Positions 1 through 64,000 of a stretch of DNA of 64,000 nucleotides are shown piece after piece; position 1 is the first letter of the stretch; every line of letters begins with the position of its first letter. The stretch is taken from contig JABAQJ010000007.1 in the NCBI GenBank assembly GCA_019186945.1, positions 124,001 to 188,000 of the forward strand, written 5' to 3'. The notes below the pieces were generated by a model, which made no database searches, had not been told where the DNA came from, and was given only the letters and a program-made list of their open reading frames with translations. Source of the DNA: Gemmatimonadaceae bacterium. Its GTDB lineage: Bacteria > Gemmatimonadota > Gemmatimonadetes > Gemmatimonadales > Gemmatimonadaceae. A program made the position numbers and the translations under genes.

Positions 1-126
1 CTGGACGGTGACAGGCACCGCGTCCACTACCTGCGCCGCCCCTTCCAGCGCGAGCCCGACTTCGGGGTGACGAGCGTGAACTACGACTTCGCCGAGCTGT
101 TGGCGCGGGCGGAGGCGCCCCGGTGA
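1..126 (+). CDS. C-terminal tail of an unidentified protein (5' end outside window)
   Basis: An open frame enters at base 1 and ends at TGA 124-126, giving 41 residues that end FAELLARAEAPR. The next gene begins only a few bases later on the same strand, so this is probably the gene preceding the DUF4143 ATPase in the same defence-type operon. Methylase/DUF499 islands often carry a helicase or nuclease upstream, but no motif in this tail identifies the protein and no function is assigned. Confidence 0.55.
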   Translation: MDGDRHRVHYLRRPFQREPDFGVTSVNYDFAELLARAEAPR

Positions 127-127
127 A

Positions 128-1407
128 GTGGTAGCAATACCGGCGCGGTATGATTATCATACCGCCATGGAAGCAGCTTCTTCCAGGACCCTGCTGCCCC
201 GCGCGGCCCGCCACCCGCTCGCCGATGCCCTGCGTGTGATGCCGGTGGTCGTGGTGCTCGGCGCACGCCAGACGGGCAAGACGACGCTGGTTCGTTCCTT
301 CCCGGAGCTGGCGGCGCGCCCGTACTTCACGCTCGACGATATGGACGTGCGATTGCACGCTGAGGCCGACCCCGAGGCCTTGGTATCCCGCGCGCCCAGA
401 CTCGTGCTCGACGAGGTGCAGCGCGCCAAGGGGCTGCTCATCGCCATCAAGCGGGCCGTGGATCAAGATCGCCCCCGGCGGCCGGGCCGATTCGTCCTGA
501 CCGGGTCCGCGAACCTGCTCATGCTGCGGGAGATCGGCGAAACCTTGGCCGGGCGGGCCTCCTACGTGACGCTGTGGCCGATGACGACCCGAGAGCTCGC
601 CGGAGCTGGGCGCACGGGTCTCTGGAGCGAGCTGCTCGCGGCCCCCGCGCCGCAGTGGCGCGACGTCCTCGAGGGCACGGATCGCGCCCCGGTGGACTGG
701 CGCGAGGCCGTGCTTCAGGGTGGGTTCCCGATCCCAGCCCACGAGCTGGCGACGCCCGAAGCACGAGCGCTCTGGTTTTCCGGGTACGTGCAGACGTACC
801 TGGAACGCGACCTCCCGGAGCTGCGCGCAGTGGAGAACCTGGCGGACTTCCGCCGTCTGGCGCAAGCAGCCTGCCTGCGCGTGGGTTCGCTGCTGAATCA
901 GGCCGAGCTCGGTCGCGACGTCGGCCTGAGCCAGCCGCAGGTCCACCGCTTCCTGAATGTGCTCGAAGCGAGCTTTCTCGCCGTGCGCCTGCCAGCCTTC
1001 ACGGTCAACCGCACCAAGCGGCTCATCAAGGCGCCCAAGATCTACTGGTGCGACACCGCACTCTCGATGCACTTGAGCGGCGATTCCGAGCCTCGTGGCG
1101 CACAGCTCGAGAATCTCGTGCTGCTCGATCTGTTCGCCTGGCGCGACCTCGCGGTGCCGAAGCCGGAGGTACTGTACTGGCGCACCGCCGACGGGACCGA
1201 GGTGGACTTCGTGATTGAGACGGCAAAGCGTCTGTTGCCCATCGAGGTGAAAACGTCCGCCCGCGCGCTGCCGGCGGATGCGAAGGGGCTGGAGACCTTT
1301 CTCGACGAGTACGGTAATCGCAGCGACGGCGGGCTCCTGCTCTACGGCGGCCACGAGGTCTTTCCCCTGACCCGCCGGGTCCTGGCCGCGCCCTGGTGGA
1401 GGGTACT

Positions 1408-1411
<4 letters not shown>
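128..1411 (+). CDS. AAA_14/DUF4143 ATPase (first copy)
   Basis: An ATPase of the AAA_14 + DUF4143 family, 427 residues from GTG 128 or 414 from ATG 167. The N-terminal half has a Walker A motif (GARQTGKT, residues 45-52 counted from GTG 128) and a Walker B-like LVLDEVQ. The C-terminal half has the DUF4143 nuclease-like signature, EVDF followed by PIEVK, resembling the D-x(n)-ExK core of PD-(D/E)XK enzymes. ATG 167 directly follows a perfect palindrome (145-165) and is a plausible start without an upstream ribosome site; GTG 128 would translate through the palindrome. The gene overlaps the next (its TGA overlaps GTG 1408), so the two are probably translationally coupled. Family members are common in bacteria and archaea and their role is poorly known; involvement in defence here is inferred from neighbours. 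Confidence 0.88.
137..165. promoter_or_regulatory. Palindromic operator-like site before the first DUF4143 ATPase
   Basis: Bases 145-165 form a perfect palindrome with arms GCGGTATGAT and ATCATACCGC around a single central T. An extra ATACCG at 137-142 faces CGGTAT at 146-151, so the hexamer occurs three times in alternating orientation (137-142, 146-151, 159-164). The site ends one base before ATG 167. This is the architecture expected of a repressor or autoregulatory binding site; the binding protein is unknown. Confidence 0.6.
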
Positions 1412-4314
<2,903 letters not shown>

Positions 4315-4390
4315 GCCATGTCGCGGCCGGGCGAGCCTGTCCGGCGCGTGGGATGGCCTCACGATCGACGATCTTGCTTGTTGACCATGA

Positions 4391-4415
4391 CGCCAAATTT
4401 ACCGTAAATTTGGCG
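4391..4415. promoter_or_regulatory. 25-bp perfect palindrome before the second DUF4143 ATPase
   Basis: Arms CGCCAAATTTAC (4391-4402) and GTAAATTTGGCG (4404-4415) are exact reverse complements around one central C at 4403. The palindrome ends three bases before ATG 4419. It is strikingly AT-rich for this region. Position and geometry match the site before the first DUF4143 ATPase, although the sequence differs, which suggests a family-specific regulatory or recognition element. Confidence 0.65.
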
Positions 4416-4418
4416 ACG

Positions 4419-5573
4419 ATGTTTGCACGCACCCTTGAGCTGCCGCGCGGGGCCTTCTTCCTGTTCGGCCCGCGCGGCACCGGCAAAAGCACGTGGATTC
4501 GCCAGCGACTGGGCGACGCACTGCTCGTCAACCTGCTCCAGCCGGAGAACGCCCTGCGCCTGGAGCGCGAGCCGGCGCTGTTCCGCGCCCAGGCGCTCGC
4601 GCGGCAGAAGTCGGACTGGATCGTGGTGGATGAGATACAGCGAGTGCCCGCACTCCTGGACGAGGTGCATATCCTGATGGAGCAGGGCTATCGCCGCTTC
4701 GCCCTGACCGGCTCCTCGGCGCGCAAACTCCGACGCGGGGCCGCGAACCTCCTGGCCGGGCGCGCGGTGCTGCGCACGCTCTTCCCCCTCACGGCGCCCG
4801 AAGTCGACTTCTCGGTGCCGGCGGCGCAGCGCCTGCGGTTCGGATCAATGCCGCTCAGCGTCACGGCGGCAAACGACCACGCCCGCGAGGACTTCCTGCG
4901 CGCCTTTGTCACCACCTACCTCGCGGAGGAAATCCGCGCCGAAGGACTGGTGCGCAACCTGGGCAGCTTCAGCCGCTTTCTGGATGTTGCCGCGCTTGCC
5001 GCCGGGCAGACGACCAACGTCTCGGCCGTTTCGCGCGATGCGGGCGTGTCGCGCGAAACGGCGCGCGGCTATTTCGATATCCTCGTCGACACGCTGATCG
5101 GTGACTGGCTCCCTGCGTACCGTCCGCGTGCCAAGGTCAAGGAAGTGGCGCAGCCCAAGTTCTACTGGTTCGACCCGGGCGTGTTGCACGCCGCTGCCGG
5201 CGGGTTCGATCAGCCGCTGCCCTCGGATTTCGACGGCGTCCTGCTCGAACATCTGGTGCTGCATGAACTGAAGGCCTACGTGCACTATCATGACCTGAAG
5301 GGATCGCTCGGCTATTGGGCCACGCCGAGCGGCGGCGAGGTTGATTTTGTCTGGTGGCGCGGCACCACGATGACGGCCATCGAGGTGAAGGCAGGACGTC
5401 GCTTTCGCCAGGAGTACCGGGCTGGCATCCGCTCACTCGGAACCGGATTCAAGGGCACACTGCGCAGTTGGATCGTTTATCGGGGCACTGAGGAGTTAAA
5501 GGTTGACGGAACGTGGGTACTGCCGGTGGAAGCATTTCTCGAGCGACTGCACGACGGCGACATACTCGGATAG
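4419..5573 (+). CDS. AAA_14/DUF4143 ATPase (second copy)
   Basis: A 384-residue ATPase starting at ATG 4419 just after a 25-bp palindrome; the frame is open further upstream, but that part overlaps the methylase gene and reads through the palindrome, so it is unlikely to be coding. Walker A is GPRGTGKS (residues 17-24), with a Walker B-like WIVVDEIQ. The C-terminal DUF4143 part ends with EVDFVWW and AIEVKAG, again resembling a PD-(D/E)XK nuclease core. It shares domain order with the 128-1411 protein but the sequences differ widely, so they are paralogues rather than a recent duplication. It lies between the methylase and the DUF499 gene on the same strand. Its role is unknown; it may be regulatory, nucleolytic, or a passenger of the island. 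Confidence 0.88.
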   Translation: MFARTLELPRGAFFLFGPRGTGKSTWIRQRLGDALLVNLLQPENALRLEREPALFRAQALARQKSDWIVVDEIQRVPALLDEVHILMEQGYRRFALTGSSARKLRRGAANLLAGRAVLRTLFPLTAPEVDFSVPAAQRLRFGSMPLSVTAANDHAREDFLRAFVTTYLAEEIRAEGLVRNLGSFSRFLDVAALAAGQTTNVSAVSRDAGVSRETARGYFDILVDTLIGDWLPAYRPRAKVKEVAQPKFYWFDPGVLHAAAGGFDQPLPSDFDGVLLEHLVLHELKAYVHYHDLKGSLGYWATPSGGEVDFVWWRGTTMTAIEVKAGRRFRQEYRAGIRSLGTGFKGTLRSWIVYRGTEELKVDGTWVLPVEAFLERLHDGDILG

Positions 5574-5596
5574 CTGCATGAGGAGCAGCGACTGAC

Positions 5597-8500
5597 ATGG
5601 CCATCACCAACCAGGAACGCGTCGGCAAGGCGATGGAACTTCTGCGAGCTGGCATCGCGCCGTATGTCGAGCGCGAAGTGCAGTCAGCGGTCAAGGCCGG
5701 CTGGGTGCACATGGACGCGATCCGCCGCTTCGCGGACGATCCGATGCTCGGCCGGAAAGCAATCGCCGAGTGGGATGTCGCCGGCGTTCTCAAGCTCATG
5801 TGGGAGACGTGGAATGACGTCTTCGCGCGAACGCTTGGACGTGCCGAGCGCTCCCTCGTGCAGGAGCTACGCGACTGCCGCAACAAGTGGGCGCACCAGG
5901 AGAAGTTCACGAGCGACGACGCCGATCGAGCGCTCGACTCGATGACGCGCCTGCTCGCCGCGGTCTCGGCACCGCAGGCCGACGAAGTCAACACGATGAA
6001 ACGGGAACTGCGGCGGCTCACCTATGACGAGCAGGTGCGCAACGAGAAGCGCAAGGCCGGCGGTTCGCTGATCGAGGCCACCGCCACCGGCACACTCAAA
6101 CCCTGGCGCGAGATCGTAACGCCGCACGCAGACGTGGCGAGCGGGCGCTACCAGCAAGCCGAGTTCGCGGCCGATCTCTGGCAGGTGCACCTTGGCGAGG
6201 GCTCGGATGAATACAGGGAGCCGCAGGAGTTCTTTCGCCGGACCTACCTCACCGAGAGCCTCAAGCGCTTGCTCGTGGGCGGCGTGCAGCGCCTCTCGGG
6301 CAAAGGCGGCGACCCGGTGGTGCAGCTCCAGACCAACTTCGGCGGCGGCAAGACCCACTCGATGCTCGCGCTCTATCACCTGTTCTCTGGCGCAAACCCG
6401 CGTGAGCTCGCCGGGGTGGACGCGGTGATGGCTGACGCGGGAGTAAAGAGCTTGCCCAGCGCGAAGCGCGTGGTGCTGGTGGGCAACAAAATCTCGCCCG
6501 GCAATCCGGTGACCAAGCCGGACGGCACCGTAGTGCGCACGCTGTGGGGTGAGCTGGCGTACCAGCTCGGCGGCAAGCAGGCCTTCGCGCGCGTTCGGGC
6601 CGACGACGAGAAGGCCACCAACCCCGGCGATGCCCTGCGCAAGCTGTTCAAGGAATACGGGCCGTGCCTTGTGTTGATTGACGAGTGGGTGGCCTACGCG
6701 CGCCAGCTCCACGACCAGAGCGACTTGCCCGCGGGCGGCTTCGAGACCCAGTTCACCTTCGCCCAGGCGCTCACCGAGTCGGCAAAGCTTGCGGGCAACT
6801 GTCTGCTCGTGATTTCGCTGCCGGCGTCGGACACGCAGGGCTCGCCGCACACGCAGGCCGACGATGCGGAGGTAGGCGGTATCCGTGGGCGCGAGGCGCT
6901 GGAGCGGCTGCGCAACGTGGTCGGGCGGGTGGAGTCGTCATGGCGTCCGGCGACCGCCGAGGAGGGCTTCGAGATCGTACGGCGGCGGCTGTTCGAGCCG
7001 CTGGCCGGACCGGACGCCTTCAAGCAGCGCGACGTGACCGCGCGCGCCTTCGCCGAGCTCTATCGCGCGCAGAGCGCGGAGTTCCCGCCCGAGTGCCGGG
7101 GGGGCGACTACGAAAAACGCATCCAGGCCGCCTACCCGATCCACCCGGAGATCTTCGACCGGCTCTACACCGACTGGTCCACCCTGGTGAAGTTCCAGCG
7201 CACGCGCGGGGTACTGCGCCTGATGGCGGCGGTGATCCACAGCCTCTGGGAGAAGGGGGACAGGAACCCGCTGATCCTTCCCCCGACGATCCCGATCGAC
7301 GACGGACGTGTCCAGTCGGAGCTCACCAGGTATCTGTCCGACAACTGGGCGCCGATCATCGAGAAGGACGTGGACGGGCCGAGCTCGCTGCCGCTCAAGA
7401 TCGACAGCGATCAGCCGAACCTGGGCAAGCTGCACGCGACGCGGCGGGTGGCGCGCACCATCTATCTCGGATCTGCGCCCACCACGGCGGCCGCGCACCG
7501 CGGGCTCGAGGACCGGCGCGTCAAGCTCGGTTGTGTGATGCCGGGCGAATCCCCGGCGGTGTTTGGCGACGCGCTCCGGCGCCTCGCGGCTGCGGCGACC
7601 TATCTCTACCAGGACGGGCCACGTTTCTGGTACGCGACCCAGCCGACGGTCACCAAGCTCGCCGAGGATCGCGCCGAACAGATGAAGCGCGATCCTGACA
7701 AGGTGGCCGAGGAGCTGGATCGGCGAATGCGGGCCGACCTGAACAAGACCGGCGACTTCTCGCGCATCCACCCGCTGCCGCGCTCGGGTGCCGACGTTCC
7801 GGACGACCTCGATGCGCGGCTGGTTGTGCTGCCCGCGGAGCACCCGCACACCAAGGAGCCGGGCAGCGCCGCCGAGGTGGCGGCGCGGGCGATCCTCGAG
7901 TCGCGTGGCAACACGCCGCGGCTCTACCGCAACACGCTGGTGTTCCTCGCGGCGGACAAGGTGCGGCTGCAGGATCTCGACGAGGCGCTGCGCCGGTTCC
8001 TCGCGTGGCAGTCGATCCTGGCCGAGAAGGACGCGCTCAACCTCGATCCACATCAGGTGCGCCAGGCCGAGACGCAGAAACTGGCGGCCGACGGCGCGGT
8101 GACGGCGCGGCTCCCCGAGACCTACCAGTGGCTGATCGTGCCGGAGCAGGCGAACCCGCAGGCGCCAATCGCCTGGCAGGCGGTTCGCCTTTCGGGCAGC
8201 GACGCGCTGGCGGCGCGCGCGAGCAAGCGGCTGCGGAACGATGAGCTGCTGGTGACCTCGCTCGGCTCGACCATCCTCCGCAAGCATCTCGATGAAGTCC
8301 CGCTCTGGCGCGGCGCGGACGTGCCCGTGCGACAGCTCGTGGAGGACTTCGCGCGCTATCTCTACCTGCCGCGCCTGGCGGGGTCGGACGTGCTGGTTCA
8401 GGCGATCTGCGACGGCGTGGCGCTGCTCACCTGGCAGGCGGACACGTTTGCCTACGCCGAGAGCCGCGACGAGCGTGCGGGGCGCTACCCGGGCCTGCGC

Positions 8501-8947
8501 GGTGGGCAGGTTGTGTCGCTGTCAGCGGAGAGCGCGGGGCTGCTGGTGAAGCCGGATGTCGCGCGGAAACAGATGGATGCCGAAGCGCCGGCGGCGGCAC
8601 CCGGGGGCGAAGCGGACGGCGAGCCCGGAAATGGAGCGATGCCTCCGGGATCGGCCGCGCCGGCTGCCGGTGGCGACGGGACCGTCGGCACTGCGACCAC
8701 GGCGTCACCGTTGCCGCGCCGGTTCCACGGGACCGTGCGGCTCGACGCCGCGCGCGTCGGCCGCGACGCCAGCCGCATCGCCGACGAGGTGATCGCCCAC
8801 CTCGTCGGACAGGTCGGCGCCGAGGTCACGGTCACCCTCGACATCGAGGCGACGCTGCCCGGCGGTGCATCCGATCAGATCGTCCGCACGGTGACGGAAA
8901 ACAGCCGGACGTTGAAGTTCACGAGTCACGGCTTCGAGACCGAGTAG
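5597..8947 (+). CDS. Swt1-HEPN/DUF499 ATPase
   Basis: An 1116-residue protein starting at ATG 5597. Residues 1 to about 125 resemble a Swt1-type HEPN domain and contain RNKWAH (R95-x4-H100), the Rx4-6H motif of HEPN ribonucleases. The rest is the DUF499 ATPase, with Walker A NFGGGKTH (about 247-254) and Walker B CLVLIDEW (about 357-364). After a Gly/Ala/Pro linker the last 75 residues form a separate C-terminal domain (RFHGTVRLD to the end). DUF499 proteins co-occur with DUF1156 methylases in predicted defence systems, where the methylase is thought to mark self DNA and the ATPase to act on invaders; that role is inferred, not shown. The HEPN motif suggests an RNase effector. A decayed copy of the C-terminal domain lies at 34731-35014. 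Confidence 0.9.
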   Translation: MAITNQERVGKAMELLRAGIAPYVEREVQSAVKAGWVHMDAIRRFADDPMLGRKAIAEWDVAGVLKLMWETWNDVFARTLGRAERSLVQELRDCRNKWAHQEKFTSDDADRALDSMTRLLAAVSAPQADEVNTMKRELRRLTYDEQVRNEKRKAGGSLIEATATGTLKPWREIVTPHADVASGRYQQAEFAADLWQVHLGEGSDEYREPQEFFRRTYLTESLKRLLVGGVQRLSGKGGDPVVQLQTNFGGGKTHSMLALYHLFSGANPRELAGVDAVMADAGVKSLPSAKRVVLVGNKISPGNPVTKPDGTVVRTLWGELAYQLGGKQAFARVRADDEKATNPGDALRKLFKEYGPCLVLIDEWVAYARQLHDQSDLPAGGFETQFTFAQALTESAKLAGNCLLVISLPASDTQGSPHTQADDAEVGGIRGREALERLRNVVGRVESSWRPATAEEGFEIVRRRLFEPLAGPDAFKQRDVTARAFAELYRAQSAEFPPECRGGDYEKRIQAAYPIHPEIFDRLYTDWSTLVKFQRTRGVLRLMAAVIHSLWEKGDRNPLILPPTIPIDDGRVQSELTRYLSDNWAPIIEKDVDGPSSLPLKIDSDQPNLGKLHATRRVARTIYLGSAPTTAAAHRGLEDRRVKLGCVMPGESPAVFGDALRRLAAAATYLYQDGPRFWYATQPTVTKLAEDRAEQMKRDPDKVAEELDRRMRADLNKTGDFSRIHPLPRSGADVPDDLDARLVVLPAEHPHTKEPGSAAEVAARAILESRGNTPRLYRNTLVFLAADKVRLQDLDEALRRFLAWQSILAEKDALNLDPHQVRQAETQKLAADGAVTARLPETYQWLIVPEQANPQAPIAWQAVRLSGSDALAARASKRLRNDELLVTSLGSTILRKHLDEVPLWRGADVPVRQLVEDFARYLYLPRLAGSDVLVQAICDGVALLTWQADTFAYAESRDERAGRYPGLRGGQVVSLSAESAGLLVKPDVARKQMDAEAPAAAPGGEADGEPGNGAMPPGSAAPAAGGDGTVGTATTASPLPRRFHGTVRLDAARVGRDASRIADEVIAHLVGQVGAEVTVTLDIEATLPGGASDQIVRTVTENSRTLKFTSHGFETE

Positions 8948-8981
8948 GGAGGCGTGTGACCCCTTGCAAGAAGCAGCAGGC

Positions 8982-9041
8982 GCCTAACGACAGGTGCAGC
9001 GGAGGGCGCTGCGCGCTGCCCGCTGGTGTTTAGTGTTAGCT
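8982..9041 (+). repeat. attC-like imperfect palindrome (possible integron recombination site)
   Basis: The 60-bp element begins GCCTAAC (8982-8988, fits the RYYYAAC R'' consensus) and ends GTTAGCT (9035-9041, one base off GTTRRRY). Between them CAGCGG and CCGCTG form an inner stem with unpaired bases and a GC-rich centre, as in integron attC sites. It lies 34 bp after the DUF499 stop and 45 bp before a broken PIN gene, the arrangement expected between two cassettes. No integrase gene or clear second attC was seen, and GCCTAACG is frequent throughout the window, so the call is tentative. Confidence 0.4.
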
Positions 9042-9086
9042 GTCCAGCGAGCCTTCCGCCGGGATTGACCGGCGCGCGCGCAAGAC

Positions 9087-9480
9087 GTGAGGTGCGTGCT
9101 CGACACCGACGTTCTGATGTCTGGGATCTTCTTCGGCGGGCTGCAGGCCGTACTGGAGGCGTGGACGTCGGGCGGTGTGGAGTCGGTGCGCTCGCCGGAG
9201 ATCCTCGCGGAGTAGCGCACCGTAGGCGAGGAGCTGCGTGGGCGGTGCCTGGAGCGCGCAGAAGCGCTCGCGCCTATCCTAACGCTCCTCGCGTTGTAGG
9301 CTACGTTATTGGCGTCTCCGCCTTTGCCTATCCGGTGTGCGTAGATCCAGACGACGACGTGTTCCACGCGGCGGCGCTTGCACTCCCGGAGCACGCTGCG
9401 CTCGCGGTATTCGCGCAGGCTGAAGATCCTGGGTCATGCGTTGGCGGAGCGCTGTCATGGTGATCTCCCGGCGAGGCGTC
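9087..9480 (+). pseudogene. Degenerate PIN-domain toxin (VapC-like)
   Basis: From GTG 9087 the frame reads VRCVLDTDVLMSGIFFGG, then an AWTSGGVESVRSPEILAE segment, the N-terminal half of a PIN-domain ribonuclease with its first acidic residue (LDTDVL). It is interrupted by in-frame TAG codons at 9213-9215 and 9297-9299, although similarity resumes between and after them (LAPILTLLA). A frameshift then moves the match to another frame, giving VCVDPDDDVFHAAALA, which matches the second acidic cluster of PIN proteins. The end is approximate. No antitoxin gene is visible beside it. The gene is clearly dead. Confidence 0.75.
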
Positions 9481-9577
9481 AACACACGTCTGACATCGCG
9501 CCGTCAACTACATCAATCAACTTACGGCAACACCACCGGCCACGATCGAGATCCTATCCGCTGCCGGCGGATTGAGT

Positions 9578-10987
9578 TCAACGTCCGATTCGCGCGCCGA
9601 CGGCGCGGGCGATCGCCTGAGCGACCGAATCCTGCAGTGCGAACATCGAGGTGATGGATCCTTCGAAAGCGCCGACCCAGAGTGTCGAATCCGCCGTCAC
9701 GCTGTAGAGACGGGGCAGGATGCGCACCCGATCTCGCTCGCGTTGCACCGTGGCTTCGAGAATCAGGTCAGCGCGTGTGCGAAAGAGCGAGTCAGTGGAG
9801 GCTGAGTCCGCGCCAGGACGTGTGGTGACACGCAAGCCACCGATCCGAGCCAGGGCATTGGTGACTTGCGACGTCAGGCCAATGGACGCCGCCTCTGCCG
9901 CGGCATCCCGGCCGACCGCGACGAACGGTGCCACCTCGATCGCCGCTCCAGTCAGCGCGGGCGTGACCGGCGATTCCCGGGTGTCGAGTGAGCGCCATAC
10001 GAAGGGCGTCGTGGCGGCAAACGCGATCAGCGCGACGGCCGACCAGCTGGCGATTCGGCGGCCGGTCCAGGACGCGCGTGCCGGCGAGACGAAATCGCCG
10101 CTCGTCACGTCCGGGGATTCGAGCATTCGCAACAGTTCGGTCGCGGTCCTGGGACGTTGGGCCGGCTCCTTCTCCAGGCATCGCATGACGATCGCGGCGA
10201 GTGGGGGTGGCACGTCCGAGCGTCGCGATCTGACGGGTGGTGCAGGCTGCGACAGCTGTGCGGCCAGCAGTTGCGCAGGCGTGGCAGCGTGGAACGGCGG
10301 TGCGCCGGCGAGCATCTCGTAGGCCACGATGCCAAGCGCGTATATGTCCGCGCGGTGATCCACTTGCGGATCGGCGGCAACCTGCTCGGGCGCCATGTAG
10401 GCTGGCGTGCCTAACGTCACACCGGCTCCCGTCAGCGTATTCGCGCCCGGCACGCCCGGCGGCAAGTCGCGCGGACGCAGCGGCCGGCCGGTCCGCGCCT
10501 GGTCGATCGCCTTGGCCACGCCGAAGTCGGTTACCACGGCTGCACCGCCCGCCAGCATCACGTTGTCCGGCTTGATGTCCCGGTGGACGACGCCGCGCGC
10601 ATGCGCGAACGCCAGGGCGCTAAGGACGTCCTTGCACACCGCCACGGTCTCGCGCACGGAGAGAGGTCCCCGGATGAGGCGTGCGCGCAGCGACTCCCCT
10701 TCGATGAATGGCATCACGAAGTAGGGGAGCCCATCCACCTCACCAGACGTCAACACGGGAACGATGTGCGGGTGCTGCAACCCGGCTGCGAGCATGATCT
10801 CCCGGCGGAAACGCTCCACGGAAAGAGTTGCCGTCAGCGTAGACGGAAGCACCTTGAAGACGACGCGCCGCGACAGCTGGCGATCGAACGCGACGAAGAC
10901 ACGGGACATGCCGCCACCGCCGAGTTCCCGCTCGATGGTACACCAGTCCTGCACGTGGGCGCTCAATTGCGCGACCAGGTCGGTCAT
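9578..10987 (-). CDS. Membrane-anchored Ser/Thr protein kinase
   Basis: A eukaryotic-type kinase of 469 residues from ATG 10987 (the frame is open upstream to 11083, but the kinase domain starts naturally here). It has the glycine-rich loop ELGGGGMSRV, the lysine in VVFKVL (K45), catalytic HRDIKPDN (about 136-142), DFG (about 154-156) and the APE motif in YMAPEQV. After the kinase domain one hydrophobic helix (SAVALIAFAATTPFVW) precedes about 130 residues predicted to be extracytoplasmic, containing VTNALARIGGLRVTTRPGA. This layout, with a FlgO/TolB-like sensor-type C-terminus, is typical of Gemmatimonadota and Acidobacteria. It follows the DUF4403 gene on the same strand with a 113-bp gap. 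Substrates are unknown. Confidence 0.92.
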   Translation of the reverse strand: MTDLVAQLSAHVQDWCTIERELGGGGMSRVFVAFDRQLSRRVVFKVLPSTLTATLSVERFRREIMLAAGLQHPHIVPVLTSGEVDGLPYFVMPFIEGESLRARLIRGPLSVRETVAVCKDVLSALAFAHARGVVHRDIKPDNVMLAGGAAVVTDFGVAKAIDQARTGRPLRPRDLPPGVPGANTLTGAGVTLGTPAYMAPEQVAADPQVDHRADIYALGIVAYEMLAGAPPFHAATPAQLLAAQLSQPAPPVRSRRSDVPPPLAAIVMRCLEKEPAQRPRTATELLRMLESPDVTSGDFVSPARASWTGRRIASWSAVALIAFAATTPFVWRSLDTRESPVTPALTGAAIEVAPFVAVGRDAAAEAASIGLTSQVTNALARIGGLRVTTRPGADSASTDSLFRTRADLILEATVQRERDRVRILPRLYSVTADSTLWVGAFEGSITSMFALQDSVAQAIARAVGARIGR

Positions 10988-11099
10988 GATAGCGGTGTGG
11001 ACACGTGTAACAGTAGCATCGTTACCGCAGTGGGACGAAAGACGAGGCGCGCGGGCTGTACCGAATCGTTCAGCGAAAACCACACGGCAGGCGCCGGTT

Positions 11100-12620
11100 C
11101 TAGTTTTCGCTGGGTATCCTGAAAGGGTTCGCGCGTTTCGCGCGAGCCGTCGTATCTCTCCGAGGGGCGGGAAGGTCGCGGCTGATCGTCAACCTCGCAG
11201 AACCCTTTGCGATGGCGTAGACGCGGACGTCGTGTGTCGTGGCGCGGACGCGCAGGCCGCGCGCCTCGTCGATCCTGCCCCGCAGCACTACGCCTTCGGC
11301 GATCTGCCGGTTCATGCCACGTTCTGCGAGGGGAATCAGCTTGCCGACCGCCGCGGAATCGGGAAGCCGGGCGCGTTCGCGGAGAAGATCGCGAAGATCG
11401 TCGCCTTTCAGCCAATCCAGGCCCCTTACAAGCAGGCTCGAACTGCCAACGTCGTACTCGAGGTCCGGGACGGTGACCTGCCGCGTCAGAGTATCGATGT
11501 GCGGCCGGCCGGTGAAATAGACGCGCCCGGTGACGTCGCCGGACAGATCTACGCCCAGAGCGACGCGGCCGGCTCCGATCCCCGAGAGTCGAACGTCGCG
11601 AATGACGACTCGGCGTCCAGCCTGTTTGACCTCACGGCCGCGCAGCGCACTTCCCAGCAACGAAGTCGCGACCGGGTAGGTGAATACGCCTTCCATCAGA
11701 ATGTTCATGCCGCTCCCCTCCGTGGCGCCGAAGGCGAGCGGCGGAATCGCCGTCATGAGTGCGAAGTCGTTCGGTCGGGCGCCGGTCACGATCTGTGGCT
11801 GAACGGTGAGACGCACGTTGGCGATCACCGTGCGTTCGTTGGCAGCGATGGTTCCCAGTTGCGCGGACTTCGGATTCAGTGTCAGGAAGATCGAGTCCCT
11901 GAGACGAATGGGAACCTGGAGTTTCTGCCACCACGATTCGAAGCGCGCGCGGGTATCCAGGCCGGCGATGTTCCGGTCGAGCGTCGCCAGCTGCCTGTTG
12001 AGTACGTCGCGGGTTGCGCTGATGACGCGTTCGGTTACATCGAAGCGGAACACGGTAACGCGGCAGCGGTCCCGCGTCGTGTTGCCGAATGGTTCCAGTC
12101 GCGCGATCGTCGTCCGCGTTTTCAGTTCCCATGTCGGAGCAAGCGCCACTCGCGACGTGAGCGTTGCGCGCAAGCGAGGTCGCGCGACGTTGCCGGTCCC
12201 GCAGGCAGCGCTGACCTCGGGTCCCAGGATCGGCTTGTACCAGCCGCGTCCCTCGTACTCGATGGTGGTCGAAATGCGTACCGTCTGATCGCTGAACGAG
12301 ACTTCGAACGGAGAACGCGACGCGGAGAACGCGTAGTGAAGCCGGCTATTGTGAGCAGATCCGAGGCGCTCGTCGATGTTGCCGAAGGATCGCGGAACCG
12401 CGTTTTCCAGCGATGCCAGACCTGGGCCGAGGTCGTAGAGGATGGGTGCCTCGACCGAAGACGGAGCCGGTGGGGCGATCGAGTCGGGGATGTCTTCGAC
12501 GATCGTCGGCAGAGGCGCCTCGAAGTCGATCGGTTGGTGCAAGGCGCGCGCGATGACGACGGCCGCCAGGAGGACGGCAGCGACGGCGGAAAGGAGCAAC
12601 AGCGTGCGTCGCGAGGGCAT
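11100..12620 (-). CDS. DUF4403 family membrane-anchored protein
   Basis: About 506 residues from ATG 12620; an in-frame ATG at 12677 would add 19 residues. I prefer 12620 because the protein then starts MPSRRTLLLL, a compact signal-anchor (LLLLSAVAAVLLAAVVIA). The rest is a soluble, beta-rich, periplasmic domain matching the DUF4403 family by overall pattern, including TIEYEGRGWYKPIL near the N-terminus. No enzymatic motif is visible. It is upstream of the Ser/Thr kinase on the same strand and could be co-transcribed with it. The function of the family is unknown. Confidence 0.8.
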   Translation of the reverse strand: MPSRRTLLLLSAVAAVLLAAVVIARALHQPIDFEAPLPTIVEDIPDSIAPPAPSSVEAPILYDLGPGLASLENAVPRSFGNIDERLGSAHNSRLHYAFSASRSPFEVSFSDQTVRISTTIEYEGRGWYKPILGPEVSAACGTGNVARPRLRATLTSRVALAPTWELKTRTTIARLEPFGNTTRDRCRVTVFRFDVTERVISATRDVLNRQLATLDRNIAGLDTRARFESWWQKLQVPIRLRDSIFLTLNPKSAQLGTIAANERTVIANVRLTVQPQIVTGARPNDFALMTAIPPLAFGATEGSGMNILMEGVFTYPVATSLLGSALRGREVKQAGRRVVIRDVRLSGIGAGRVALGVDLSGDVTGRVYFTGRPHIDTLTRQVTVPDLEYDVGSSSLLVRGLDWLKGDDLRDLLRERARLPDSAAVGKLIPLAERGMNRQIAEGVVLRGRIDEARGLRVRATTHDVRVYAIAKGSARLTISRDLPAPRRDTTARAKRANPFRIPSEN

Positions 12621-13074
12621 CGAGGGTGCGTTCGTGTGTCCGATAGTCAATGAAGCAGCGCGATGGTGCGACGTCAAATTGCCGGAAGCCGCGCAAGCTT
12701 ATCGTTGTGTCGTCAACGGTTCGTCACATTTTGGCGTACGAGGTGCGGACTCGCGAGAATGGCCATTGCATCTTGTCTGTCACGGTGCTCGATTTGACGG
12801 CAAGTAGGGACGTCTGATTGCAAGTCGTTGACGAGCCGACGGGCGTGAGTCTCGGTTCGTCCCCCCCTCCCCTTGCGCTCGATGACACTGGCAAGCGATG
12901 AGTCGCGTCGCGTTCGTGGCGCGCCGCGGTGCGCCACGCGGTCTGAGTGGTCGACAGCGTCAGCCGGGGAACGGCGTGCGCGGACACGCTCCACCTCCAC
13001 AACTCACGGACCGGGCCGTCGGCGACGACTGAGCGACGCTTGCGGTGGTCCACGTTCGACAGCCAGGAGGGCGT
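12621..13074. other. Intergenic region between divergent DUF4403 and SusC genes
   Basis: About 450 bp without a supportable gene. It must hold promoters for both flanking genes. Only the SusC ribosome binding site AGGAGG (13065-13070) is clear. I see no strong palindrome or RNA structure. Confidence 0.5.
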
Positions 13075-16000
13075 ATGAGTCGAACCGACGTAAGTAGCAC
13101 CATCCGGCGACTGGTGTCGAGCGCGCTGATGTTGAGCGCGCTGGCGTCTGTTGCCGCGGCACAGGCCACGGGCACCGTGCGGGGCAGGATTACCGATGCC
13201 GACGGATCCGGACCCGTGGCGGCCGCACAGGTTTTCGTGACCGGAACGCGGTTGGGCAGTTCCACGTCGATCAACGGGGAGTTTCGCATCACGGGCGTGC
13301 CGGCGGGACAGCACCAACTGCGCGTCCAGCGTCTCGGATACACGCCGTTGACGCAATCGGTCACTGTCGTTGCGGGCGAGACCGCGGAAGTGAACTTCAC
13401 GATCGAGAAGGCGGCGACCAGGCTGGCCGAAATCGTGACGACTGCGACCGGAGACGTCGAGCGCAAGTCGTTCGGGAACGTGGTGGCGACCATCAAGACG
13501 GATTCTGTGGCGGAGGTCGCGCCGGTCACGAACGTGAACGAGCTGCTGCAGGCGCGCACATCCGGTGTGCAGGTCATTCAGGGCGCCGGCCAGACGGGGA
13601 CGTCGTCGTCCATCCGCATCCGCGGAACGAGTTCGTTGAGCCTGACGAACGAGCCGCTGATCATCGTCGACGGCGTGCGCTACGACAACAGCAGTATTCC
13701 GGGGAACTTCAGCACCCAGCGTATCAACCGGATGGGTGCCTTGAATCCGGAGGAGATCGAGTCGGTGGACGTGATCAAGGGACCGTCGGCGGCTGCGTTG
13801 TACGGGACTGCGGCAGCGAACGGCGTTGTGGTGATCAAGACGCGACGCGGACGCGCGGGCAAGACGCAATGGAACGCCTACGGCGAGTACGGGCTGGTGG
13901 ATCAGCCGGTGACGTTCGACGACAACTGGCGCAGCTGGGGACAGAACATCAACTCGGCCGGCCAGCGAGTCGGATCGCCGAATATCCAGTGCCGCATCCT
14001 GTCGTTCGCGAACAAGCAGTGCCTCGTCGACTCGCTGACGAAGTTCAACCCGCTGTCGAACCCGGAGACCACACCGTTCACCAGTCAGCCGCGCTGGCTG
14101 GCAGGCGGTCAGGCTTCGGGCGGAACCGACTTGCTTCGGTTCTTCGTCTCGGGCGAGCGCGAGGTGGAAACCGGCCCGTACGAGATGCCGGCGCGCGAGA
14201 TCAAGCGCCTGACGACGGAGCGGGGGAGCGCGCCGCGCGAGCGGCAGATCCACCCGAACCACCTCGAGCAGAACACGTTTCGCGGGAACTTCCAGCTCGG
14301 CCTGTCGCCGACGATGACGCTCGACCTGTCGACCGGTTATCACTATCGCGAGCTGTTCACGCCGTTCGATGGCGGTTTCTTTGCGGGACTGACGTTCCAG
14401 GGGATGACCGCGCCTGGGTATCGCACGCCGGCCGACGGTTATCAGCGCGAGTGGGTTGGAGACATCTTCTCCATCGAGCAGAAGCTGACAGACAATCGCT
14501 TCACCGGCAGCGCGGCATGGAACTGGTCGCCGAAGGCCTGGCTGCAGTTCCGCGCTGTGACCGGGGTCGACCAGGACAACTCGTTCAACTACCGTCAGCA
14601 GCTTCGTGGCGAGGGAACGCGTGTGGGGCTGGCGTGGGGTCCAGTCGCGCAGGAAGGCGGCAAGGACTACGACCGGTCCAACACGTCGAAGTATTCGGTG
14701 GATCTGGGTGGGACGGCGACGTGGGACGCGACGCCCGATATCAGCACGCGTACATCGGTCGGAGCGCAGTGGTTCAAGGACGAGCAGTACCAGTCGCAGG
14801 GTCGTGGGTACGGATTGCCGCCCGGGGCGTCGACGCCGAACTCGGCGAGCACGCGTCTGTCGTGGGAGTTCACCACCGAGAACGCCACGTACGGAGCGTT
14901 CGTGGAGGAGCAGTTGAGCTGGAAGCAGCGGTTGTACCTGACGCTGGGCGCACGTACGGACCAGAACTCGGCCTTCGGCCGGAACGTCGGCAACACGGTG
15001 TATCCGCGTGCCTCTCTCTCGTGGGTGATCAGCGAGGAGCCGTGGTACAAGCAGGTGCTGGGAATCAGCCGGACGCGGTTCCGTGCTGCCTACGGTCGGG
15101 CGGGCGTACAGCCGGGAACAACGGCGGCGTTGCAGTTCCTGAGCGCCTCTACGTACCCGGCGGATGGCAGCGAACTCCCGGGTCTGCGCCTTGCGTCGAT
15201 CGGTAACCAGCTGTTGAAGCCGGAAGTGACGACCGAGCTGGAGACCGGCTTCGATTTCGGGCTGTGGAACGACCAGATCAACGTCGAGGCGACGTACTTC
15301 AGGAAGCGGAGCGAAGACGCGCTGTTCGCCAAGCCGTTGCCCCCGTCGTACGGTGCGGGCGGTTCCAAGTTCGAGAATCTCGCGGCCGTGGAGAACGTCG
15401 GGTATGAGTTGACGGTCGATGCCAACATCCTGCAGCTGCGTAACATCAGCTGGAACGTGCGGGTGAACGGTTCGCACATCAAGAACAAGCTCGTGGACGA
15501 CGGCGGTGTCGCGTTAGGTACGCCGGTCGGCGCGCGCAACGTGGAGGGTTACCCGTTGTTCGGGTTGTGGGACAAGAAGATGACCGCGTGGAAGGACGCC
15601 AACGGGGACGGGATCATCACCGAGTCGGAGATAACCGTTGGTGCGGACGCGTTTCGCGGGCCAACGCTGCCCGAGTACGAGGCGGGCATGACGAACACGA
15701 TCGGGCTGTTCAAGAACGCGTTGCGGGTGTCAGCTCTCTTCGACTACCGCGGCAAGTTCTGGAATCAGTGGGGATACTTCAACCAGCGATGCGTGGGCAC
15801 GGGCAATTGCCGCGAGGTGAACGATCCGAAGGCGCCGCTCGATCGTCAGGCAGCGGCCGTGGGCGCCAACTCGCCATCGAAGCGCACGTTGTGGGGAGTG
15901 TTCGTCCCTAACGACTTCATCCGATTCCGCGAGCTGTCGGTCTCCTACGCGGTGCCGGAGCGACTGGCGGCGCAGTACTTCAAGTCGCGCAGCGTGACGT

Positions 16001-16161
16001 TCGTCTTCAGCGGACGCAACCTGGGCGTGCCGTGGACCAGGTTCCCGGGGCTGGATCCGGAATCGAACAGCTCGGTGAACAACACAGGCGGCGGGAACAA
16101 CGACTTCTTCTCTGCGCCGCTGCTGAGATACTGGATCACCCGCGTCAACATCGGCTTCTGA
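13075..16161 (+). CDS. SusC/RagA-type TonB-dependent outer-membrane transporter
   Basis: A 1028-residue protein starting at ATG 13075 behind AGGAGG. It has a signal peptide (cleavage near SVAAAQA), then a carboxypeptidase-like regulatory domain (GTVRGRITDADGSGPVAAAQV, about residues 25-105), a plug domain (LLQARTSGVQVIQGAGQTG; IIVDGVRYDN) and a long beta-barrel. VDVIKGPSAAALYG is the classic plug/barrel junction of SusC-like proteins. It takes up a polymer fragment or peptide in concert with a TonB complex; the substrate cannot be read from sequence. The SusD partner begins 32 bp downstream, so the two form one transcription unit. Confidence 0.95.
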   Translation: MSRTDVSSTIRRLVSSALMLSALASVAAAQATGTVRGRITDADGSGPVAAAQVFVTGTRLGSSTSINGEFRITGVPAGQHQLRVQRLGYTPLTQSVTVVAGETAEVNFTIEKAATRLAEIVTTATGDVERKSFGNVVATIKTDSVAEVAPVTNVNELLQARTSGVQVIQGAGQTGTSSSIRIRGTSSLSLTNEPLIIVDGVRYDNSSIPGNFSTQRINRMGALNPEEIESVDVIKGPSAAALYGTAAANGVVVIKTRRGRAGKTQWNAYGEYGLVDQPVTFDDNWRSWGQNINSAGQRVGSPNIQCRILSFANKQCLVDSLTKFNPLSNPETTPFTSQPRWLAGGQASGGTDLLRFFVSGEREVETGPYEMPAREIKRLTTERGSAPRERQIHPNHLEQNTFRGNFQLGLSPTMTLDLSTGYHYRELFTPFDGGFFAGLTFQGMTAPGYRTPADGYQREWVGDIFSIEQKLTDNRFTGSAAWNWSPKAWLQFRAVTGVDQDNSFNYRQQLRGEGTRVGLAWGPVAQEGGKDYDRSNTSKYSVDLGGTATWDATPDISTRTSVGAQWFKDEQYQSQGRGYGLPPGASTPNSASTRLSWEFTTENATYGAFVEEQLSWKQRLYLTLGARTDQNSAFGRNVGNTVYPRASLSWVISEEPWYKQVLGISRTRFRAAYGRAGVQPGTTAALQFLSASTYPADGSELPGLRLASIGNQLLKPEVTTELETGFDFGLWNDQINVEATYFRKRSEDALFAKPLPPSYGAGGSKFENLAAVENVGYELTVDANILQLRNISWNVRVNGSHIKNKLVDDGGVALGTPVGARNVEGYPLFGLWDKKMTAWKDANGDGIITESEITVGADAFRGPTLPEYEAGMTNTIGLFKNALRVSALFDYRGKFWNQWGYFNQRCVGTGNCREVNDPKAPLDRQAAAVGANSPSKRTLWGVFVPNDFIRFRELSVSYAVPERLAAQYFKSRSVTFVFSGRNLGVPWTRFPGLDPESNSSVNNTGGGNNDFFSAPLLRYWITRVNIGF

Positions 16162-16193
16162 ACCGCCACTCACACACAGACGAGGACATCGTA

Positions 16194-17516
16194 ATGAGTT
16201 ACACGATTCTATCGGCGCGCGTGGGGCGGGGCCTGTCCGCCTGTATCGCAGCGTTGAGCCTGGCGGCGTGCAGCCGTCAGGAGCTGCTGGAAGTCAATAC
16301 GCCGGACCAGATCACGCCCGAGGCGGCCGCCAGCCCGTCGGGCGCTGCCGCCCTGCGCGTTTCCGCATTAGGCAACTTCGCGTACCTGTACTCCGGAGAC
16401 AACGCCGGGAGCGGTGTGGGGCTCAACATCGCTGTCGGCCTGCTCACGGACGAGATGACGACGTCGCGCGGCGGCACGGAGCATATGGATTCCCGGGCCG
16501 TCAACGAGAACACCTTCCCCTCCACCGTCTGGACGCTCGTCGGCCAGGCGCAGACGCAGCTCATCCGGGCGCAGAAGTCCCTGGAGAAGTACGCGGCCGC
16601 CGGCGCCACGAAGCAGACGCAGATCTCGCAGCTGCAGTCGCTGGAGGCGTTCACGTACGTGCTGACGGGCGAGATCTTCTGTAATGGCGTACCGATCGGC
16701 GACGCCAACGACGCGGAACCGAAGTCGGTCAACATGACCAACGCCCAGCTGTTCGCCAAGGCGGTGACGACTTTCGATGCCGCCCTCACGTCGGCCACCA
16801 CCACCGATGCCGTCAGCCGCAACCTGGCTTACATCGGCAAGGCGCGGGCGCTCGTCGATCAGAAGCAGTACTCGGCGGCCGCGGCACTCGTGACCGCGGT
16901 GCCGACCGACTTCGTCTACAACATCCAGCACTCGCGGACGACGATCGTCAACGACGTCTACGACTGGATGGTCGCCACGCGCAATTTCGGCGTTGTGGAT
17001 CGCGAAGGCGGCAATGGACTGAACTACCTGAGCGCCAACGACCCGCGCATCAAGTTCGGGACGACGGCGCCTGGGCAGGATGGCTCGCCGACGATCTCTC
17101 CGACGAAGTTCCCGCAACCGGATTCGCCAGTGCCATTGGCAACGGGGATCGAAGCGCGGATGATCGAGGCCGAGGCTGCGCTGAACCTGCCGACACCCGA
17201 CATCAACGCGTTCCTTGGGTACCTGAACGCGGCACGGGCAACGGTGGCCGGTCTCGATCCGCTGACTGACCCGGGATCCAAGACGGCACGAGAGGATCTG
17301 CTGTTCCGCGAGCGGGCATTCTGGTTCTGGCTGACGGCGCACCGCTTGGGCGACATGCGGCGCCTGATCCGGCAGTACGGTCGTGGGGCAGAATCGGTGT
17401 TCCCGACCGGCGGGTACCACAAGGGAGGCATCTACGGATCGGATGTGAACCTGATTCCGTCGAGCGCCGAACGGAACAACCCCGACTTCAAGGGTTGCGC
17501 GGACCGCAACGCCTAA
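16194..17516 (+). CDS. SusD/RagB-family substrate-binding lipoprotein
   Basis: A 440-residue surface lipoprotein starting at ATG 16194, with GAGGA upstream. The N-terminus has a signal peptide and the lipobox LSLAAC. The middle is alpha-helical (TPR-like), and the C-terminus carries the usual SusD landmarks: LLFRERAFWFWLTAHRLGDMRRL, then FPTGGYHKGG, then DVNLIPSSAERNNP. It captures substrate for the SusC barrel encoded just upstream. The stop codon TAA lies inside a GCCTAACG octamer and is followed by a strong terminator, closing the operon. Confidence 0.93.
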   Translation: MSYTILSARVGRGLSACIAALSLAACSRQELLEVNTPDQITPEAAASPSGAAALRVSALGNFAYLYSGDNAGSGVGLNIAVGLLTDEMTTSRGGTEHMDSRAVNENTFPSTVWTLVGQAQTQLIRAQKSLEKYAAAGATKQTQISQLQSLEAFTYVLTGEIFCNGVPIGDANDAEPKSVNMTNAQLFAKAVTTFDAALTSATTTDAVSRNLAYIGKARALVDQKQYSAAAALVTAVPTDFVYNIQHSRTTIVNDVYDWMVATRNFGVVDREGGNGLNYLSANDPRIKFGTTAPGQDGSPTISPTKFPQPDSPVPLATGIEARMIEAEAALNLPTPDINAFLGYLNAARATVAGLDPLTDPGSKTAREDLLFRERAFWFWLTAHRLGDMRRLIRQYGRGAESVFPTGGYHKGGIYGSDVNLIPSSAERNNPDFKGCADRNA

Positions 17517-17530
17517 CGTGAGCAGGAATA

Positions 17531-17569
17531 CGCCGGGCTCCCGCGAGAGCGGGAGCCCGGCGGCGTTTC
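17531..17569 (+). terminator. Rho-independent terminator after susD
   Basis: A 14-bp perfect stem (17531-17544 with 17549-17562) closed by a GAGA loop of the GNRA class, followed by GCGTTT. It starts 15 bp after the SusD stop. Confidence 0.85.
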
Positions 17570-17777
17570 GGCCCAGACGTGCGGCGATCGCTGCACGGCA
17601 GGGACGCTGGGTCGCATACCGCGGTACCGGTGCTGGTGAGCATCGGGCTCAGGCGGTAGCTTGACGCCATATGCGAAGCGTCCGGAATGCGTTGGTACAC
17701 GCGTCACGGCGTCGAAGCGATGGCGAGCTGCATGTCCGTGTCTTGCGCCGACACCGGCAGTTCGAGCGCATCGGTCG

Positions 17778-19949
17778 ATGAAACGTCGCCCGGCAAGCGC
17801 GATGTGCGGCGCGATGCGACTGCGTGTCGTGGCGCTTTTGCTGGCGACGGCCACCGGAGCGGGAGCGCAGTCGGAGAGCCTGCCGCCGGATAGTCGATGC
17901 CCACGGGGGCTCTCGCCGTTCTCGACGCCTTTCTGTTCGGAACTCGTCGCTGTCCCCGACCTGCCTGGCGCCACGGGAATGATGGAACTGCGACCGGTCC
18001 GATCGCCGTTCGGAGTGGCCGTGACGCCCGACGGACGGCTGCGAACGCGGATTGTCCTTCACGTCTCGTCGCTGCCTCGACCGGACTCGCTCGGTCCGTA
18101 CCGCCGATACGTCGCGTGGGCCTACACGATTACCATGGACGAGGAACTGCGTCTGGGGGTCGTCACGAACGGCAGGAACGATGTCGGCGAGGTCCCGTAC
18201 GAACCGTTTCGAGTACTGATCGCGGCGGAAGGCGTGCGACCGGCTCCTGCCCGAACGGGCAAGCTGGTGTTGCGGGCCACGTCGCCGAGCGCACTGCTGC
18301 TGGCGCATCGCGACGCCGTGATGAATCTGACGGGCCGGGCGACGGTAGCCGGCGATCGCGTGAGTGCCGACGAGCACGCCGGTCACGATATGGGCGGTGG
18401 TTGGGAGATGCCGCCTGGCGATCCGCGCATCGCGCCCATGGCCATGCCTCACATGACCCCGGGAACGCCGCCGTTCCTTCCCGACTCGACCGGACGACTG
18501 GTCACGGACGCGCGACCTCGCGAGGTCGTGACGCTCGAGGATGGGGACACGCTCCGGCTGCGGGCAGGACTCGTCAGGCGTACGATCGGCAGCCGCGTCT
18601 TCGTCATGTATGGCTACAACGGCCAGTATCCCGGGCCGCTGGTGCGCGTCGAACGCGGGACGGAGGTCGTCGTGATGTTCAAGAACGACCTGGACCTGCC
18701 CTCCACGGTCCACTGGCACGGGCTTCGACTGGATAACCGTTTCGACGGGGTGCCGGATCTGACGCAGGATCCCGTGGCACCGGGCGACTCGTTCGTCTAT
18801 CGGCTGCGCTTTCCGGACGTCGGCGTCTTCTGGTACCATCCGCATATCCGGGAGGATCTCCAGCAGGAACTGGGTTTGTACGGGAATATCCTGGTGGCGG
18901 CCCGGCGCGCGGGCGAGCGCGTACCGGTGAACCGCGAAGAGGTTCTGGCGATCGATGACTTCCTGCTGGGTGGAGAGGGAGCTGTACCATTGGGCAGGGA
19001 CGTGCCGACGCATGCGCTGATGGGCCGCTTCGGCAATGTCCTGCTGGTGAACGGCGAGCCGGACTACGCCCTCAGTGTCCAAGCTGGCGAGGTGGTGCGG
19101 TTCTACCTTACCAATGTGGCGAACACGCGCACGTTCAACCTGCGCATTCCCGGCGCTCGGCTCAAACTCGTGGGATCCGACCTTGGCGACTACGAGCGCG
19201 AGGAATGGGTGGAAAGCGTTCCGATCGCCCCGGCCGAACGCTACGTCGTCGAGGCCATGTTCGCGCGCGCAGGCACGTACGCGCTGGTCAACGGCGTGCA
19301 GTGGCTCGATCACATGATGGGCACGTTTCACGCGGTCGAGGACACGCTCGGTCGCGTGATCGTATCGCCCACGCCGGTGCGGCGTAGCTACGCATCCGCG
19401 TTTGGCCAACTGCGCGCGCATCCTGAAGCGTCTTCCGAGCTGTCGAAGCTCCGCGCCATGGCGCTCAGGCCCGTGGATCACACGCTCACCTCGGGACTGA
19501 AGGTCCGGAACGTGTCGCCACTCGTCATGATGATGCTGACGGGAATGGCTGTGCCCGTGGACTGGAACGATGGTATGCCGATGATGAACTGGCCGCTCAC
19601 CGGCAGTGAGATATCGTGGTATCTACGCGACGAACGCGGCGCGGAGAACATGGACATCGCCTGGCGGTTTCGGGTAGGCGATGTGGTTCGCATCAGACTC
19701 GTGAACGACGCTGCGTCGCTCCACGCCATGGCGCACCCGATCCACTTCCATGGACAGCGTTTCGCTGTCATCGAACGGAACGGCGTGCCGAATGACAACA
19801 TGGTCTGGAAGGATACGGCGCTGCTGCCGGCAGGCGAGACCATGGACATTCTCCTGGAGCTGACGAATCCGGGAACGTGGATGGCGCACTGTCACATCGC
19901 CGAGCATCTTGGAACGGGGATGATGCTCACGTTTGTCGTCGAGCAGTGA
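17778..19949 (+). CDS. Secreted multicopper oxidase (laccase-like)
   Basis: About 723 residues from ATG 17778. Nearby starts at 17802 and 17814 are equally possible because none has a clear ribosome site; all give a signal peptide ending ATGAGAQ. After an unusual N-terminal extension of about 200 residues come the copper motifs: HWHG (about 312-315), WYHPH, HPIHFHG (about 653-659) and HCHIAEH (about 704-710), with a following methionine pair that fits the type 1 axial ligand. A His/Met-rich stretch (EHAGHDMGG, MAMPHM) precedes the first cupredoxin domain and may bind copper. It oxidises phenols, metals or similar substrates using oxygen in the periplasm. The amidohydrolase follows 35 bp later. 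Confidence 0.92.
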   Translation: MKRRPASAMCGAMRLRVVALLLATATGAGAQSESLPPDSRCPRGLSPFSTPFCSELVAVPDLPGATGMMELRPVRSPFGVAVTPDGRLRTRIVLHVSSLPRPDSLGPYRRYVAWAYTITMDEELRLGVVTNGRNDVGEVPYEPFRVLIAAEGVRPAPARTGKLVLRATSPSALLLAHRDAVMNLTGRATVAGDRVSADEHAGHDMGGGWEMPPGDPRIAPMAMPHMTPGTPPFLPDSTGRLVTDARPREVVTLEDGDTLRLRAGLVRRTIGSRVFVMYGYNGQYPGPLVRVERGTEVVVMFKNDLDLPSTVHWHGLRLDNRFDGVPDLTQDPVAPGDSFVYRLRFPDVGVFWYHPHIREDLQQELGLYGNILVAARRAGERVPVNREEVLAIDDFLLGGEGAVPLGRDVPTHALMGRFGNVLLVNGEPDYALSVQAGEVVRFYLTNVANTRTFNLRIPGARLKLVGSDLGDYEREEWVESVPIAPAERYVVEAMFARAGTYALVNGVQWLDHMMGTFHAVEDTLGRVIVSPTPVRRSYASAFGQLRAHPEASSELSKLRAMALRPVDHTLTSGLKVRNVSPLVMMMLTGMAVPVDWNDGMPMMNWPLTGSEISWYLRDERGAENMDIAWRFRVGDVVRIRLVNDAASLHAMAHPIHFHGQRFAVIERNGVPNDNMVWKDTALLPAGETMDILLELTNPGTWMAHCHIAEHLGTGMMLTFVVEQ

Positions 19950-19984
19950 TGCAAGCGGTTTGCACGCCATCCATGGGGAGAGCG

Positions 19985-21415
19985 ATGAATATCTGTCGAG
20001 TCGGAGTGTCGATCGTGTTCCTGTCGCTGCTGGGGCGCGGCGCGGCGGCGCAGGATCGCACGTTGTCGCCAGCGGTGCGCGGTTTCGCGTCGGTGACGGC
20101 GCAGACGGTCGCCCTGACGCACGTCAAGGTGCTCGACGGCACGGGCGCTCCGGCGCGTGCCGACCAGACGATCGTGATCAGCGGTGATGCGATCCAGGCG
20201 ATCGGGCGCACGGGCGAGGTCGCCATACCGGCAGGCGCGCAGGTGTTGGATCTGGCGGGGCACACGGCCATCCCCGGTCTCGTCGGGCTGCACGATCACA
20301 TGTACTATTCGTCGGCGGCCGGCGGTTCGATGAAGATGATGCTGCAGAGCTACCCGCGCCTTTTCCTGGGCGCCGGCGTGACCACGATCCGTACGGCGGG
20401 CAGCACGGACTCGTATCAGGAGCTGAACCTCAAGGCGCGGATCGACGGAGGGATGGCTCCCGGGCCCACGTTGTTCGTTACCGGCCCCTACCTGCAGGGC
20501 CCTGGTCCCGGACCCGGCGCCATGCACCCGCTGACCGGCCCGGACGACGCGCGGCGCACGGTGCGCTACTGGGCGGAAGAGGGCGTAACGTGGTTCAAGG
20601 CTTACACGCAGATCTCGCGGGAGGATCTTGGCGCTGCGATCGCGGAGGCGCACAAGCACAACGTCAAGGTAACGGCACACCTGTGCTCGGTAGGTTATCG
20701 GGAAGCGGTCGCGTTAGGCATCGACAACCTCGAACACGGGATGTTCGCCAATACCGAGTATTACCGGAACAAGCAGCCCGACGTGTGCCCGACGGCGGGA
20801 GACAGCGCCATTTTCGCCGAAGCCAGCCTCGATAACCCGGACGTGCAACGCACGATCCGGGAGATGGTGGAGCACAAGGTGTCCCTTACGTCGACACTGG
20901 CGGTGTACGAAACTTCGACGCCGTCGCGGGTAGCGTACGACGCGCGCGTGATCGATGCGCTACTTCCGGACGCGGCACATGCCGTGGCCAAGTGGTACGC
21001 CGATGCGCCGAAAGCCAGGGATGCCGTTGGAAGGGCTGTACTCCAGAAGACGATGGCCTTCGAGCGCGCTTTCTATCAGGCCGGCGGACTGCTCGGCGCC
21101 GGTTCCGATCCGTGTTGTCTCCACGTGATCGCGGGCTATGGCGACCAGCGAAACTACGAGCTGTTGATCGAAGCTGGCTTCGCGCCGGAGGAAGCGGTGC
21201 AGGTGATGACGCTGAACGGGGCACGTGTCCTGGGGATCGAGAAGACGGTTGGCAGCCTGGCGCCGGGCATGCGTGCAGATATCGTGATTCTGAGTGGCGA
21301 TCTGACGGCCTCTCCCGCCACCATCAGGAATACGGTCACGGTCTTCAAGAACGGTGTTGGCTTCGACTCCCGGAAGCTGATCGCCAGCGTCAAGGGGCAG
21401 GTCGGACTGAAGTAG
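19985..21415 (+). CDS. Secreted amidohydrolase (imidazolonepropionase-like)
   Basis: A 476-residue enzyme from ATG 19985 with GGGGAGAG upstream and a signal peptide ending GRGAAAQ. It is a metal-dependent hydrolase of the amidohydrolase superfamily: HDH at about 103-105 (GLHDHMYY), then VTAHLCS, NLEHGMF and GAGSDP supply the remaining expected ligands. The lysine in WFKAYTQ is the candidate for a carbamylated bridge. The C-terminus (VGSLAPGMRADIVILSGD) is the usual small beta domain. Substrate is unknown; export suggests an extracellular amide, lactam or dipeptide. Probably co-transcribed with the multicopper oxidase upstream. Confidence 0.9.
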   Translation: MNICRVGVSIVFLSLLGRGAAAQDRTLSPAVRGFASVTAQTVALTHVKVLDGTGAPARADQTIVISGDAIQAIGRTGEVAIPAGAQVLDLAGHTAIPGLVGLHDHMYYSSAAGGSMKMMLQSYPRLFLGAGVTTIRTAGSTDSYQELNLKARIDGGMAPGPTLFVTGPYLQGPGPGPGAMHPLTGPDDARRTVRYWAEEGVTWFKAYTQISREDLGAAIAEAHKHNVKVTAHLCSVGYREAVALGIDNLEHGMFANTEYYRNKQPDVCPTAGDSAIFAEASLDNPDVQRTIREMVEHKVSLTSTLAVYETSTPSRVAYDARVIDALLPDAAHAVAKWYADAPKARDAVGRAVLQKTMAFERAFYQAGGLLGAGSDPCCLHVIAGYGDQRNYELLIEAGFAPEEAVQVMTLNGARVLGIEKTVGSLAPGMRADIVILSGDLTASPATIRNTVTVFKNGVGFDSRKLIASVKGQVGLK

Positions 21416-21420
21416 ATGGG

Positions 21421-21927
21421 ATGCAACTGCTGTTGATTCGGCATGCCATCGCCGAGGAGCGAACGGAGTTCGCCGCGACCGGAAAGCGGGACGCCGAACG
21501 TCCGCTCACTGCGTTCGGGCGGCGGCGGATGGTGCGGAATGCTCGCGGTTTGCGCCGGGTCGTGTCCAGGATCGACCTTATCGTATCCAGCCCTTACGTG
21601 CGAGCGCGGCAGACAGCGCGCATCGTTGCCGACACGTTAGGCATGGAGGCGATCGCGCTCAGCGAGGCGCTCGCACCTGACCGGCATCCGAAGGAGATCC
21701 TGTCGTGGCTGGCGGAACGCGACGCGGGCTCCGCGATCGCGGCCGTGGGGCACGAGCCGCACCTGAGTCGTCTGCTGCAGTGGTCCATGGCACAGCAGAC
21801 GGAGTCGCATGCGGTCCTCAGGAAGGGCGGGGTATGCCTGCTTGAGTTCGAGGGCGCGGTAAGACCGGGAGTCGCAGTGCTGCAGTGGCTCCTGACACCG
21901 CGACAGTTGCGGCTGATCGGCCAGTAG
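21421..21927 (+). CDS. sixA: SixA-type phosphohistidine phosphatase
   Basis: A 168-residue histidine-phosphatase superfamily protein. It begins MQLLLIRHAIAEE, with the catalytic RH (R7-H8), then DLIVSSPYVRARQTA and a second histidine in AAVGHEPHLSRLL. ATG 21421 is six bases after the amidohydrolase stop. SixA removes phosphate from histidine in phosphorelay proteins. The CHAD gene starts two bases after the stop; the SixA-CHAD pairing recurs in many bacteria and may relate to polyphosphate or phosphate metabolism. Confidence 0.92.
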   Translation: MQLLLIRHAIAEERTEFAATGKRDAERPLTAFGRRRMVRNARGLRRVVSRIDLIVSSPYVRARQTARIVADTLGMEAIALSEALAPDRHPKEILSWLAERDAGSAIAAVGHEPHLSRLLQWSMAQQTESHAVLRKGGVCLLEFEGAVRPGVAVLQWLLTPRQLRLIGQ

Positions 21928-21928
21928 C

Positions 21929-23383
21929 ATGGCGAACGATGCGAGCGCCTGGGGATTGGAGGCCGCGCCGCGCGGGGCGCGGCACGTGGCACTCGCGCTG
22001 CTCGCCGAGGTGCGAGCGACGTCGGCGCGTCTGGCCGACGCCTCCGATGCCGACGCGTTGCACGACTTCCGAGTTGCGGTGCGACGGTTACGCAGTTGGT
22101 TCCGGATGCTGGCCTCCGATCTGGAAGGGAGCGTTCCACCGAAGGCGGCGCGAGTGCTCGCGACGGTTGCCTCTACGTCCAACGCCGGACGCGATGCCGA
22201 AGTCCTGCTCGGTTGGTTGCGGGAGACCATCGATCGGTTGGCGCCGCGGCACCGCACGGCCGCACGCTGGTTGATGCGGCAGCAACAGGAGATCCAGGCG
22301 GATGCCAGCCGCGAGTTGCACGAGGAGCTGCAGCAGTCGTTCGACGCCACCATCCAGCGGCTCGATCGGCGGCTCCGACGGTACTCGACAATGGTCTATC
22401 TGGACGACGGTCCGCGGGAAGCGACGCTGTCGCAGCGGGTAGCCGAGCGCGTGCGATCCCAGGGCGGGCGGCTCGCCGCCGATCTGGCTCGTATCGCCGA
22501 CGTCGATGCGGACACGGACATCCATCGCGCGCGTATCGAAGGGAAACGCCTTCGTTACCTGCTCGAGCCGCTACGGCCTCTGCATCCGTCGATCGGTGGC
22601 ATCGTGACCCGACTGAAGTCGTTGCAGGACATCTTGGGCGCCGTACACGACGCGCACGTGTGGGGCGAAGCATTGCACCAGACGCTCCAGCGTGCTGCCG
22701 ATCGTCAAGGGCGCGTACTGCGCCGTCGTGCGACCGGTGCGGAGCGGACGAGACGAGGTGCGGCGCTTCCGCCGATGTCCGCTCTGATGGCGCTGGCTGA
22801 CGCGATGCATGCTCACGCGGCCTCCGAGTTCGCCGTCTTCACGAGGGATTGGACTGGCGATCCGGCCAGCGCATTCTTCGCCGAGCTGGAACTGACGGCG
22901 ACTGCACTTGCCGATGCCGATGGTGCACCGCTGGAGATAGAGCGCAAGTATCTGTTGAGCGGGGTGCCGCCGGCGATGCCCCGTGGCACCGTCGCCGAGT
23001 TGCTCCAGGGCTACCTGCCGGGCGAGCGGATCATCGAAAGGGTGCGCCGGACGTCGCGGGGCAGGCGCTCGACCTTCGCGAGGACGATCAAGTTCGGCAG
23101 CGGAATCGTGCGGACGGAAATCGAGGAACCGACCACGCGCCGAGTGTTCGACGCGCTCTGGCCGCTCACGAAGGGAAAGCGCGTCGAGAAGCGACGTCAT
23201 GCGATCCGGGAAGGCCCGCTGACGTGGGAGATCGACGTCTTCACCGACCGCGACCTGGTTCTCGCCGAGGTAGAGCTGGCGGATCAGCGGGACGTCGTGC
23301 GGTTTCCGGAGTGGCTCGCGCCGTACGTCGAACGTGACGTAACCGACGAGTCGGCGTACGTGAATTTCGTGCTGGCGAAGTAG
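21929..23383 (+). CDS. CHAD and CYTH domain protein
   Basis: A 484-residue protein. The N-terminal 320 residues are a CHAD helical domain with conserved histidine and arginine runs (DALHDFRVAVRRLRSW; HRARIEGKRLRYLLEPLRPL). The C-terminal 150 residues are a CYTH/triphosphate-tunnel domain opening with the EIERKYLL signature. The usual order is CYTH then CHAD; here it is reversed. CHAD domains bind polyphosphate, and CYTH enzymes act on triphosphates or polyphosphate, so a role in polyphosphate binding or hydrolysis is likely. Start ATG 21929 lies two bases after the sixA stop. Confidence 0.9.
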   Translation: MANDASAWGLEAAPRGARHVALALLAEVRATSARLADASDADALHDFRVAVRRLRSWFRMLASDLEGSVPPKAARVLATVASTSNAGRDAEVLLGWLRETIDRLAPRHRTAARWLMRQQQEIQADASRELHEELQQSFDATIQRLDRRLRRYSTMVYLDDGPREATLSQRVAERVRSQGGRLAADLARIADVDADTDIHRARIEGKRLRYLLEPLRPLHPSIGGIVTRLKSLQDILGAVHDAHVWGEALHQTLQRAADRQGRVLRRRATGAERTRRGAALPPMSALMALADAMHAHAASEFAVFTRDWTGDPASAFFAELELTATALADADGAPLEIERKYLLSGVPPAMPRGTVAELLQGYLPGERIIERVRRTSRGRRSTFARTIKFGSGIVRTEIEEPTTRRVFDALWPLTKGKRVEKRRHAIREGPLTWEIDVFTDRDLVLAEVELADQRDVVRFPEWLAPYVERDVTDESAYVNFVLAK

Positions 23384-23386
23384 GCT

Positions 23387-24529
23387 CTACGCTTCGGCGA
23401 ATGCGACTTGGTGTTCCGAGGTGTCGCGTCCGGCCAGTTCGGCGTAGACGTCTTCCAGGCGGTCGATGATGTTGTCCCAGGCAAACTCCCGGGAACGACG
23501 GGCGGCGCGCGCGCCTAACGTAGTGGCGAGTTCGGGGCGCTCCAGCAGCGTCCGCACGCCTTCGGCAAGGGCAGCCGGATCCGCTGGGGCGACGAGAAGG
23601 CCCTCGACGCCATCTCGCGCCACTTCCCGGTAGCCGGGGATGTCACTGGCGACGATCGGCAAGCCCGCCGCCATCGCTTCCACCAGCACGATACCGAAAC
23701 TCTCCTGTCCGGTGGCCGGGCTGATGAAGATGTCGGCCGCCTGGTGATATGTCGGCAGCGATCCGTCCGGAACCCTCCCGAGCATGTGTACCCGATCGCG
23801 AACCGTGGGCTCGAGTTCGGCAACGGCATTCCGATCGGCCCCATCGCCGATGACGACAAGTTGCAGATCCGGGAAGTCCGTGGCGAGCGCCGCGAACGCG
23901 CGTACCGCGATCGGGAACCCCTTGCGCGGTTCGAGCCGGCCGACGAACAACAGGCGTCGTCCTGGTGGAAGCGCCGCCCTTGGTGCGTTGGCGAACGTAT
24001 CGATGTCGGCGCCGTTAGGCACGATCAGAACCGGCGCGCTTCCCATCCGCGAGCAGACCGAAAATCGCGCAGCGTTCGAGACAGCGACCCGCCGATCAAC
24101 GCGACGCCAGACGGGACGCAGCAGCGGTGCTACGGCCGTGTAAATACGGCCTTCCAGGTGCTCACGGGCAAAATACGAGTGAAACGTCGCGACCACCGGT
24201 GCTTTCGCGTGCAACGTCGCCAGCATCGACGTGCTGGGCGATAGCGGATCGTGGACGTGAACTATCTGCGGGCGGAAAGCCGCTAGAACTCGGCGGATCC
24301 TTCGCGACGACGACGGGCTGAAACAGAGCCTGGCGACCGAACCGTTGACCTGGACCGGGAAAGTGTGGCCCACCAGATGCACGTCGTTCCGGACCAGGGG
24401 CTCGTCACCGGGTGCGATCACCTGGACCTCGTGTCCACGCTGCGTCAGGTGATGCGACAACTGCCGCACATGACTCTGCACGCCGCCAGGGGCATCCCAG
24501 CTATAAGGGCAAACCTGAGCTATCCGCAT
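23387..24529 (-). CDS. Glycosyltransferase family 4 (PimA-like)
   Basis: A 380-residue retaining GT-B glycosyltransferase. The N-terminus MRIAQVCPYSWDAPGGVQSHV carries the phosphate-loop pattern of PimA-like enzymes. The C-terminal donor domain has LFVGRLEPRKGFPIAV and the EX7E motif in ESFGIVLVEAMAAGLPIVASD. It probably transfers a hexose from a nucleotide sugar or GDP-mannose to a lipid at the inner face of the membrane. It is the last gene of a four-gene minus-strand operon that also encodes an MFS transporter and a PatA-like acyltransferase. Confidence 0.9.
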   Translation of the reverse strand: MRIAQVCPYSWDAPGGVQSHVRQLSHHLTQRGHEVQVIAPGDEPLVRNDVHLVGHTFPVQVNGSVARLCFSPSSSRRIRRVLAAFRPQIVHVHDPLSPSTSMLATLHAKAPVVATFHSYFAREHLEGRIYTAVAPLLRPVWRRVDRRVAVSNAARFSVCSRMGSAPVLIVPNGADIDTFANAPRAALPPGRRLLFVGRLEPRKGFPIAVRAFAALATDFPDLQLVVIGDGADRNAVAELEPTVRDRVHMLGRVPDGSLPTYHQAADIFISPATGQESFGIVLVEAMAAGLPIVASDIPGYREVARDGVEGLLVAPADPAALAEGVRTLLERPELATTLGARAARRSREFAWDNIIDRLEDVYAELAGRDTSEHQVAFAEA

Positions 24530-24574
24530 GACGTCACAGAATGGGTGAGTTGCGGAGTTCGATGCGCGGGTGCG

Positions 24575-25936
24575 TCACTCACGCGCGGACCGTTTGCGCG
24601 TGTGTCGGAGGATACTCGCTTCGCCAACAAGACCGGCAACACAAATCAACACGCCAGCAACGCCAAGAGCTAGGCGGTAGGGTTCGCGAAAACCTGCAGT
24701 GCCCAGCACCCATACCGTCGCCCCGACCAGCAGCGCGCACGTCATGAACGCCGCTCCCAGTACCAGATCCCGTGTCGAAAAAATCAGACCGCGTCCGTTC
24801 GAGGGAGCGCCCTCGTGCAACAAAGTATCCTGCGACACCATGATCGGGCCCAGTACCGCACCGCCCATGACCGCAACCGGCGCAAACAGCGAAAAACGGT
24901 AGAACACGCTGGCCAGCACCATCAACCCACCAACCAGCGAGACGCTGAGCATGATGGTGTGTCTCTTGTTCCAGCTGCGGCCAATCGTTCCCATGGCAAG
25001 CGATCCGATTATCAGGCCGACTGCCAGCAGTCCGCCAAGGTAGCCGACGCCTTGCGTGCCCATTCCCATCACTGTCTGGACCGAAGCCGTCATGACGACG
25101 TACACGGTTGAGGCGAACGCCGCGAGCAGGATCACCGAGCCGAACGCAAACCGCAGCGAGTCGTCCTTCCGGATCAGCCCGAACGTCGTGCGCACACCTC
25201 CTACGATATCGGACGGACTGCGTTTCACTGGATGGACCACGGTGGTTTCAGCCACGCGTGGCGTCTGCCGGTCGTGGGCAACGGTAAGGATGCTTACCAC
25301 GACCAGCGTCAGAACCGAAACCAGGTAGGAGATGGCATCGAGGTAGAATCCGGCCGCGTAGTCACTCCAGCCGAATTCGCGCCAGATCGTCCATCCAATG
25401 AGAAGTCCCCCGCCAACGATGCCGACGACGGTTGCCACCCGCCCGATAGAGGTGAGGGCGGCGTTGGCAGCCAGCAACTGGTCGCGCTCGACCAGTTCCG
25501 GAATCAACGCCATCTTGGCTGAATTGAAGAACAGCCCCAACAGGAAGACAAGAAACGCGACGGCATAGACGATCCACAGGTGCTGGGTCGTGCTGTACAA
25601 CCATGGAATCGACGCAACGATCGTTGCGCGGAGAGAGTCGCAGACGATCATCGTTATTCGCTTGTCCCACCGATCGACCAGCGCACCTGCGACCGGTCCG
25701 AAGAGAATGACCGGCATGGTAAACACGACCGACAACTTGGCCAGCTCCATCCCTCCCGTGTTCGCCGTCGCCCCGGCACCGACGAGCGCAATGAGTGCCA
25801 TATGGTGCAGCTTGTCGCCGAGCTGGGAGAGTGTCTGACCGATGAGGAGAAGCGAGAACGGTGGCCGGCGGAGCACATCGCCGATCCCCTGGTCGCGTGA
25901 GACAGACTCGGGAACGAGCACGCCGCTGTCAGCCAC
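24575..25936 (-). CDS. MFS transporter
   Basis: A 453-residue integral membrane protein with about twelve hydrophobic segments and the MFS_3-type loop between helices 2 and 3 (GALVDRWDKRITMIVCD). Its start overlaps the end of the acyltransferase gene by 8 bp, so it is translationally coupled. Family relatives export siderophores, drugs or lipids. In this operon a lipid or lysolipid cargo is a reasonable guess but nothing in the sequence proves it. Confidence 0.9.
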   Translation of the reverse strand: MADSGVLVPESVSRDQGIGDVLRRPPFSLLLIGQTLSQLGDKLHHMALIALVGAGATANTGGMELAKLSVVFTMPVILFGPVAGALVDRWDKRITMIVCDSLRATIVASIPWLYSTTQHLWIVYAVAFLVFLLGLFFNSAKMALIPELVERDQLLAANAALTSIGRVATVVGIVGGGLLIGWTIWREFGWSDYAAGFYLDAISYLVSVLTLVVVSILTVAHDRQTPRVAETTVVHPVKRSPSDIVGGVRTTFGLIRKDDSLRFAFGSVILLAAFASTVYVVMTASVQTVMGMGTQGVGYLGGLLAVGLIIGSLAMGTIGRSWNKRHTIMLSVSLVGGLMVLASVFYRFSLFAPVAVMGGAVLGPIMVSQDTLLHEGAPSNGRGLIFSTRDLVLGAAFMTCALLVGATVWVLGTAGFREPYRLALGVAGVLICVAGLVGEASILRHTRKRSARE

Positions 25937-26810
25937 GGTTTCGCAGCCACTCGGGCTGGAACACGAACCACTGGTCGGGATGCGAGGCGACGATCGCCGC
26001 GAGTCGAGCGGTGATGCGGCGTGTCAGGTCCATTTCGCTCTCGTTGCGTTCCAGGCTGGCATCCGCAACGATCGGCGAGTCGAGCTGGACGGCATACCGG
26101 GCTCCATTGTGTTTCCTGGTCTGAACGATGTGCGCCACGATGACGGGGGCACCGCTCGCGATGGAAAGGTACGCCGGGCCGGTCGGAACGCGCCGAGTCC
26201 CATGGGCGAACGGCAGCTCGACACCTGTCGTAGTGTCGCCTACCACGCGGTCGGCCACCAGCAAGACAGTACCGTTTCTCCGTAGCGCGCGGAGCGATCC
26301 GGTGGCGGCGCGTTCGAGCGGGATTAGCTGCATGCCGGTTGCCTCGCGGAAAGATGCCAGCGCCTGCATGACTTCCGGTGCGAGTCTTTCGACGACTGCC
26401 GTTGTGTCATAACCCCGAATCGCGAGGCAGGCGCCGCCCAGCTCGTACGGTCCCAAGTGGGCGGTGACGATAATGGCTCCGCGACCGGCCTCGAGTACGG
26501 CATCCAGGTGTTCGACTCCGGCAAACGAAACGAGGGCCAACAGTTCCGCTCGCGTGGCACTCGGTAGCCGGAGGAGGTCCACCACGGCGGCGGCGAAGTT
26601 GGCGAACGTCCGCCGCGCGAGACGCTTGCGGCGAGCATGATCGAGTTCCGGCCTGAAGAAGCCGAGCGATTCGAGGACTGTACGACGTCGAGTCAGCAGG
26701 ACGAAAGAAGCCGCCGACCCAACGAGTCGTGCGAACGCCCGCGTCGGGACGGGAGGTGCAAACCGAAGGAGCCATGTGGCCAAGCGGATTGCTGCGGGCG
26801 ATGTGATCAC
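25929..26810 (-). CDS. LPLAT-family lysophospholipid acyltransferase (PatA/LpxL-like)
   Basis: A 293-residue membrane-associated acyltransferase. It has the HX4(D/E) catalytic motif in TAHLGPYELGG, a following glycine-rich region, and the typical end PDQWFVFQPEW. It resembles both lipid A acyltransferases (HtrB/LpxL) and phosphatidylinositol mannoside acyltransferase PatA. The PimA-like glycosyltransferase in the same operon favours acylation of a glycolipid. The small lipoprotein gene ends 37 bp upstream. Confidence 0.88.
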   Translation of the reverse strand: MITSPAAIRLATWLLRFAPPVPTRAFARLVGSAASFVLLTRRRTVLESLGFFRPELDHARRKRLARRTFANFAAAVVDLLRLPSATRAELLALVSFAGVEHLDAVLEAGRGAIIVTAHLGPYELGGACLAIRGYDTTAVVERLAPEVMQALASFREATGMQLIPLERAATGSLRALRRNGTVLLVADRVVGDTTTGVELPFAHGTRRVPTGPAYLSIASGAPVIVAHIVQTRKHNGARYAVQLDSPIVADASLERNESEMDLTRRITARLAAIVASHPDQWFVFQPEWLRNRG

Positions 26811-26847
26811 TCTCGGCCCGCGAGTCCACTGTCACCGTGCAGACGGG

Positions 26848-27279
26848 TCACGTGTCGGTTGCGAGGACCACCACCGGCTTATCGATCACTACCGCGCCCT
26901 GCGGATTCGAGGCGTTCCGTTCGACGACGCGGAAGCGATATGAACCGGGCACGAGCTGAATGCTGCCCAGGTAAAGCACGAGGCCGGCTGGAGTTGCACA
27001 GGTCGCGATCGGCGACTGGGAGACGGTGAGCGTGACGTCGGAGCCGCTGGAGGTCACACCAGCGGAGAGGCGCGACGCACAGAGGCTGCCGAAGGCGGCT
27101 CGTTTCACGACGATCTTGCGTGAGGCGACAGAGACGGAGTCATAGGGAACCTGCGTTGAATCGGGCTGCAACTGCTCCGCGAAGGTGAAGTCGGTGAGGA
27201 TCGGCGCGTCGGGGTCCAGTCCGTTCGCGCAGCCGAGAGTCGCCAGACTGGCGAGTACAGCGAGCAGCGTGGATCTCAT
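26848..27279 (-). CDS. Small putative lipoprotein, function unknown
   Basis: A 143-residue protein from ATG 27279, preceded by GGAG. The signal peptide ends with the lipobox LATLGC, predicting an acylated cysteine and membrane attachment. The mature part is beta-rich (LVLYLGSIQLVPGSYRFRVVERN) and contains two further cysteines that could form a disulfide. Frame upstream of ATG 27279 is open but proline/arginine-rich and looks non-coding. It is the first gene of the operon with the acyltransferase, MFS protein and glycosyltransferase. Confidence 0.75.
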   Translation of the reverse strand: MRSTLLAVLASLATLGCANGLDPDAPILTDFTFAEQLQPDSTQVPYDSVSVASRKIVVKRAAFGSLCASRLSAGVTSSGSDVTLTVSQSPIATCATPAGLVLYLGSIQLVPGSYRFRVVERNASNPQGAVVIDKPVVVLATDT

Positions 27280-27729
27280 CGGGCACTCCAGGGAAGTTCG
27301 ACCGCCCGCGCGGCGCGTGGCCAGGCGGACCCATGATGATAGCATCGTGTTGTCCGCCTGGTACTGGAGGCGCGTCAGAGTCGGTCCCGGATTGGCACCC
27401 TGCGCATCCCGGACCGGTGCCTGCGCGCATTTGGCGGTTGGCGGAATGGTGACTGGCGGCGCTGGGGGTCGGTGATGTCGGCGTCGGGCGCGGTCCGGCG
27501 AGCGAGGTTCGGGTTGGGACCGGCTCGCCGATACGCTAACGAGACTTGGGCGTCGAGTCCGTTGGAACAGGTGAAGGAGCACCGCCAGGCGCAACCATTG
27601 CGGTCGTGCGTGCGCCGGGTGAGATCGGCTCCCGTGCGAATCGAGGCTTCGCCTGGCGTACCGGACTGTGGAGATGGTGACGAACCTTGCGAGGGCGCGG
27701 GAAACCGTTAGCGAGAGGCGTGGAATAGT
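27280..27729. other. Intergenic region between divergent lipoprotein and TetR genes
   Basis: About 450 bp without a supportable gene. Open frames here are arginine/proline-rich and lack ribosome sites. The region must carry promoters for both directions; the right edge contains the TetR operator. Confidence 0.5.
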
Positions 27730-27749
27730 GTGCAAGTACACACTTGCAC
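27730..27749. promoter_or_regulatory. Putative TetR operator
   Basis: A perfect inverted repeat with arms GTGCAAGT (27730-27737) and ACTTGCAC (27742-27749) around ACAC. It is 33 bp upstream of the TetR-family start ATG 27783 and ahead of the whole efflux operon. Size and symmetry are typical of TetR-family operators, so autoregulation of the regulator and the pump is likely. Confidence 0.75.
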
Positions 27750-27782
27750 CCGGCTTGCCAGCCCACTAAGCTGCCATGCCCT

Positions 27783-28403
27783 ATGGTCAGTCGGGAGCGG
27801 TTGTTGAGCGCGGCGGCGCGCGTGTACGCGGAAGCGGGCTTCCGCGGGTCTACAACGCGCCGGATCGCCGACGAGGCGGGATTGAACGAGGTCACGATCT
27901 TCCGGCTGTTCGGGTCGAAAGCGGCGCTCCTCAATGCCGCGGTGCGTCATTCGACGCCAAGCGATGTCGTGCATGCCCTTCCGGCCACGCCGCGCGATCC
28001 GCAGCGAGAGCTTGCGGCCTGGGCCAATGCGCAACTGACCTTCCTGCGTGAGCACAGCGCCTTGATCCGCAAGTCTCTGGCGGAGACGGAGGAACTGCCG
28101 GAGATGGGGACCCAGGCGTGCGAGGGGTGCATGCACGCGCACCACAGTCTGCATCGGTACGCACGTCAGCTTGCGGCCGAGTGGGGGACGCCGCGAGCTG
28201 ATGCCGACTCGGCGGTTGCGATGCTGATCGCGGCGATCATGTCGGACGCGATCGCGCGCGGTGCGATGGGGGCGGTTTTTCCCCAACCGGCGAAACGCGC
28301 GGCCGCGGCGTACGTACGTGTCTTCCTTCGTGCGATCGGCAAACCGGATCGAGCGACGTCGAGGGTCGGGGCACGCCGTCGTCGAACGAAAGCGAAGTCC
28401 TAA
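27783..28403 (+). CDS. TetR-family transcriptional regulator
   Basis: A 206-residue regulator from ATG 27783 (MVSRERLLSAAARVYAEAG). The N-terminal helix-turn-helix reads STTRRIADEAGLNEVTIFRLFGSKAALL, the TetR signature. The C-terminal ligand domain has a short Cys/His cluster (CEGCMHAHHSLHR) that might bind a metal or a reactive ligand. The tail is rich in Arg and Lys. It heads the TolC-adaptor-RND operon and presumably represses it through the palindrome at 27730-27749. Confidence 0.9.
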   Translation: MVSRERLLSAAARVYAEAGFRGSTTRRIADEAGLNEVTIFRLFGSKAALLNAAVRHSTPSDVVHALPATPRDPQRELAAWANAQLTFLREHSALIRKSLAETEELPEMGTQACEGCMHAHHSLHRYARQLAAEWGTPRADADSAVAMLIAAIMSDAIARGAMGAVFPQPAKRAAAAYVRVFLRAIGKPDRATSRVGARRRRTKAKS

Positions 28404-28423
28404 CGAGAGTCTGAGGCACAAGC

Positions 28424-30091
28424 ATGACAGGTATACGGAAGTGGTTGCTGCTGCCGGTGGTCGTGGCCGTCGGCGCTCGTCCCATGGCTGGACAGTCGGG
28501 CCGGGAGCTCTCCCTGGAGGAGGCGCTGCGCCAAGCCGAGACACAGAGCGAGACAATGCAGATCGCGCAGGCGGGTGTGCTTCGCGCCCGCGGGCAGGCC
28601 CTGCAGGCGCGGTCGCAGTATCTGCCGCAGCTTTCGGGAACGGCAAGCTACCAGCGAACTCTCAAGTCGCAGTTCGAGGCCTTGAGAGGCTCTGCGTCGC
28701 CAGTGCCGCCACCCACGGTTCCGCCACCTCCGCCGCCGGACACCACGACATGGTATACGCCGTGTACGCGCTATCTGGGCGGGTCCGGTGCTACGCCGAC
28801 AGAGAAGATCCTCGGACTGGAGCGGTATGCGAACTGCGCGTCGTCGGGCGGCGGCGGTATCGACTTCTCCAAGGTCGGGTTCGGGTCGCAACACCAGTAT
28901 TCGCTGGGTCTGTCAGGGAGTCTGACCCTATTTAGTGGCGGGCGAGTCCAGGCTCAGAATGCGGCGGCCGCTGCCGGACAGCGATCCGCGAACATCGAGG
29001 TGGCAGCCCAACGCGCCAAGCTGGCCCTGGATGTCACCGAGTCGTATTTCGATGCCGTGCTGGCCGACCGTCTCGTTGCCATCGCCGAGTCCTCGCTCAC
29101 GCAGACGGAGGAGGTATTGCGCACCACGCGTGTGGCGCGCCAGGTCGGCAACCAATCCGAGTTCGACCTGTTGCGAGCGCAGGTGTCGCGGGACAATCAG
29201 ATGCCGCAGCTGATCGGTGCGCGAACGAATCGCGATCTGGCGTACCTGAGGCTGAAACAGTTGCTCAACATTCCGTACGGTCAGCCCGTGTCGCTCACCA
29301 CGCCGCTGGCGGACGACCGGTCCCTCGTGTCGCTTACGGCGCGCGAGCTGCAACCGGGCGTGTCCGCGCCGGATACCAGCGCCGATGTACGCGCACCGGT
29401 GCGTCAGATGATCGAGGCGCTGCGCGTGCAAGAGGCGCAGTTCCGCATCGCGAAGTCGGAGTGGCTCCCGACGATTTCTCTGTCCAGCCAATACGGGCGC
29501 ATCGCATTCCCCAGGAGCGGCGTGCCGGAGTGGTCGAACTTCCTGTCGAACTGGACGGTATCGTTGGGCGCGTCGATGCCGTTGTTCACCGGTGGCCGGA
29601 CGAAAGGCGAACGGCTCGTCGCCGAGGCAGGTTTGCGCGAAGCGCAGGCGCGTGTGGAGCAGACGCGTGAGTTGGCTGCGCTGGATGCCCAGCAGGCTCT
29701 GGCCCAGCTTGAACAGGCGCAGGCGGCCCTCTCCGCCAGCATGGGCACGGCAGAGCAGGCGGGCAAGGCTTACAGCATCGCGGAGGTCCGGTATCGGGAA
29801 GGGATCTCCACGCAGATCGAGCTGAGCGACGCGCGGATCCTGTTGCAGCAGGCTGCGGCCAACCGGGCTTCGGCTGTCCGCAACGTCCAGGTGGCGCGGA
29901 TGCGACTCGCCCTCCTGAAGGATCTGCCGTTAGGCGTTGGTTCGTCGCAGGCGCCAGTAACCGCCGGCGGCGCCGCCGCGGCAGGTGCGGGTGCGCCAGG
30001 CGCGATCGGCGGTGGAAGCCCTGGCGGCGCGACGGGATCTGCCGCCCAGCGTGCCGCTGCCAGCGCCGCCACGTCGTCGATCCCGCAGTGA
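28424..30091 (+). CDS. TolC-family outer-membrane efflux protein
   Basis: A 555-residue protein from ATG 28424 with a signal peptide ending GARPMAGQ. Two OEP repeats with long coiled-coil helices are visible (ARGQALQARSQYLPQ; EAGLREAQARVEQTRELAALD). A proline/glycine insertion (PPPTVPPPPPPDTT) and the C-terminal Ala/Gly tail are low complexity. It forms the outer-membrane channel of the tripartite pump encoded with the next two genes. Its stop TGA overlaps an ATG at 30091. Confidence 0.92.
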   Translation: MTGIRKWLLLPVVVAVGARPMAGQSGRELSLEEALRQAETQSETMQIAQAGVLRARGQALQARSQYLPQLSGTASYQRTLKSQFEALRGSASPVPPPTVPPPPPPDTTTWYTPCTRYLGGSGATPTEKILGLERYANCASSGGGGIDFSKVGFGSQHQYSLGLSGSLTLFSGGRVQAQNAAAAAGQRSANIEVAAQRAKLALDVTESYFDAVLADRLVAIAESSLTQTEEVLRTTRVARQVGNQSEFDLLRAQVSRDNQMPQLIGARTNRDLAYLRLKQLLNIPYGQPVSLTTPLADDRSLVSLTARELQPGVSAPDTSADVRAPVRQMIEALRVQEAQFRIAKSEWLPTISLSSQYGRIAFPRSGVPEWSNFLSNWTVSLGASMPLFTGGRTKGERLVAEAGLREAQARVEQTRELAALDAQQALAQLEQAQAALSASMGTAEQAGKAYSIAEVRYREGISTQIELSDARILLQQAAANRASAVRNVQVARMRLALLKDLPLGVGSSQAPVTAGGAAAAGAGAPGAIGGGSPGGATGSAAQRAAASAATSSIPQ

Positions 30092-30171
30092 TGTCCATGA
30101 TAGACAGACCCGTGTCGGCCCGTGTTTCACGCGTGACGACGACCAGACTCGTTCCATCGGAATCTCCTTCC

Positions 30172-31299
30172 ATGCTCGCTACAGTACGACGTCTTCACCG
30201 GCTTGCGCCCGCGGCGTTCTTGTCCGTGCTCGCGGCCTGCGCCAATTCATCTGCCGATGCACGCGCCGAGACCGCGCCGGCAACTGCGTCGATCGGCCCC
30301 GAAAACGCGGTGACGATCCAGACCGCGGAGCTGTGGAGCGGCCCAAGCATTTCCGGGACGCTGACGCCGGAGCGCGAGGCCACCGCACGGGCACAGCTGT
30401 CCGGATCGTTGCTCGCCGTCCTCGTGGACCAGGGTGTGCGCGTCCGGGCGGGACAGGTACTGGTCCGGATCGACGACCGTACGGTGCGCGACACGTGGCT
30501 GTCCGCGAAGTCCGCCCATACCACGGCCGAGAACTCGGCGCAGATGGTCGAGCGCGAGCTGCAGCGCGCGGAACGACTCAGCCAGTCGGGCGCGATCGCC
30601 GATCGGGATCTGGAGCAGGCGCGCTGGAACAACACGGCGGCGCAGTCGCAGCTGGCGGACGCCAGGGCGAGACTGACGCTGGCGCAGAAGCAGTTGGACG
30701 ACGCTCAGGTGCGCGCTCCTTTCGATGGCATCGTCAGCGCGCGGATGGTGTCGACCGGCGACATCGTACAGCCGGGTGGGGCGCTTCTCACGATCGTCGA
30801 TCCGAGCAGCATGCGGCTGGAGGCGTCGATTCCGGCATCGGACCTGACGATGGTGAAGCTGGGCGCGCCGGTGACGTTCACCGTGAGTGGGTATCCTGGG
30901 CGCGGGTTTGCTGGAAAGGTGACGCGCATGAATCCGACGGCCGACGTGTCCACCGGACAAGTGCGGATCACGGTGTCGATCCCCAACGTCCGGAGCGACC
31001 TGGTTGGCGGGCTGTTTGCCCAGGGTCGGGTGGGTACCGCGCGGCGGCAGGGTTTGGTCGCTCCCGTGACAGCCGTGGATCTTCGCGGGATCAAGCCTAA
31101 CGTGCTGCGTCTGAAGGACGGCAGGGTCGAACGCGTGGAGGTCGAGATCGGCATCAAGGATGAGGAGACCGAACGCGTCGAGATACTCAGTGGCGTGGTC
31201 GAAGGGGACACGCTGCTCGTTGGCGCCGCGCAGGGTCTGACGCCGGGCACGCTGGTGAAGGTGATGACCGCGTCGGACCGACCGGTCACCAGGAACTGA
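30172..31299 (+). CDS. RND efflux periplasmic adaptor (membrane fusion lipoprotein)
   Basis: A 375-residue adaptor. I chose ATG 30172 because the product then begins with a compact signal peptide and lipobox (AAFLSVLAAC at residues 14-23). An ATG at 30091, overlapping the TolC stop, would add 27 residues before it. It shows the biotinyl-lipoyl half-motifs (VDQGVRVRAGQVLVRIDD; VRAPFDGIVSARMVSTGDIVQPG), a helical hairpin, and the beta-barrel domain of HlyD/AcrA-type adaptors. It links the RND pump to the TolC channel. Confidence 0.92.
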   Translation: MLATVRRLHRLAPAAFLSVLAACANSSADARAETAPATASIGPENAVTIQTAELWSGPSISGTLTPEREATARAQLSGSLLAVLVDQGVRVRAGQVLVRIDDRTVRDTWLSAKSAHTTAENSAQMVERELQRAERLSQSGAIADRDLEQARWNNTAAQSQLADARARLTLAQKQLDDAQVRAPFDGIVSARMVSTGDIVQPGGALLTIVDPSSMRLEASIPASDLTMVKLGAPVTFTVSGYPGRGFAGKVTRMNPTADVSTGQVRITVSIPNVRSDLVGGLFAQGRVGTARRQGLVAPVTAVDLRGIKPNVLRLKDGRVERVEVEIGIKDEETERVEILSGVVEGDTLLVGAAQGLTPGTLVKVMTASDRPVTRN

Positions 31300-31318
31300 C
31301 GGTCCGCGAGAGACTTCC

Positions 31319-34300
31319 ATGCTGATTTCCGATTTTGCAATCAAGCGGCCGCTGATCACGGTCGTGGCGATGTTGACGCTGGCGATCTTCGGTCTGTTCG
31401 CGCTGATCAACCTGCAGACCGACGAGTTCCCGGATGTGGCTCCGCCGATGGTGACCGTCGGGCTGGTGTATCCGGGCGCATCGCCAGACGGCGTGGAGCG
31501 CGAGATCCTCGACCCGATCGAGGAGGCGCTCGCCGGCATTGCCGGTGTGAAGAAGGTGATGGGCGCGGCGCAGGACGGTTTCGCGAGCATCATGGTCGAG
31601 TTCCAGTTCTCGAAGCCGCTGGCGGAGGCTACCCAGGATATCCGCGACGCAATCTCCGGAATCCGGTCGGACCTTCCGCCCGAGATGGAGGAGCCGATCA
31701 TCAAGAAGTTCAACGACACGGACCGTCCGATCGTGTCGCTGGCGCTGTCGTCGACGACGCTGAGCGCCGGCGAGCTGACGCGGCTCGCGGACCCCGGGAT
31801 GACGCGCGAGCTGCGATCCATTCCCGGCGTGGCGGAAGTGACCGTTCCGGGGAAGGTGGAACGCGAGCTGACGGTACAGATCCGTCCCGATGGGTTGCAG
31901 GCGGCGGGGATCGGCGTTGGCCAGGTCGTGCAGGCGTTGCAGCTGCAGAACCTGGCGGCACCGATCGGCAGCATCAAGGGCACGCTCGACGAGCGTTCGA
32001 TCCGTTTGCGCGGCCGGCTGTCCGATCCTCAGGAGTTCGCTCAGATCGTGGTGGCCGAGCGGAACGGACAGCTCGTGCGGCTGGGGCAGGTCGCCGACGT
32101 GCTGGACTCGACGGAAGAGCCCCGAACCGGGGCTTACTTCAATGGCCGCGAGGCAGTGGGCATCGATATCAAGAAATCGATTGGGTACAGTACCACGTCG
32201 GTGGCGTCCCAGGTGCTGGAGCGGGTCGAGACGATCCGGGCGACGTTGCCGCCTGGCACGACGCTCGACGTGGTGAAGAACAGCGGACAGCGCGTGGAGC
32301 GCGCCGTGGCCAACGTGAAGGTGGCGCTGCTCGAGGGCGCCGTGCTGACGGTCTTCGTGGTCTTTCTCTTCCTGAATTCGTGGCGATCGACGGTGATCAC
32401 GGGCCTGGCATTGCCTGTCTCGGTCCTCGCGTCGTTCATCGCTGTATGGGCCCTGGGCTTCAAGCTCGAGACGATGTCGCTCCTCGGGCTGTCGCTCGCC
32501 ATCGGCATTCTGATCGACGATGCGATCGTCGTCCGGGAAAACATCGTACGACACGTGGAGATGGGAAAGGACCACTACACGGCATCGCACCAGGGCACGG
32601 ACGAGATCGGGCTGGCGGTGGCAGCGACAACGTTTTCGATCCTGGCGGTCTTCGTGCCGATCGCCTTCATGCCGGGCGTCGGCGGTCAGTGGTTCAAGCC
32701 GTTTGCGCTGACGATCGCCTGTTCGGTGTTCGTCTCGCTGTTCGTGTCGTTCTCGCTGGACCCGATGCTTTCCGCCTACTGGCCGGACCCGCATCGCCCC
32801 GAACACGAGAAGTGGTGGATCACGAAGCAGCTCGACAAGTTCAACCACTGGTTCAATCGTCAGGCGCAGAACTACAAGAGGGTCATTGCCTGGGCGCTGG
32901 ATCACCGGACGTCGGTGGTCGTTATTGCCGTGGGCACGTTCCTCGGGGCGTTCACGCTGCCCACCAAGGGCGTGACAGGACTCGCGGTCGCGGCGTTCGG
33001 GATCGGAGTGGCGCTGTTCCTGATTTCGCGGTCGACGCGCTGGGTTGGGCGATTGGGATCGATCGCGGCCGGCGTAGCTCTCGTCGCAGTACTGCTCCCA
33101 CGCGTTCCGGCATGGCATAACGTGGGCTTCGCCTTCGTGCCGGAAGACGACCAGTCCGAGATCAACGTGACCGTCGAGACTCCGCCCGGCTCCAACCTGG
33201 AGTACACGCGGCTCAAGGTGGACGAAGCGGCGAAGGTGGTGCAAGCGCACAAGGAAGTGCGCTACACGTATGCGACGATCGGCGGTGGGGCCGCAAGCGA
33301 CGTGGACAAGGCGTCGCTTTACGTGAAGCTGGTGCCGAAACACGAGCGGTCGATGAGCGTGACGCCATTCGCGGCCATCGTGCGGGAGGAGCTGAACCAG
33401 ATCGCGGGCGCGAGCATCTCGGTGCTGGCTGCCGACTGGGGAGGCGGGCGCAAGCAGGTGCAACTCGAGGTGCGCGGAAACGATCCGGTAGCGCTCAACG
33501 ACTTCGCGCAGCAGGCGTTTCAGGCGGTGCGGGCCGTCCCGGGTGCGGTGGACGTGGGGTTGTCGTCCAAGGGACAACGACCGGAGCTGACGGTAGAGCT
33601 CAACCGCGGACTGGCGAGCAGTCTTGGGCTCACGGTGGGACAGGTCGCGCAGGCGTTGCGTCCTGCGTTCGCCGGGATCGACGCCGGCGACTGGGTCGAT
33701 CCGAGCGGCGAGACGCGCGACGTCGTGGTGCGACTGGCGCCGGACGCGCGCCGCCGCGCGGCGGACCTTCGCCAGCTGCCACTCGTAGTGGCAGGCCCGA
33801 ACGGCTCCCCGGCAACGCTCCCGTTAGGCCAGGTGGCGACGATCAGCGATGGCGTTGGCCCGGCGGTGATCAACCACCTGAATCGCGATCGGAACGTGAT
33901 GATCGAGTTCAATACCGATGGCCGTTCCATGGGCGAAGTCACCAACGACGCGTTGGCGGCCGTGCTGGCGCTCAAGATCCCGAATGGCATCCGCGTCGCG
34001 AAGGGCGGAGAGGCGCAACAGCAGGGCGAGGTGTTCGGGCAGATCTTCTTCGCACTCGGCGTCGCCGTGATGTTGATGTACCTGATTCTCGTGATGCAGT
34101 TCGGCTCGTTCATCGACCCCATGGCCATCATGCTGTCCCTCCCGCTGTCGTTGATCGGCGTGCTGCTCTCGCTGGCGATCAGCGGTAACACGATCAATAT
34201 CATGAGTCTGATTGGCGTGATCCTGCTGATGGGGATCGTGGCGAAAAACGCCATCCTGCTGATCGACTTCGCCAAATGGGCGCGGGAGGAGCGTGGCTTG

Positions 34301-34612
34301 CCGCTTCGCGCGGCGCTGATCGAGGCGGGCGCGATCCGGTTGCGCCCGATCCTGATGACAACGTTCGCGCTGATCGCCGGCATGATCCCGGTGGCGTTAG
34401 GCCGCGGCGAGGGATCGCAGTTCCGGGCGCCGATGGGGATCGCCGTCATTGGCGGCGTCATCACATCGACGCTATTGACGCTGATTGCCATACCGACGTT
34501 CTACGAGATCCTCGACGAATGGAGGGCGGCGCTGGGGCAGAAGCTGGGCTTCCGTGTGAAGCAGAAGACGGCCGAGCATCGAGTGCCGGTGGGGGCGGTC
34601 GCCGGGGACTGA
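31319..34612 (+). CDS. RND multidrug efflux permease (AcrB/HAE1 family)
   Basis: A 1097-residue inner-membrane proton antiporter. It starts MLISDFAIKRPLITVVAM and has the acidic pair in transmembrane helix 4 (D400-D401 in GILIDDAIVV), with porter-domain landmarks ANVKVALLEGAVL and the second-half LIGVILLMGIVAKNAILLIDFAKW. It is about 50 residues longer than AcrB. The extra length lies at about residues 529-610, where three hydrophobic stretches occupy the place of the single TM7 segment. The gene follows the adaptor by 19 bp. Pumps of this type export drugs, solvents or bile-like compounds; the substrate is unknown. Confidence 0.93.
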   Translation: MLISDFAIKRPLITVVAMLTLAIFGLFALINLQTDEFPDVAPPMVTVGLVYPGASPDGVEREILDPIEEALAGIAGVKKVMGAAQDGFASIMVEFQFSKPLAEATQDIRDAISGIRSDLPPEMEEPIIKKFNDTDRPIVSLALSSTTLSAGELTRLADPGMTRELRSIPGVAEVTVPGKVERELTVQIRPDGLQAAGIGVGQVVQALQLQNLAAPIGSIKGTLDERSIRLRGRLSDPQEFAQIVVAERNGQLVRLGQVADVLDSTEEPRTGAYFNGREAVGIDIKKSIGYSTTSVASQVLERVETIRATLPPGTTLDVVKNSGQRVERAVANVKVALLEGAVLTVFVVFLFLNSWRSTVITGLALPVSVLASFIAVWALGFKLETMSLLGLSLAIGILIDDAIVVRENIVRHVEMGKDHYTASHQGTDEIGLAVAATTFSILAVFVPIAFMPGVGGQWFKPFALTIACSVFVSLFVSFSLDPMLSAYWPDPHRPEHEKWWITKQLDKFNHWFNRQAQNYKRVIAWALDHRTSVVVIAVGTFLGAFTLPTKGVTGLAVAAFGIGVALFLISRSTRWVGRLGSIAAGVALVAVLLPRVPAWHNVGFAFVPEDDQSEINVTVETPPGSNLEYTRLKVDEAAKVVQAHKEVRYTYATIGGGAASDVDKASLYVKLVPKHERSMSVTPFAAIVREELNQIAGASISVLAADWGGGRKQVQLEVRGNDPVALNDFAQQAFQAVRAVPGAVDVGLSSKGQRPELTVELNRGLASSLGLTVGQVAQALRPAFAGIDAGDWVDPSGETRDVVVRLAPDARRRAADLRQLPLVVAGPNGSPATLPLGQVATISDGVGPAVINHLNRDRNVMIEFNTDGRSMGEVTNDALAAVLALKIPNGIRVAKGGEAQQQGEVFGQIFFALGVAVMLMYLILVMQFGSFIDPMAIMLSLPLSLIGVLLSLAISGNTINIMSLIGVILLMGIVAKNAILLIDFAKWAREERGLPLRAALIEAGAIRLRPILMTTFALIAGMIPVALGRGEGSQFRAPMGIAVIGGVITSTLLTLIAIPTFYEILDEWRAALGQKLGFRVKQKTAEHRVPVGAVAGD

Positions 34613-34634
34613 TCGGGCCTCGCTCCGTTCGCTG

Positions 34635-34733
34635 GCCCGAACACCCTGCGTGAGCACTTGTGCGCAGCGCCGTCGGCGTTGCGCCATTGTTCGGCAACTG
34701 CCGCCTCATAGCGGTCCTGGCGCCTGTTCGGGC
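34635..34733. repeat. Large imperfect inverted repeat beside the DUF499 remnant
   Basis: GCCCGAACA (34635-34643) and TGTTCGGGC (34725-34733) are perfect 9-bp reverse complements. Between them 34662-34684 forms an almost perfect hairpin (GCGCAGCGCCG against CGGCGTTGCGC). The overall size is in the range of attC sites, but the ends do not fit the RYYYAAC/GTTRRRY consensus. It may be a remnant of the element that carried the DUF499 fragment. Confidence 0.4.
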
Positions 34734-35014
34734 TTCGAATCCGTAAACGCTGAACTCGAGCGTCCAGCTGTTCCCGGTCACGCTGCGGACGATCTGATCC
34801 GAGGCACCACCAGGGAGCCTGCCTCGATTTCCAGGATCACCCTGACCTCGCCGCAGTCCGGGGTGGTGAGGTGCACGAGCACCTCTTCGGCGATGCGGCT
34901 GGCATCGAGTCGCCCGGTGCCGAAGAACCGAAGGTGCACCGGCTTCGCAGTTGCTTCCGCGCCCGTGGTGCCTGAAGTCCCGGCGCTGCCTCCGCTGTGC
35001 CGGTCATCGCCCAC
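34731..35014 (-). pseudogene. Decayed C-terminal fragment of a DUF499 ATPase gene
   Basis: On the minus strand LRFFGTGRLDASRIAEEVLVHL and a following VRVILEIEA match the C-terminal domain of the intact DUF499 protein (RFHGTVRLD, ASRIADEVIAHL, VTVTLDIEA), with about seven residues deleted in the middle. After a small indel near 34800-34810 the match moves to another frame and continues GASDQIVRSVTGNSWTLEFSVYGFE, against GASDQIVRTVTENSRTLKF. A Gly/Ser/Thr/Ala linker precedes the domain in both. No ATPase part is left. It sits between the RND gene and a DedA-like gene. Confidence 0.75.
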
Positions 35015-35328
35015 TACTGCACCCGTTCGTGTGCGAGCGACCCCTTCTCATGTCCGGCGACCCTCTGGGGACTTGTTTCGACGCCCGTGGCGCTCGGCCG
35101 CCACGGACGAGCGTCTCGTAACGCATAACGAGGTATCGGCCGTCGAGGAAGGTCAAGGAGCGGCGTCCGGACGCGCAGACTCCCTGCCGGAAGGCCCATT
35201 ATCGTGACAGCCAATACTCCGTCTGGGCTGGCGGCGCCGCCACTCGTGACGTGGCGCGAATTGCGCGCTCGCGCGAAGCCAATCGCACCCGACTCCCGAA
35301 TCGGCTACCCTGTGCGGATCTTTCTGTC

Positions 35329-36009
35329 GTGACGTTACGACTGCTTCTCCTCCTTGCGGCTCTCGCGCCGCAGACGGTGCTCGCGCGACTCGAAGTATTC
35401 TGGGCGTACGTTACGCTTGGCGCGTCGGCCATCGTCACGGAGGAATTGGCGCCGCTCGTGGGTGGGTTCGCTGCCGAGCAGGGCCACTTGGGTTTCAAGC
35501 GCGCCGTGGTGGCGACTGCCGTGGGCGTATGGGTAGCGACCGCGCTGCTCTATTTCATCGGGCGATGGCGGGCTGCCTGGGTGCGCCTCAAGCTTCGCCG
35601 GTCGCCGATCGTGGTGCGCAAACTGTTGCGCGCGATGAGGTGGAACCCCTGGCGCAGTACGATTCTGGCTCGTTTCGTCTTCGGCGGGCGTGTCGCTGTT
35701 CCTCTGGCCTGTGGAGCGGCACACGTACCGATCTGGATCTTCCTCACGGGCAGCGCGATTGCGGCCTTCGCCTGGGCGTTGCTGTTCACGGCGTTAGGCT
35801 GGTTCTTCGGCGAAAGCGCCGTGCTGGTGATCGGTCATGTGCGCCGGTACGAAGACCAGCTGGCGCTGCTCCTGGTGGCGCTCGGACTGGCTGCGTTTCT
35901 GTGGCTGCGGCGGCGGCAGCGACGCTCCGGCCTCATCGACCCGGATGCGCCAACGCCGATCCCCCGGCTTCCGGAACGGAACACAGACGTGGACGAGGCG
36001 GCTCGCTAG
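35329..36009 (+). CDS. DedA/VTT-family membrane protein
   Basis: About 226 residues from GTG 35329; an in-frame start at 35251 is possible but would add a charged, arginine-rich leader before the first helix. It has four to five hydrophobic segments and the DedA-type core with a conserved arginine region (ILARFVFGGRVAVPLACGAAHVPIWIF). DedA proteins act in membrane lipid (undecaprenyl phosphate or phospholipid) transport and need proton motive force. The stop TAG at 36007-36009 lies in a CTAG that is also the stop of the opposing gene. Confidence 0.8.
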   Translation: MTLRLLLLLAALAPQTVLARLEVFWAYVTLGASAIVTEELAPLVGGFAAEQGHLGFKRAVVATAVGVWVATALLYFIGRWRAAWVRLKLRRSPIVVRKLLRAMRWNPWRSTILARFVFGGRVAVPLACGAAHVPIWIFLTGSAIAAFAWALLFTALGWFFGESAVLVIGHVRRYEDQLALLLVALGLAAFLWLRRRQRRSGLIDPDAPTPIPRLPERNTDVDEAAR

Positions 36010-38252
36010 AACGCGAGCATGCGCGTGATCTTGAGGGCGATCGTCCGTTCGTTGATGTCGCGGGTGTCCGTATTCCTCCGGTCGGTATAGACGAGGAAGA
36101 GGTCGGACAGCGGGGCGTAACGGAAGTTGACGCGCGCATTGGTCACGTAGGAACGCGTCTGGGCATTGTACTGGACGAAGGCGCTCCCGAAGAGCCGAGT
36201 GGATACGGCATACCGCAGCCTTGCGCCCGCGACGTTAGCCTGGAATGCGGCGCCCGGCAGCGATATGGCATTCCGCTGATACGTACCCTCCAGGCTCAGG
36301 TCGTAGCGGATCCGCCAGGTTAAACCGCCGGACAGCGTCCGGCGCGTGCCATCGTAGAACTCACCTCCGGATGCGCCGACGTTGAAGTAGATGGCGCGCC
36401 CCTGCCCGGACTGATAGCGGAGCGTTCCTTCCCGATAACCGTATCGGCCGGTATCCACCTGGACGCCGGGGAAAAGCGAGAACGGAGAGTCGACGTGATC
36501 GAACAGGTCGCTGGCGGAAATCGACAGTTGTCCATCCGGCTGGAAGTCGATTTCGAGGCCGGCGGTGACGGTGCGCGTTTCCAGCCGCGACGACAAGTCG
36601 GTGATATAGTCGACTTCGGCGTAGGGGTTGAGTTCCTGGATTCCGCGCATCGCCGGGCGTGCATGGAGGCTGACGGTGGCATACCGTTCCTCCATCGCGC
36701 GGCGTCGGATGAATCCCATTCCGGGGTCGAACCGGTCAGAGACGCGTTTCCACATCGCCGATGTATTGAGGAACGCGCCGCGGTAGCCGACGGAGAGCCG
36801 GGCGGCATCGCCATCGGATCCCGTGCCGTTGGCTTCGGAGCGTGCGATGTAGGAATTGACGATAGTGTTCCTGAACGGGCGGATGTTGGCGTCGATGCCG
36901 TAGCTGGTATTGAAGAGACCGGTGTCGGCGGCTTGGCGATTGAGCACCATCACGCCGACGTCCGACGTCCCGAACACGTTGCGCCGTACGCGCGCGACGG
37001 TGAAGTTCTCGGCCGGTAACCCGAATGCACGTTCCGTCTGCATGTTCAGCAGGCCGATCTCGCTGTCGCCGATTCGACCCGAGAGGCGACCTCCGGCGAC
37101 GATGGGGATCGGGCGGCCGTCGGCCGTGAGGCCGATGCGCCGCGAGTTGAAGAGGGAGAAGTCGCGGAGTGTGGCGATCGTGCGGAGGTTGCGCTCCTGG
37201 ACGTCGCCGAACTGGACGGCGCCGGCATTCTCGATGAAGAACTCGCGTCGCTCCGGGAAGAACAGGCTGAATCTCGTCAGGTTCACCTGTTCCTGATCTA
37301 CCTCGACCTGCGAGAAGTCCGTGTTGTAGGTCAGGTCGAGCGTGAGCGACGGGGAGACTCCGAACTTCAGGTCGCCGCCGGCATCGTAGCGCGCACCCGC
37401 GCTGGACGACGGCACCTGGTGGCCGGACGACGTGCCGCCTAACGCAAATGGTTTGATCAGCAGGTTCCTCCCCTGGTGCAGGCCTTCGAGCCCCGTCAGC
37501 GTCCCTGCCCTGGACATCCGGTGGACGCGATACTGGCGTTCCAGAGGCGCCCAGTACGATGTCTCGTTCACCCGTCGGACGCGCCGGATCAGGTTCACGC
37601 CCCAGTCCTGCGTCGCCTTGCCGGCGTCGAAGCGCAGGGTGCGCGTGGGGATCTCCATCTCGACGACCCACGACGAGTCGTTCCGCGACGTTCTGACGGT
37701 GACGATGCCTTCCCATGCTTCCACGACGGAGCGCGAGTCGTTGTATGTCTGCTCGTCGCGGATGGCGCCGTGCGGGTTCACGAGAAAGAGAAACGAGTTG
37801 CGACGGTCGAGGAACGTATCGAGCACGACGCCGAAGACATCGCTGTTGGTGGACACGAAATCGCGTTCGAGGCCAACGGTGATCGCCTTGTCCGAGTGCG
37901 GGTCGTAGTTGATGGCGCCGATCCAGATGTGGTCGGCATCGTACAGGATACGCGCTTCCGTGGGATAGCGAGCCGGGTACCCCGTGAGCGGCAGCTGCTG
38001 GACGAAGTTCGTCATCGGCTCCGCGAGGGCCCATTCCGGCTCGCTGAGGTGGCCGTCCACGGTAATGGGTCGTGGGGTGCGAGTGGCGCGCGCCCTGGGT
38101 CTGGGCGCGGACTCCGGATCTATGCGGACCCCGTCACCGGCGCGCGAAGTGTCCGGTTGTTGGGCGTCAGCGCCGCGACGGCACGCGAGGAGCAGGGCGA
38201 TAGCGAGCGTGGAGCGCCGCGCGACAGCGAAGCGAAAAGGCGATCGAGACAC
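36006..38252 (-). CDS. CBM9-like/DUF5916 outer-membrane beta-barrel protein
   Basis: A 748-residue exported protein with a signal peptide ending RGADAQ. Residues about 55-250 resemble a family 9 carbohydrate-binding-like domain (ITVDGHLSEPEWALAEP; ILYDADHIWIGAINYDPH). The remainder is a DUF5916 beta-barrel with alternating strands and aromatic girdles (FFPERREFFIENAGAVQFG). Proteins with this layout are abundant in Bacteroidota and Gemmatimonadota and are presumed surface-located; the ligand is unknown. It converges on the DedA-like gene with a 4-bp overlap. Confidence 0.88.
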   Translation of the reverse strand: MSRSPFRFAVARRSTLAIALLLACRRGADAQQPDTSRAGDGVRIDPESAPRPRARATRTPRPITVDGHLSEPEWALAEPMTNFVQQLPLTGYPARYPTEARILYDADHIWIGAINYDPHSDKAITVGLERDFVSTNSDVFGVVLDTFLDRRNSFLFLVNPHGAIRDEQTYNDSRSVVEAWEGIVTVRTSRNDSSWVVEMEIPTRTLRFDAGKATQDWGVNLIRRVRRVNETSYWAPLERQYRVHRMSRAGTLTGLEGLHQGRNLLIKPFALGGTSSGHQVPSSSAGARYDAGGDLKFGVSPSLTLDLTYNTDFSQVEVDQEQVNLTRFSLFFPERREFFIENAGAVQFGDVQERNLRTIATLRDFSLFNSRRIGLTADGRPIPIVAGGRLSGRIGDSEIGLLNMQTERAFGLPAENFTVARVRRNVFGTSDVGVMVLNRQAADTGLFNTSYGIDANIRPFRNTIVNSYIARSEANGTGSDGDAARLSVGYRGAFLNTSAMWKRVSDRFDPGMGFIRRRAMEERYATVSLHARPAMRGIQELNPYAEVDYITDLSSRLETRTVTAGLEIDFQPDGQLSISASDLFDHVDSPFSLFPGVQVDTGRYGYREGTLRYQSGQGRAIYFNVGASGGEFYDGTRRTLSGGLTWRIRYDLSLEGTYQRNAISLPGAAFQANVAGARLRYAVSTRLFGSAFVQYNAQTRSYVTNARVNFRYAPLSDLFLVYTDRRNTDTRDINERTIALKITRMLAF

Positions 38253-38488
38253 GGGCGAAGCGTGATCCTCTGTGATCGGGGAGCGGCGTCAGCATACGCG
38301 GCGTCGGCGGAAATCGCTGCCGGGCCGGCTGCGCCCACCGACCGGGAAAGGAACGTGCCGAGCGCTCCCGCACCATCGGACTGTCGCGCGCGGTCTGGGC
38401 CGACGATCGTATTCCCGGACAGCTGTATTCCGTGCGCGTTGCTGCCGGCATCCGCCAATGTCGAACGCGCCATCCGGCATCAGGCGGC

Positions 38489-39964
38489 TTACGTCAACTC
38501 GGCCGCCGCCAGCTGCAATTCATCCCACGCCGCCTCCACGTGGTGCCGCCGCGTCCGCATGTTGCCGATGGCCAGCCGGATCGCGAAACGATCGTTCAAC
38601 CGGGTGTGCGACATCAGGAACCGACCACGGGAGTTGACCCGCTCCAGGATCGCGGCAGTCAGACGGTCTCCCTCTGCATCGGTGGCTCCCCTCGGCCGGT
38701 ACCGGAAGCAAACCAGCGAAAACCGGACAGGCGCGGCCAGCGTCCACCCCTCCGTGCTCCGGATCCGCTCGGCGATGAACTGCGCCGAGGCGATGTGGTC
38801 GCGCAGGCGCTCGACGATGCCGGATACGCCGAAGGCACGGATCACGAACCACAACTTCAACGCACGGAACCGGCGACCGAGCTGCACACCGTAGTCCATC
38901 AGGTTCACGACGTCCGCGTGCTCCGTCGTCGTGAGGTACTCCGGCACGAGCGAGAATGCGCGCCTGAGGACATCGGGGCGTCGCGTGTACATTGCCGACA
39001 AGTCCACCGGTGTGAACAGCCACTTGTGCGGGTTGACGACGAGCGAGTCGGCGCGATCGACACCGGCGAGCACGTGCCGCCACTCGGGGACGATCGCCGC
39101 CACGCCGGCATACGAGGCATCCACGTGCAGCCAGAGTCGTTCGCGTTCGCAGACGTCGGCGATGTCCGGCACGGGATCCACGCTCGCGCTGCTCGTCGTT
39201 CCCACCGTGGCGACCACCGCCAGCGGCAACATCCCCAGGGCTCGGTCGCGGGCGACGCGGTCGGCCAGTTCCTCGGGTCGCATCCGGAAATCGGCATCGA
39301 CGGGAATGTGGACGACGTTGTCATGGCCGAAACCCAGGGTGATCGCTCCCTTGTCCACGGACGAATGGCACTGCTCCGAGGCGTACACCCGGAGGACCGG
39401 GAGATCGAAGCGGCCCGCCATGCCGCGCATGCGGATGTCGAGCCCGGGCATTGCCTCCCTGGCCGCCGCCAGCGCCAACATCGTCGAGATCGACGCGGTG
39501 TCGTTGATGACCCCGAACCATCCTGGCGCCAGGCCAAGCATCTGGCGCAGCCAGTCGAGCGCGCGCTCCTCGAGTTCCGTGACCGAGGGCGACGTCCTCC
39601 ACAGCATTCCGTTGACGTTGAGGGCGGCCGCCAGCATCTCCGCCACCACGCCGGGTACGGAGCCGGTGATCGCGAAATACCCCATGAATCCCGGGTGCTG
39701 CCAGTGCGTGATGCCGGGGAGGACGATCTTCTCGAAGTCGTCGAGGATGTCGTCCATCGCTTCGCCGAGTTCGGGCGGCGAGGCGGGGAGCTGGCGCGCG
39801 ATGTCTCCAGGCGCAACCTGTGCCAGGACTGGATAACGCGACGGATCGCCCAGGTAGGACTCGATCCAGCGAGTGGCGCGGTCGAGGGCGCCGTGGGCGT
39901 CACGGGCTGACAGGTCGGCTCCGGACGATCCCGCTCGCCACGGCGGCGTTGCGCTCACTTCCAT
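38489..39964 (-). CDS. Group II PLP-dependent amino-acid decarboxylase
   Basis: A 491-residue enzyme from ATG 39964. The fold-type I signature is complete: THWQHPGFMGYF near the N-terminus, ASEQCHSSVDKG, HVDASYAG with the PLP-binding aspartate, and NPHKWLF with the Schiff-base lysine. It is closest to aromatic-L-amino-acid/tyrosine decarboxylases, which make amines from Trp, Tyr, Phe or DOPA. Its start overlaps the end of the ABC permease gene by 10 bp, so production of an amine and its export may be linked. Confidence 0.9.
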   Translation of the reverse strand: MEVSATPPWRAGSSGADLSARDAHGALDRATRWIESYLGDPSRYPVLAQVAPGDIARQLPASPPELGEAMDDILDDFEKIVLPGITHWQHPGFMGYFAITGSVPGVVAEMLAAALNVNGMLWRTSPSVTELEERALDWLRQMLGLAPGWFGVINDTASISTMLALAAAREAMPGLDIRMRGMAGRFDLPVLRVYASEQCHSSVDKGAITLGFGHDNVVHIPVDADFRMRPEELADRVARDRALGMLPLAVVATVGTTSSASVDPVPDIADVCERERLWLHVDASYAGVAAIVPEWRHVLAGVDRADSLVVNPHKWLFTPVDLSAMYTRRPDVLRRAFSLVPEYLTTTEHADVVNLMDYGVQLGRRFRALKLWFVIRAFGVSGIVERLRDHIASAQFIAERIRSTEGWTLAAPVRFSLVCFRYRPRGATDAEGDRLTAAILERVNSRGRFLMSHTRLNDRFAIRLAIGNMRTRRHHVEAAWDELQLAAAELT

Positions 39965-41070
39965 CGGAAGAAGCGCAGCGCCAGAGCGAAACAAACCACC
40001 AGCCACACGGCCGCGATCAGCCACTCGGATGCGACCACGCGCCACCCCTCGCCGCGGAGCATTACATCGCGCAAGGCGTCGTTGATCGCCGTCAGCGGCA
40101 ACGCCTGGATGACCGGCTGCACGGCGTTCGGGAAGTTGCTGGCGGAAAAGAAAACACCGGAGCCGATCCACATCGGCAGCATCACGACGTTCATCAACCC
40201 GGACGCACCCTCGACCGTGCGGGCGCGCGACGCGATCAGCAGTCCGATGGCGCCGAAGGTAAGAGCGCCCAGCAGACAGGTGCCGGCATACAGCACGAGC
40301 GATCCACGCATGGGCACGCCGAACGCCAGCACGCCGAACGCGGTCAGGACGGTCGCCTCCACCACCAGCAGCACCAACCGCATCAACAGGAAAGACAGCA
40401 GGTAATGTGTCCGCGACATTGGCGTGGCCACGAAACGCTTCAGCAGCTTCTTGCGGCGGGCATCGACGATCGAAAAGCCGATCCCCCAGATGCCGTTCCC
40501 CATGAAGCTCATGCCTAACAGTCCCGGCACCACGAAATCGATGTAGCGGGATCCCCGGTCGCTCACCAGCGACTCGCTCACGGACACCGGATCGAGGCGG
40601 CCGGACGCGCGCTGCAACGCGTTGTCCACCGCGCTCCTCGCCGTCCGGGCCTCGCTGCGCGCCACATCGTATCGGTACTCCACGGCTGAGGGGCCGGCAG
40701 CGACGACTACCAGCGCCACAGTCCCGACCTGGAGCGCCTTGCGCGCCTCGTCAGGCGACAGAAGCGCTACGTCCAGGGATGAATCAGCGGCCAGCACGGC
40801 CCGAACCTGTTCCGCGCCAGCCGCCTCCGCCACCACGGCCACCTTCGAGACCTCGGCGGGCCGGGTGCGGAATGCAATCCCCAGACCGGTCGCCATCAGG
40901 ATCGGGAACAGGAAACTCCAGAAGACGGCTTCCGGCTCGCGATAGAACTCGCGGAAGCGGACGAGCGTGAGTTGCAGGAGTGGCGACAGTCGACGTTGTG
41001 CTGGCGCCTCTCGGCGGAATGCTCCGCCAGCGGCAGACACCGGCTCGGCTACCGCACGGCTACTGGTCAC
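39955..41070 (-). CDS. ABC-2 type transporter permease
   Basis: A 371-residue permease from GTG 41070, chosen because GGGAGG precedes it and it overlaps the ATPase stop; the frame is open to 41154. One N-terminal helix (EAVFWSFLFPILMATGLGIAF) is followed by an extracytoplasmic domain of about 130 residues and five C-terminal helices, the ABC2_membrane_3 pattern. It pairs with the ATPase encoded just upstream. Confidence 0.88.
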   Translation of the reverse strand: MTSSRAVAEPVSAAGGAFRREAPAQRRLSPLLQLTLVRFREFYREPEAVFWSFLFPILMATGLGIAFRTRPAEVSKVAVVAEAAGAEQVRAVLAADSSLDVALLSPDEARKALQVGTVALVVVAAGPSAVEYRYDVARSEARTARSAVDNALQRASGRLDPVSVSESLVSDRGSRYIDFVVPGLLGMSFMGNGIWGIGFSIVDARRKKLLKRFVATPMSRTHYLLSFLLMRLVLLVVEATVLTAFGVLAFGVPMRGSLVLYAGTCLLGALTFGAIGLLIASRARTVEGASGLMNVVMLPMWIGSGVFFSASNFPNAVQPVIQALPLTAINDALRDVMLRGEGWRVVASEWLIAAVWLVVCFALALRFFRWK

Positions 41071-42004
41071 GGAGATGCCTCCCGGTGAGCGACACGAACA
41101 CATCCTCCAGCGTAGGGGTGTGCGTCCGCAGTTCCAACACAGTGGCGCCAGCACCGTCCACGGCCGCCAACAGTGCGGGAAGCGCTTCGTGCGCTGCAGT
41201 CACCTGCAGGGCAACCACCGGACCGTCCATGCGGACTCCCAGGACACCGGGCAGCCCCGACAAGGTCGTCGCGTCCAACGCACCCACCGACCCGTCTCGC
41301 ATCGTCAACTCGACCATCTGCTCGGCGCCCAGCGAACGAACCAGCGCGCGGGGTGTGCCGAGCGCGATCGTTTTTCCATGGTCGACGATGGCGATTCGAT
41401 CGCACAGACGCTCGGCTTCGTCCATGTAGTGCGTCGTCAGGACGATCGTGCGGCCGAGGCCGCGCAGCCGCTCCACCAGCTCCCACAGCTGTCGTCGCGA
41501 CTGGGGGTCGAGGCCGGTCGTGGGCTCGTCGAGGAACAGCAGTTCGGGATCTCCGGCAAGGGCGCAGGCAATCGATAGTCGCTGCTTCTGCCCCCCGGAC
41601 AGCCCGCCGACACGGGCGCGACGTTTCTCTTCGAGCTGGACCAGGGCGATGACTTCGTCCGGGGATGGGCCCTGCTCGTAGAAGCTGCGAAACAGCGTGA
41701 TCATCTCGAGAACGGTGATCTTCTCCGAGAACTGCGTCTCCTGCAGCTGCACGCCCAACCGCTGGCGCAACTCGTGCTCGGCGTCGTGCCACCGCTTCCC
41801 CAGCACCAGCACTTCTCCGACATCGGGCTGGAGCAGGCCTTCGCACACTTCGATCGTGGTCGTCTTGCCAGCGCCATTCGGGCCGAGCAAACCGAAGCAT
41901 TCCCCCGTCTTCACCTGGAGATCCAGTGACGCCACGGCGACCACATCGCCAAACGTCTTGCGCAAACCGCGAACCTCGAGCGCCAACACTCCGCTAGCTG
42001 ACAT
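41060..42004 (-). CDS. ABC transporter ATPase (ABC-2 exporter)
   Basis: A 314-residue ATPase with Walker A GPNGAGKT, signature LSGGQKQR, Walker B LLFLDEP and the H-loop in TTHYMDEAE. A DRA-type C-terminal extension of about 90 residues ends VFVSLTGRHLRDQ. It drives the ABC-2 permease encoded next in the operon. The stop overlaps the permease start. Confidence 0.93.
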   Translation of the reverse strand: MSASGVLALEVRGLRKTFGDVVAVASLDLQVKTGECFGLLGPNGAGKTTTIEVCEGLLQPDVGEVLVLGKRWHDAEHELRQRLGVQLQETQFSEKITVLEMITLFRSFYEQGPSPDEVIALVQLEEKRRARVGGLSGGQKQRLSIACALAGDPELLFLDEPTTGLDPQSRRQLWELVERLRGLGRTIVLTTHYMDEAERLCDRIAIVDHGKTIALGTPRALVRSLGAEQMVELTMRDGSVGALDATTLSGLPGVLGVRMDGPVVALQVTAAHEALPALLAAVDGAGATVLELRTHTPTLEDVFVSLTGRHLRDQ

Positions 42005-42148
42005 GCGCGGAGTGTAATAGCATCACTCGCAATCGTGGAGCGGGTGTCGCGGCGTTCGAGCCGTGACACGTGGGAGGCGTACGCCGCGGGCCCGCAGCTC
42101 ATGATGCCGGCATGGCTTCCCGTTCACCTTCAGTAGCGCGACTCCGAC

Positions 42149-43030
42149 ATGCTCAGCATTCGTAACCTGGTGAAGGTGTATCCCGGACCCGTGGCGGCGC
42201 TGCAAGGCGTCTCGCTGGACATCCCCAGCGGAATGTTCGGACTGCTGGGCCCCAACGGCGCCGGGAAGACCACGCTGATGCGGATCCTGGCGGGCGTGCT
42301 CGAACCGACGTCGGGCGACGTCCTGCGGGACGGCATCGACCTCCTTGCCAATCCGCAGGAGCTCTGGCGATCGCTGGGTTACCTGCCGCAGGATTTCGGT
42401 TTCCTGCCCCATCTGACCGGTCGGCAGATGCTCGAGTATCTGCTCGAGTTGAAGGGCGTGCGCGCGCCGGGTGGCGTGTCGAAGCTGGCGGACGACCTGC
42501 TGGAGCGTGTGAACCTCGCGCATGCGGCGAAGCGCAAGGTGAAGGAGTACTCCGGCGGGATGCGGCAACGACTTGGCATCGCGCAGGCCATCGCCGGAGA
42601 TCCGCGCCTGATCATCGTCGACGAGCCCACTGCCGGCCTCGATCCCGAGGAACGTCTGCGATTCTACAGGATCCTGGCCGAACTGGCGGCCACCCGGACG
42701 GTGCTCCTGTCCACGCACATCGTCGAGGACGTTGCCGTATTGTGTCCGCGATTCGCGATCATCCGCTCCGGCAAAGTGGTATCGCTCACGTCACCTCGCG
42801 AAGCGCGGCAGAGCCTCGACGGCCGCATTTTCGAGGGTGCGGGCGACGAGGTTGCCATGCGCGACCTGCCGCACCCGGTGCTGCAATCATTCCTCGTCGA
42901 GGGAGAGAACCGTGTCCGGATCTTCGTCCCGGACGGCGTTCCGCCCGCTGGTTTCGCGGCGATGATGCCGACCCTGGAGGATGCCTATCTGCTCGTCATG
43001 CGGGATGACCGGATGCGAGGAGCGGCATGA
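42149..43030 (+). CDS. ABC transporter ATPase (partner of permease-M1 fusion)
   Basis: A 293-residue ATPase with Walker A GPNGAGKT, Q-loop YLPQDFGFLP, signature YSGGMRQR, Walker B LIIVDEP and the H-loop STHIVED. It overlaps the next gene by ATGA (43027-43030), so ATPase and permease are co-translated. It is transcribed divergently from the other ABC operon across a 144-bp gap that probably holds both promoters. Confidence 0.93.
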   Translation: MLSIRNLVKVYPGPVAALQGVSLDIPSGMFGLLGPNGAGKTTLMRILAGVLEPTSGDVLRDGIDLLANPQELWRSLGYLPQDFGFLPHLTGRQMLEYLLELKGVRAPGGVSKLADDLLERVNLAHAAKRKVKEYSGGMRQRLGIAQAIAGDPRLIIVDEPTAGLDPEERLRFYRILAELAATRTVLLSTHIVEDVAVLCPRFAIIRSGKVVSLTSPREARQSLDGRIFEGAGDEVAMRDLPHPVLQSFLVEGENRVRIFVPDGVPPAGFAAMMPTLEDAYLLVMRDDRMRGAA

Positions 43031-46000
43031 GGTTGCGTCGCTGGGCCGTGGTTGCAGCGGACGAACTGCGGATGAACCTGCGTCGCCCGCTGGTCTGGAT
43101 CATGGTGATCCTGATCGGTCTGCTGGTGTGGGGGATCAGTGTCGGCGGTGTCCAGATCGTGATCGGCTCCGGGGACGCTTCAGTCGGCGGCAGAAAGGCG
43201 TTCCTCACGTCCGAATTCGCGATCTCGCAAATCGTTGCCGTCCTCTCGTACACGCTCTACCTGTTCGTGGTCTCCGCCGCGGCAGGCTTGAGCGTCATCC
43301 GCGACAGCGACGCCGGTGTGTTGGAGCTGTTGAACGCCACGCCGCTCACGCCGGGGGAGTACGCCTGGGGCAAGTTTATCGGGACGGTAGCTGCCTTCCT
43401 CGCGGTCCTCGTGCTGCAACTGCTCCTGATGATGGCCTTCCTCCAGTGGATCCCGAACGCGGACATGCTGGAGACTCGCGGGCCGTTCGTCATCGGGAAC
43501 TACCTTCGGCCGGCGCTGTTGTTCGGGGTGCCGATGATACTGTTCACGGCCGGCGTAGCGTTCTGGATCGGGACGCGGACGCGCCGACCGATCCTGGTGT
43601 TCGTCCTGCCGGTCGTGTTGACGATGCTCTGTGCGTTCTTCCTCTGGACATGGTCGCCGTCATGGTTGAGCGAATCGTGGAATCGATTCCTCCAGGCGAT
43701 CGATCCTGCCGGCGTACGATGGCTAAGGGAGACGTGGTTGAAAGTCGATCGCGGCGCGGCCTTCTACAACAGCCAGCACGTCGGTCTCGATCCGATCATC
43801 GCCGGCAATCGCGTGGGAATGCTGATCGTCGGGCTGGCGAGCGCGTGGGCCGGAGTGCGCGCGTATGCCGTTTCGTCACGTGCGGCCCACGCGGTCTCCG
43901 CGTCGGATGTGCGGAAAGCGATGGAGCGCGTAGCACCGGTTGCATCGGCTGCAGTCGCGCCGAGCGGCGGGTCTGCGCCGGCGATCATGGGGATTTCTCA
44001 GCCCCCGGGAGTCTGGACCGGTGCGTGGCGCGTCGCGGTCGCGGAAGCGCGCGAACTTCGCTCGCAAGCCGGGTTGTACCTGTTCGTACCGCTGATCCTG
44101 CTGCAGGCCATCAGCATGTCTCTCACGGCGATCGGTCCCTTCGATACGCCACTCCTGCTCGTGCCCGGCATGCTCGCCGTCGGCCAGCTGCAGAGTCTGG
44201 GAACCCTGCTGGCGTTGCTGCTGGTGTTCTACGGTGTGGAAAGCCTGGAGCGCGAGCGCTCATCGCGGCTCAACGCGATTCAGGATGCGATTGCGCTCTC
44301 CAACACTTCGATCGTCCTCGGAAAAACGATGGCGCTGGGTGTGGTCTGGCTTGTCATCCTCCTGGCGTGTCTGCTTGCCAGCGCCATCGCCATCGGCATT
44401 CAGGGGACGGTGCCGTTTTCGCTCGGGCCATTCGCCCTCGTCTGGGTGTTGCTGCTGCTGCCGACGGTATTGGCCTGGACGATGTTCGTGTTCGCGACCT
44501 TCGCGCTCACACGTAACCGCTTCACGACCTATGGCATTGCCCTGGTAGCGATCGGGCTGACCGTGTACCTCCTCATCAAGGGTGACCTCACGTGGCTGAC
44601 GAATTGGCCGCTCTGGGGTGCAGTCAGGTGGTCCGACTCGAGCATATTCGAGTTCGACCGTCGGGCTCTGATTCTGAACCGACTCTTCCTGTTGGCGATC
44701 GCGGCTCTGCTGGCGCGAATCTGCATTAACTCGTACCCGCGCATCGAGTCGGATGCCGTGCGCCGCGTACATGCGCTCGCGCCGCGAGCGCTCTGGCGAA
44801 CGGTCCGCGGTTCCTGGGCATTCGTGCTGGCGCCTTTGGCGGTCGGCTCGCTGCTGTGGAGGGAAATCGCTGCCGGCCCCGGCGGCCCGGAAGCAAAGAA
44901 GGAGGCTCGCGACTACTGGCGCAAGAATCTCGCGACGTGGAAGGACGTTCCCGTTCCCTGGCTGAGGGATGCGAGTCTGGACGTCGTTCTCCATCCAGAC
45001 ACGCGTAGCTGGACGGTGAAGGGAAGTTACCTGATCGCCAACCAGCTACAACAACCGATCGAGGAGATTCCGATCACGGTCGGTCGATGGGCAGACATGA
45101 AGTTCACTCGCGACGGTCAGCCAGCCACGCCGGATACGACATCGCATCTGTACGTATTCGCGATGCCGACTCCGCTCGCGCCCGGCGACACGGTCCGGAT
45201 CGGTTTTTCCTACTCGGGAAAGGAACGCGGTTCAACCATGGCCGGGGGAGGCGCGAGTACGTTCATCGTTCCATCCGGCCTGGTGATGACCGGATTCGGC
45301 CCGACGTACTTTCCATTCGTCGGCTATATCGAGAGCGTCGGTGCCGAGGAGGAACGAGAGTACGAGCCGAAACAGTATCCGCCCGACTGGTACAGGGGCG
45401 AGACGGCCGCCGCGTTCGGTGGCCAGCGACCGATGACGGTCCGCATGCGCATCACGTCGCCGTCCGACATGACGGTCAACGGCGTGGGCGAGCGCATCGC
45501 CGAGACGACCGCCGGCGCCACGACGGTCACGGAATGGCAGACCGACCAGCCAGTGATGGCGTTCAACCTGGTAGGCGGCCGCTACCAGATCAAACGCGGG
45601 AACGGGACAGCGTTGTTCTTTCACCCATCCCACAGCTACAACACAACGGAGATGCTGGACGCGCTCGATAACGCGCGACGGTGGTACGGAGAATGGTTCG
45701 GTGCGTTCCCGTGGAAGGAACTCAGGATCAGCGAGTTCCCGGCGCTCGCTAACTACGCCCAGGGATTCCCCACCAACATCACTTTCTCAGAGGGGATCGG
45801 CTTCCTTACGAAAAGCGAGCCTCGCACGAACCTGGCCTTCATGGTCGTGGCGCACGAGTCGGCGCATCAGTGGTGGGGAAACATGGTGCAGCCCGGAGTC
45901 GGGCCCGGCGGCAACTTCCTGAGCGAAGGGATGGCCCATTTTTCCACCGCGCTGCTGATCGAGAAGGTGAAGGGCGTGCGCGAATCCATGGAGTTCCGCA

Positions 46001-46641
46001 AACGGATCGAGTCGAGCTACGGTGACCGGCGGCAGGCAGACGCCGAGCGGAAGATGTTCCGCGTGGATGGTTCGAAACTCGGCGACAACACGCTCTGGTA
46101 CGACAAGGGCGGCTGGGTCTTCTGGATGCTCGCAGAGCAGATGGGGCGGGAGAACGCGCTCCGCGGGATGAAGGATTTCGTGACGACGTACCGTGGCAAT
46201 CCCGACCATCCCGTGCTCCATGACCTGGCCGAGCACCTGCGGCGTTTCGCACCCGATACCGCGGGCTACGATGCGTTCGTGAAGCAATGGATGGATACGG
46301 TCGTCGTGCCGGAGTTCAAGGTGCGCGACGCGACGACACGACAGGCCGCGGACTCCGGGGATGGCAGCACGGCATGGGTGACGACGGCGGTGATCGAGAA
46401 TGCCGGCACCGGCCGTGTCACGATCGACGTCGCCGCCACCAGGGGCGAGCGCTTTCCGGATCCGACGGCGGCCAGGCATCCAGAACCGTGGGTCAGTACC
46501 GCCACGACGATCACGTTAGGCGCTAACGAACGGCGCGCGATCAGCATCCGGTCCGTCTTCAAGCCGGAGAAGGTGGTGGTCGATCCCGATGTCAGGGTGC
46601 TGCAGTTGCGACGCCAGGGGGCGGAAGCGCGGGTACGGTAG
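43027..46641 (+). CDS. ABC-2 permease fused to an M1-family metallopeptidase domain
   Basis: A 1204-residue protein. The first 620 residues contain two sets of about six helices (for example LVWIMVILIGLLVWGISV), forming a duplicated permease. The last 540 residues form an exported M1-like aminopeptidase domain with HESAH (943-947) and the third zinc ligand E967 in FLSEGMAHF. The spacing is HEXXH-X19-E, one residue more than the usual M1 X18. Such fusions are known in Gemmatimonadota and Bacteroidota as ABC transporter permease/M1 aminopeptidase proteins; substrate and coupling are unknown. Confidence 0.92.
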   Translation: MRLRRWAVVAADELRMNLRRPLVWIMVILIGLLVWGISVGGVQIVIGSGDASVGGRKAFLTSEFAISQIVAVLSYTLYLFVVSAAAGLSVIRDSDAGVLELLNATPLTPGEYAWGKFIGTVAAFLAVLVLQLLLMMAFLQWIPNADMLETRGPFVIGNYLRPALLFGVPMILFTAGVAFWIGTRTRRPILVFVLPVVLTMLCAFFLWTWSPSWLSESWNRFLQAIDPAGVRWLRETWLKVDRGAAFYNSQHVGLDPIIAGNRVGMLIVGLASAWAGVRAYAVSSRAAHAVSASDVRKAMERVAPVASAAVAPSGGSAPAIMGISQPPGVWTGAWRVAVAEARELRSQAGLYLFVPLILLQAISMSLTAIGPFDTPLLLVPGMLAVGQLQSLGTLLALLLVFYGVESLERERSSRLNAIQDAIALSNTSIVLGKTMALGVVWLVILLACLLASAIAIGIQGTVPFSLGPFALVWVLLLLPTVLAWTMFVFATFALTRNRFTTYGIALVAIGLTVYLLIKGDLTWLTNWPLWGAVRWSDSSIFEFDRRALILNRLFLLAIAALLARICINSYPRIESDAVRRVHALAPRALWRTVRGSWAFVLAPLAVGSLLWREIAAGPGGPEAKKEARDYWRKNLATWKDVPVPWLRDASLDVVLHPDTRSWTVKGSYLIANQLQQPIEEIPITVGRWADMKFTRDGQPATPDTTSHLYVFAMPTPLAPGDTVRIGFSYSGKERGSTMAGGGASTFIVPSGLVMTGFGPTYFPFVGYIESVGAEEEREYEPKQYPPDWYRGETAAAFGGQRPMTVRMRITSPSDMTVNGVGERIAETTAGATTVTEWQTDQPVMAFNLVGGRYQIKRGNGTALFFHPSHSYNTTEMLDALDNARRWYGEWFGAFPWKELRISEFPALANYAQGFPTNITFSEGIGFLTKSEPRTNLAFMVVAHESAHQWWGNMVQPGVGPGGNFLSEGMAHFSTALLIEKVKGVRESMEFRKRIESSYGDRRQADAERKMFRVDGSKLGDNTLWYDKGGWVFWMLAEQMGRENALRGMKDFVTTYRGNPDHPVLHDLAEHLRRFAPDTAGYDAFVKQWMDTVVVPEFKVRDATTRQAADSGDGSTAWVTTAVIENAGTGRVTIDVAATRGERFPDPTAARHPEPWVSTATTITLGANERRAISIRSVFKPEKVVVDPDVRVLQLRRQGAEARVR

Positions 46642-46669
46642 CTTTGCCGGGAACGAGAACGCTGACACG

Positions 46670-47920
46670 TCAAGCCGATGCGGTCGGCTCCGGCTTGACC
46701 GCTTCCTGCCACATCCCCCCCTCGATGAACTCGCGAATCCGCTCAGACTGGCGCTCGGCGTCGGACTCGCCCAGTTCCACCAGGCGCTGGATGTAGTCCT
46801 CCTGAAACATGAGGACTGACAGGATGGATGGACTCTTCGAACGGCGCGTTCCCAGACCGCGTGTGAGGAAACGGAACACACGAGGCAGCCGCGGCTCGTA
46901 CTCGCGCGCCAGTACGCCGAGGTCGATCGAGGGGCGCAACACGAGAAGCTCGATCTTGCGCATCGAGCCGCGTTGCGAAGGAGGAACTTTGGCAACGAGT
47001 TCGTTGATGCGCTCGAGTCTCGAAACGTCCTGGTCGATCACGTCGAGGAAGACTGCGTTGTAAAGGATCCCCAACACCTGCGCCGGCGCCGGATACCCTT
47101 CGATCTGCGGTTCGACACACTCGGATGTTCGCCGCTCCCGGCGTGTGGAGATCGTCAGGATCCGTGAGGCGCCAAGGTGCAAGGCGGGCGACAGCGGCGC
47201 CGTCAACCGGATGCCGCCGTCGCCAAACCACTCGTTCCCCACCCGCTCGGCAGGGAAGAAGAGCGGAAGCGCCGCCGACGCCATGATGTGATCGACCGAG
47301 ATCCTGGCTGCGACCGCCCGTCGCTGCGCTCGCTCCCACGGTTCGAAATCGTTCGACTGCACCCACGTGGTCGAGCAGCCCGTCGTGTAGCTGGTCGCGC
47401 TGAGTGCCACCGATCGCAACGTCCCGCGGCCAAGGTTGTGCGCGATTCCCGGCAGGGAGCCGTCCCGGTCGTGCTTGAGCACGCGCTCGAGAAACGCACG
47501 CAGCGGTTGCGTGTCCACCATGCCACGGACGCGCTCGTCAGGGGTGGGATGATCGCCAGACACCAGCCCGTAGCCCGAGCGCACGACGTTCGACAACAGC
47601 GATCGGGCATCGACGCGATACACATCCTCGGGGGCGAGCGAACGCCAGATCTTCACCAGATCGTCGATCGACTCGTCGAAATTTCCACGGTGCGATGCGA
47701 TGTGCACGGTATTGATCGCGCCGGCGGAAATCCCGACGAGGATGGGAATGTGCAGATGAGGGTACTGGCGCGCGATGTACCGGAGCAGGCCGGCCTGGTA
47801 CGCCCCGCGTGCGCCACCACCTCCCAGAACCAGCGCCAGGTCGCTCGTTGCGGGAGTGGGTCGGAGTTTGGCTTTCATCGCTTCTGCGTTGTCGTGTCGC
47901 GAAGGGACGATACGTCCCAT
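46670..47920 (-). CDS. Patatin-like phospholipase
   Basis: A 416-residue lipid acyl hydrolase. It has the oxyanion loop GGGGARGAYQAG, the nucleophile elbow GISAG (S65 counted from ATG 47920) and the catalytic aspartate in FGDGGIRL. An in-frame ATG at 47878 is an alternative start. No signal peptide is seen, so it is probably cytoplasmic or membrane-associated and cleaves phospholipids. It converges on the permease-M1 gene with a 28-bp gap. Confidence 0.9.
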   Translation of the reverse strand: MGRIVPSRHDNAEAMKAKLRPTPATSDLALVLGGGGARGAYQAGLLRYIARQYPHLHIPILVGISAGAINTVHIASHRGNFDESIDDLVKIWRSLAPEDVYRVDARSLLSNVVRSGYGLVSGDHPTPDERVRGMVDTQPLRAFLERVLKHDRDGSLPGIAHNLGRGTLRSVALSATSYTTGCSTTWVQSNDFEPWERAQRRAVAARISVDHIMASAALPLFFPAERVGNEWFGDGGIRLTAPLSPALHLGASRILTISTRRERRTSECVEPQIEGYPAPAQVLGILYNAVFLDVIDQDVSRLERINELVAKVPPSQRGSMRKIELLVLRPSIDLGVLAREYEPRLPRVFRFLTRGLGTRRSKSPSILSVLMFQEDYIQRLVELGESDAERQSERIREFIEGGMWQEAVKPEPTASA

Positions 47921-48056
47921 CTCCTGTGCGACTGCAAACTAGCCGCCATGGTCACTGCTCGCCGAGTCCGCATATCCGGACAAGGGGGAGCCGGCCGTCC
48001 GGAAACCTTTGTCAGGAGGGACCGTACGTAGCGGCACCCTTCTGCCGTAATGCCGC

Positions 48057-50507
48057 ATGTTCGTCCTGGTCGCCCTGTTTTCTCTGCAAAGCGTCTCTGT
48101 CCGCATTGGCGACAAGCCTCGGGCCGGCGACACCACCGCCCGTCTGGATTCGGTCATCGAAAGAATGGATAGACGTGCGTCCATGCGAGCGCGGCGAGAG
48201 GAACGCGTCGCGAAACCCATTCGCATGGCAGTAACACCGGAATTAGAACGCACCGCGTTCGTCGATTCGGGCGCACGGTCGCTCCTCGTCAAGGCGCGCG
48301 ACGCTCGACTGACACAGGACACCACGCTGTCGTCGTACGATGCCAACGCCTATCAGCGCCTGTCGGTTGGGCTGGGCTTTCGCGCGTTCGGGAAGGATCG
48401 TTTGCTGTTCCGGACAGAGAACGCGTCGCGCGTTCAGTGGTCGCGACGTGCCGGAGTACATATCGAACTGAAGGGACGGCGCTCGGTCTTCCCGGTGGCT
48501 GACGCCAACGATGCCGACGCCGAGATGGGCGAGATCTCGCCCGTGCCTTACTACCCCGGTCGCGAAGCGCTCTGGATTGGCTCGGGCGTCGCGAAAGCGG
48601 AGGTCGATGAACGCGACATGATCCACCCGCTCGCCATCGGTGCGGAGGCCTACTACCGATACGCTTCCGGCGATTCGGTGCGCTATACGCTGCCCGATGG
48701 CAAAGTCATTCGCTTGGTCGAACTTCGGATCGAACCGCGACGGCCCGAATGGCGGCTGTCCGTGGGGTCGTTCTGGTTCGACGATGCTACCGGCCAGTTG
48801 GTGCGCGCCGCTTACCGACTTGCCGTGCCGATCGATATCTGGCGAGTGGCGGACGAGGAGATCAAGCGGGAAGCCGAAGAGCTGCGGGCTCGTGGCGAGA
48901 AACCCGATCCGGACGACGAGGTGCCAGGTTGGGTCAAGGGTTTCATGTCGCCGATGCAGGCGACTCTGGAGGGCGTGACGATCGAGTACGGACTGTACGG
49001 CGGCCGGTTCTGGCTACCGCGCACGCAGGCTGCGGAGGGCTGGGCTCGCGCGTCGTTCATGCGTATTCCGTTCAAGATCGAGGAGAGCTTCAAGTATGCC
49101 GAGGTGAACGGAGTCGACACTCTGCCTCCCATACCGGCAAATAACGTCTCCGCGATGGACTCGCTCCTTGGCAAGGACGGTGCGATCTGGCGCTCGCTGA
49201 GCAAGGAAGAGAAACGCGATCGTGCAAGCGCCTACATGGCCGCCGACTCTGCGCGACGCGATGAAATGAAGGCTGTTCGCAGCACCAGCTGCAGTACCGG
49301 TTCGTCCTGGCGCAGGCGTGAGACGCGAGCTGACGGCTCCGTATCGGTGGAAGTGACGATTCCATGCGACACTACAGTGCTGGCTACGTCACCCGACTTG
49401 CCACGGTCGATCTACGACTCGGGCGAGGAACTGTTCGGCCTGGCGGATCGCAACGAACTGATACGGGCGCTCGGATTCTCGTTGCAGCCGGGCTGGGCGC
49501 CGCAGCCGATCGTCTGGACGTACGGCTTGGCAATGACGCGGTACAACAGGATCGAAGGTATCTCGACCGGTGTTGGCGGTACGATGCAGCTGGGCAGGGG
49601 TTACGCGCTGGACGGAATGTTGCGGCTGGGCGCCGGCGATTGGGTACCCGGACTGGACCTGGGCATGTCGCGGTCGAACGGCAGGCATACCGTACGCGTG
49701 GCGGCGTATCAGCGCCTTTCCGTAGCAAGCGATTGGGGTGCGCCGTTGTCGTTCGGAAGCGGATTCGGCGCACTTGCGTTCGGTCGCGACGATGGCTTCT
49801 ACTACCGCAGCGTTGGCGTGGAGGCGGAGCGGTTCGCCACGCGCGAGAGCGGGTTGCGGTTGCGATTTTTCGGAGAACGACAGCGGACGGCGACGCCCAC
49901 TACCAGCTTCAATCTGTCGAGGGCGTTTGGTGGCGGTTCGGAGTTCGGCCCGAACTTCCGGGCAGTGAAGGGCACCGCTTTCGGCGGTGGTGTGCGGGAC
50001 ATCCGAAGCAATGGCCTCGATCCCGCCGGTTGGAGACTCTTCTCCGACATCAGGCTCGAGGGAGGGTGGTTCGTACCGTCGGACAGCTCGGCGCGTGCCT
50101 TCGGTCGATCCGGAGTGGATCTGACGATATCGCACGGACTACTGTCGGCCGCGACGGCGGCCGTCACGGTGGGTGGGGGTGTGTCCGCCGGGGCCCCGGT
50201 GCAGCGACAGTACTTCCTTGGCGGTACACAGACCGTGCGTGGCCAGCTGCCAGGTGCGGCAATGGGAGAGGCTTACTGGCTGACGAGATTCGAGCTGGCG
50301 GCAACCGGTGGAGCGGCGCGCCCGGTGCTGTTCGGCGACCTCGGGTGGGCGGGCCGGCGCGCGGACTTCGCGCATCCCGGTCGTCCGCTGAGTGGCGTCG
50401 GTGCCGGCCTCTCGATACTCGATGGGCTGTTCCGCTTCGATCTGTCGCGCGGCGTCTACCCGCGCAACAGGTGGCGCTTCGACGCGTACCTCGAGGCGCG
50501 CCTGTAG
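48057..50507 (+). CDS. Outer-membrane protein with Omp85-like C-terminal barrel
   Basis: An 816-residue exported protein; the N-terminus MFVLVALFSLQSVSV is a short hydrophobic leader. Residues 60-420 are a beta-rich soluble domain (IHPLAIGAEAYYRYASGDSV), resembling the periplasmic region of DUF5686-type proteins. The last 330 residues look like a beta-barrel, with QYFLGGTQTVRGQLPG matching the conserved VRG motif of Omp85/TamA barrels and a terminal strand ending ARL. Function is not recognised; assembly or export of surface proteins or lipids is possible. It is divergent from the patatin gene across 136 bp. Confidence 0.72.
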   Translation: MFVLVALFSLQSVSVRIGDKPRAGDTTARLDSVIERMDRRASMRARREERVAKPIRMAVTPELERTAFVDSGARSLLVKARDARLTQDTTLSSYDANAYQRLSVGLGFRAFGKDRLLFRTENASRVQWSRRAGVHIELKGRRSVFPVADANDADAEMGEISPVPYYPGREALWIGSGVAKAEVDERDMIHPLAIGAEAYYRYASGDSVRYTLPDGKVIRLVELRIEPRRPEWRLSVGSFWFDDATGQLVRAAYRLAVPIDIWRVADEEIKREAEELRARGEKPDPDDEVPGWVKGFMSPMQATLEGVTIEYGLYGGRFWLPRTQAAEGWARASFMRIPFKIEESFKYAEVNGVDTLPPIPANNVSAMDSLLGKDGAIWRSLSKEEKRDRASAYMAADSARRDEMKAVRSTSCSTGSSWRRRETRADGSVSVEVTIPCDTTVLATSPDLPRSIYDSGEELFGLADRNELIRALGFSLQPGWAPQPIVWTYGLAMTRYNRIEGISTGVGGTMQLGRGYALDGMLRLGAGDWVPGLDLGMSRSNGRHTVRVAAYQRLSVASDWGAPLSFGSGFGALAFGRDDGFYYRSVGVEAERFATRESGLRLRFFGERQRTATPTTSFNLSRAFGGGSEFGPNFRAVKGTAFGGGVRDIRSNGLDPAGWRLFSDIRLEGGWFVPSDSSARAFGRSGVDLTISHGLLSAATAAVTVGGGVSAGAPVQRQYFLGGTQTVRGQLPGAAMGEAYWLTRFELAATGGAARPVLFGDLGWAGRRADFAHPGRPLSGVGAGLSILDGLFRFDLSRGVYPRNRWRFDAYLEARL

Positions 50508-50599
50508 TCAACCCGCAGCGGGCCGGCAACGAATCGTCGCCCTCCACTTTCGCAACGCTCACCGGCCGATCACATTCGGGCGTCCTTCCCCTGCGAGGC

Positions 50600-50989
50600 A
50601 TGCCCATGCTCAGCGAGTTCAAGGCTTTCTTGCTCAAGGCCAACGTTGTCGGACTGGCGCTGGCGGTGATTGTCGGTGGTGCGGCAGGTGCGCTCGTGAA
50701 AGCGATGACGGACGATTTCATAATGCCGATCATCGGCGTGCTGATTCCGGATGGCGAGTGGCGCACGTATACGCTCGACGTGGGCTCGATCAAGTTCGGC
50801 GTCGGCGATTTCGCCGGTGTGTTCCTGAACTTCGCCATAATCAGTTTTGTCGCGTGGCGCATTGGCAAGATCTTCGTGACGCCGGAGCCGGCACCCCCGC
50901 CACCGCCACCGACCAAGGTGTGCACGTACTGCCGGTCAACGATCGACGCAGCAGCCACTCGCTGCCCGCACTGCACGAGCCAGCTGTAG
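50600..50989 (+). CDS. mscL: Large-conductance mechanosensitive channel MscL with C-terminal zinc ribbon
   Basis: A 129-residue channel from ATG 50600 (ATG 50606 is an alternative), with GCGAGG upstream. MLSEFKAFLLKANVVGLAL is the MscL N-terminal amphipathic helix and first transmembrane helix, and FAGVFLNFAIISFVAWRIG is the second. A proline run joins the channel to CTYCRS then RCPHC, four cysteines (108, 111, 122, 125) that form a zinc-ribbon pattern in place of the usual C-terminal helical bundle. It releases solutes on osmotic downshock. Confidence 0.9.
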   Translation: MPMLSEFKAFLLKANVVGLALAVIVGGAAGALVKAMTDDFIMPIIGVLIPDGEWRTYTLDVGSIKFGVGDFAGVFLNFAIISFVAWRIGKIFVTPEPAPPPPPPTKVCTYCRSTIDAAATRCPHCTSQL

Positions 50990-51212
50990 CACTCCACGGG
51001 GCCCGCCGATCGAGCACGGCGCCCGCGGAAAGCAGTCGGTCCGATACGCAGCCGTTAACGGCGAGGCGTTCGGCGTTCGCTCTCACGCGGCAAAGTTCTT
51101 CGACTCACTTGTGCAAGAACCGTCGATTTGCTTGCGGCAGATCCGGCGGTTCTGCGATACGTCGCGCGCGCCCTCGCTGTGCCGATGCGAACCGGCGCAC
51201 CGCACATCGGCG

Positions 51213-52550
51213 TCACTCGGTGGCGCGATCGGTCATTCCACTTGTCAGTTCCCGCGGCAGAGGGGCGGCTACAACCCGCCGCCGACGTATTCCTCCGATT
51301 GCGTAAAGAGTCGTCCCAACTGCCAGCAACAGCCCGATCGCCAGCAACTCACTCGCCCGGGCGGCGAACAGGAGCGCGACCATGGTGGCAGATGCCGCCG
51401 CCGGAATAGCGATTCCACCCGGCAATTCGAACGGCGGGCCAGCGTCCTGAACCTGCATCCGGCGCAACCGGATGGTCGCCAGCGCACACACGAGGTATGC
51501 CAGCAGTGTTGCCACCGAAGATACCACTGCCAGCCATTCGAAGCTGCGGGTGAGCACGAAGGCTCCGACCAGAGTGGCGTGCAACCAAATGGCGGGAGCC
51601 GGCGTGTGCCAGGTCGGATGCACGGCGGCGATCGCCTTAGGGAGGATTCCGCTCTCCGCCATTGCGAACAGGATGCGCGGCGCCGCCAGCATCTCGCCGA
51701 GGAGGTAGCTCAATGGCGCCACGATCATCGCGAACAGGACGAGTGCTCGGCCGAATCCGCCAATGCGTATTGCTGCCATGTCCGCGATCGGTGTTGGCGA
51801 GCCGTTGGCAAGTGCGTCTCCCATCACGCCCTGCGCTACCACGTGTGTACTCAGGTACAGGAGCGTGACGGCGCCCAGCGCCACGACGACCGCTCGCGGG
51901 ATAGTCCGCGCCGGGTTTCGCACCTCGCCGCTCGCCAGCAACGCGTTCTCGATCCCGGCGAAGAGGAAGATCACCAGAAAGAGCGAGTGTCCGAATTGCG
52001 GCAGTGAAGGCAGCCGGTCAATCGTCAGGTTCGACAGCACGATCCCGCCGGCTCCGGTCACGATGATGACCGCCAATGGCGTCAGCTTCACCAGGGTCAC
52101 CGCTTCTACCATCCGGGCGCTCCGTCGCACACCGCGTACATTCAGGTGGGCCACGGTGGCAAGGATGACCACGACGAGCATGGCGTGCGGGAGGGGTTCG
52201 TCTACCCATGGCAGCAGCGCGCCCGCCCCGCGGAAGAACAGTTGCAACACGCTGGCCGCACCCAGCACCAGGCCACCCAGGTAAAGGGTCCAGCCGAGGA
52301 GAAAGGCCACGAACGGTCCGAAAGCGCGATAGGCCCATGCGTACCCGCCACCGGAACCCGGCACCCGGCTCCCCGCTTCGGCGAAGCACAACACCACCAG
52401 GGCCATCAGGATCGCGCACGCCATGTACGAGAGCAGAGCGGCGCGGCCGACCTCGGAGGCTATCAGCGCGGGCACGACGTACACCGTCGTCCCGATCGTC
52501 AGGTTCACCGCATTGAAGGCCAGCGCCCGCGTATCCAGTTCGCGGACCAG
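51213..52550 (-). CDS. APC-family amino-acid permease
   Basis: A permease of about 445 residues with roughly twelve helices. The first (FNAVNLTIGTTVYVVPALIA) and the following region GSRVPGSGGGYAWAYRAFG are typical of the APC superfamily. No ATG, GTG or TTG lies close ahead of helix 1; the best start is CTG 52548-52550, preceded by GGAG, so the N-terminus is uncertain. The frame is open far upstream, but that part overlaps the PhzF gene and is not coding. It is third in a cluster with P5C dehydrogenase and PhzF, which suggests amino-acid uptake for catabolism. Confidence 0.85.
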   Translation of the reverse strand: MVRELDTRALAFNAVNLTIGTTVYVVPALIASEVGRAALLSYMACAILMALVVLCFAEAGSRVPGSGGGYAWAYRAFGPFVAFLLGWTLYLGGLVLGAASVLQLFFRGAGALLPWVDEPLPHAMLVVVILATVAHLNVRGVRRSARMVEAVTLVKLTPLAVIIVTGAGGIVLSNLTIDRLPSLPQFGHSLFLVIFLFAGIENALLASGEVRNPARTIPRAVVVALGAVTLLYLSTHVVAQGVMGDALANGSPTPIADMAAIRIGGFGRALVLFAMIVAPLSYLLGEMLAAPRILFAMAESGILPKAIAAVHPTWHTPAPAIWLHATLVGAFVLTRSFEWLAVVSSVATLLAYLVCALATIRLRRMQVQDAGPPFELPGGIAIPAAASATMVALLFAARASELLAIGLLLAVGTTLYAIGGIRRRRVVAAPLPRELTSGMTDRATE

Positions 52551-52597
52551 CGTCTCTCCGGGCGTACCTCGCGTTCCGTTTGCTGGGGCGTGCGGGC

Positions 52598-53509
52598 TCA
52601 GACGGTGATCTCGCCGGAGCAGACCATGACAGTCGAGCCTCCCACGCGCACTGCGGTGATTCTGCCGTCCAGTTTGTCCACTTCGACGTGGAGGATGCTG
52701 GGACGCCCCATCTCGAACCCTTGCTCGACCGTCCAGCGAAGCGTCCCGGACGCGATCGCGCTGCGCATCGCCAAATACCCACCTAACGCGGCACAGGCAG
52801 ACCCCGTCGCGGGATCCTCCGGGACGTTCACGCTGGGTGCGTACATCCTGCCCCGAACGTCCGAGCCGGGACGGCCGCCGTCCATCGTGAAGACGAAAAT
52901 CATCTCGTTGGGTGTGCCGCGAAGGTGCGCTTCCCACGGCTCCATGCGGAGGCGGCTGCGACGGAGGGCATCGCGCGAGCGTACCGGCACAAAAGCGAAC
53001 GGCAGTCCGCAGGACACGCCCTGTGGCGAGAAACGACCTTCGCCGATGTCGTCGGCGTGGAGCGACAGGATCGAAGCCAGCACCTCTCGATCCGGGAGTG
53101 GCGGCATGACCTCGGGCAGTTTCGCCACCGAAAGCTGGGAAAAAACGGGCCGTCCGGCTTCGGCACGAATCAGAACCGGTACCGGTCCGACACCCTCCTC
53201 GAAGACTACGCGCGTCTCGTCTCCGGTCAGGGCGATCTCGCCGATAGCCGCCAGGACAAACGCGGTGCCAACGGTGGGATGTCCGGCGAATGGCAGTTCC
53301 CCGCCGGGCGTGAAGATCCTCACACGACGTGTATGGCGTGGAGAGTCCGGCGGGAAGACGAACGTCGACTCCGGGTAGTTGAACTCACGCGCGATGGCGT
53401 GCATGAGTTCGGACGTAAGACCGTGAGCGTGCGGAAGCACAGCCAGCTGGTTACCGCCAAAGCGCTGGTCCGTGAAGACGTCGCAAGTGTGATAGCGGTA
53501 GGTGGTCAT
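52598..53509 (-). CDS. PhzF-family isomerase
   Basis: A 303-residue protein with the catalytic glutamate in NYPESTF, FAGHPTVGTA and DPATGSA, the three PhzF/diaminopimelate-epimerase-fold signatures. PhzF itself isomerises a phenazine precursor, but no phenazine genes are near, so this is one of the many PhzF-like isomerases of unknown substrate. It lies between P5C dehydrogenase and an amino-acid permease on the same strand. Confidence 0.9.
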   Translation of the reverse strand: MTTYRYHTCDVFTDQRFGGNQLAVLPHAHGLTSELMHAIAREFNYPESTFVFPPDSPRHTRRVRIFTPGGELPFAGHPTVGTAFVLAAIGEIALTGDETRVVFEEGVGPVPVLIRAEAGRPVFSQLSVAKLPEVMPPLPDREVLASILSLHADDIGEGRFSPQGVSCGLPFAFVPVRSRDALRRSRLRMEPWEAHLRGTPNEMIFVFTMDGGRPGSDVRGRMYAPSVNVPEDPATGSACAALGGYLAMRSAIASGTLRWTVEQGFEMGRPSILHVEVDKLDGRITAVRVGGSTVMVCSGEITV

Positions 53510-53575
53510 GGGCTGGCGAGCGTTGAGGGCGCCGGGACGTCCGGCGCCCTTCCCGGTCGAGGTTCCGGCGCGGTG

Positions 53576-55270
53576 CTACTCCTCGGCCATGAACGGATAC
53601 GTGTAATCCGTCGGCGGCACGAGCGTCTCCTTTACACTCCGCTGGCTGATCCAGCGCAGCAGGTTCAACTTCGACCCGGCCTTGTCGTTCGTGCCGGACG
53701 CGCGTGCGCCGCCGAACGGCTGCTGTCCAACGACCGCTCCTGTCGGCTTGTCGTTGATGTAGAAGTTGCCGGCGGCGTTGCGCAAGCCGACCATGGCTTC
53801 ACGCACCCCTTGGCGGTCGCGCGAGAAAATCGATCCCGTCAAGGCGTACGGCGATGTGGCGTCGACTGTCGCCAGCGTCTCGCTCCACTTGTCGTCGTCG
53901 TAGACCCATGCGGTTACCACGGGGCCGAAGATTTCCTCGCACATCAGCCGGTAGTCGGCCGACGGCGCCTCGATCAGTGTGGGCTCGATGAAATGGCCAT
54001 CGCTGCCATGGGCATTGCCGCCAGCGATCACACGGGCATGCCGCCGTGCGTCGGACAGGTACTCGCTGATCCGGTCGAATGCCTTCCTGTCGATCACAGC
54101 GCCCATGAAGTTCCGGAAGTCGCGCGGATCGCCCATCCTGATCTCCGCCATGATCGCCGCGGTACGATCCCGTACCTCACTCCACAGCGAGCGCGGCACG
54201 TACACCCGACTGGCGGCCGAGCACTTCTGCCCTTGGTATTCGAACCCGCCGCGTGCGATCGCGACCGCTACCGCGGCCGGGTCCGCCGAAGGATGCGCGA
54301 CGATGAAATCCTTGCCGCCGGTTTCTCCCACGATACGCGGGTAGGTGCGGTATCGCCCCATGTTCGCGCCGATCGTCTTCCACATGCTGTTGAATACGCC
54401 GGTGCTTCCGGTGAAGTGCACACCGGCCAGGTCGCGATGCGAGAGCACGGCATCGCTGATCATCGCCGGGTCGCCGGGGAGGAAGTTGATGACACCGGGT
54501 GGCAGTCCGGCTTCTTCCAGCAGCCTGAAAACGTAGTAGCCAGACAGCATCGCGGTTGCAGCTGGCTTCCAGATGACGGCGTTCCCCACCATTGCCGGGG
54601 ATCCGGCAAGGTTACCGCCGATGGCGGTGAAGTTGAACGGAGAGATCGCGTAGACGAAGCCTTCGAGCGGTCGGTGGTCCGTAGTGTTCCACACACCCGG
54701 GCTCGACACGGGTTGCTCCGCGTAGATCTCCTGTGCGAATTGCGCGTTGAAGCGGTAGAAGTCGATGAGTTCGCACGCCGCGTCGATCTCGGACTGGAAG
54801 ACGGTCTTCGACTGCCCGAGCATCGTGGCCGCGTTGACGGTCGACCGCCAGGTGGTGGCGAGGAGTTCGGCCGCGCGTAGAAATACCGCGATACGATCCT
54901 CCCAGGCCCAGTTCGCCCAATCCCGTCGGGCCTCGATGGCCGCGTTGATGGCCATCTCCACGTGCGCGCGCGAGGCCTTGTGGTAGTCGGCGAGGACGTG
55001 GCGGTGGTCGTGCGGCATCACCGCATGCCCGAGCTCGCCCGACCGATATTCCTTGCCGCCGATAACGATCGGGATCTCGATACGCTCGGAGGCCATGGTA
55101 CCGAGTCGAGCCTTGAGTGCAGCCTTCTCTGGTGAACCAGGCGCGTAGGACTTGACGGGTTCGGAAGACGCGGGCGGAACGCGGCGCACGCCATTGAAAG
55201 CAGGGAGGCCGACACCGGACGCAGACGTCGCGGCCGAAGCGGATGCGGCGGGATCTGCCGTGGTTGACAT
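53576..55270 (-). CDS. pruA: L-glutamate gamma-semialdehyde (P5C) dehydrogenase
   Basis: A 564-residue aldehyde dehydrogenase from ATG 55270. The catalytic cysteine is in YQGQKCSAASR and the general base glutamate in VGETGGKDFIV; the NAD-binding GSTGVF and the C-terminal PFGGARASGTNDKAG are typical of the monofunctional P5C dehydrogenases. It oxidises glutamate semialdehyde from proline or ornithine to glutamate. No proline dehydrogenase gene is in the window. The first 30 residues are a low-complexity Ala/Ser extension. It is probably co-transcribed with PhzF and the APC permease. Confidence 0.92.
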   Translation of the reverse strand: MSTTADPAASASAATSASGVGLPAFNGVRRVPPASSEPVKSYAPGSPEKAALKARLGTMASERIEIPIVIGGKEYRSGELGHAVMPHDHRHVLADYHKASRAHVEMAINAAIEARRDWANWAWEDRIAVFLRAAELLATTWRSTVNAATMLGQSKTVFQSEIDAACELIDFYRFNAQFAQEIYAEQPVSSPGVWNTTDHRPLEGFVYAISPFNFTAIGGNLAGSPAMVGNAVIWKPAATAMLSGYYVFRLLEEAGLPPGVINFLPGDPAMISDAVLSHRDLAGVHFTGSTGVFNSMWKTIGANMGRYRTYPRIVGETGGKDFIVAHPSADPAAVAVAIARGGFEYQGQKCSAASRVYVPRSLWSEVRDRTAAIMAEIRMGDPRDFRNFMGAVIDRKAFDRISEYLSDARRHARVIAGGNAHGSDGHFIEPTLIEAPSADYRLMCEEIFGPVVTAWVYDDDKWSETLATVDATSPYALTGSIFSRDRQGVREAMVGLRNAAGNFYINDKPTGAVVGQQPFGGARASGTNDKAGSKLNLLRWISQRSVKETLVPPTDYTYPFMAEE

Positions 55271-55434
55271 TAGGCAGCCTGAGGTCGAAGGGTTCTGAGT
55301 GGAGGGTTCAAGATATCCCCTCTGCGATGCGTACTCCATCCGTGGCCAAGGCCTGAGACGCTGACTTGACGGGGGAGGGACCGTCAGGAGTGTTACAGAC
55401 GATGATGGATAACCGCTTTCCTCGAGGGCACGGC

Positions 55435-58050
55435 ATGCGTCGGTTGAGTCACTGGCAGGTTCTTGGTGCGGTGTGGATGGCTGCCGCCGGTTGCGGTGGT
55501 GGGAGCGAGCCGGCCGGTCCGCCAAAGGTCGCCTCCCTCACGGTCACACTGGGTCAGTCACAGGTCGAGGTGGGCCTCACGACGTTCGCCAGTGCCCAGT
55601 ACTTCGACGCCAAGGGGACGGCGCTTTCGGGGCGCGCGGTCACGTATTCGAGTTCCGCGACTTCGGTTGCGACTATCGACAATAACGGGACGATCTCGGG
55701 TGTAGCGCCGGGCACGACGGCGATCACGGCGACCGTGGAGGGGGTGACGGGAACGGCGCAGCTGACGGTTCTCCAAGCCTCGGTCGCCACGGTGATAATC
55801 GAGCAGCGGTTGCCCGTCGTGAAGGAGGGAGAAACGATAACGCTGAGCGCCGTGACGCTCGATCGGATCGGCCAGGCACTGACGGGTAGAACGCTCACCT
55901 GGTCGTCTGCGGATCTGGCTCGCGCCACGGTTTCGAACGAAGGTTTGGTCAGCGGCGTATCGGCCGGTTCCACGCATATCCGCGTGTCCAGCGAGGGAAA
56001 GAGCGACAGCGTGCTCGTACGTGTGAAAGGTTTGAACGCGCCGTCGATTTCGGGTGGCGCGCCAGCACTCCTCGTCCCCGGAGACCCGGCGACCGTGACG
56101 GGGCTGAACTTCGGCGCCACCCCTGGTGACAACGAAGTTTACGTCAATGGCGTTCGGGCCACGGTCACGGCCGCTTCCACCACCAGCCTGACGTTCGTCG
56201 TACCGTCGTTGACGTCGCTGCCGTGCGTGCCGAACGACGCCTCGGTGCCGCTCCGCGTCGTGGCGAACGCGGATACGGCGACAGCATCCCGACAACTGCG
56301 CATTGCCGCCACGAAGTCGATAGCCGTGGGAGAGGTCGCGATCCTCACGGACGCAGCGAGCCTTGCCTGCACGGAGTACGTCGGGAACGGCGGCAAGTAC
56401 CTCATCACTGCCTTCAACTACGCGACCTCGCCCGCCACCCGGACATCGTTCAAGCTGCTGGGCGCGGCAAACACGGCTGCCGTGACCGCCGCCGCCTTGC
56501 CTGCCACGGGGCCTGCCCGACAGATCGATCCGACGGTTGCGGCGACCGCCTTCGAACCGATCCCGCCATACCTTCAGCGACACCTCGCCAGTCATCTCGC
56601 GCTGATGGAGCGGGAAAACCGCATGACTGCCGCCCGGCGCCCGCCGCGGGAGATCTGGCGCAGCCAACGCGCACGAGGGCTCGCCATGCAGCGCGTTGGC
56701 GGACCGACCGGGCCCAAGCCGCCACCCGAGTTGAACTCGACGGCGACGTTCCGGATGTGTCCGGAGAAAGGCACGTCGATTTCGTTCTGCACCCAATATG
56801 AGGATGTGAACGCGCGCGTCGCGTACGTCGGTCCGAAGATGATCATCTACGAGGACGTTCTGGCGCCAACCGCGGGCCAGAACGACGCTGTCTACCAGAA
56901 GATCGGCGCCGAGTTCGATCGCGACATGTACCCGATTCTACTCAATTTCGGGCGGCCACTGGCAGCGGACACTGATCTCCAGTGGACAGGCCGGATCAGC
57001 GCGTTGTTCACGAAGCGGGTCAACCAGTATCGCGGCGGCGGCATCCTTGGCTTCGTGACCGCCTGCGACTTCTTCCCCAGAACGGACCCGGATCCCAACA
57101 ACACGTGTGCCAGCTCAAACGAGGGTCCATACTTCTACGCGATCGTTCCCGACCCCAACAACGCCGATGCCAACAAGAGGATCAGTGCCGAAACCTGGGA
57201 GCGCTATGTTCGCGGGACACTGATCCACGAAGCCAAGCACATCACGTCGGTGTCGGAACGGTACGTGCACGATGCCAATCGTGCATTCGATGAGGCCTGG
57301 GTGGAGGAAGGCACCGCTCAGGAAGCGAGCGAGATGTGGGCACGACTCATCTATAACCGCCCGGCGCGGTCGGACATTCGCTGGAGCGACGGTCCCGTCT
57401 GCGACTATGCCGCCCGTGGTGGCCTGTGCGCGGATCCGGTCGAGGCAATCCTGCACCACTTCAACTTCCTCTACAAGCACTATGAGTCGAACGAGTCGAA
57501 GTCGATACTGAGCGATCCGACGGCGTCGATACCGGATCCTGTCATCTATGGCAGTTCGTGGTCGTTTCTGCGTTACGTAACCGACATGCAGCCGGATGAG
57601 GGCACGTTCCTCCGATCGATTACACAGGTGAAGGACGACGCTGGTGTGGACAACATCGTGTCGCACTCGGGGTGGCCGTTCGCGGAGCTGCTCGGAGGGT
57701 TCTCGTTGGCATCGCTCGCGGACAACTACCCGACTGGGTCGGTGTTCGACGCGCGAGCGCGCCTGGCCAGCTGGGACACACGCGACGTATTCCGGGGGAT
57801 GAGTCAGTACCTGGTGGTCGGTAATCCACCGCGACCAGCTTTTCCCCGCGCGTTCCCCATGAATATCCGTCCGGTGAACTTCGGGAACTTCTCGACGTTT
57901 CAGCAGGAGGTGTCTAGTCTACCTGGCGGCGGATGGGCGGCGTGGGAACTATCGGGAGCGCAGGCGGCGCCACAGGTTCTGGCGATCCGCTCGCTTGCGG
58001 GGGGCCAGCCTCCGGCCGAGATAGGACTGGCGATCCTGCGCATCCAGTGA
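55435..58050 (+). CDS. Secreted Ig-like (BIG2/IPT) protein with HEXXH metalloprotease-like domain
   Basis: An 871-residue protein from ATG 55435 with GAGGG upstream; in-frame ATGs at 55402/55405 are possible. The leader ends VWMAAAGCGGG, a likely lipobox. Two BIG2 domains follow (ATVSNEGLVSGVSAGSTHIRV is the second), then an IPT/TIG domain (NEVYVNGVRATVTAASTTSLTF). The C-terminal 450 residues contain LIHEAKHITSV with HEAKH at about 598-602 and a downstream EAWVEEGTAQE, a gluzincin-like zinc site. It is probably a surface-anchored peptidase; substrate unknown. Confidence 0.8.
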   Translation: MRRLSHWQVLGAVWMAAAGCGGGSEPAGPPKVASLTVTLGQSQVEVGLTTFASAQYFDAKGTALSGRAVTYSSSATSVATIDNNGTISGVAPGTTAITATVEGVTGTAQLTVLQASVATVIIEQRLPVVKEGETITLSAVTLDRIGQALTGRTLTWSSADLARATVSNEGLVSGVSAGSTHIRVSSEGKSDSVLVRVKGLNAPSISGGAPALLVPGDPATVTGLNFGATPGDNEVYVNGVRATVTAASTTSLTFVVPSLTSLPCVPNDASVPLRVVANADTATASRQLRIAATKSIAVGEVAILTDAASLACTEYVGNGGKYLITAFNYATSPATRTSFKLLGAANTAAVTAAALPATGPARQIDPTVAATAFEPIPPYLQRHLASHLALMERENRMTAARRPPREIWRSQRARGLAMQRVGGPTGPKPPPELNSTATFRMCPEKGTSISFCTQYEDVNARVAYVGPKMIIYEDVLAPTAGQNDAVYQKIGAEFDRDMYPILLNFGRPLAADTDLQWTGRISALFTKRVNQYRGGGILGFVTACDFFPRTDPDPNNTCASSNEGPYFYAIVPDPNNADANKRISAETWERYVRGTLIHEAKHITSVSERYVHDANRAFDEAWVEEGTAQEASEMWARLIYNRPARSDIRWSDGPVCDYAARGGLCADPVEAILHHFNFLYKHYESNESKSILSDPTASIPDPVIYGSSWSFLRYVTDMQPDEGTFLRSITQVKDDAGVDNIVSHSGWPFAELLGGFSLASLADNYPTGSVFDARARLASWDTRDVFRGMSQYLVVGNPPRPAFPRAFPMNIRPVNFGNFSTFQQEVSSLPGGGWAAWELSGAQAAPQVLAIRSLAGGQPPAEIGLAILRIQ

Positions 58051-58051
58051 C

Positions 58052-58324
58052 GTGAGAGGTGCGATCGAGCTTTTCCGGGAGCTTTCGCTCCGGCAGATCC
58101 TCGGGTTGGAGCTGGCGTGGGCGTCGTCGCTGGGTCTCGTGTTCGCTGTCGTGACCTGGTATGGCGAGCGGGCCCTCCAGCTGTCGTCCACGCAGACAGT
58201 GACGTACTCACTGACGTTGCGTTGGCAGCTTGGCTGGGGCCAAATTCTCCTGTTGACGTTCGTAGCTGCTGCCCCGTTCCTCCTTTGGCTGGCGTTGCGC
58301 AGTCGGACGCGGTCTCGTCGGTAG
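58052..58324 (+). CDS. Small membrane protein, function unknown
   Basis: A 90-residue protein from GTG 58052, directly after the stop of the Ig-like protein. Two hydrophobic segments (LAWASSLGLVFAVVTW; ILLLTFVAAAPFLLWLAL) and an Arg-rich tail suggest a small inner-membrane protein with both ends in the cytoplasm. No family is recognised. It could be co-translated with the preceding gene. Confidence 0.55.
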   Translation: MRGAIELFRELSLRQILGLELAWASSLGLVFAVVTWYGERALQLSSTQTVTYSLTLRWQLGWGQILLLTFVAAAPFLLWLALRSRTRSRR

Positions 58325-58364
58325 ATCCCTCTCGTCGGGGAGGGCATTCCTCCACCTCCCTGCC

Positions 58365-59270
58365 ATGGCGCATTACTTCGGATCGCACGCTCCCGATCAG
58401 GGAGGGATCCACATGGCCGCCCGCCGCGCCGCAAGGGCGGGTATGCGTGCACTGCAGATTTTCTCTGCCCCACCCCAGTACTACGGCGACAAGGTTGCGG
58501 TCAAACCGGAGCGTGCGGCTCGATTCCGGGAGGCGGTCCGGAGCGCAGGACTGGATCCGAGGTTCGTCCTGGTCCATGGTGCGTACGTCCTCAACACCGC
58601 CTCACCCGAAGCCGACAAGTACGCGCGTGCTCGTGCCGGCTTGGCGAAGGAACTCGAGCGAACGACGGCATTGGGGGCGTTCGCCTGTTGCTTCCATCCG
58701 GGGTCCGCCGGATCGAGCGATCCCGATGGAGCGATCGCACGTATTGCCGATGCGATGACGCACGCGATCGAGTCGGTTCCGGGGACCGCGCGCGTCCTGA
58801 TCGAGAACACTGCTGGCGCCGGTCGTACGATGGGACGGACGGCGTCCGAGGTAGGGAAGATGCTGGCGCTCATTCCGGCGCCCCTGCGACAACGCGCCGG
58901 CTACGGGTTGGACACGTGCCACTTGTTCGCCAGCGGTCACCGTATCCACGCTTCCGCGCAGGAGCTGGACGCGGTTATCGAGGAGTTCAGCGATGCAACT
59001 GGCGAGGCGCCATCGTTCGTTCACCTGAACGATTCGGAGGGCGCTCTCGGATCCAATCGGGATCGGCACGCGCTCCTGGGTGAAGGCCAGATCGGTATCG
59101 AGCCATTCCGATGGCTGCTGGAGAATCCGTCGTCGCACGATATCCCGCTCATCCTCGAAACGCCGCAGTCAGGCGAGGCGATCGGGGATGACGAAGATAC
59201 GCCAGACCCATTCGACGTGCGGATGCGCCGCCTGCTCGAGGAACTCGGAGGATCGCCTCGCGTTCCGTAA
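58365..59270 (+). CDS. nfo: Endonuclease IV (AP endonuclease)
   Basis: A 301-residue TIM-barrel AP endonuclease, starting ATG 58365. The family signatures are present: LVHGAYVLN, CCFHPGSAG, VLIENTAG, GYGLDTCHLFASGH, FVHLNDSEGALGSNRDRH and the terminal LILETPQ. The His, Glu and Asp residues in these motifs bind the three zinc ions. It cleaves DNA at abasic sites in base-excision repair. It is longer at the C-terminus by about 20 residues than the compact family members. Confidence 0.95.
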   Translation: MAHYFGSHAPDQGGIHMAARRAARAGMRALQIFSAPPQYYGDKVAVKPERAARFREAVRSAGLDPRFVLVHGAYVLNTASPEADKYARARAGLAKELERTTALGAFACCFHPGSAGSSDPDGAIARIADAMTHAIESVPGTARVLIENTAGAGRTMGRTASEVGKMLALIPAPLRQRAGYGLDTCHLFASGHRIHASAQELDAVIEEFSDATGEAPSFVHLNDSEGALGSNRDRHALLGEGQIGIEPFRWLLENPSSHDIPLILETPQSGEAIGDDEDTPDPFDVRMRRLLEELGGSPRVP

Positions 59271-59310
59271 TACTCAGGCAGTCCGCTCACACCGGCCCGG
59301 AGAACCAACG

Positions 59311-60900
59311 ATGTTGCTGACAGCGTTCCGCCGTTCGTGCGCCGCGATGTATGTACTCGCGCTAGTCGGGACGCAGGCGCGGGCGCAGGAGCGGGCGGTA
59401 CTCATCCTGCTCACGCCGAGCGATACGTTTTCGATGGAGCGCTTCTCGCGGACTGCCCGGCAGCTCAACTCGGAGCTGTTGATCAAGGCCGCTGGCATGC
59501 GCCTGACACTTGACGTTGCGCTTGGCGACCGCGACCGGGTGGAGTCGCTACGCATGGAGGCGAGGCAGGCGGCCAGCGATCGCGCTTCTCCTCCCGCGCA
59601 GAGGGCGATGCTGGTGTTCCGTGATGACAGTGTCATCGCGGAACTCGGTGCGGCGGGGAATGTCACCGTGCAGCGATTCGCCACTCGCGATGGCGCGATC
59701 CCGTTCCTGAACCCGTCGTTCGCCTTGATGGAGCTGGCAGTGGTGCGCGCGAGAGGAGTCGATCGCGATTCTACCGTCGCCAACCTCTTCATGGTGCAGG
59801 GAGGGACGACCGTCGCGGCCGGCATCGTTCGCGCCGGCAGGGATTCCGTCGTCGTCACCGTTGGCGGCGTAGTCGTCAGACTGGCCGTGAGCTCCAACGG
59901 CGAGATCCTTGGCGGAACGATCCCGGCGCAGGGCTTGAGGCTGGTGAGGGTGCCCGACATGGGCGAAGGTGCTATGGCCGCGGCGCCGCCCGACTACAGT
60001 CCGCCGCCGGGAGCACCGTACACGGCGGAAGCTGTGACCGTACCGACGCCGATGGGCCACACGCTCGCCGGGACCCTGACCATGCCGACGAACGCACGTG
60101 GTCCCGTGCCGGCTCTGGTGACTATTACCGGGAGCGGATCGCAGGATCGCGATGAGGCCATCTCGCTGGTGAAGGGCTACCGGCCGTTTCGTCAGGTAGC
60201 GGACACGCTTGCGCGGCATGGGATCGCCGTCCTGCGTATGGACGATCGCGGCTATGGCTCGTCAGGGGGGAACGCGGCAACGGCGACGAGCGCTGACTTC
60301 GCCGACGATATCCGCGCGGGCCTCGCATATCTGCGGAGTCGCTCCGACATCGACTCTCGGCGGCTTGGGCTCATCGGCCACAGCGAGGGCGGATTGATCG
60401 CGCCGATGGTAGCGGCGCAGGACTCGACTCTTCGTGGCATTGTGCTGCTTGCCGCTCCGGCGGAGGGCGGCCGCAGGATACTCGAATACCAGCAACGGTT
60501 CGCGATCGAGCACGCGCCGAACCTGACTGCACCCCAGCGGGATTCGGCGATGCGCCGGATTGCGCCGACGATCGATTCGCTTGCGAAGAGCGCGCCGTGG
60601 ATGGGGTTCTTCGTGGACTACGATCCTCTGGAGACCGCCCGCCGCGTGCGCGTGCCGGTGTTGATCCTGCAGGGCGCCACCGATCGGCAGGTCACCGCCG
60701 GCCAGGCCGAGGCGCTGGCCCGCGCAATCCGATCGGATGGCAATGGCGACGTTACCGTTCGAGTCTTCCCAGGGACCAACCATCTGTTCGTCAGCGATCC
60801 GGATGGCAACCCTGCCGGTTACGCCGCGCTCCCGTCCCATGCGGTTCGCAGCGATGTGCTGGCCGCGATTCTGGAGTGGGTAGTTGCGCGGATGAAATGA
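59311..60900 (+). CDS. Secreted alpha/beta hydrolase
   Basis: A 529-residue exported hydrolase from ATG 59311 with CGGAGAA upstream and a signal peptide ending TQARAQ. The first 230 residues are a beta-rich N-terminal domain of unknown function. The alpha/beta-hydrolase domain has the oxyanion region TITGSGSQDRDE, the nucleophile elbow GHSEGG, the acid in LQGATDRQV and the histidine in GTNHLF. It resembles the family of bacterial acyl-esterase or peptidase S9-like hydrolases; substrate unknown. Confidence 0.9.
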   Translation: MLLTAFRRSCAAMYVLALVGTQARAQERAVLILLTPSDTFSMERFSRTARQLNSELLIKAAGMRLTLDVALGDRDRVESLRMEARQAASDRASPPAQRAMLVFRDDSVIAELGAAGNVTVQRFATRDGAIPFLNPSFALMELAVVRARGVDRDSTVANLFMVQGGTTVAAGIVRAGRDSVVVTVGGVVVRLAVSSNGEILGGTIPAQGLRLVRVPDMGEGAMAAAPPDYSPPPGAPYTAEAVTVPTPMGHTLAGTLTMPTNARGPVPALVTITGSGSQDRDEAISLVKGYRPFRQVADTLARHGIAVLRMDDRGYGSSGGNAATATSADFADDIRAGLAYLRSRSDIDSRRLGLIGHSEGGLIAPMVAAQDSTLRGIVLLAAPAEGGRRILEYQQRFAIEHAPNLTAPQRDSAMRRIAPTIDSLAKSAPWMGFFVDYDPLETARRVRVPVLILQGATDRQVTAGQAEALARAIRSDGNGDVTVRVFPGTNHLFVSDPDGNPAGYAALPSHAVRSDVLAAILEWVVARMK

Positions 60901-60926
60901 GGGACGCGCGTGTTCGACGCGCTGGG

Positions 60927-60941
60927 ACGCGCGAAGCGCGT
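60927..60941 (+). terminator. Weak hairpin after the hydrolase gene
   Basis: ACGCGC and GCGCGT pair around GAA, followed by TCTTCCC. It is a possible terminator; there is no clean T run. Confidence 0.35.
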
Positions 60942-61065
60942 TCTTCCCGGGGAAACCGCACATTTCCCTATTGCATCGTGAGCAGGTCACTTTATCTTGC
61001 GCGCGTCGCATTCGTGCCTCTCCTCCGAGAGAAAATCGCGTCGACCACCTTTCAGGAGACATCCG

Positions 61066-61419
61066 ATGGCCGCCAAGAAGAAGGCCGCGAAGAAGACCGC
61101 GAAGAAAGCAGCACCGAAGAAGACGGTAAAGAAGGCCGCGAAGCCGGCGGCGAAGAAGGCCGCCAAGCGCAAGCCGAACGCCGCTTTCATGACGCCGATG
61201 CAGCCGTCGGCCGCGCTCGGAGCAGTGGTTGGCACGGGCGCGATGCCCCGCTCCGAAGTGACGAAGAAGATCTGGGCCTACATCAAGAAGAACGGCCTGC
61301 AGGACACGAAGAACAAGAGAAACATCAACGCTGACGAGAAGCTGAAGGCGGTCTTCGGCGGCAAGTCGATGGTCAACATGTTCGAGATGACCAAGCTGGT
61401 GAACAAGCACCTGAAGTAG
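61066..61419 (+). CDS. SWIB/MDM2-domain protein with histone H1-like tail
   Basis: A 117-residue protein from ATG 61066 behind AGGAG. The first 45 residues are almost entirely Lys and Ala with repeated AKK and KKA units, like a histone H1 or HU-tail. The rest is a SWIB domain (FMTPMQPSAALGAVVG; IWAYIKKNGLQD; FGGKSMVNMFEMTKLVNKHLK). SWIB in eukaryotes is part of chromatin remodelling; bacterial members are thought to bind DNA and compact the nucleoid. It is a single gene closed by a terminator. Confidence 0.92.
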   Translation: MAAKKKAAKKTAKKAAPKKTVKKAAKPAAKKAAKRKPNAAFMTPMQPSAALGAVVGTGAMPRSEVTKKIWAYIKKNGLQDTKNKRNINADEKLKAVFGGKSMVNMFEMTKLVNKHLK

Positions 61420-61443
61420 CCTTTCCGCCGTGGGACGAATGAT

Positions 61444-61469
61444 GGCGCGTTCGCAAGGACGCGCCTTTT
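61444..61469 (+). terminator. Rho-independent terminator after the SWIB gene
   Basis: GGCGCGT (61444-61450) pairs with ACGCGCC (61459-61465), followed by TTTT. The stop codon is 25 bp upstream. Confidence 0.8.
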
Positions 61470-61589
61470 CGTTGTTCCGGGGTCGCGCCCAATGGAACGT
61501 CGCGCGATTCGAACCCGTAGTTAGCTTTCCCCGCGCAACGGACGGCGCGAGCGCGCTGCTCCATCGCGGAAATACTCTCCCGTTCACCA

Positions 61590-62378
61590 GTGGCGAAAAG
61601 CACCCGGAAAGCAAAGAAGCCCAACGTCGTCGCGGCAGCGCGTGCCGGAAAGGGCGGTTCGCGCCCGTCGCGCGGAACGGTATGGGAGAACGTGAAAGGC
61701 ATCGGCAGCGCGATCCTGATCTTTCTCTTCATACGCGCGTTCTTCTTCGAGGCGTACCGCATTCCATCGGGAAGCATGATTCCCGCGCTGCTCGTCGGTG
61801 ACTGGCTTTTCGTCAACAAGATGGTCTACGGGCCTCACGTGCCGTTCACCAGCGTGAACCTGCCCGGGTATGCTGAGCCGAAACGGTACGAGGTCGTGGT
61901 GTTCCAGTCGCCGTATCAGATCGATCAGCCCGAGGATCCGACGCCGACCCTTGTGAAGCGCCTGGTCGGTATGCCCGGGGACACGCTCCACATGCGCGAT
62001 GCCAAGCTGTTCATCAATGGCATCGAACAGCGGCAGGGCTATGGTGCGTCGTCAGAGCCCGGCGATCCGAACGAGACGAGTCCGCTTTTCGACTGGCAGA
62101 AGCAGGTCGCACTGACGTCGTCTCGTTTCGGGCCCGCGCCCAGCCAACCGACGCACGACAATTGGGGGCCGCTGGTGATCCCGGCTGGTCACTACTTCAT
62201 GATGGGCGACAACCGCTACCAGTCGAAGGACAGTCGTTACTGGGGCCTCGTGCCAAGGGAGAACATGCGAGGGCGTCCCACGTTCGTGTACTATAGCTGG
62301 AACGCCGACGACAGCGACCGCCCGCTTCCGTTCCTGACGGACATACGCTGGTCACGCATCGGTCACTGGATCAAGTAG
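61590..62378 (+). CDS. lepB: Signal peptidase I
   Basis: A 262-residue leader peptidase from GTG 61590. A Lys/Arg-rich N-terminus is followed by one membrane anchor (AILIFLFIRAFFF). The catalytic serine is S62 in IPSGSM, the general base lysine K123 in LVKRLVGMPGD, and the C-terminal box MGDNRYQSKDSRYWG is complete. It cleaves signal peptides from the many exported proteins encoded here, such as the SusC, oxidase and hydrolase precursors. Confidence 0.95.
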   Translation: MAKSTRKAKKPNVVAAARAGKGGSRPSRGTVWENVKGIGSAILIFLFIRAFFFEAYRIPSGSMIPALLVGDWLFVNKMVYGPHVPFTSVNLPGYAEPKRYEVVVFQSPYQIDQPEDPTPTLVKRLVGMPGDTLHMRDAKLFINGIEQRQGYGASSEPGDPNETSPLFDWQKQVALTSSRFGPAPSQPTHDNWGPLVIPAGHYFMMGDNRYQSKDSRYWGLVPRENMRGRPTFVYYSWNADDSDRPLPFLTDIRWSRIGHWIK

Positions 62379-62387
62379 GCATCGGTC

Positions 62388-62404
62388 GCCGCACGTGGTG
62401 CGGC
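62388..62404 (+). terminator. Hairpin after lepB, possible terminator
   Basis: GCCGCAC and GTGCGGC form a perfect 7-bp stem around GTG. No T run follows, so factor-independent termination is doubtful. Confidence 0.4.
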
Positions 62405-62486
62405 CCCTGTCGCTCGGCCCATTCCGACGGCACTGTATTGCCGTTCGACTGGCAGGAACGTGTACTCGTTGCCGAGGTTCGCTCAC

Positions 62487-64000
62487 ATGATTCGTCGACT
62501 GGTACTGGGCGCCGTGACCATCGGCTCCGTTCTCGCGCCTTCCGAGTCGTCTGAAGACGCGTGGGCCCAGTCCGGCGCTGGGCCTGCCGTGACCGCTTCC
62601 ATGAAGGCGCTCCCGGCGCCGGTGGCCGACCTAACGATTCCCGGTTTGCGCGAGTCGGTCGAAGTGCGCCGCGATCGGTGGGGGGTTCCGCACATCTACG
62701 CTCGAAATCAGCACGACCTTTTCCTTGCGCAGGGTTTCGTCGCTGCGCAGGATCGCCTGTTCCAGATGGAGATGTGGCGCCGTCTCGGGGAGGGGCGTCT
62801 GGCGGAGGTACTTGGCTCGGCGGCGGTCGAGCGCGACCGGCACGCTCGTTTGTTCAAGTATCGTGGCGACATGGCGCGTGAGTGGGCAGCCTACGGCAGC
62901 GATACCCGACAGATTCTGACGTCGTTCGTAGCTGGTGTGAACGCGTACATCGCGATGGCCGGAGATTCGCTGCCTCCGGAGTTTGCGTTGCTGGGGTTCC
63001 GGCCGGAGCCCTGGACGCCGGAGGTGCCGTTGGCGCGAGTGACGGGATTGAGTGGCGTGTCGAACGCGAACAGCGAGGTCGTGCGTGCTGCCCTGGTGGA
63101 GAAGCTGGGAGCGGCACGAGTGGACGAGATCATGCCGGCCGATCCGCGGAGGGCGCTCGATCCCGCACCGGGTCTGGATCTCTCAGGTATCGGCGAGGGT
63201 TCGTTAGGCGGTCTTTCGGAAACGTTCGCGGATGTGGCCTATACCCGAATCGAAGGATCGAACAACTGGGTAGTGAGCGGTGCACGTACGAGGTCCGGCC
63301 GCCCGATCCTGGCGAACGACCCGCATCGCGTGATCACGAATCCGGCGGTCCGGTACATCACGCACCTGGTGGCGCCGGGGTGGAACGTGATCGGCTCCGG
63401 TGAGCCGGCGAGTCCGGGGGTGGCGATCGGTCACAATGACCGGATTGCGTTTGGGCTGACGGTAGTCGGGATGGACCAGCAGGACGTGTATGTCGAAGCG
63501 CTTGGCGGGTGCAACTCGCCGCCGCCGGCGAGCGCGGCGCGCGCGGGCCCCCCCCTCCAGCAACACGATACCGCTCTGGCCGCTACGGATCGTTACCAAT
63601 CCAGCGCCACTCGCGGCATCGTATCGCCGAGTGCGTTTGCCTGCTACTGGTACCAAGGTGGTTGGCGACCGATTACCACGATTGTGGAAACGGTGCGCGT
63701 GAAGGGTGAGCCGCCGCGCAGCGTGACGCTGCAGTACACGATCCACGGTCCTATCGTCAGCATCGATAGCGTTCGCGGCAGGGCGTTCGCCATACGCGGG
63801 GTACACAGCGAACCAGGTACGGCATCCTATCTGGCTTCGCTCGCACTCGGCCGTGCCCGGGACTGGCAGCAGTTTCAGGCCGCCATGGAACGGTGGCTCA
63901 TGCCGAGCGAGAACATGCTGTACGCCGATATCGACGGGAATATCGGATGGGTGGCTGGCGGCATCATGCCGCGCCGCAGCTGGTCGGGGTTGCTCCCGGT
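62487..64000 (+). CDS. Penicillin acylase family protein (3' end outside window)
   Basis: The first 504 residues of an Ntn-hydrolase precursor, from ATG 62487. The leader is followed by VRRDRWGVPHIYA and FVAAQDRLFQMEMWRR, the alpha-subunit landmarks. The autoprocessing site is GSNNWVVSG, where the serine becomes the N-terminal nucleophile of the beta chain. GLTVVGMDQQDVYVE follows as usual. The stretch about residues 333-390 (CNSPPPASAARAGPP and onward) is not like the family and looks like an insertion, but the frame is unbroken through 63471 and 63663. It hydrolyses amide bonds, possibly of acyl-homoserine lactones or beta-lactams. Confidence 0.88.
   Translation, partial: MIRRLVLGAVTIGSVLAPSESSEDAWAQSGAGPAVTASMKALPAPVADLTIPGLRESVEVRRDRWGVPHIYARNQHDLFLAQGFVAAQDRLFQMEMWRRLGEGRLAEVLGSAAVERDRHARLFKYRGDMAREWAAYGSDTRQILTSFVAGVNAYIAMAGDSLPPEFALLGFRPEPWTPEVPLARVTGLSGVSNANSEVVRAALVEKLGAARVDEIMPADPRRALDPAPGLDLSGIGEGSLGGLSETFADVAYTRIEGSNNWVVSGARTRSGRPILANDPHRVITNPAVRYITHLVAPGWNVIGSGEPASPGVAIGHNDRIAFGLTVVGMDQQDVYVEALGGCNSPPPASAARAGPPLQQHDTALAATDRYQSSATRGIVSPSAFACYWYQGGWRPITTIVETVRVKGEPPRSVTLQYTIHGPIVSIDSVRGRAFAIRGVHSEPGTASYLASLALGRARDWQQFQAAMERWLMPSENMLYADIDGNIGWVAGGIMPRRSWSGLLP

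Follow-up and report, generated by a model that had tools for sequence, protein, structure and literature searches.

A short relic of the phage-defence gene hmaC lies in an intergenic gap of the window (the whole 64,000-nucleotide stretch of Gemmatimonadaceae DNA that was analysed). It is probably a non-functional copy of the 3' end of the resident hmaC gene, dead on arrival and neutrally decayed since. The relic comprises about 315 bases on the minus strand, 26 kb from the intact gene, and is a homologue of the C-terminal domain of HmaC. Although genuine, it is gene debris of an ordinary sort. The features discussed below are collected in Table 1.

Table 1 Coordinates of the hmaC relic, its resident counterpart and the neighbouring genes.
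Feature	Position in window	Strand	Evidence or remarks
hmaA, just upstream of hmaB	G000:C2:120482-124126 (end at window 1-126)		HmaA 1681 bits
hmaB, DUF1156 adenine methyltransferase, same operon as hmaC	1396..4314	+	PADLOC HmaB 1603 bits
Intact hmaC, HEPN_Swt1 + DUF499 ATPase, 1116 aa	5597..8947	+	PF18731, PF04465; PADLOC HmaC 1172 bits
Resident segment matching the relic	8708..9050	+	Alignment
RND efflux transporter (AcrB/CusA type), next to the relic	31319..34612	+	Pfam ACR_tran E=7e-254
Probable continuation of the copied segment past the hmaC end	34629..34733	-	Homologous to ~8945-9050
Relic of the hmaC C-terminal (RRM) coding part	34734..34942	-	Homologous to 8708-8941; blastn, tblastn, full alignment
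1-bp frameshift site	34816..34822	-	tblastn frames -1 to -3; alignment
21-bp deletion site relative to intact hmaC	34903..34910	-	Alignment
Possible remnant of the Gly/Ala-rich linker preceding the RRM	34943..35014	-	Weak support; 24/1586 windows score as high
VTT/DedA-domain membrane protein flanking the relic	~35329..36009	+	Pfam VTT_dom E=3e-11

The original prediction saw in this fragment a decayed DUF499 gene, here hmaC, and the searches agreed. The relic, read from 34942 to 34734, aligned with the last ~75 codons of intact hmaC at 76% DNA identity (133/174, blastn; 126 bits, E = 3e-32). When the HmaC protein was used as the query, tblastn split the match into two collinear pieces, one in frame -1 and the other in frame -3 (combined E = 1e-15), and a profile of the HmaC C-terminal domain matched both pieces (E 3e-6 and 4e-6). 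The similarity was far above chance level, as the core alignment scored 181, whereas dinucleotide shuffles averaged 26 +/- 4 and none of 300 scored as high. Across the 3.95-Mb genome, the relic was the sole further HmaC match besides the intact gene.

A deletion and a change of frame had also been foreseen, and both were found. In the intact sequence, the 21 bp missing from the relic are located between two GACGCC repeats; the frameshift is the loss of 1 bp after the IEA codons. With these disabling lesions, and with purifying selection gone (see below), the relic is a pseudogene; of hmaC, nothing but the last ~75 codons remains, in a broken frame, and the AAA+ core with its Walker A motif and the open frame of a working HmaC are absent. 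The predicted extent of 34731 to 35014 was right as to place and needed adjusting at both ends: clear coding homology spans 34734-34942, upstream of which there is only a weak match to the low-complexity linker, and on the downstream side homology probably reaches 34629. The region 34943-35328 was rejected as a homologue of the remaining hmaC, since nothing beyond the weak linker match was found there.

The intact counterpart belongs to a complete defence system. The Hma system consists of the helicase HmaA, the methylase HmaB and the ATPase HmaC (PADLOC; PMC8565338), and has also been named the Type-1 DUF499-centred BREX-related (BR) system (PMC12839542). At the start of the window, hmaA, hmaB and hmaC are all present in one operon, making the resident locus an Hma / Type-1 BR system. 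A HEPN_Swt1 domain was identified by Pfam at the N-terminus of HmaC. The C-terminal domain of the DUF499 ATPase has been assigned as RRM/ferredoxin-like (PMC12839542), and the RRM label used here rests on that assignment. The predicted structure of this domain (pLDDT 90, pTM 0.63) contained helices at 11-30 and 53-65 with extended stretches between them and no strands assigned, and a structure search with the model yielded no PDB fold match. Two AAA_14/DUF4143-type ATPases (PADLOC PDC-S01; window 128-1411 and 4044-5573), which share 28% identity over part of their length and fall outside the standard three-gene Hma operon, are interleaved among hmaA, hmaB and hmaC. Beside the operon, an ORF on the minus strand (9578-11083) matched PADLOC PD-T4-6 and related kinase models with E down to 6e-79, and its product is therefore probably a protein kinase.

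We then considered the surroundings of the relic, which had been described as an ordinary chromosomal context. This description was correct. The relic is inverted within a 716-bp gap between two unrelated membrane-protein genes, one belonging to an RND efflux operon and the other a VTT/DedA gene, whose start was placed from relatives by alignment to genome G025. In G025, which is from the same family, the RND and VTT genes are ~260 bp apart and there is no relic. The original prediction had suggested looking for a complete module at the syntenic site of close strains, and what this same-family genome has there is an empty site. In another genome (G113), a different small gene occupies the gap between the RND and VTT genes and the relic is absent. 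A comparison with 59 relatives showed no conservation of the gap sequence; its single match, of 36 bp in G031:C41, was rejected as spurious because it lies within an unrelated gene. A mobile-element, plasmid or phage origin of the gap was likewise rejected, as the plasmid and phage comparisons gave no match, and no insertion footprint (target-site duplication or IS) was found at the relic. Within the window, tblastn for HmaA and HmaB found the resident copies only and no piece of the remainder of HmaC was found near the relic, so that the set of HmaA and HmaB beside HmaC that defines an Hma / Type-1 BR system is missing at this site.

To characterize how the relic has evolved, 65 relic codons were aligned codon by codon to intact homologues, and the 46 differences between the relic and the resident gene were polarised using outgroups. 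Changes on the relic branch were spread over codon positions 1/2/3 as 9/13/10, whereas those on the intact-gene branch were distributed as 1/1/8 (Fisher, p = 0.003-0.007 across outgroup sets), and the result held with outgroup sets ranging in size from 5 to 40. Third positions accounted for 48% of the differences between relic and intact gene, compared with 68% (1st percentile 53%) for functional pairs of similar distance; given the functional-pair share of 0.68, the probability of so few third-position changes on the relic branch was < 1e-4. The dN/dS of the relic-intact pair was 0.40, against 0.03-0.10 for pairs of intact homologues. The even spread of changes on the relic branch, next to a constrained intact branch, indicates neutral decay of the relic throughout essentially all of the time since the two separated. 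A gene active for much of that time would be expected to carry a third-position excess on its branch, and the lack of one means that no functional phase is visible.

These results bear on the two origins that the original prediction had offered, a copied 3' fragment and a lost second module, and they favour the former. In the second reading, this site received a further Hma module or hmaC gene by independent acquisition, which worked for a while and was then lost except for its 3' tail. Hma systems are patchy and move between phyla (PMC8565338), and internally deleted hmaC remnants are known in other genomes (G159 and G246), both of which would suit such a history. A second working module is nevertheless less likely because no remnant of HmaA, HmaB or any other part of HmaC was detected nearby; in addition, no period of purifying selection is seen in the relic since its split from the resident lineage, the same-family genome has an empty site, and the DNA downstream of the relic resembles that of the resident gene. 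We consider this origin, the chief rival, doubtful, with some small probability left for a lost second copy of short duration. By synonymous distance the closest kin of the relic is the resident gene (lowest relic dS 0.54, with all others 0.60 or more). A tree of 195 columns joined the relic and the resident gene weakly (88/15.9). This placement was set aside as too weak to choose between duplication and sibling acquisition, and an independently acquired sibling hmaC is therefore retained as an alternative.

The downstream flank provides a further comparison between the relic and its possible source. Beyond the stop codon, in non-coding DNA, 34733-34629 aligned with ~8945-9050 at 77 of 99 identical bases (78%), collinear with the coding part, and the level of identity was unchanged across the stop. 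None of 300 dinucleotide shuffles gave as good a score for this alignment. Among 99 flanks tested apart from self, the resident downstream flank was the best (41.5, compared with 32.5 for the next), so the relic's 3' flank resembles it better than the downstream DNA of any other HmaC examined. The similarity is modest, a point against the copied-segment reading: when the relic flank was compared with every 257-bp window across the 64 kb, one other, unrelated place scored as high, and the region downstream of resident hmaC ranked as the second-best locus. We regard homology between the two flanks as probable rather than certain.

The same flank raised the idea that the tail arrived as an integron-type gene cassette or together with one, with an attC-like element following hmaC and a decayed version of it in the relic. 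Directly downstream of hmaC, an element at 8982-9039 reads GCCTAAC-N6-TGCAGCGGA ... GTTAGCT (GCCTAAC(G)...GTTAGCT in outline), and a counterpart aligns in the relic flank. The genome also encodes a genuine integron integrase, which scored 394.6 bits with TIGR02249 and so passed the cut-off, and has an attC-like site, both on another contig. However, the R'' box of the element lies within the octamer CGTTAGGC and is weak evidence, because this octamer is common all over the genome (834 copies). As single strands, the two elements did not fold better than shuffled sequences (short stretches, z -0.24 and -0.69), a stricter attC-like search found none there, and no cassette array surrounds either copy. 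With the R'' box overlapping an over-represented octamer and the folds not special, a cassette origin is considered very unlikely. The integrase itself is at G000:C13:19559-20488 (L208/L209), preceded ~1.2 kb before by a partial integrase duplicate, and the attC-like site is at C13:860-966.

The window contains 15 CGTTAGGC sites against 1.3 expected (for example at 20712, 33822, 34395 and 35792), and the 834 genomic copies compare with 290 for the reversed control. Same-family loci have 33.5 octamers per 100 kb, a density that drops to 1.3 for the class outside this family and to 0.4 for other phyla. The octamer often falls within genes, where it contributes a rare TTA codon. It is possibly a family-specific genome signal, such as an uptake, Chi or methylation site. 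An apparent strand polarity (70 forward and 30 reverse among the matches listed) was discounted, since it arises from the way in which the list is cut.

Taken together, four observations favour a copied 3' end: no selection phase is seen, the flank resembles the resident one, other Hma parts are lacking and a relative has the site empty. The lineage of the intact hmaC is the likely source, and we infer that the resident locus was the donor and that a single copying event produced the insertion. According to this model, a segment of at least ~340 bp, containing the last ~75 codons of hmaC and ~105 bp of downstream DNA, would have been copied from resident hmaC or from an ancestral or sibling copy very closely related to it, and inserted in inverted orientation into the gap between the RND efflux gene and the DedA/VTT gene. 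Without a start, the ATPase part or operon partners, the copy would have been dead from the beginning. Neutral decay would have come next, through substitutions spread evenly over codon positions, the 21-bp deletion between short direct repeats and the 1-bp frameshift.

Similar C-terminal-only pieces exist in other Gemmatimonadota, so that the relic belongs to a class of debris seen repeatedly. Stand-alone HmaC/DUF499 C-terminal pieces were found in G088, G159, G246, G213, G097, G269, G178, G122 and G066. G159 keeps both ends of the gene, a C-terminal and an N-terminal piece, with the middle lost; in G246 the C-terminal piece is accompanied by a middle piece of hmaC; and in G213, G097 and G269 the C-terminal pieces are second copies. 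Short-frame matches numbered ~10 for the C-terminal segment and 2 for an equally long segment from the middle of the protein, or ~6 and 1 events when related genomes were grouped. This 3' bias is suggestive only and not decisive, as related genomes share some pieces. Some of the C-terminal-only pieces are frame-intact (the set includes L163, L164, L165, L166, L196 10733-11110, L198 877-1251, L199, L200 and L201), and some may be young or perhaps used, because they still look codon-constrained.

This recurrence could be taken to mean that the relic is a functional small gene or RNA kept by selection, for instance a stand-alone RRM, an antisense or a regulatory element. The frame of the relic is broken within the domain, its codon pattern is neutral, its gap has no Rfam match and, as noted above, is not conserved among the relatives; a functional role is largely refuted and would be extremely improbable. 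It is also conceivable, if highly improbable, that the C-terminal HmaC pieces here and in ~8 other genomes form a silent reservoir of RRM recognition domains that changes the hypervariable ATPase C-terminus by recombination, in the manner of the orphan C-terminal modules of polymorphic toxins. For the damaged relic itself such a role is unlikely. The recurrence of 3' pieces is so far without another explanation.

As an isolated finding, a single dead piece of a widespread defence gene carries little weight. It is a clean example of how codon-position polarity can separate a dead-on-arrival copy from a lost working system, and the set of C-terminal-only pieces hints at repeated turnover of Hma in Gemmatimonadota in which 3' ends remain.

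Compared with known systems, the relic corresponds to one part of the Hma / Type-1 BR system, its homologue being the C-terminal domain of HmaC. Unlike that system, it has no ATPase, HEPN, methylase or helicase and its frame is broken, and it is not a system. By position and sequence it corresponds to the RRM/ferredoxin-like domain of DUF499 ATPases, but the domain has been destroyed by the 21-bp deletion and the frameshift. A further likeness is to ordinary bacterial pseudogene relics and partial gene duplicates, which are equally truncated, frameshifted, neutral in their substitutions and intergenic, and from which the relic differs in nothing except the identity of the gene that was copied.
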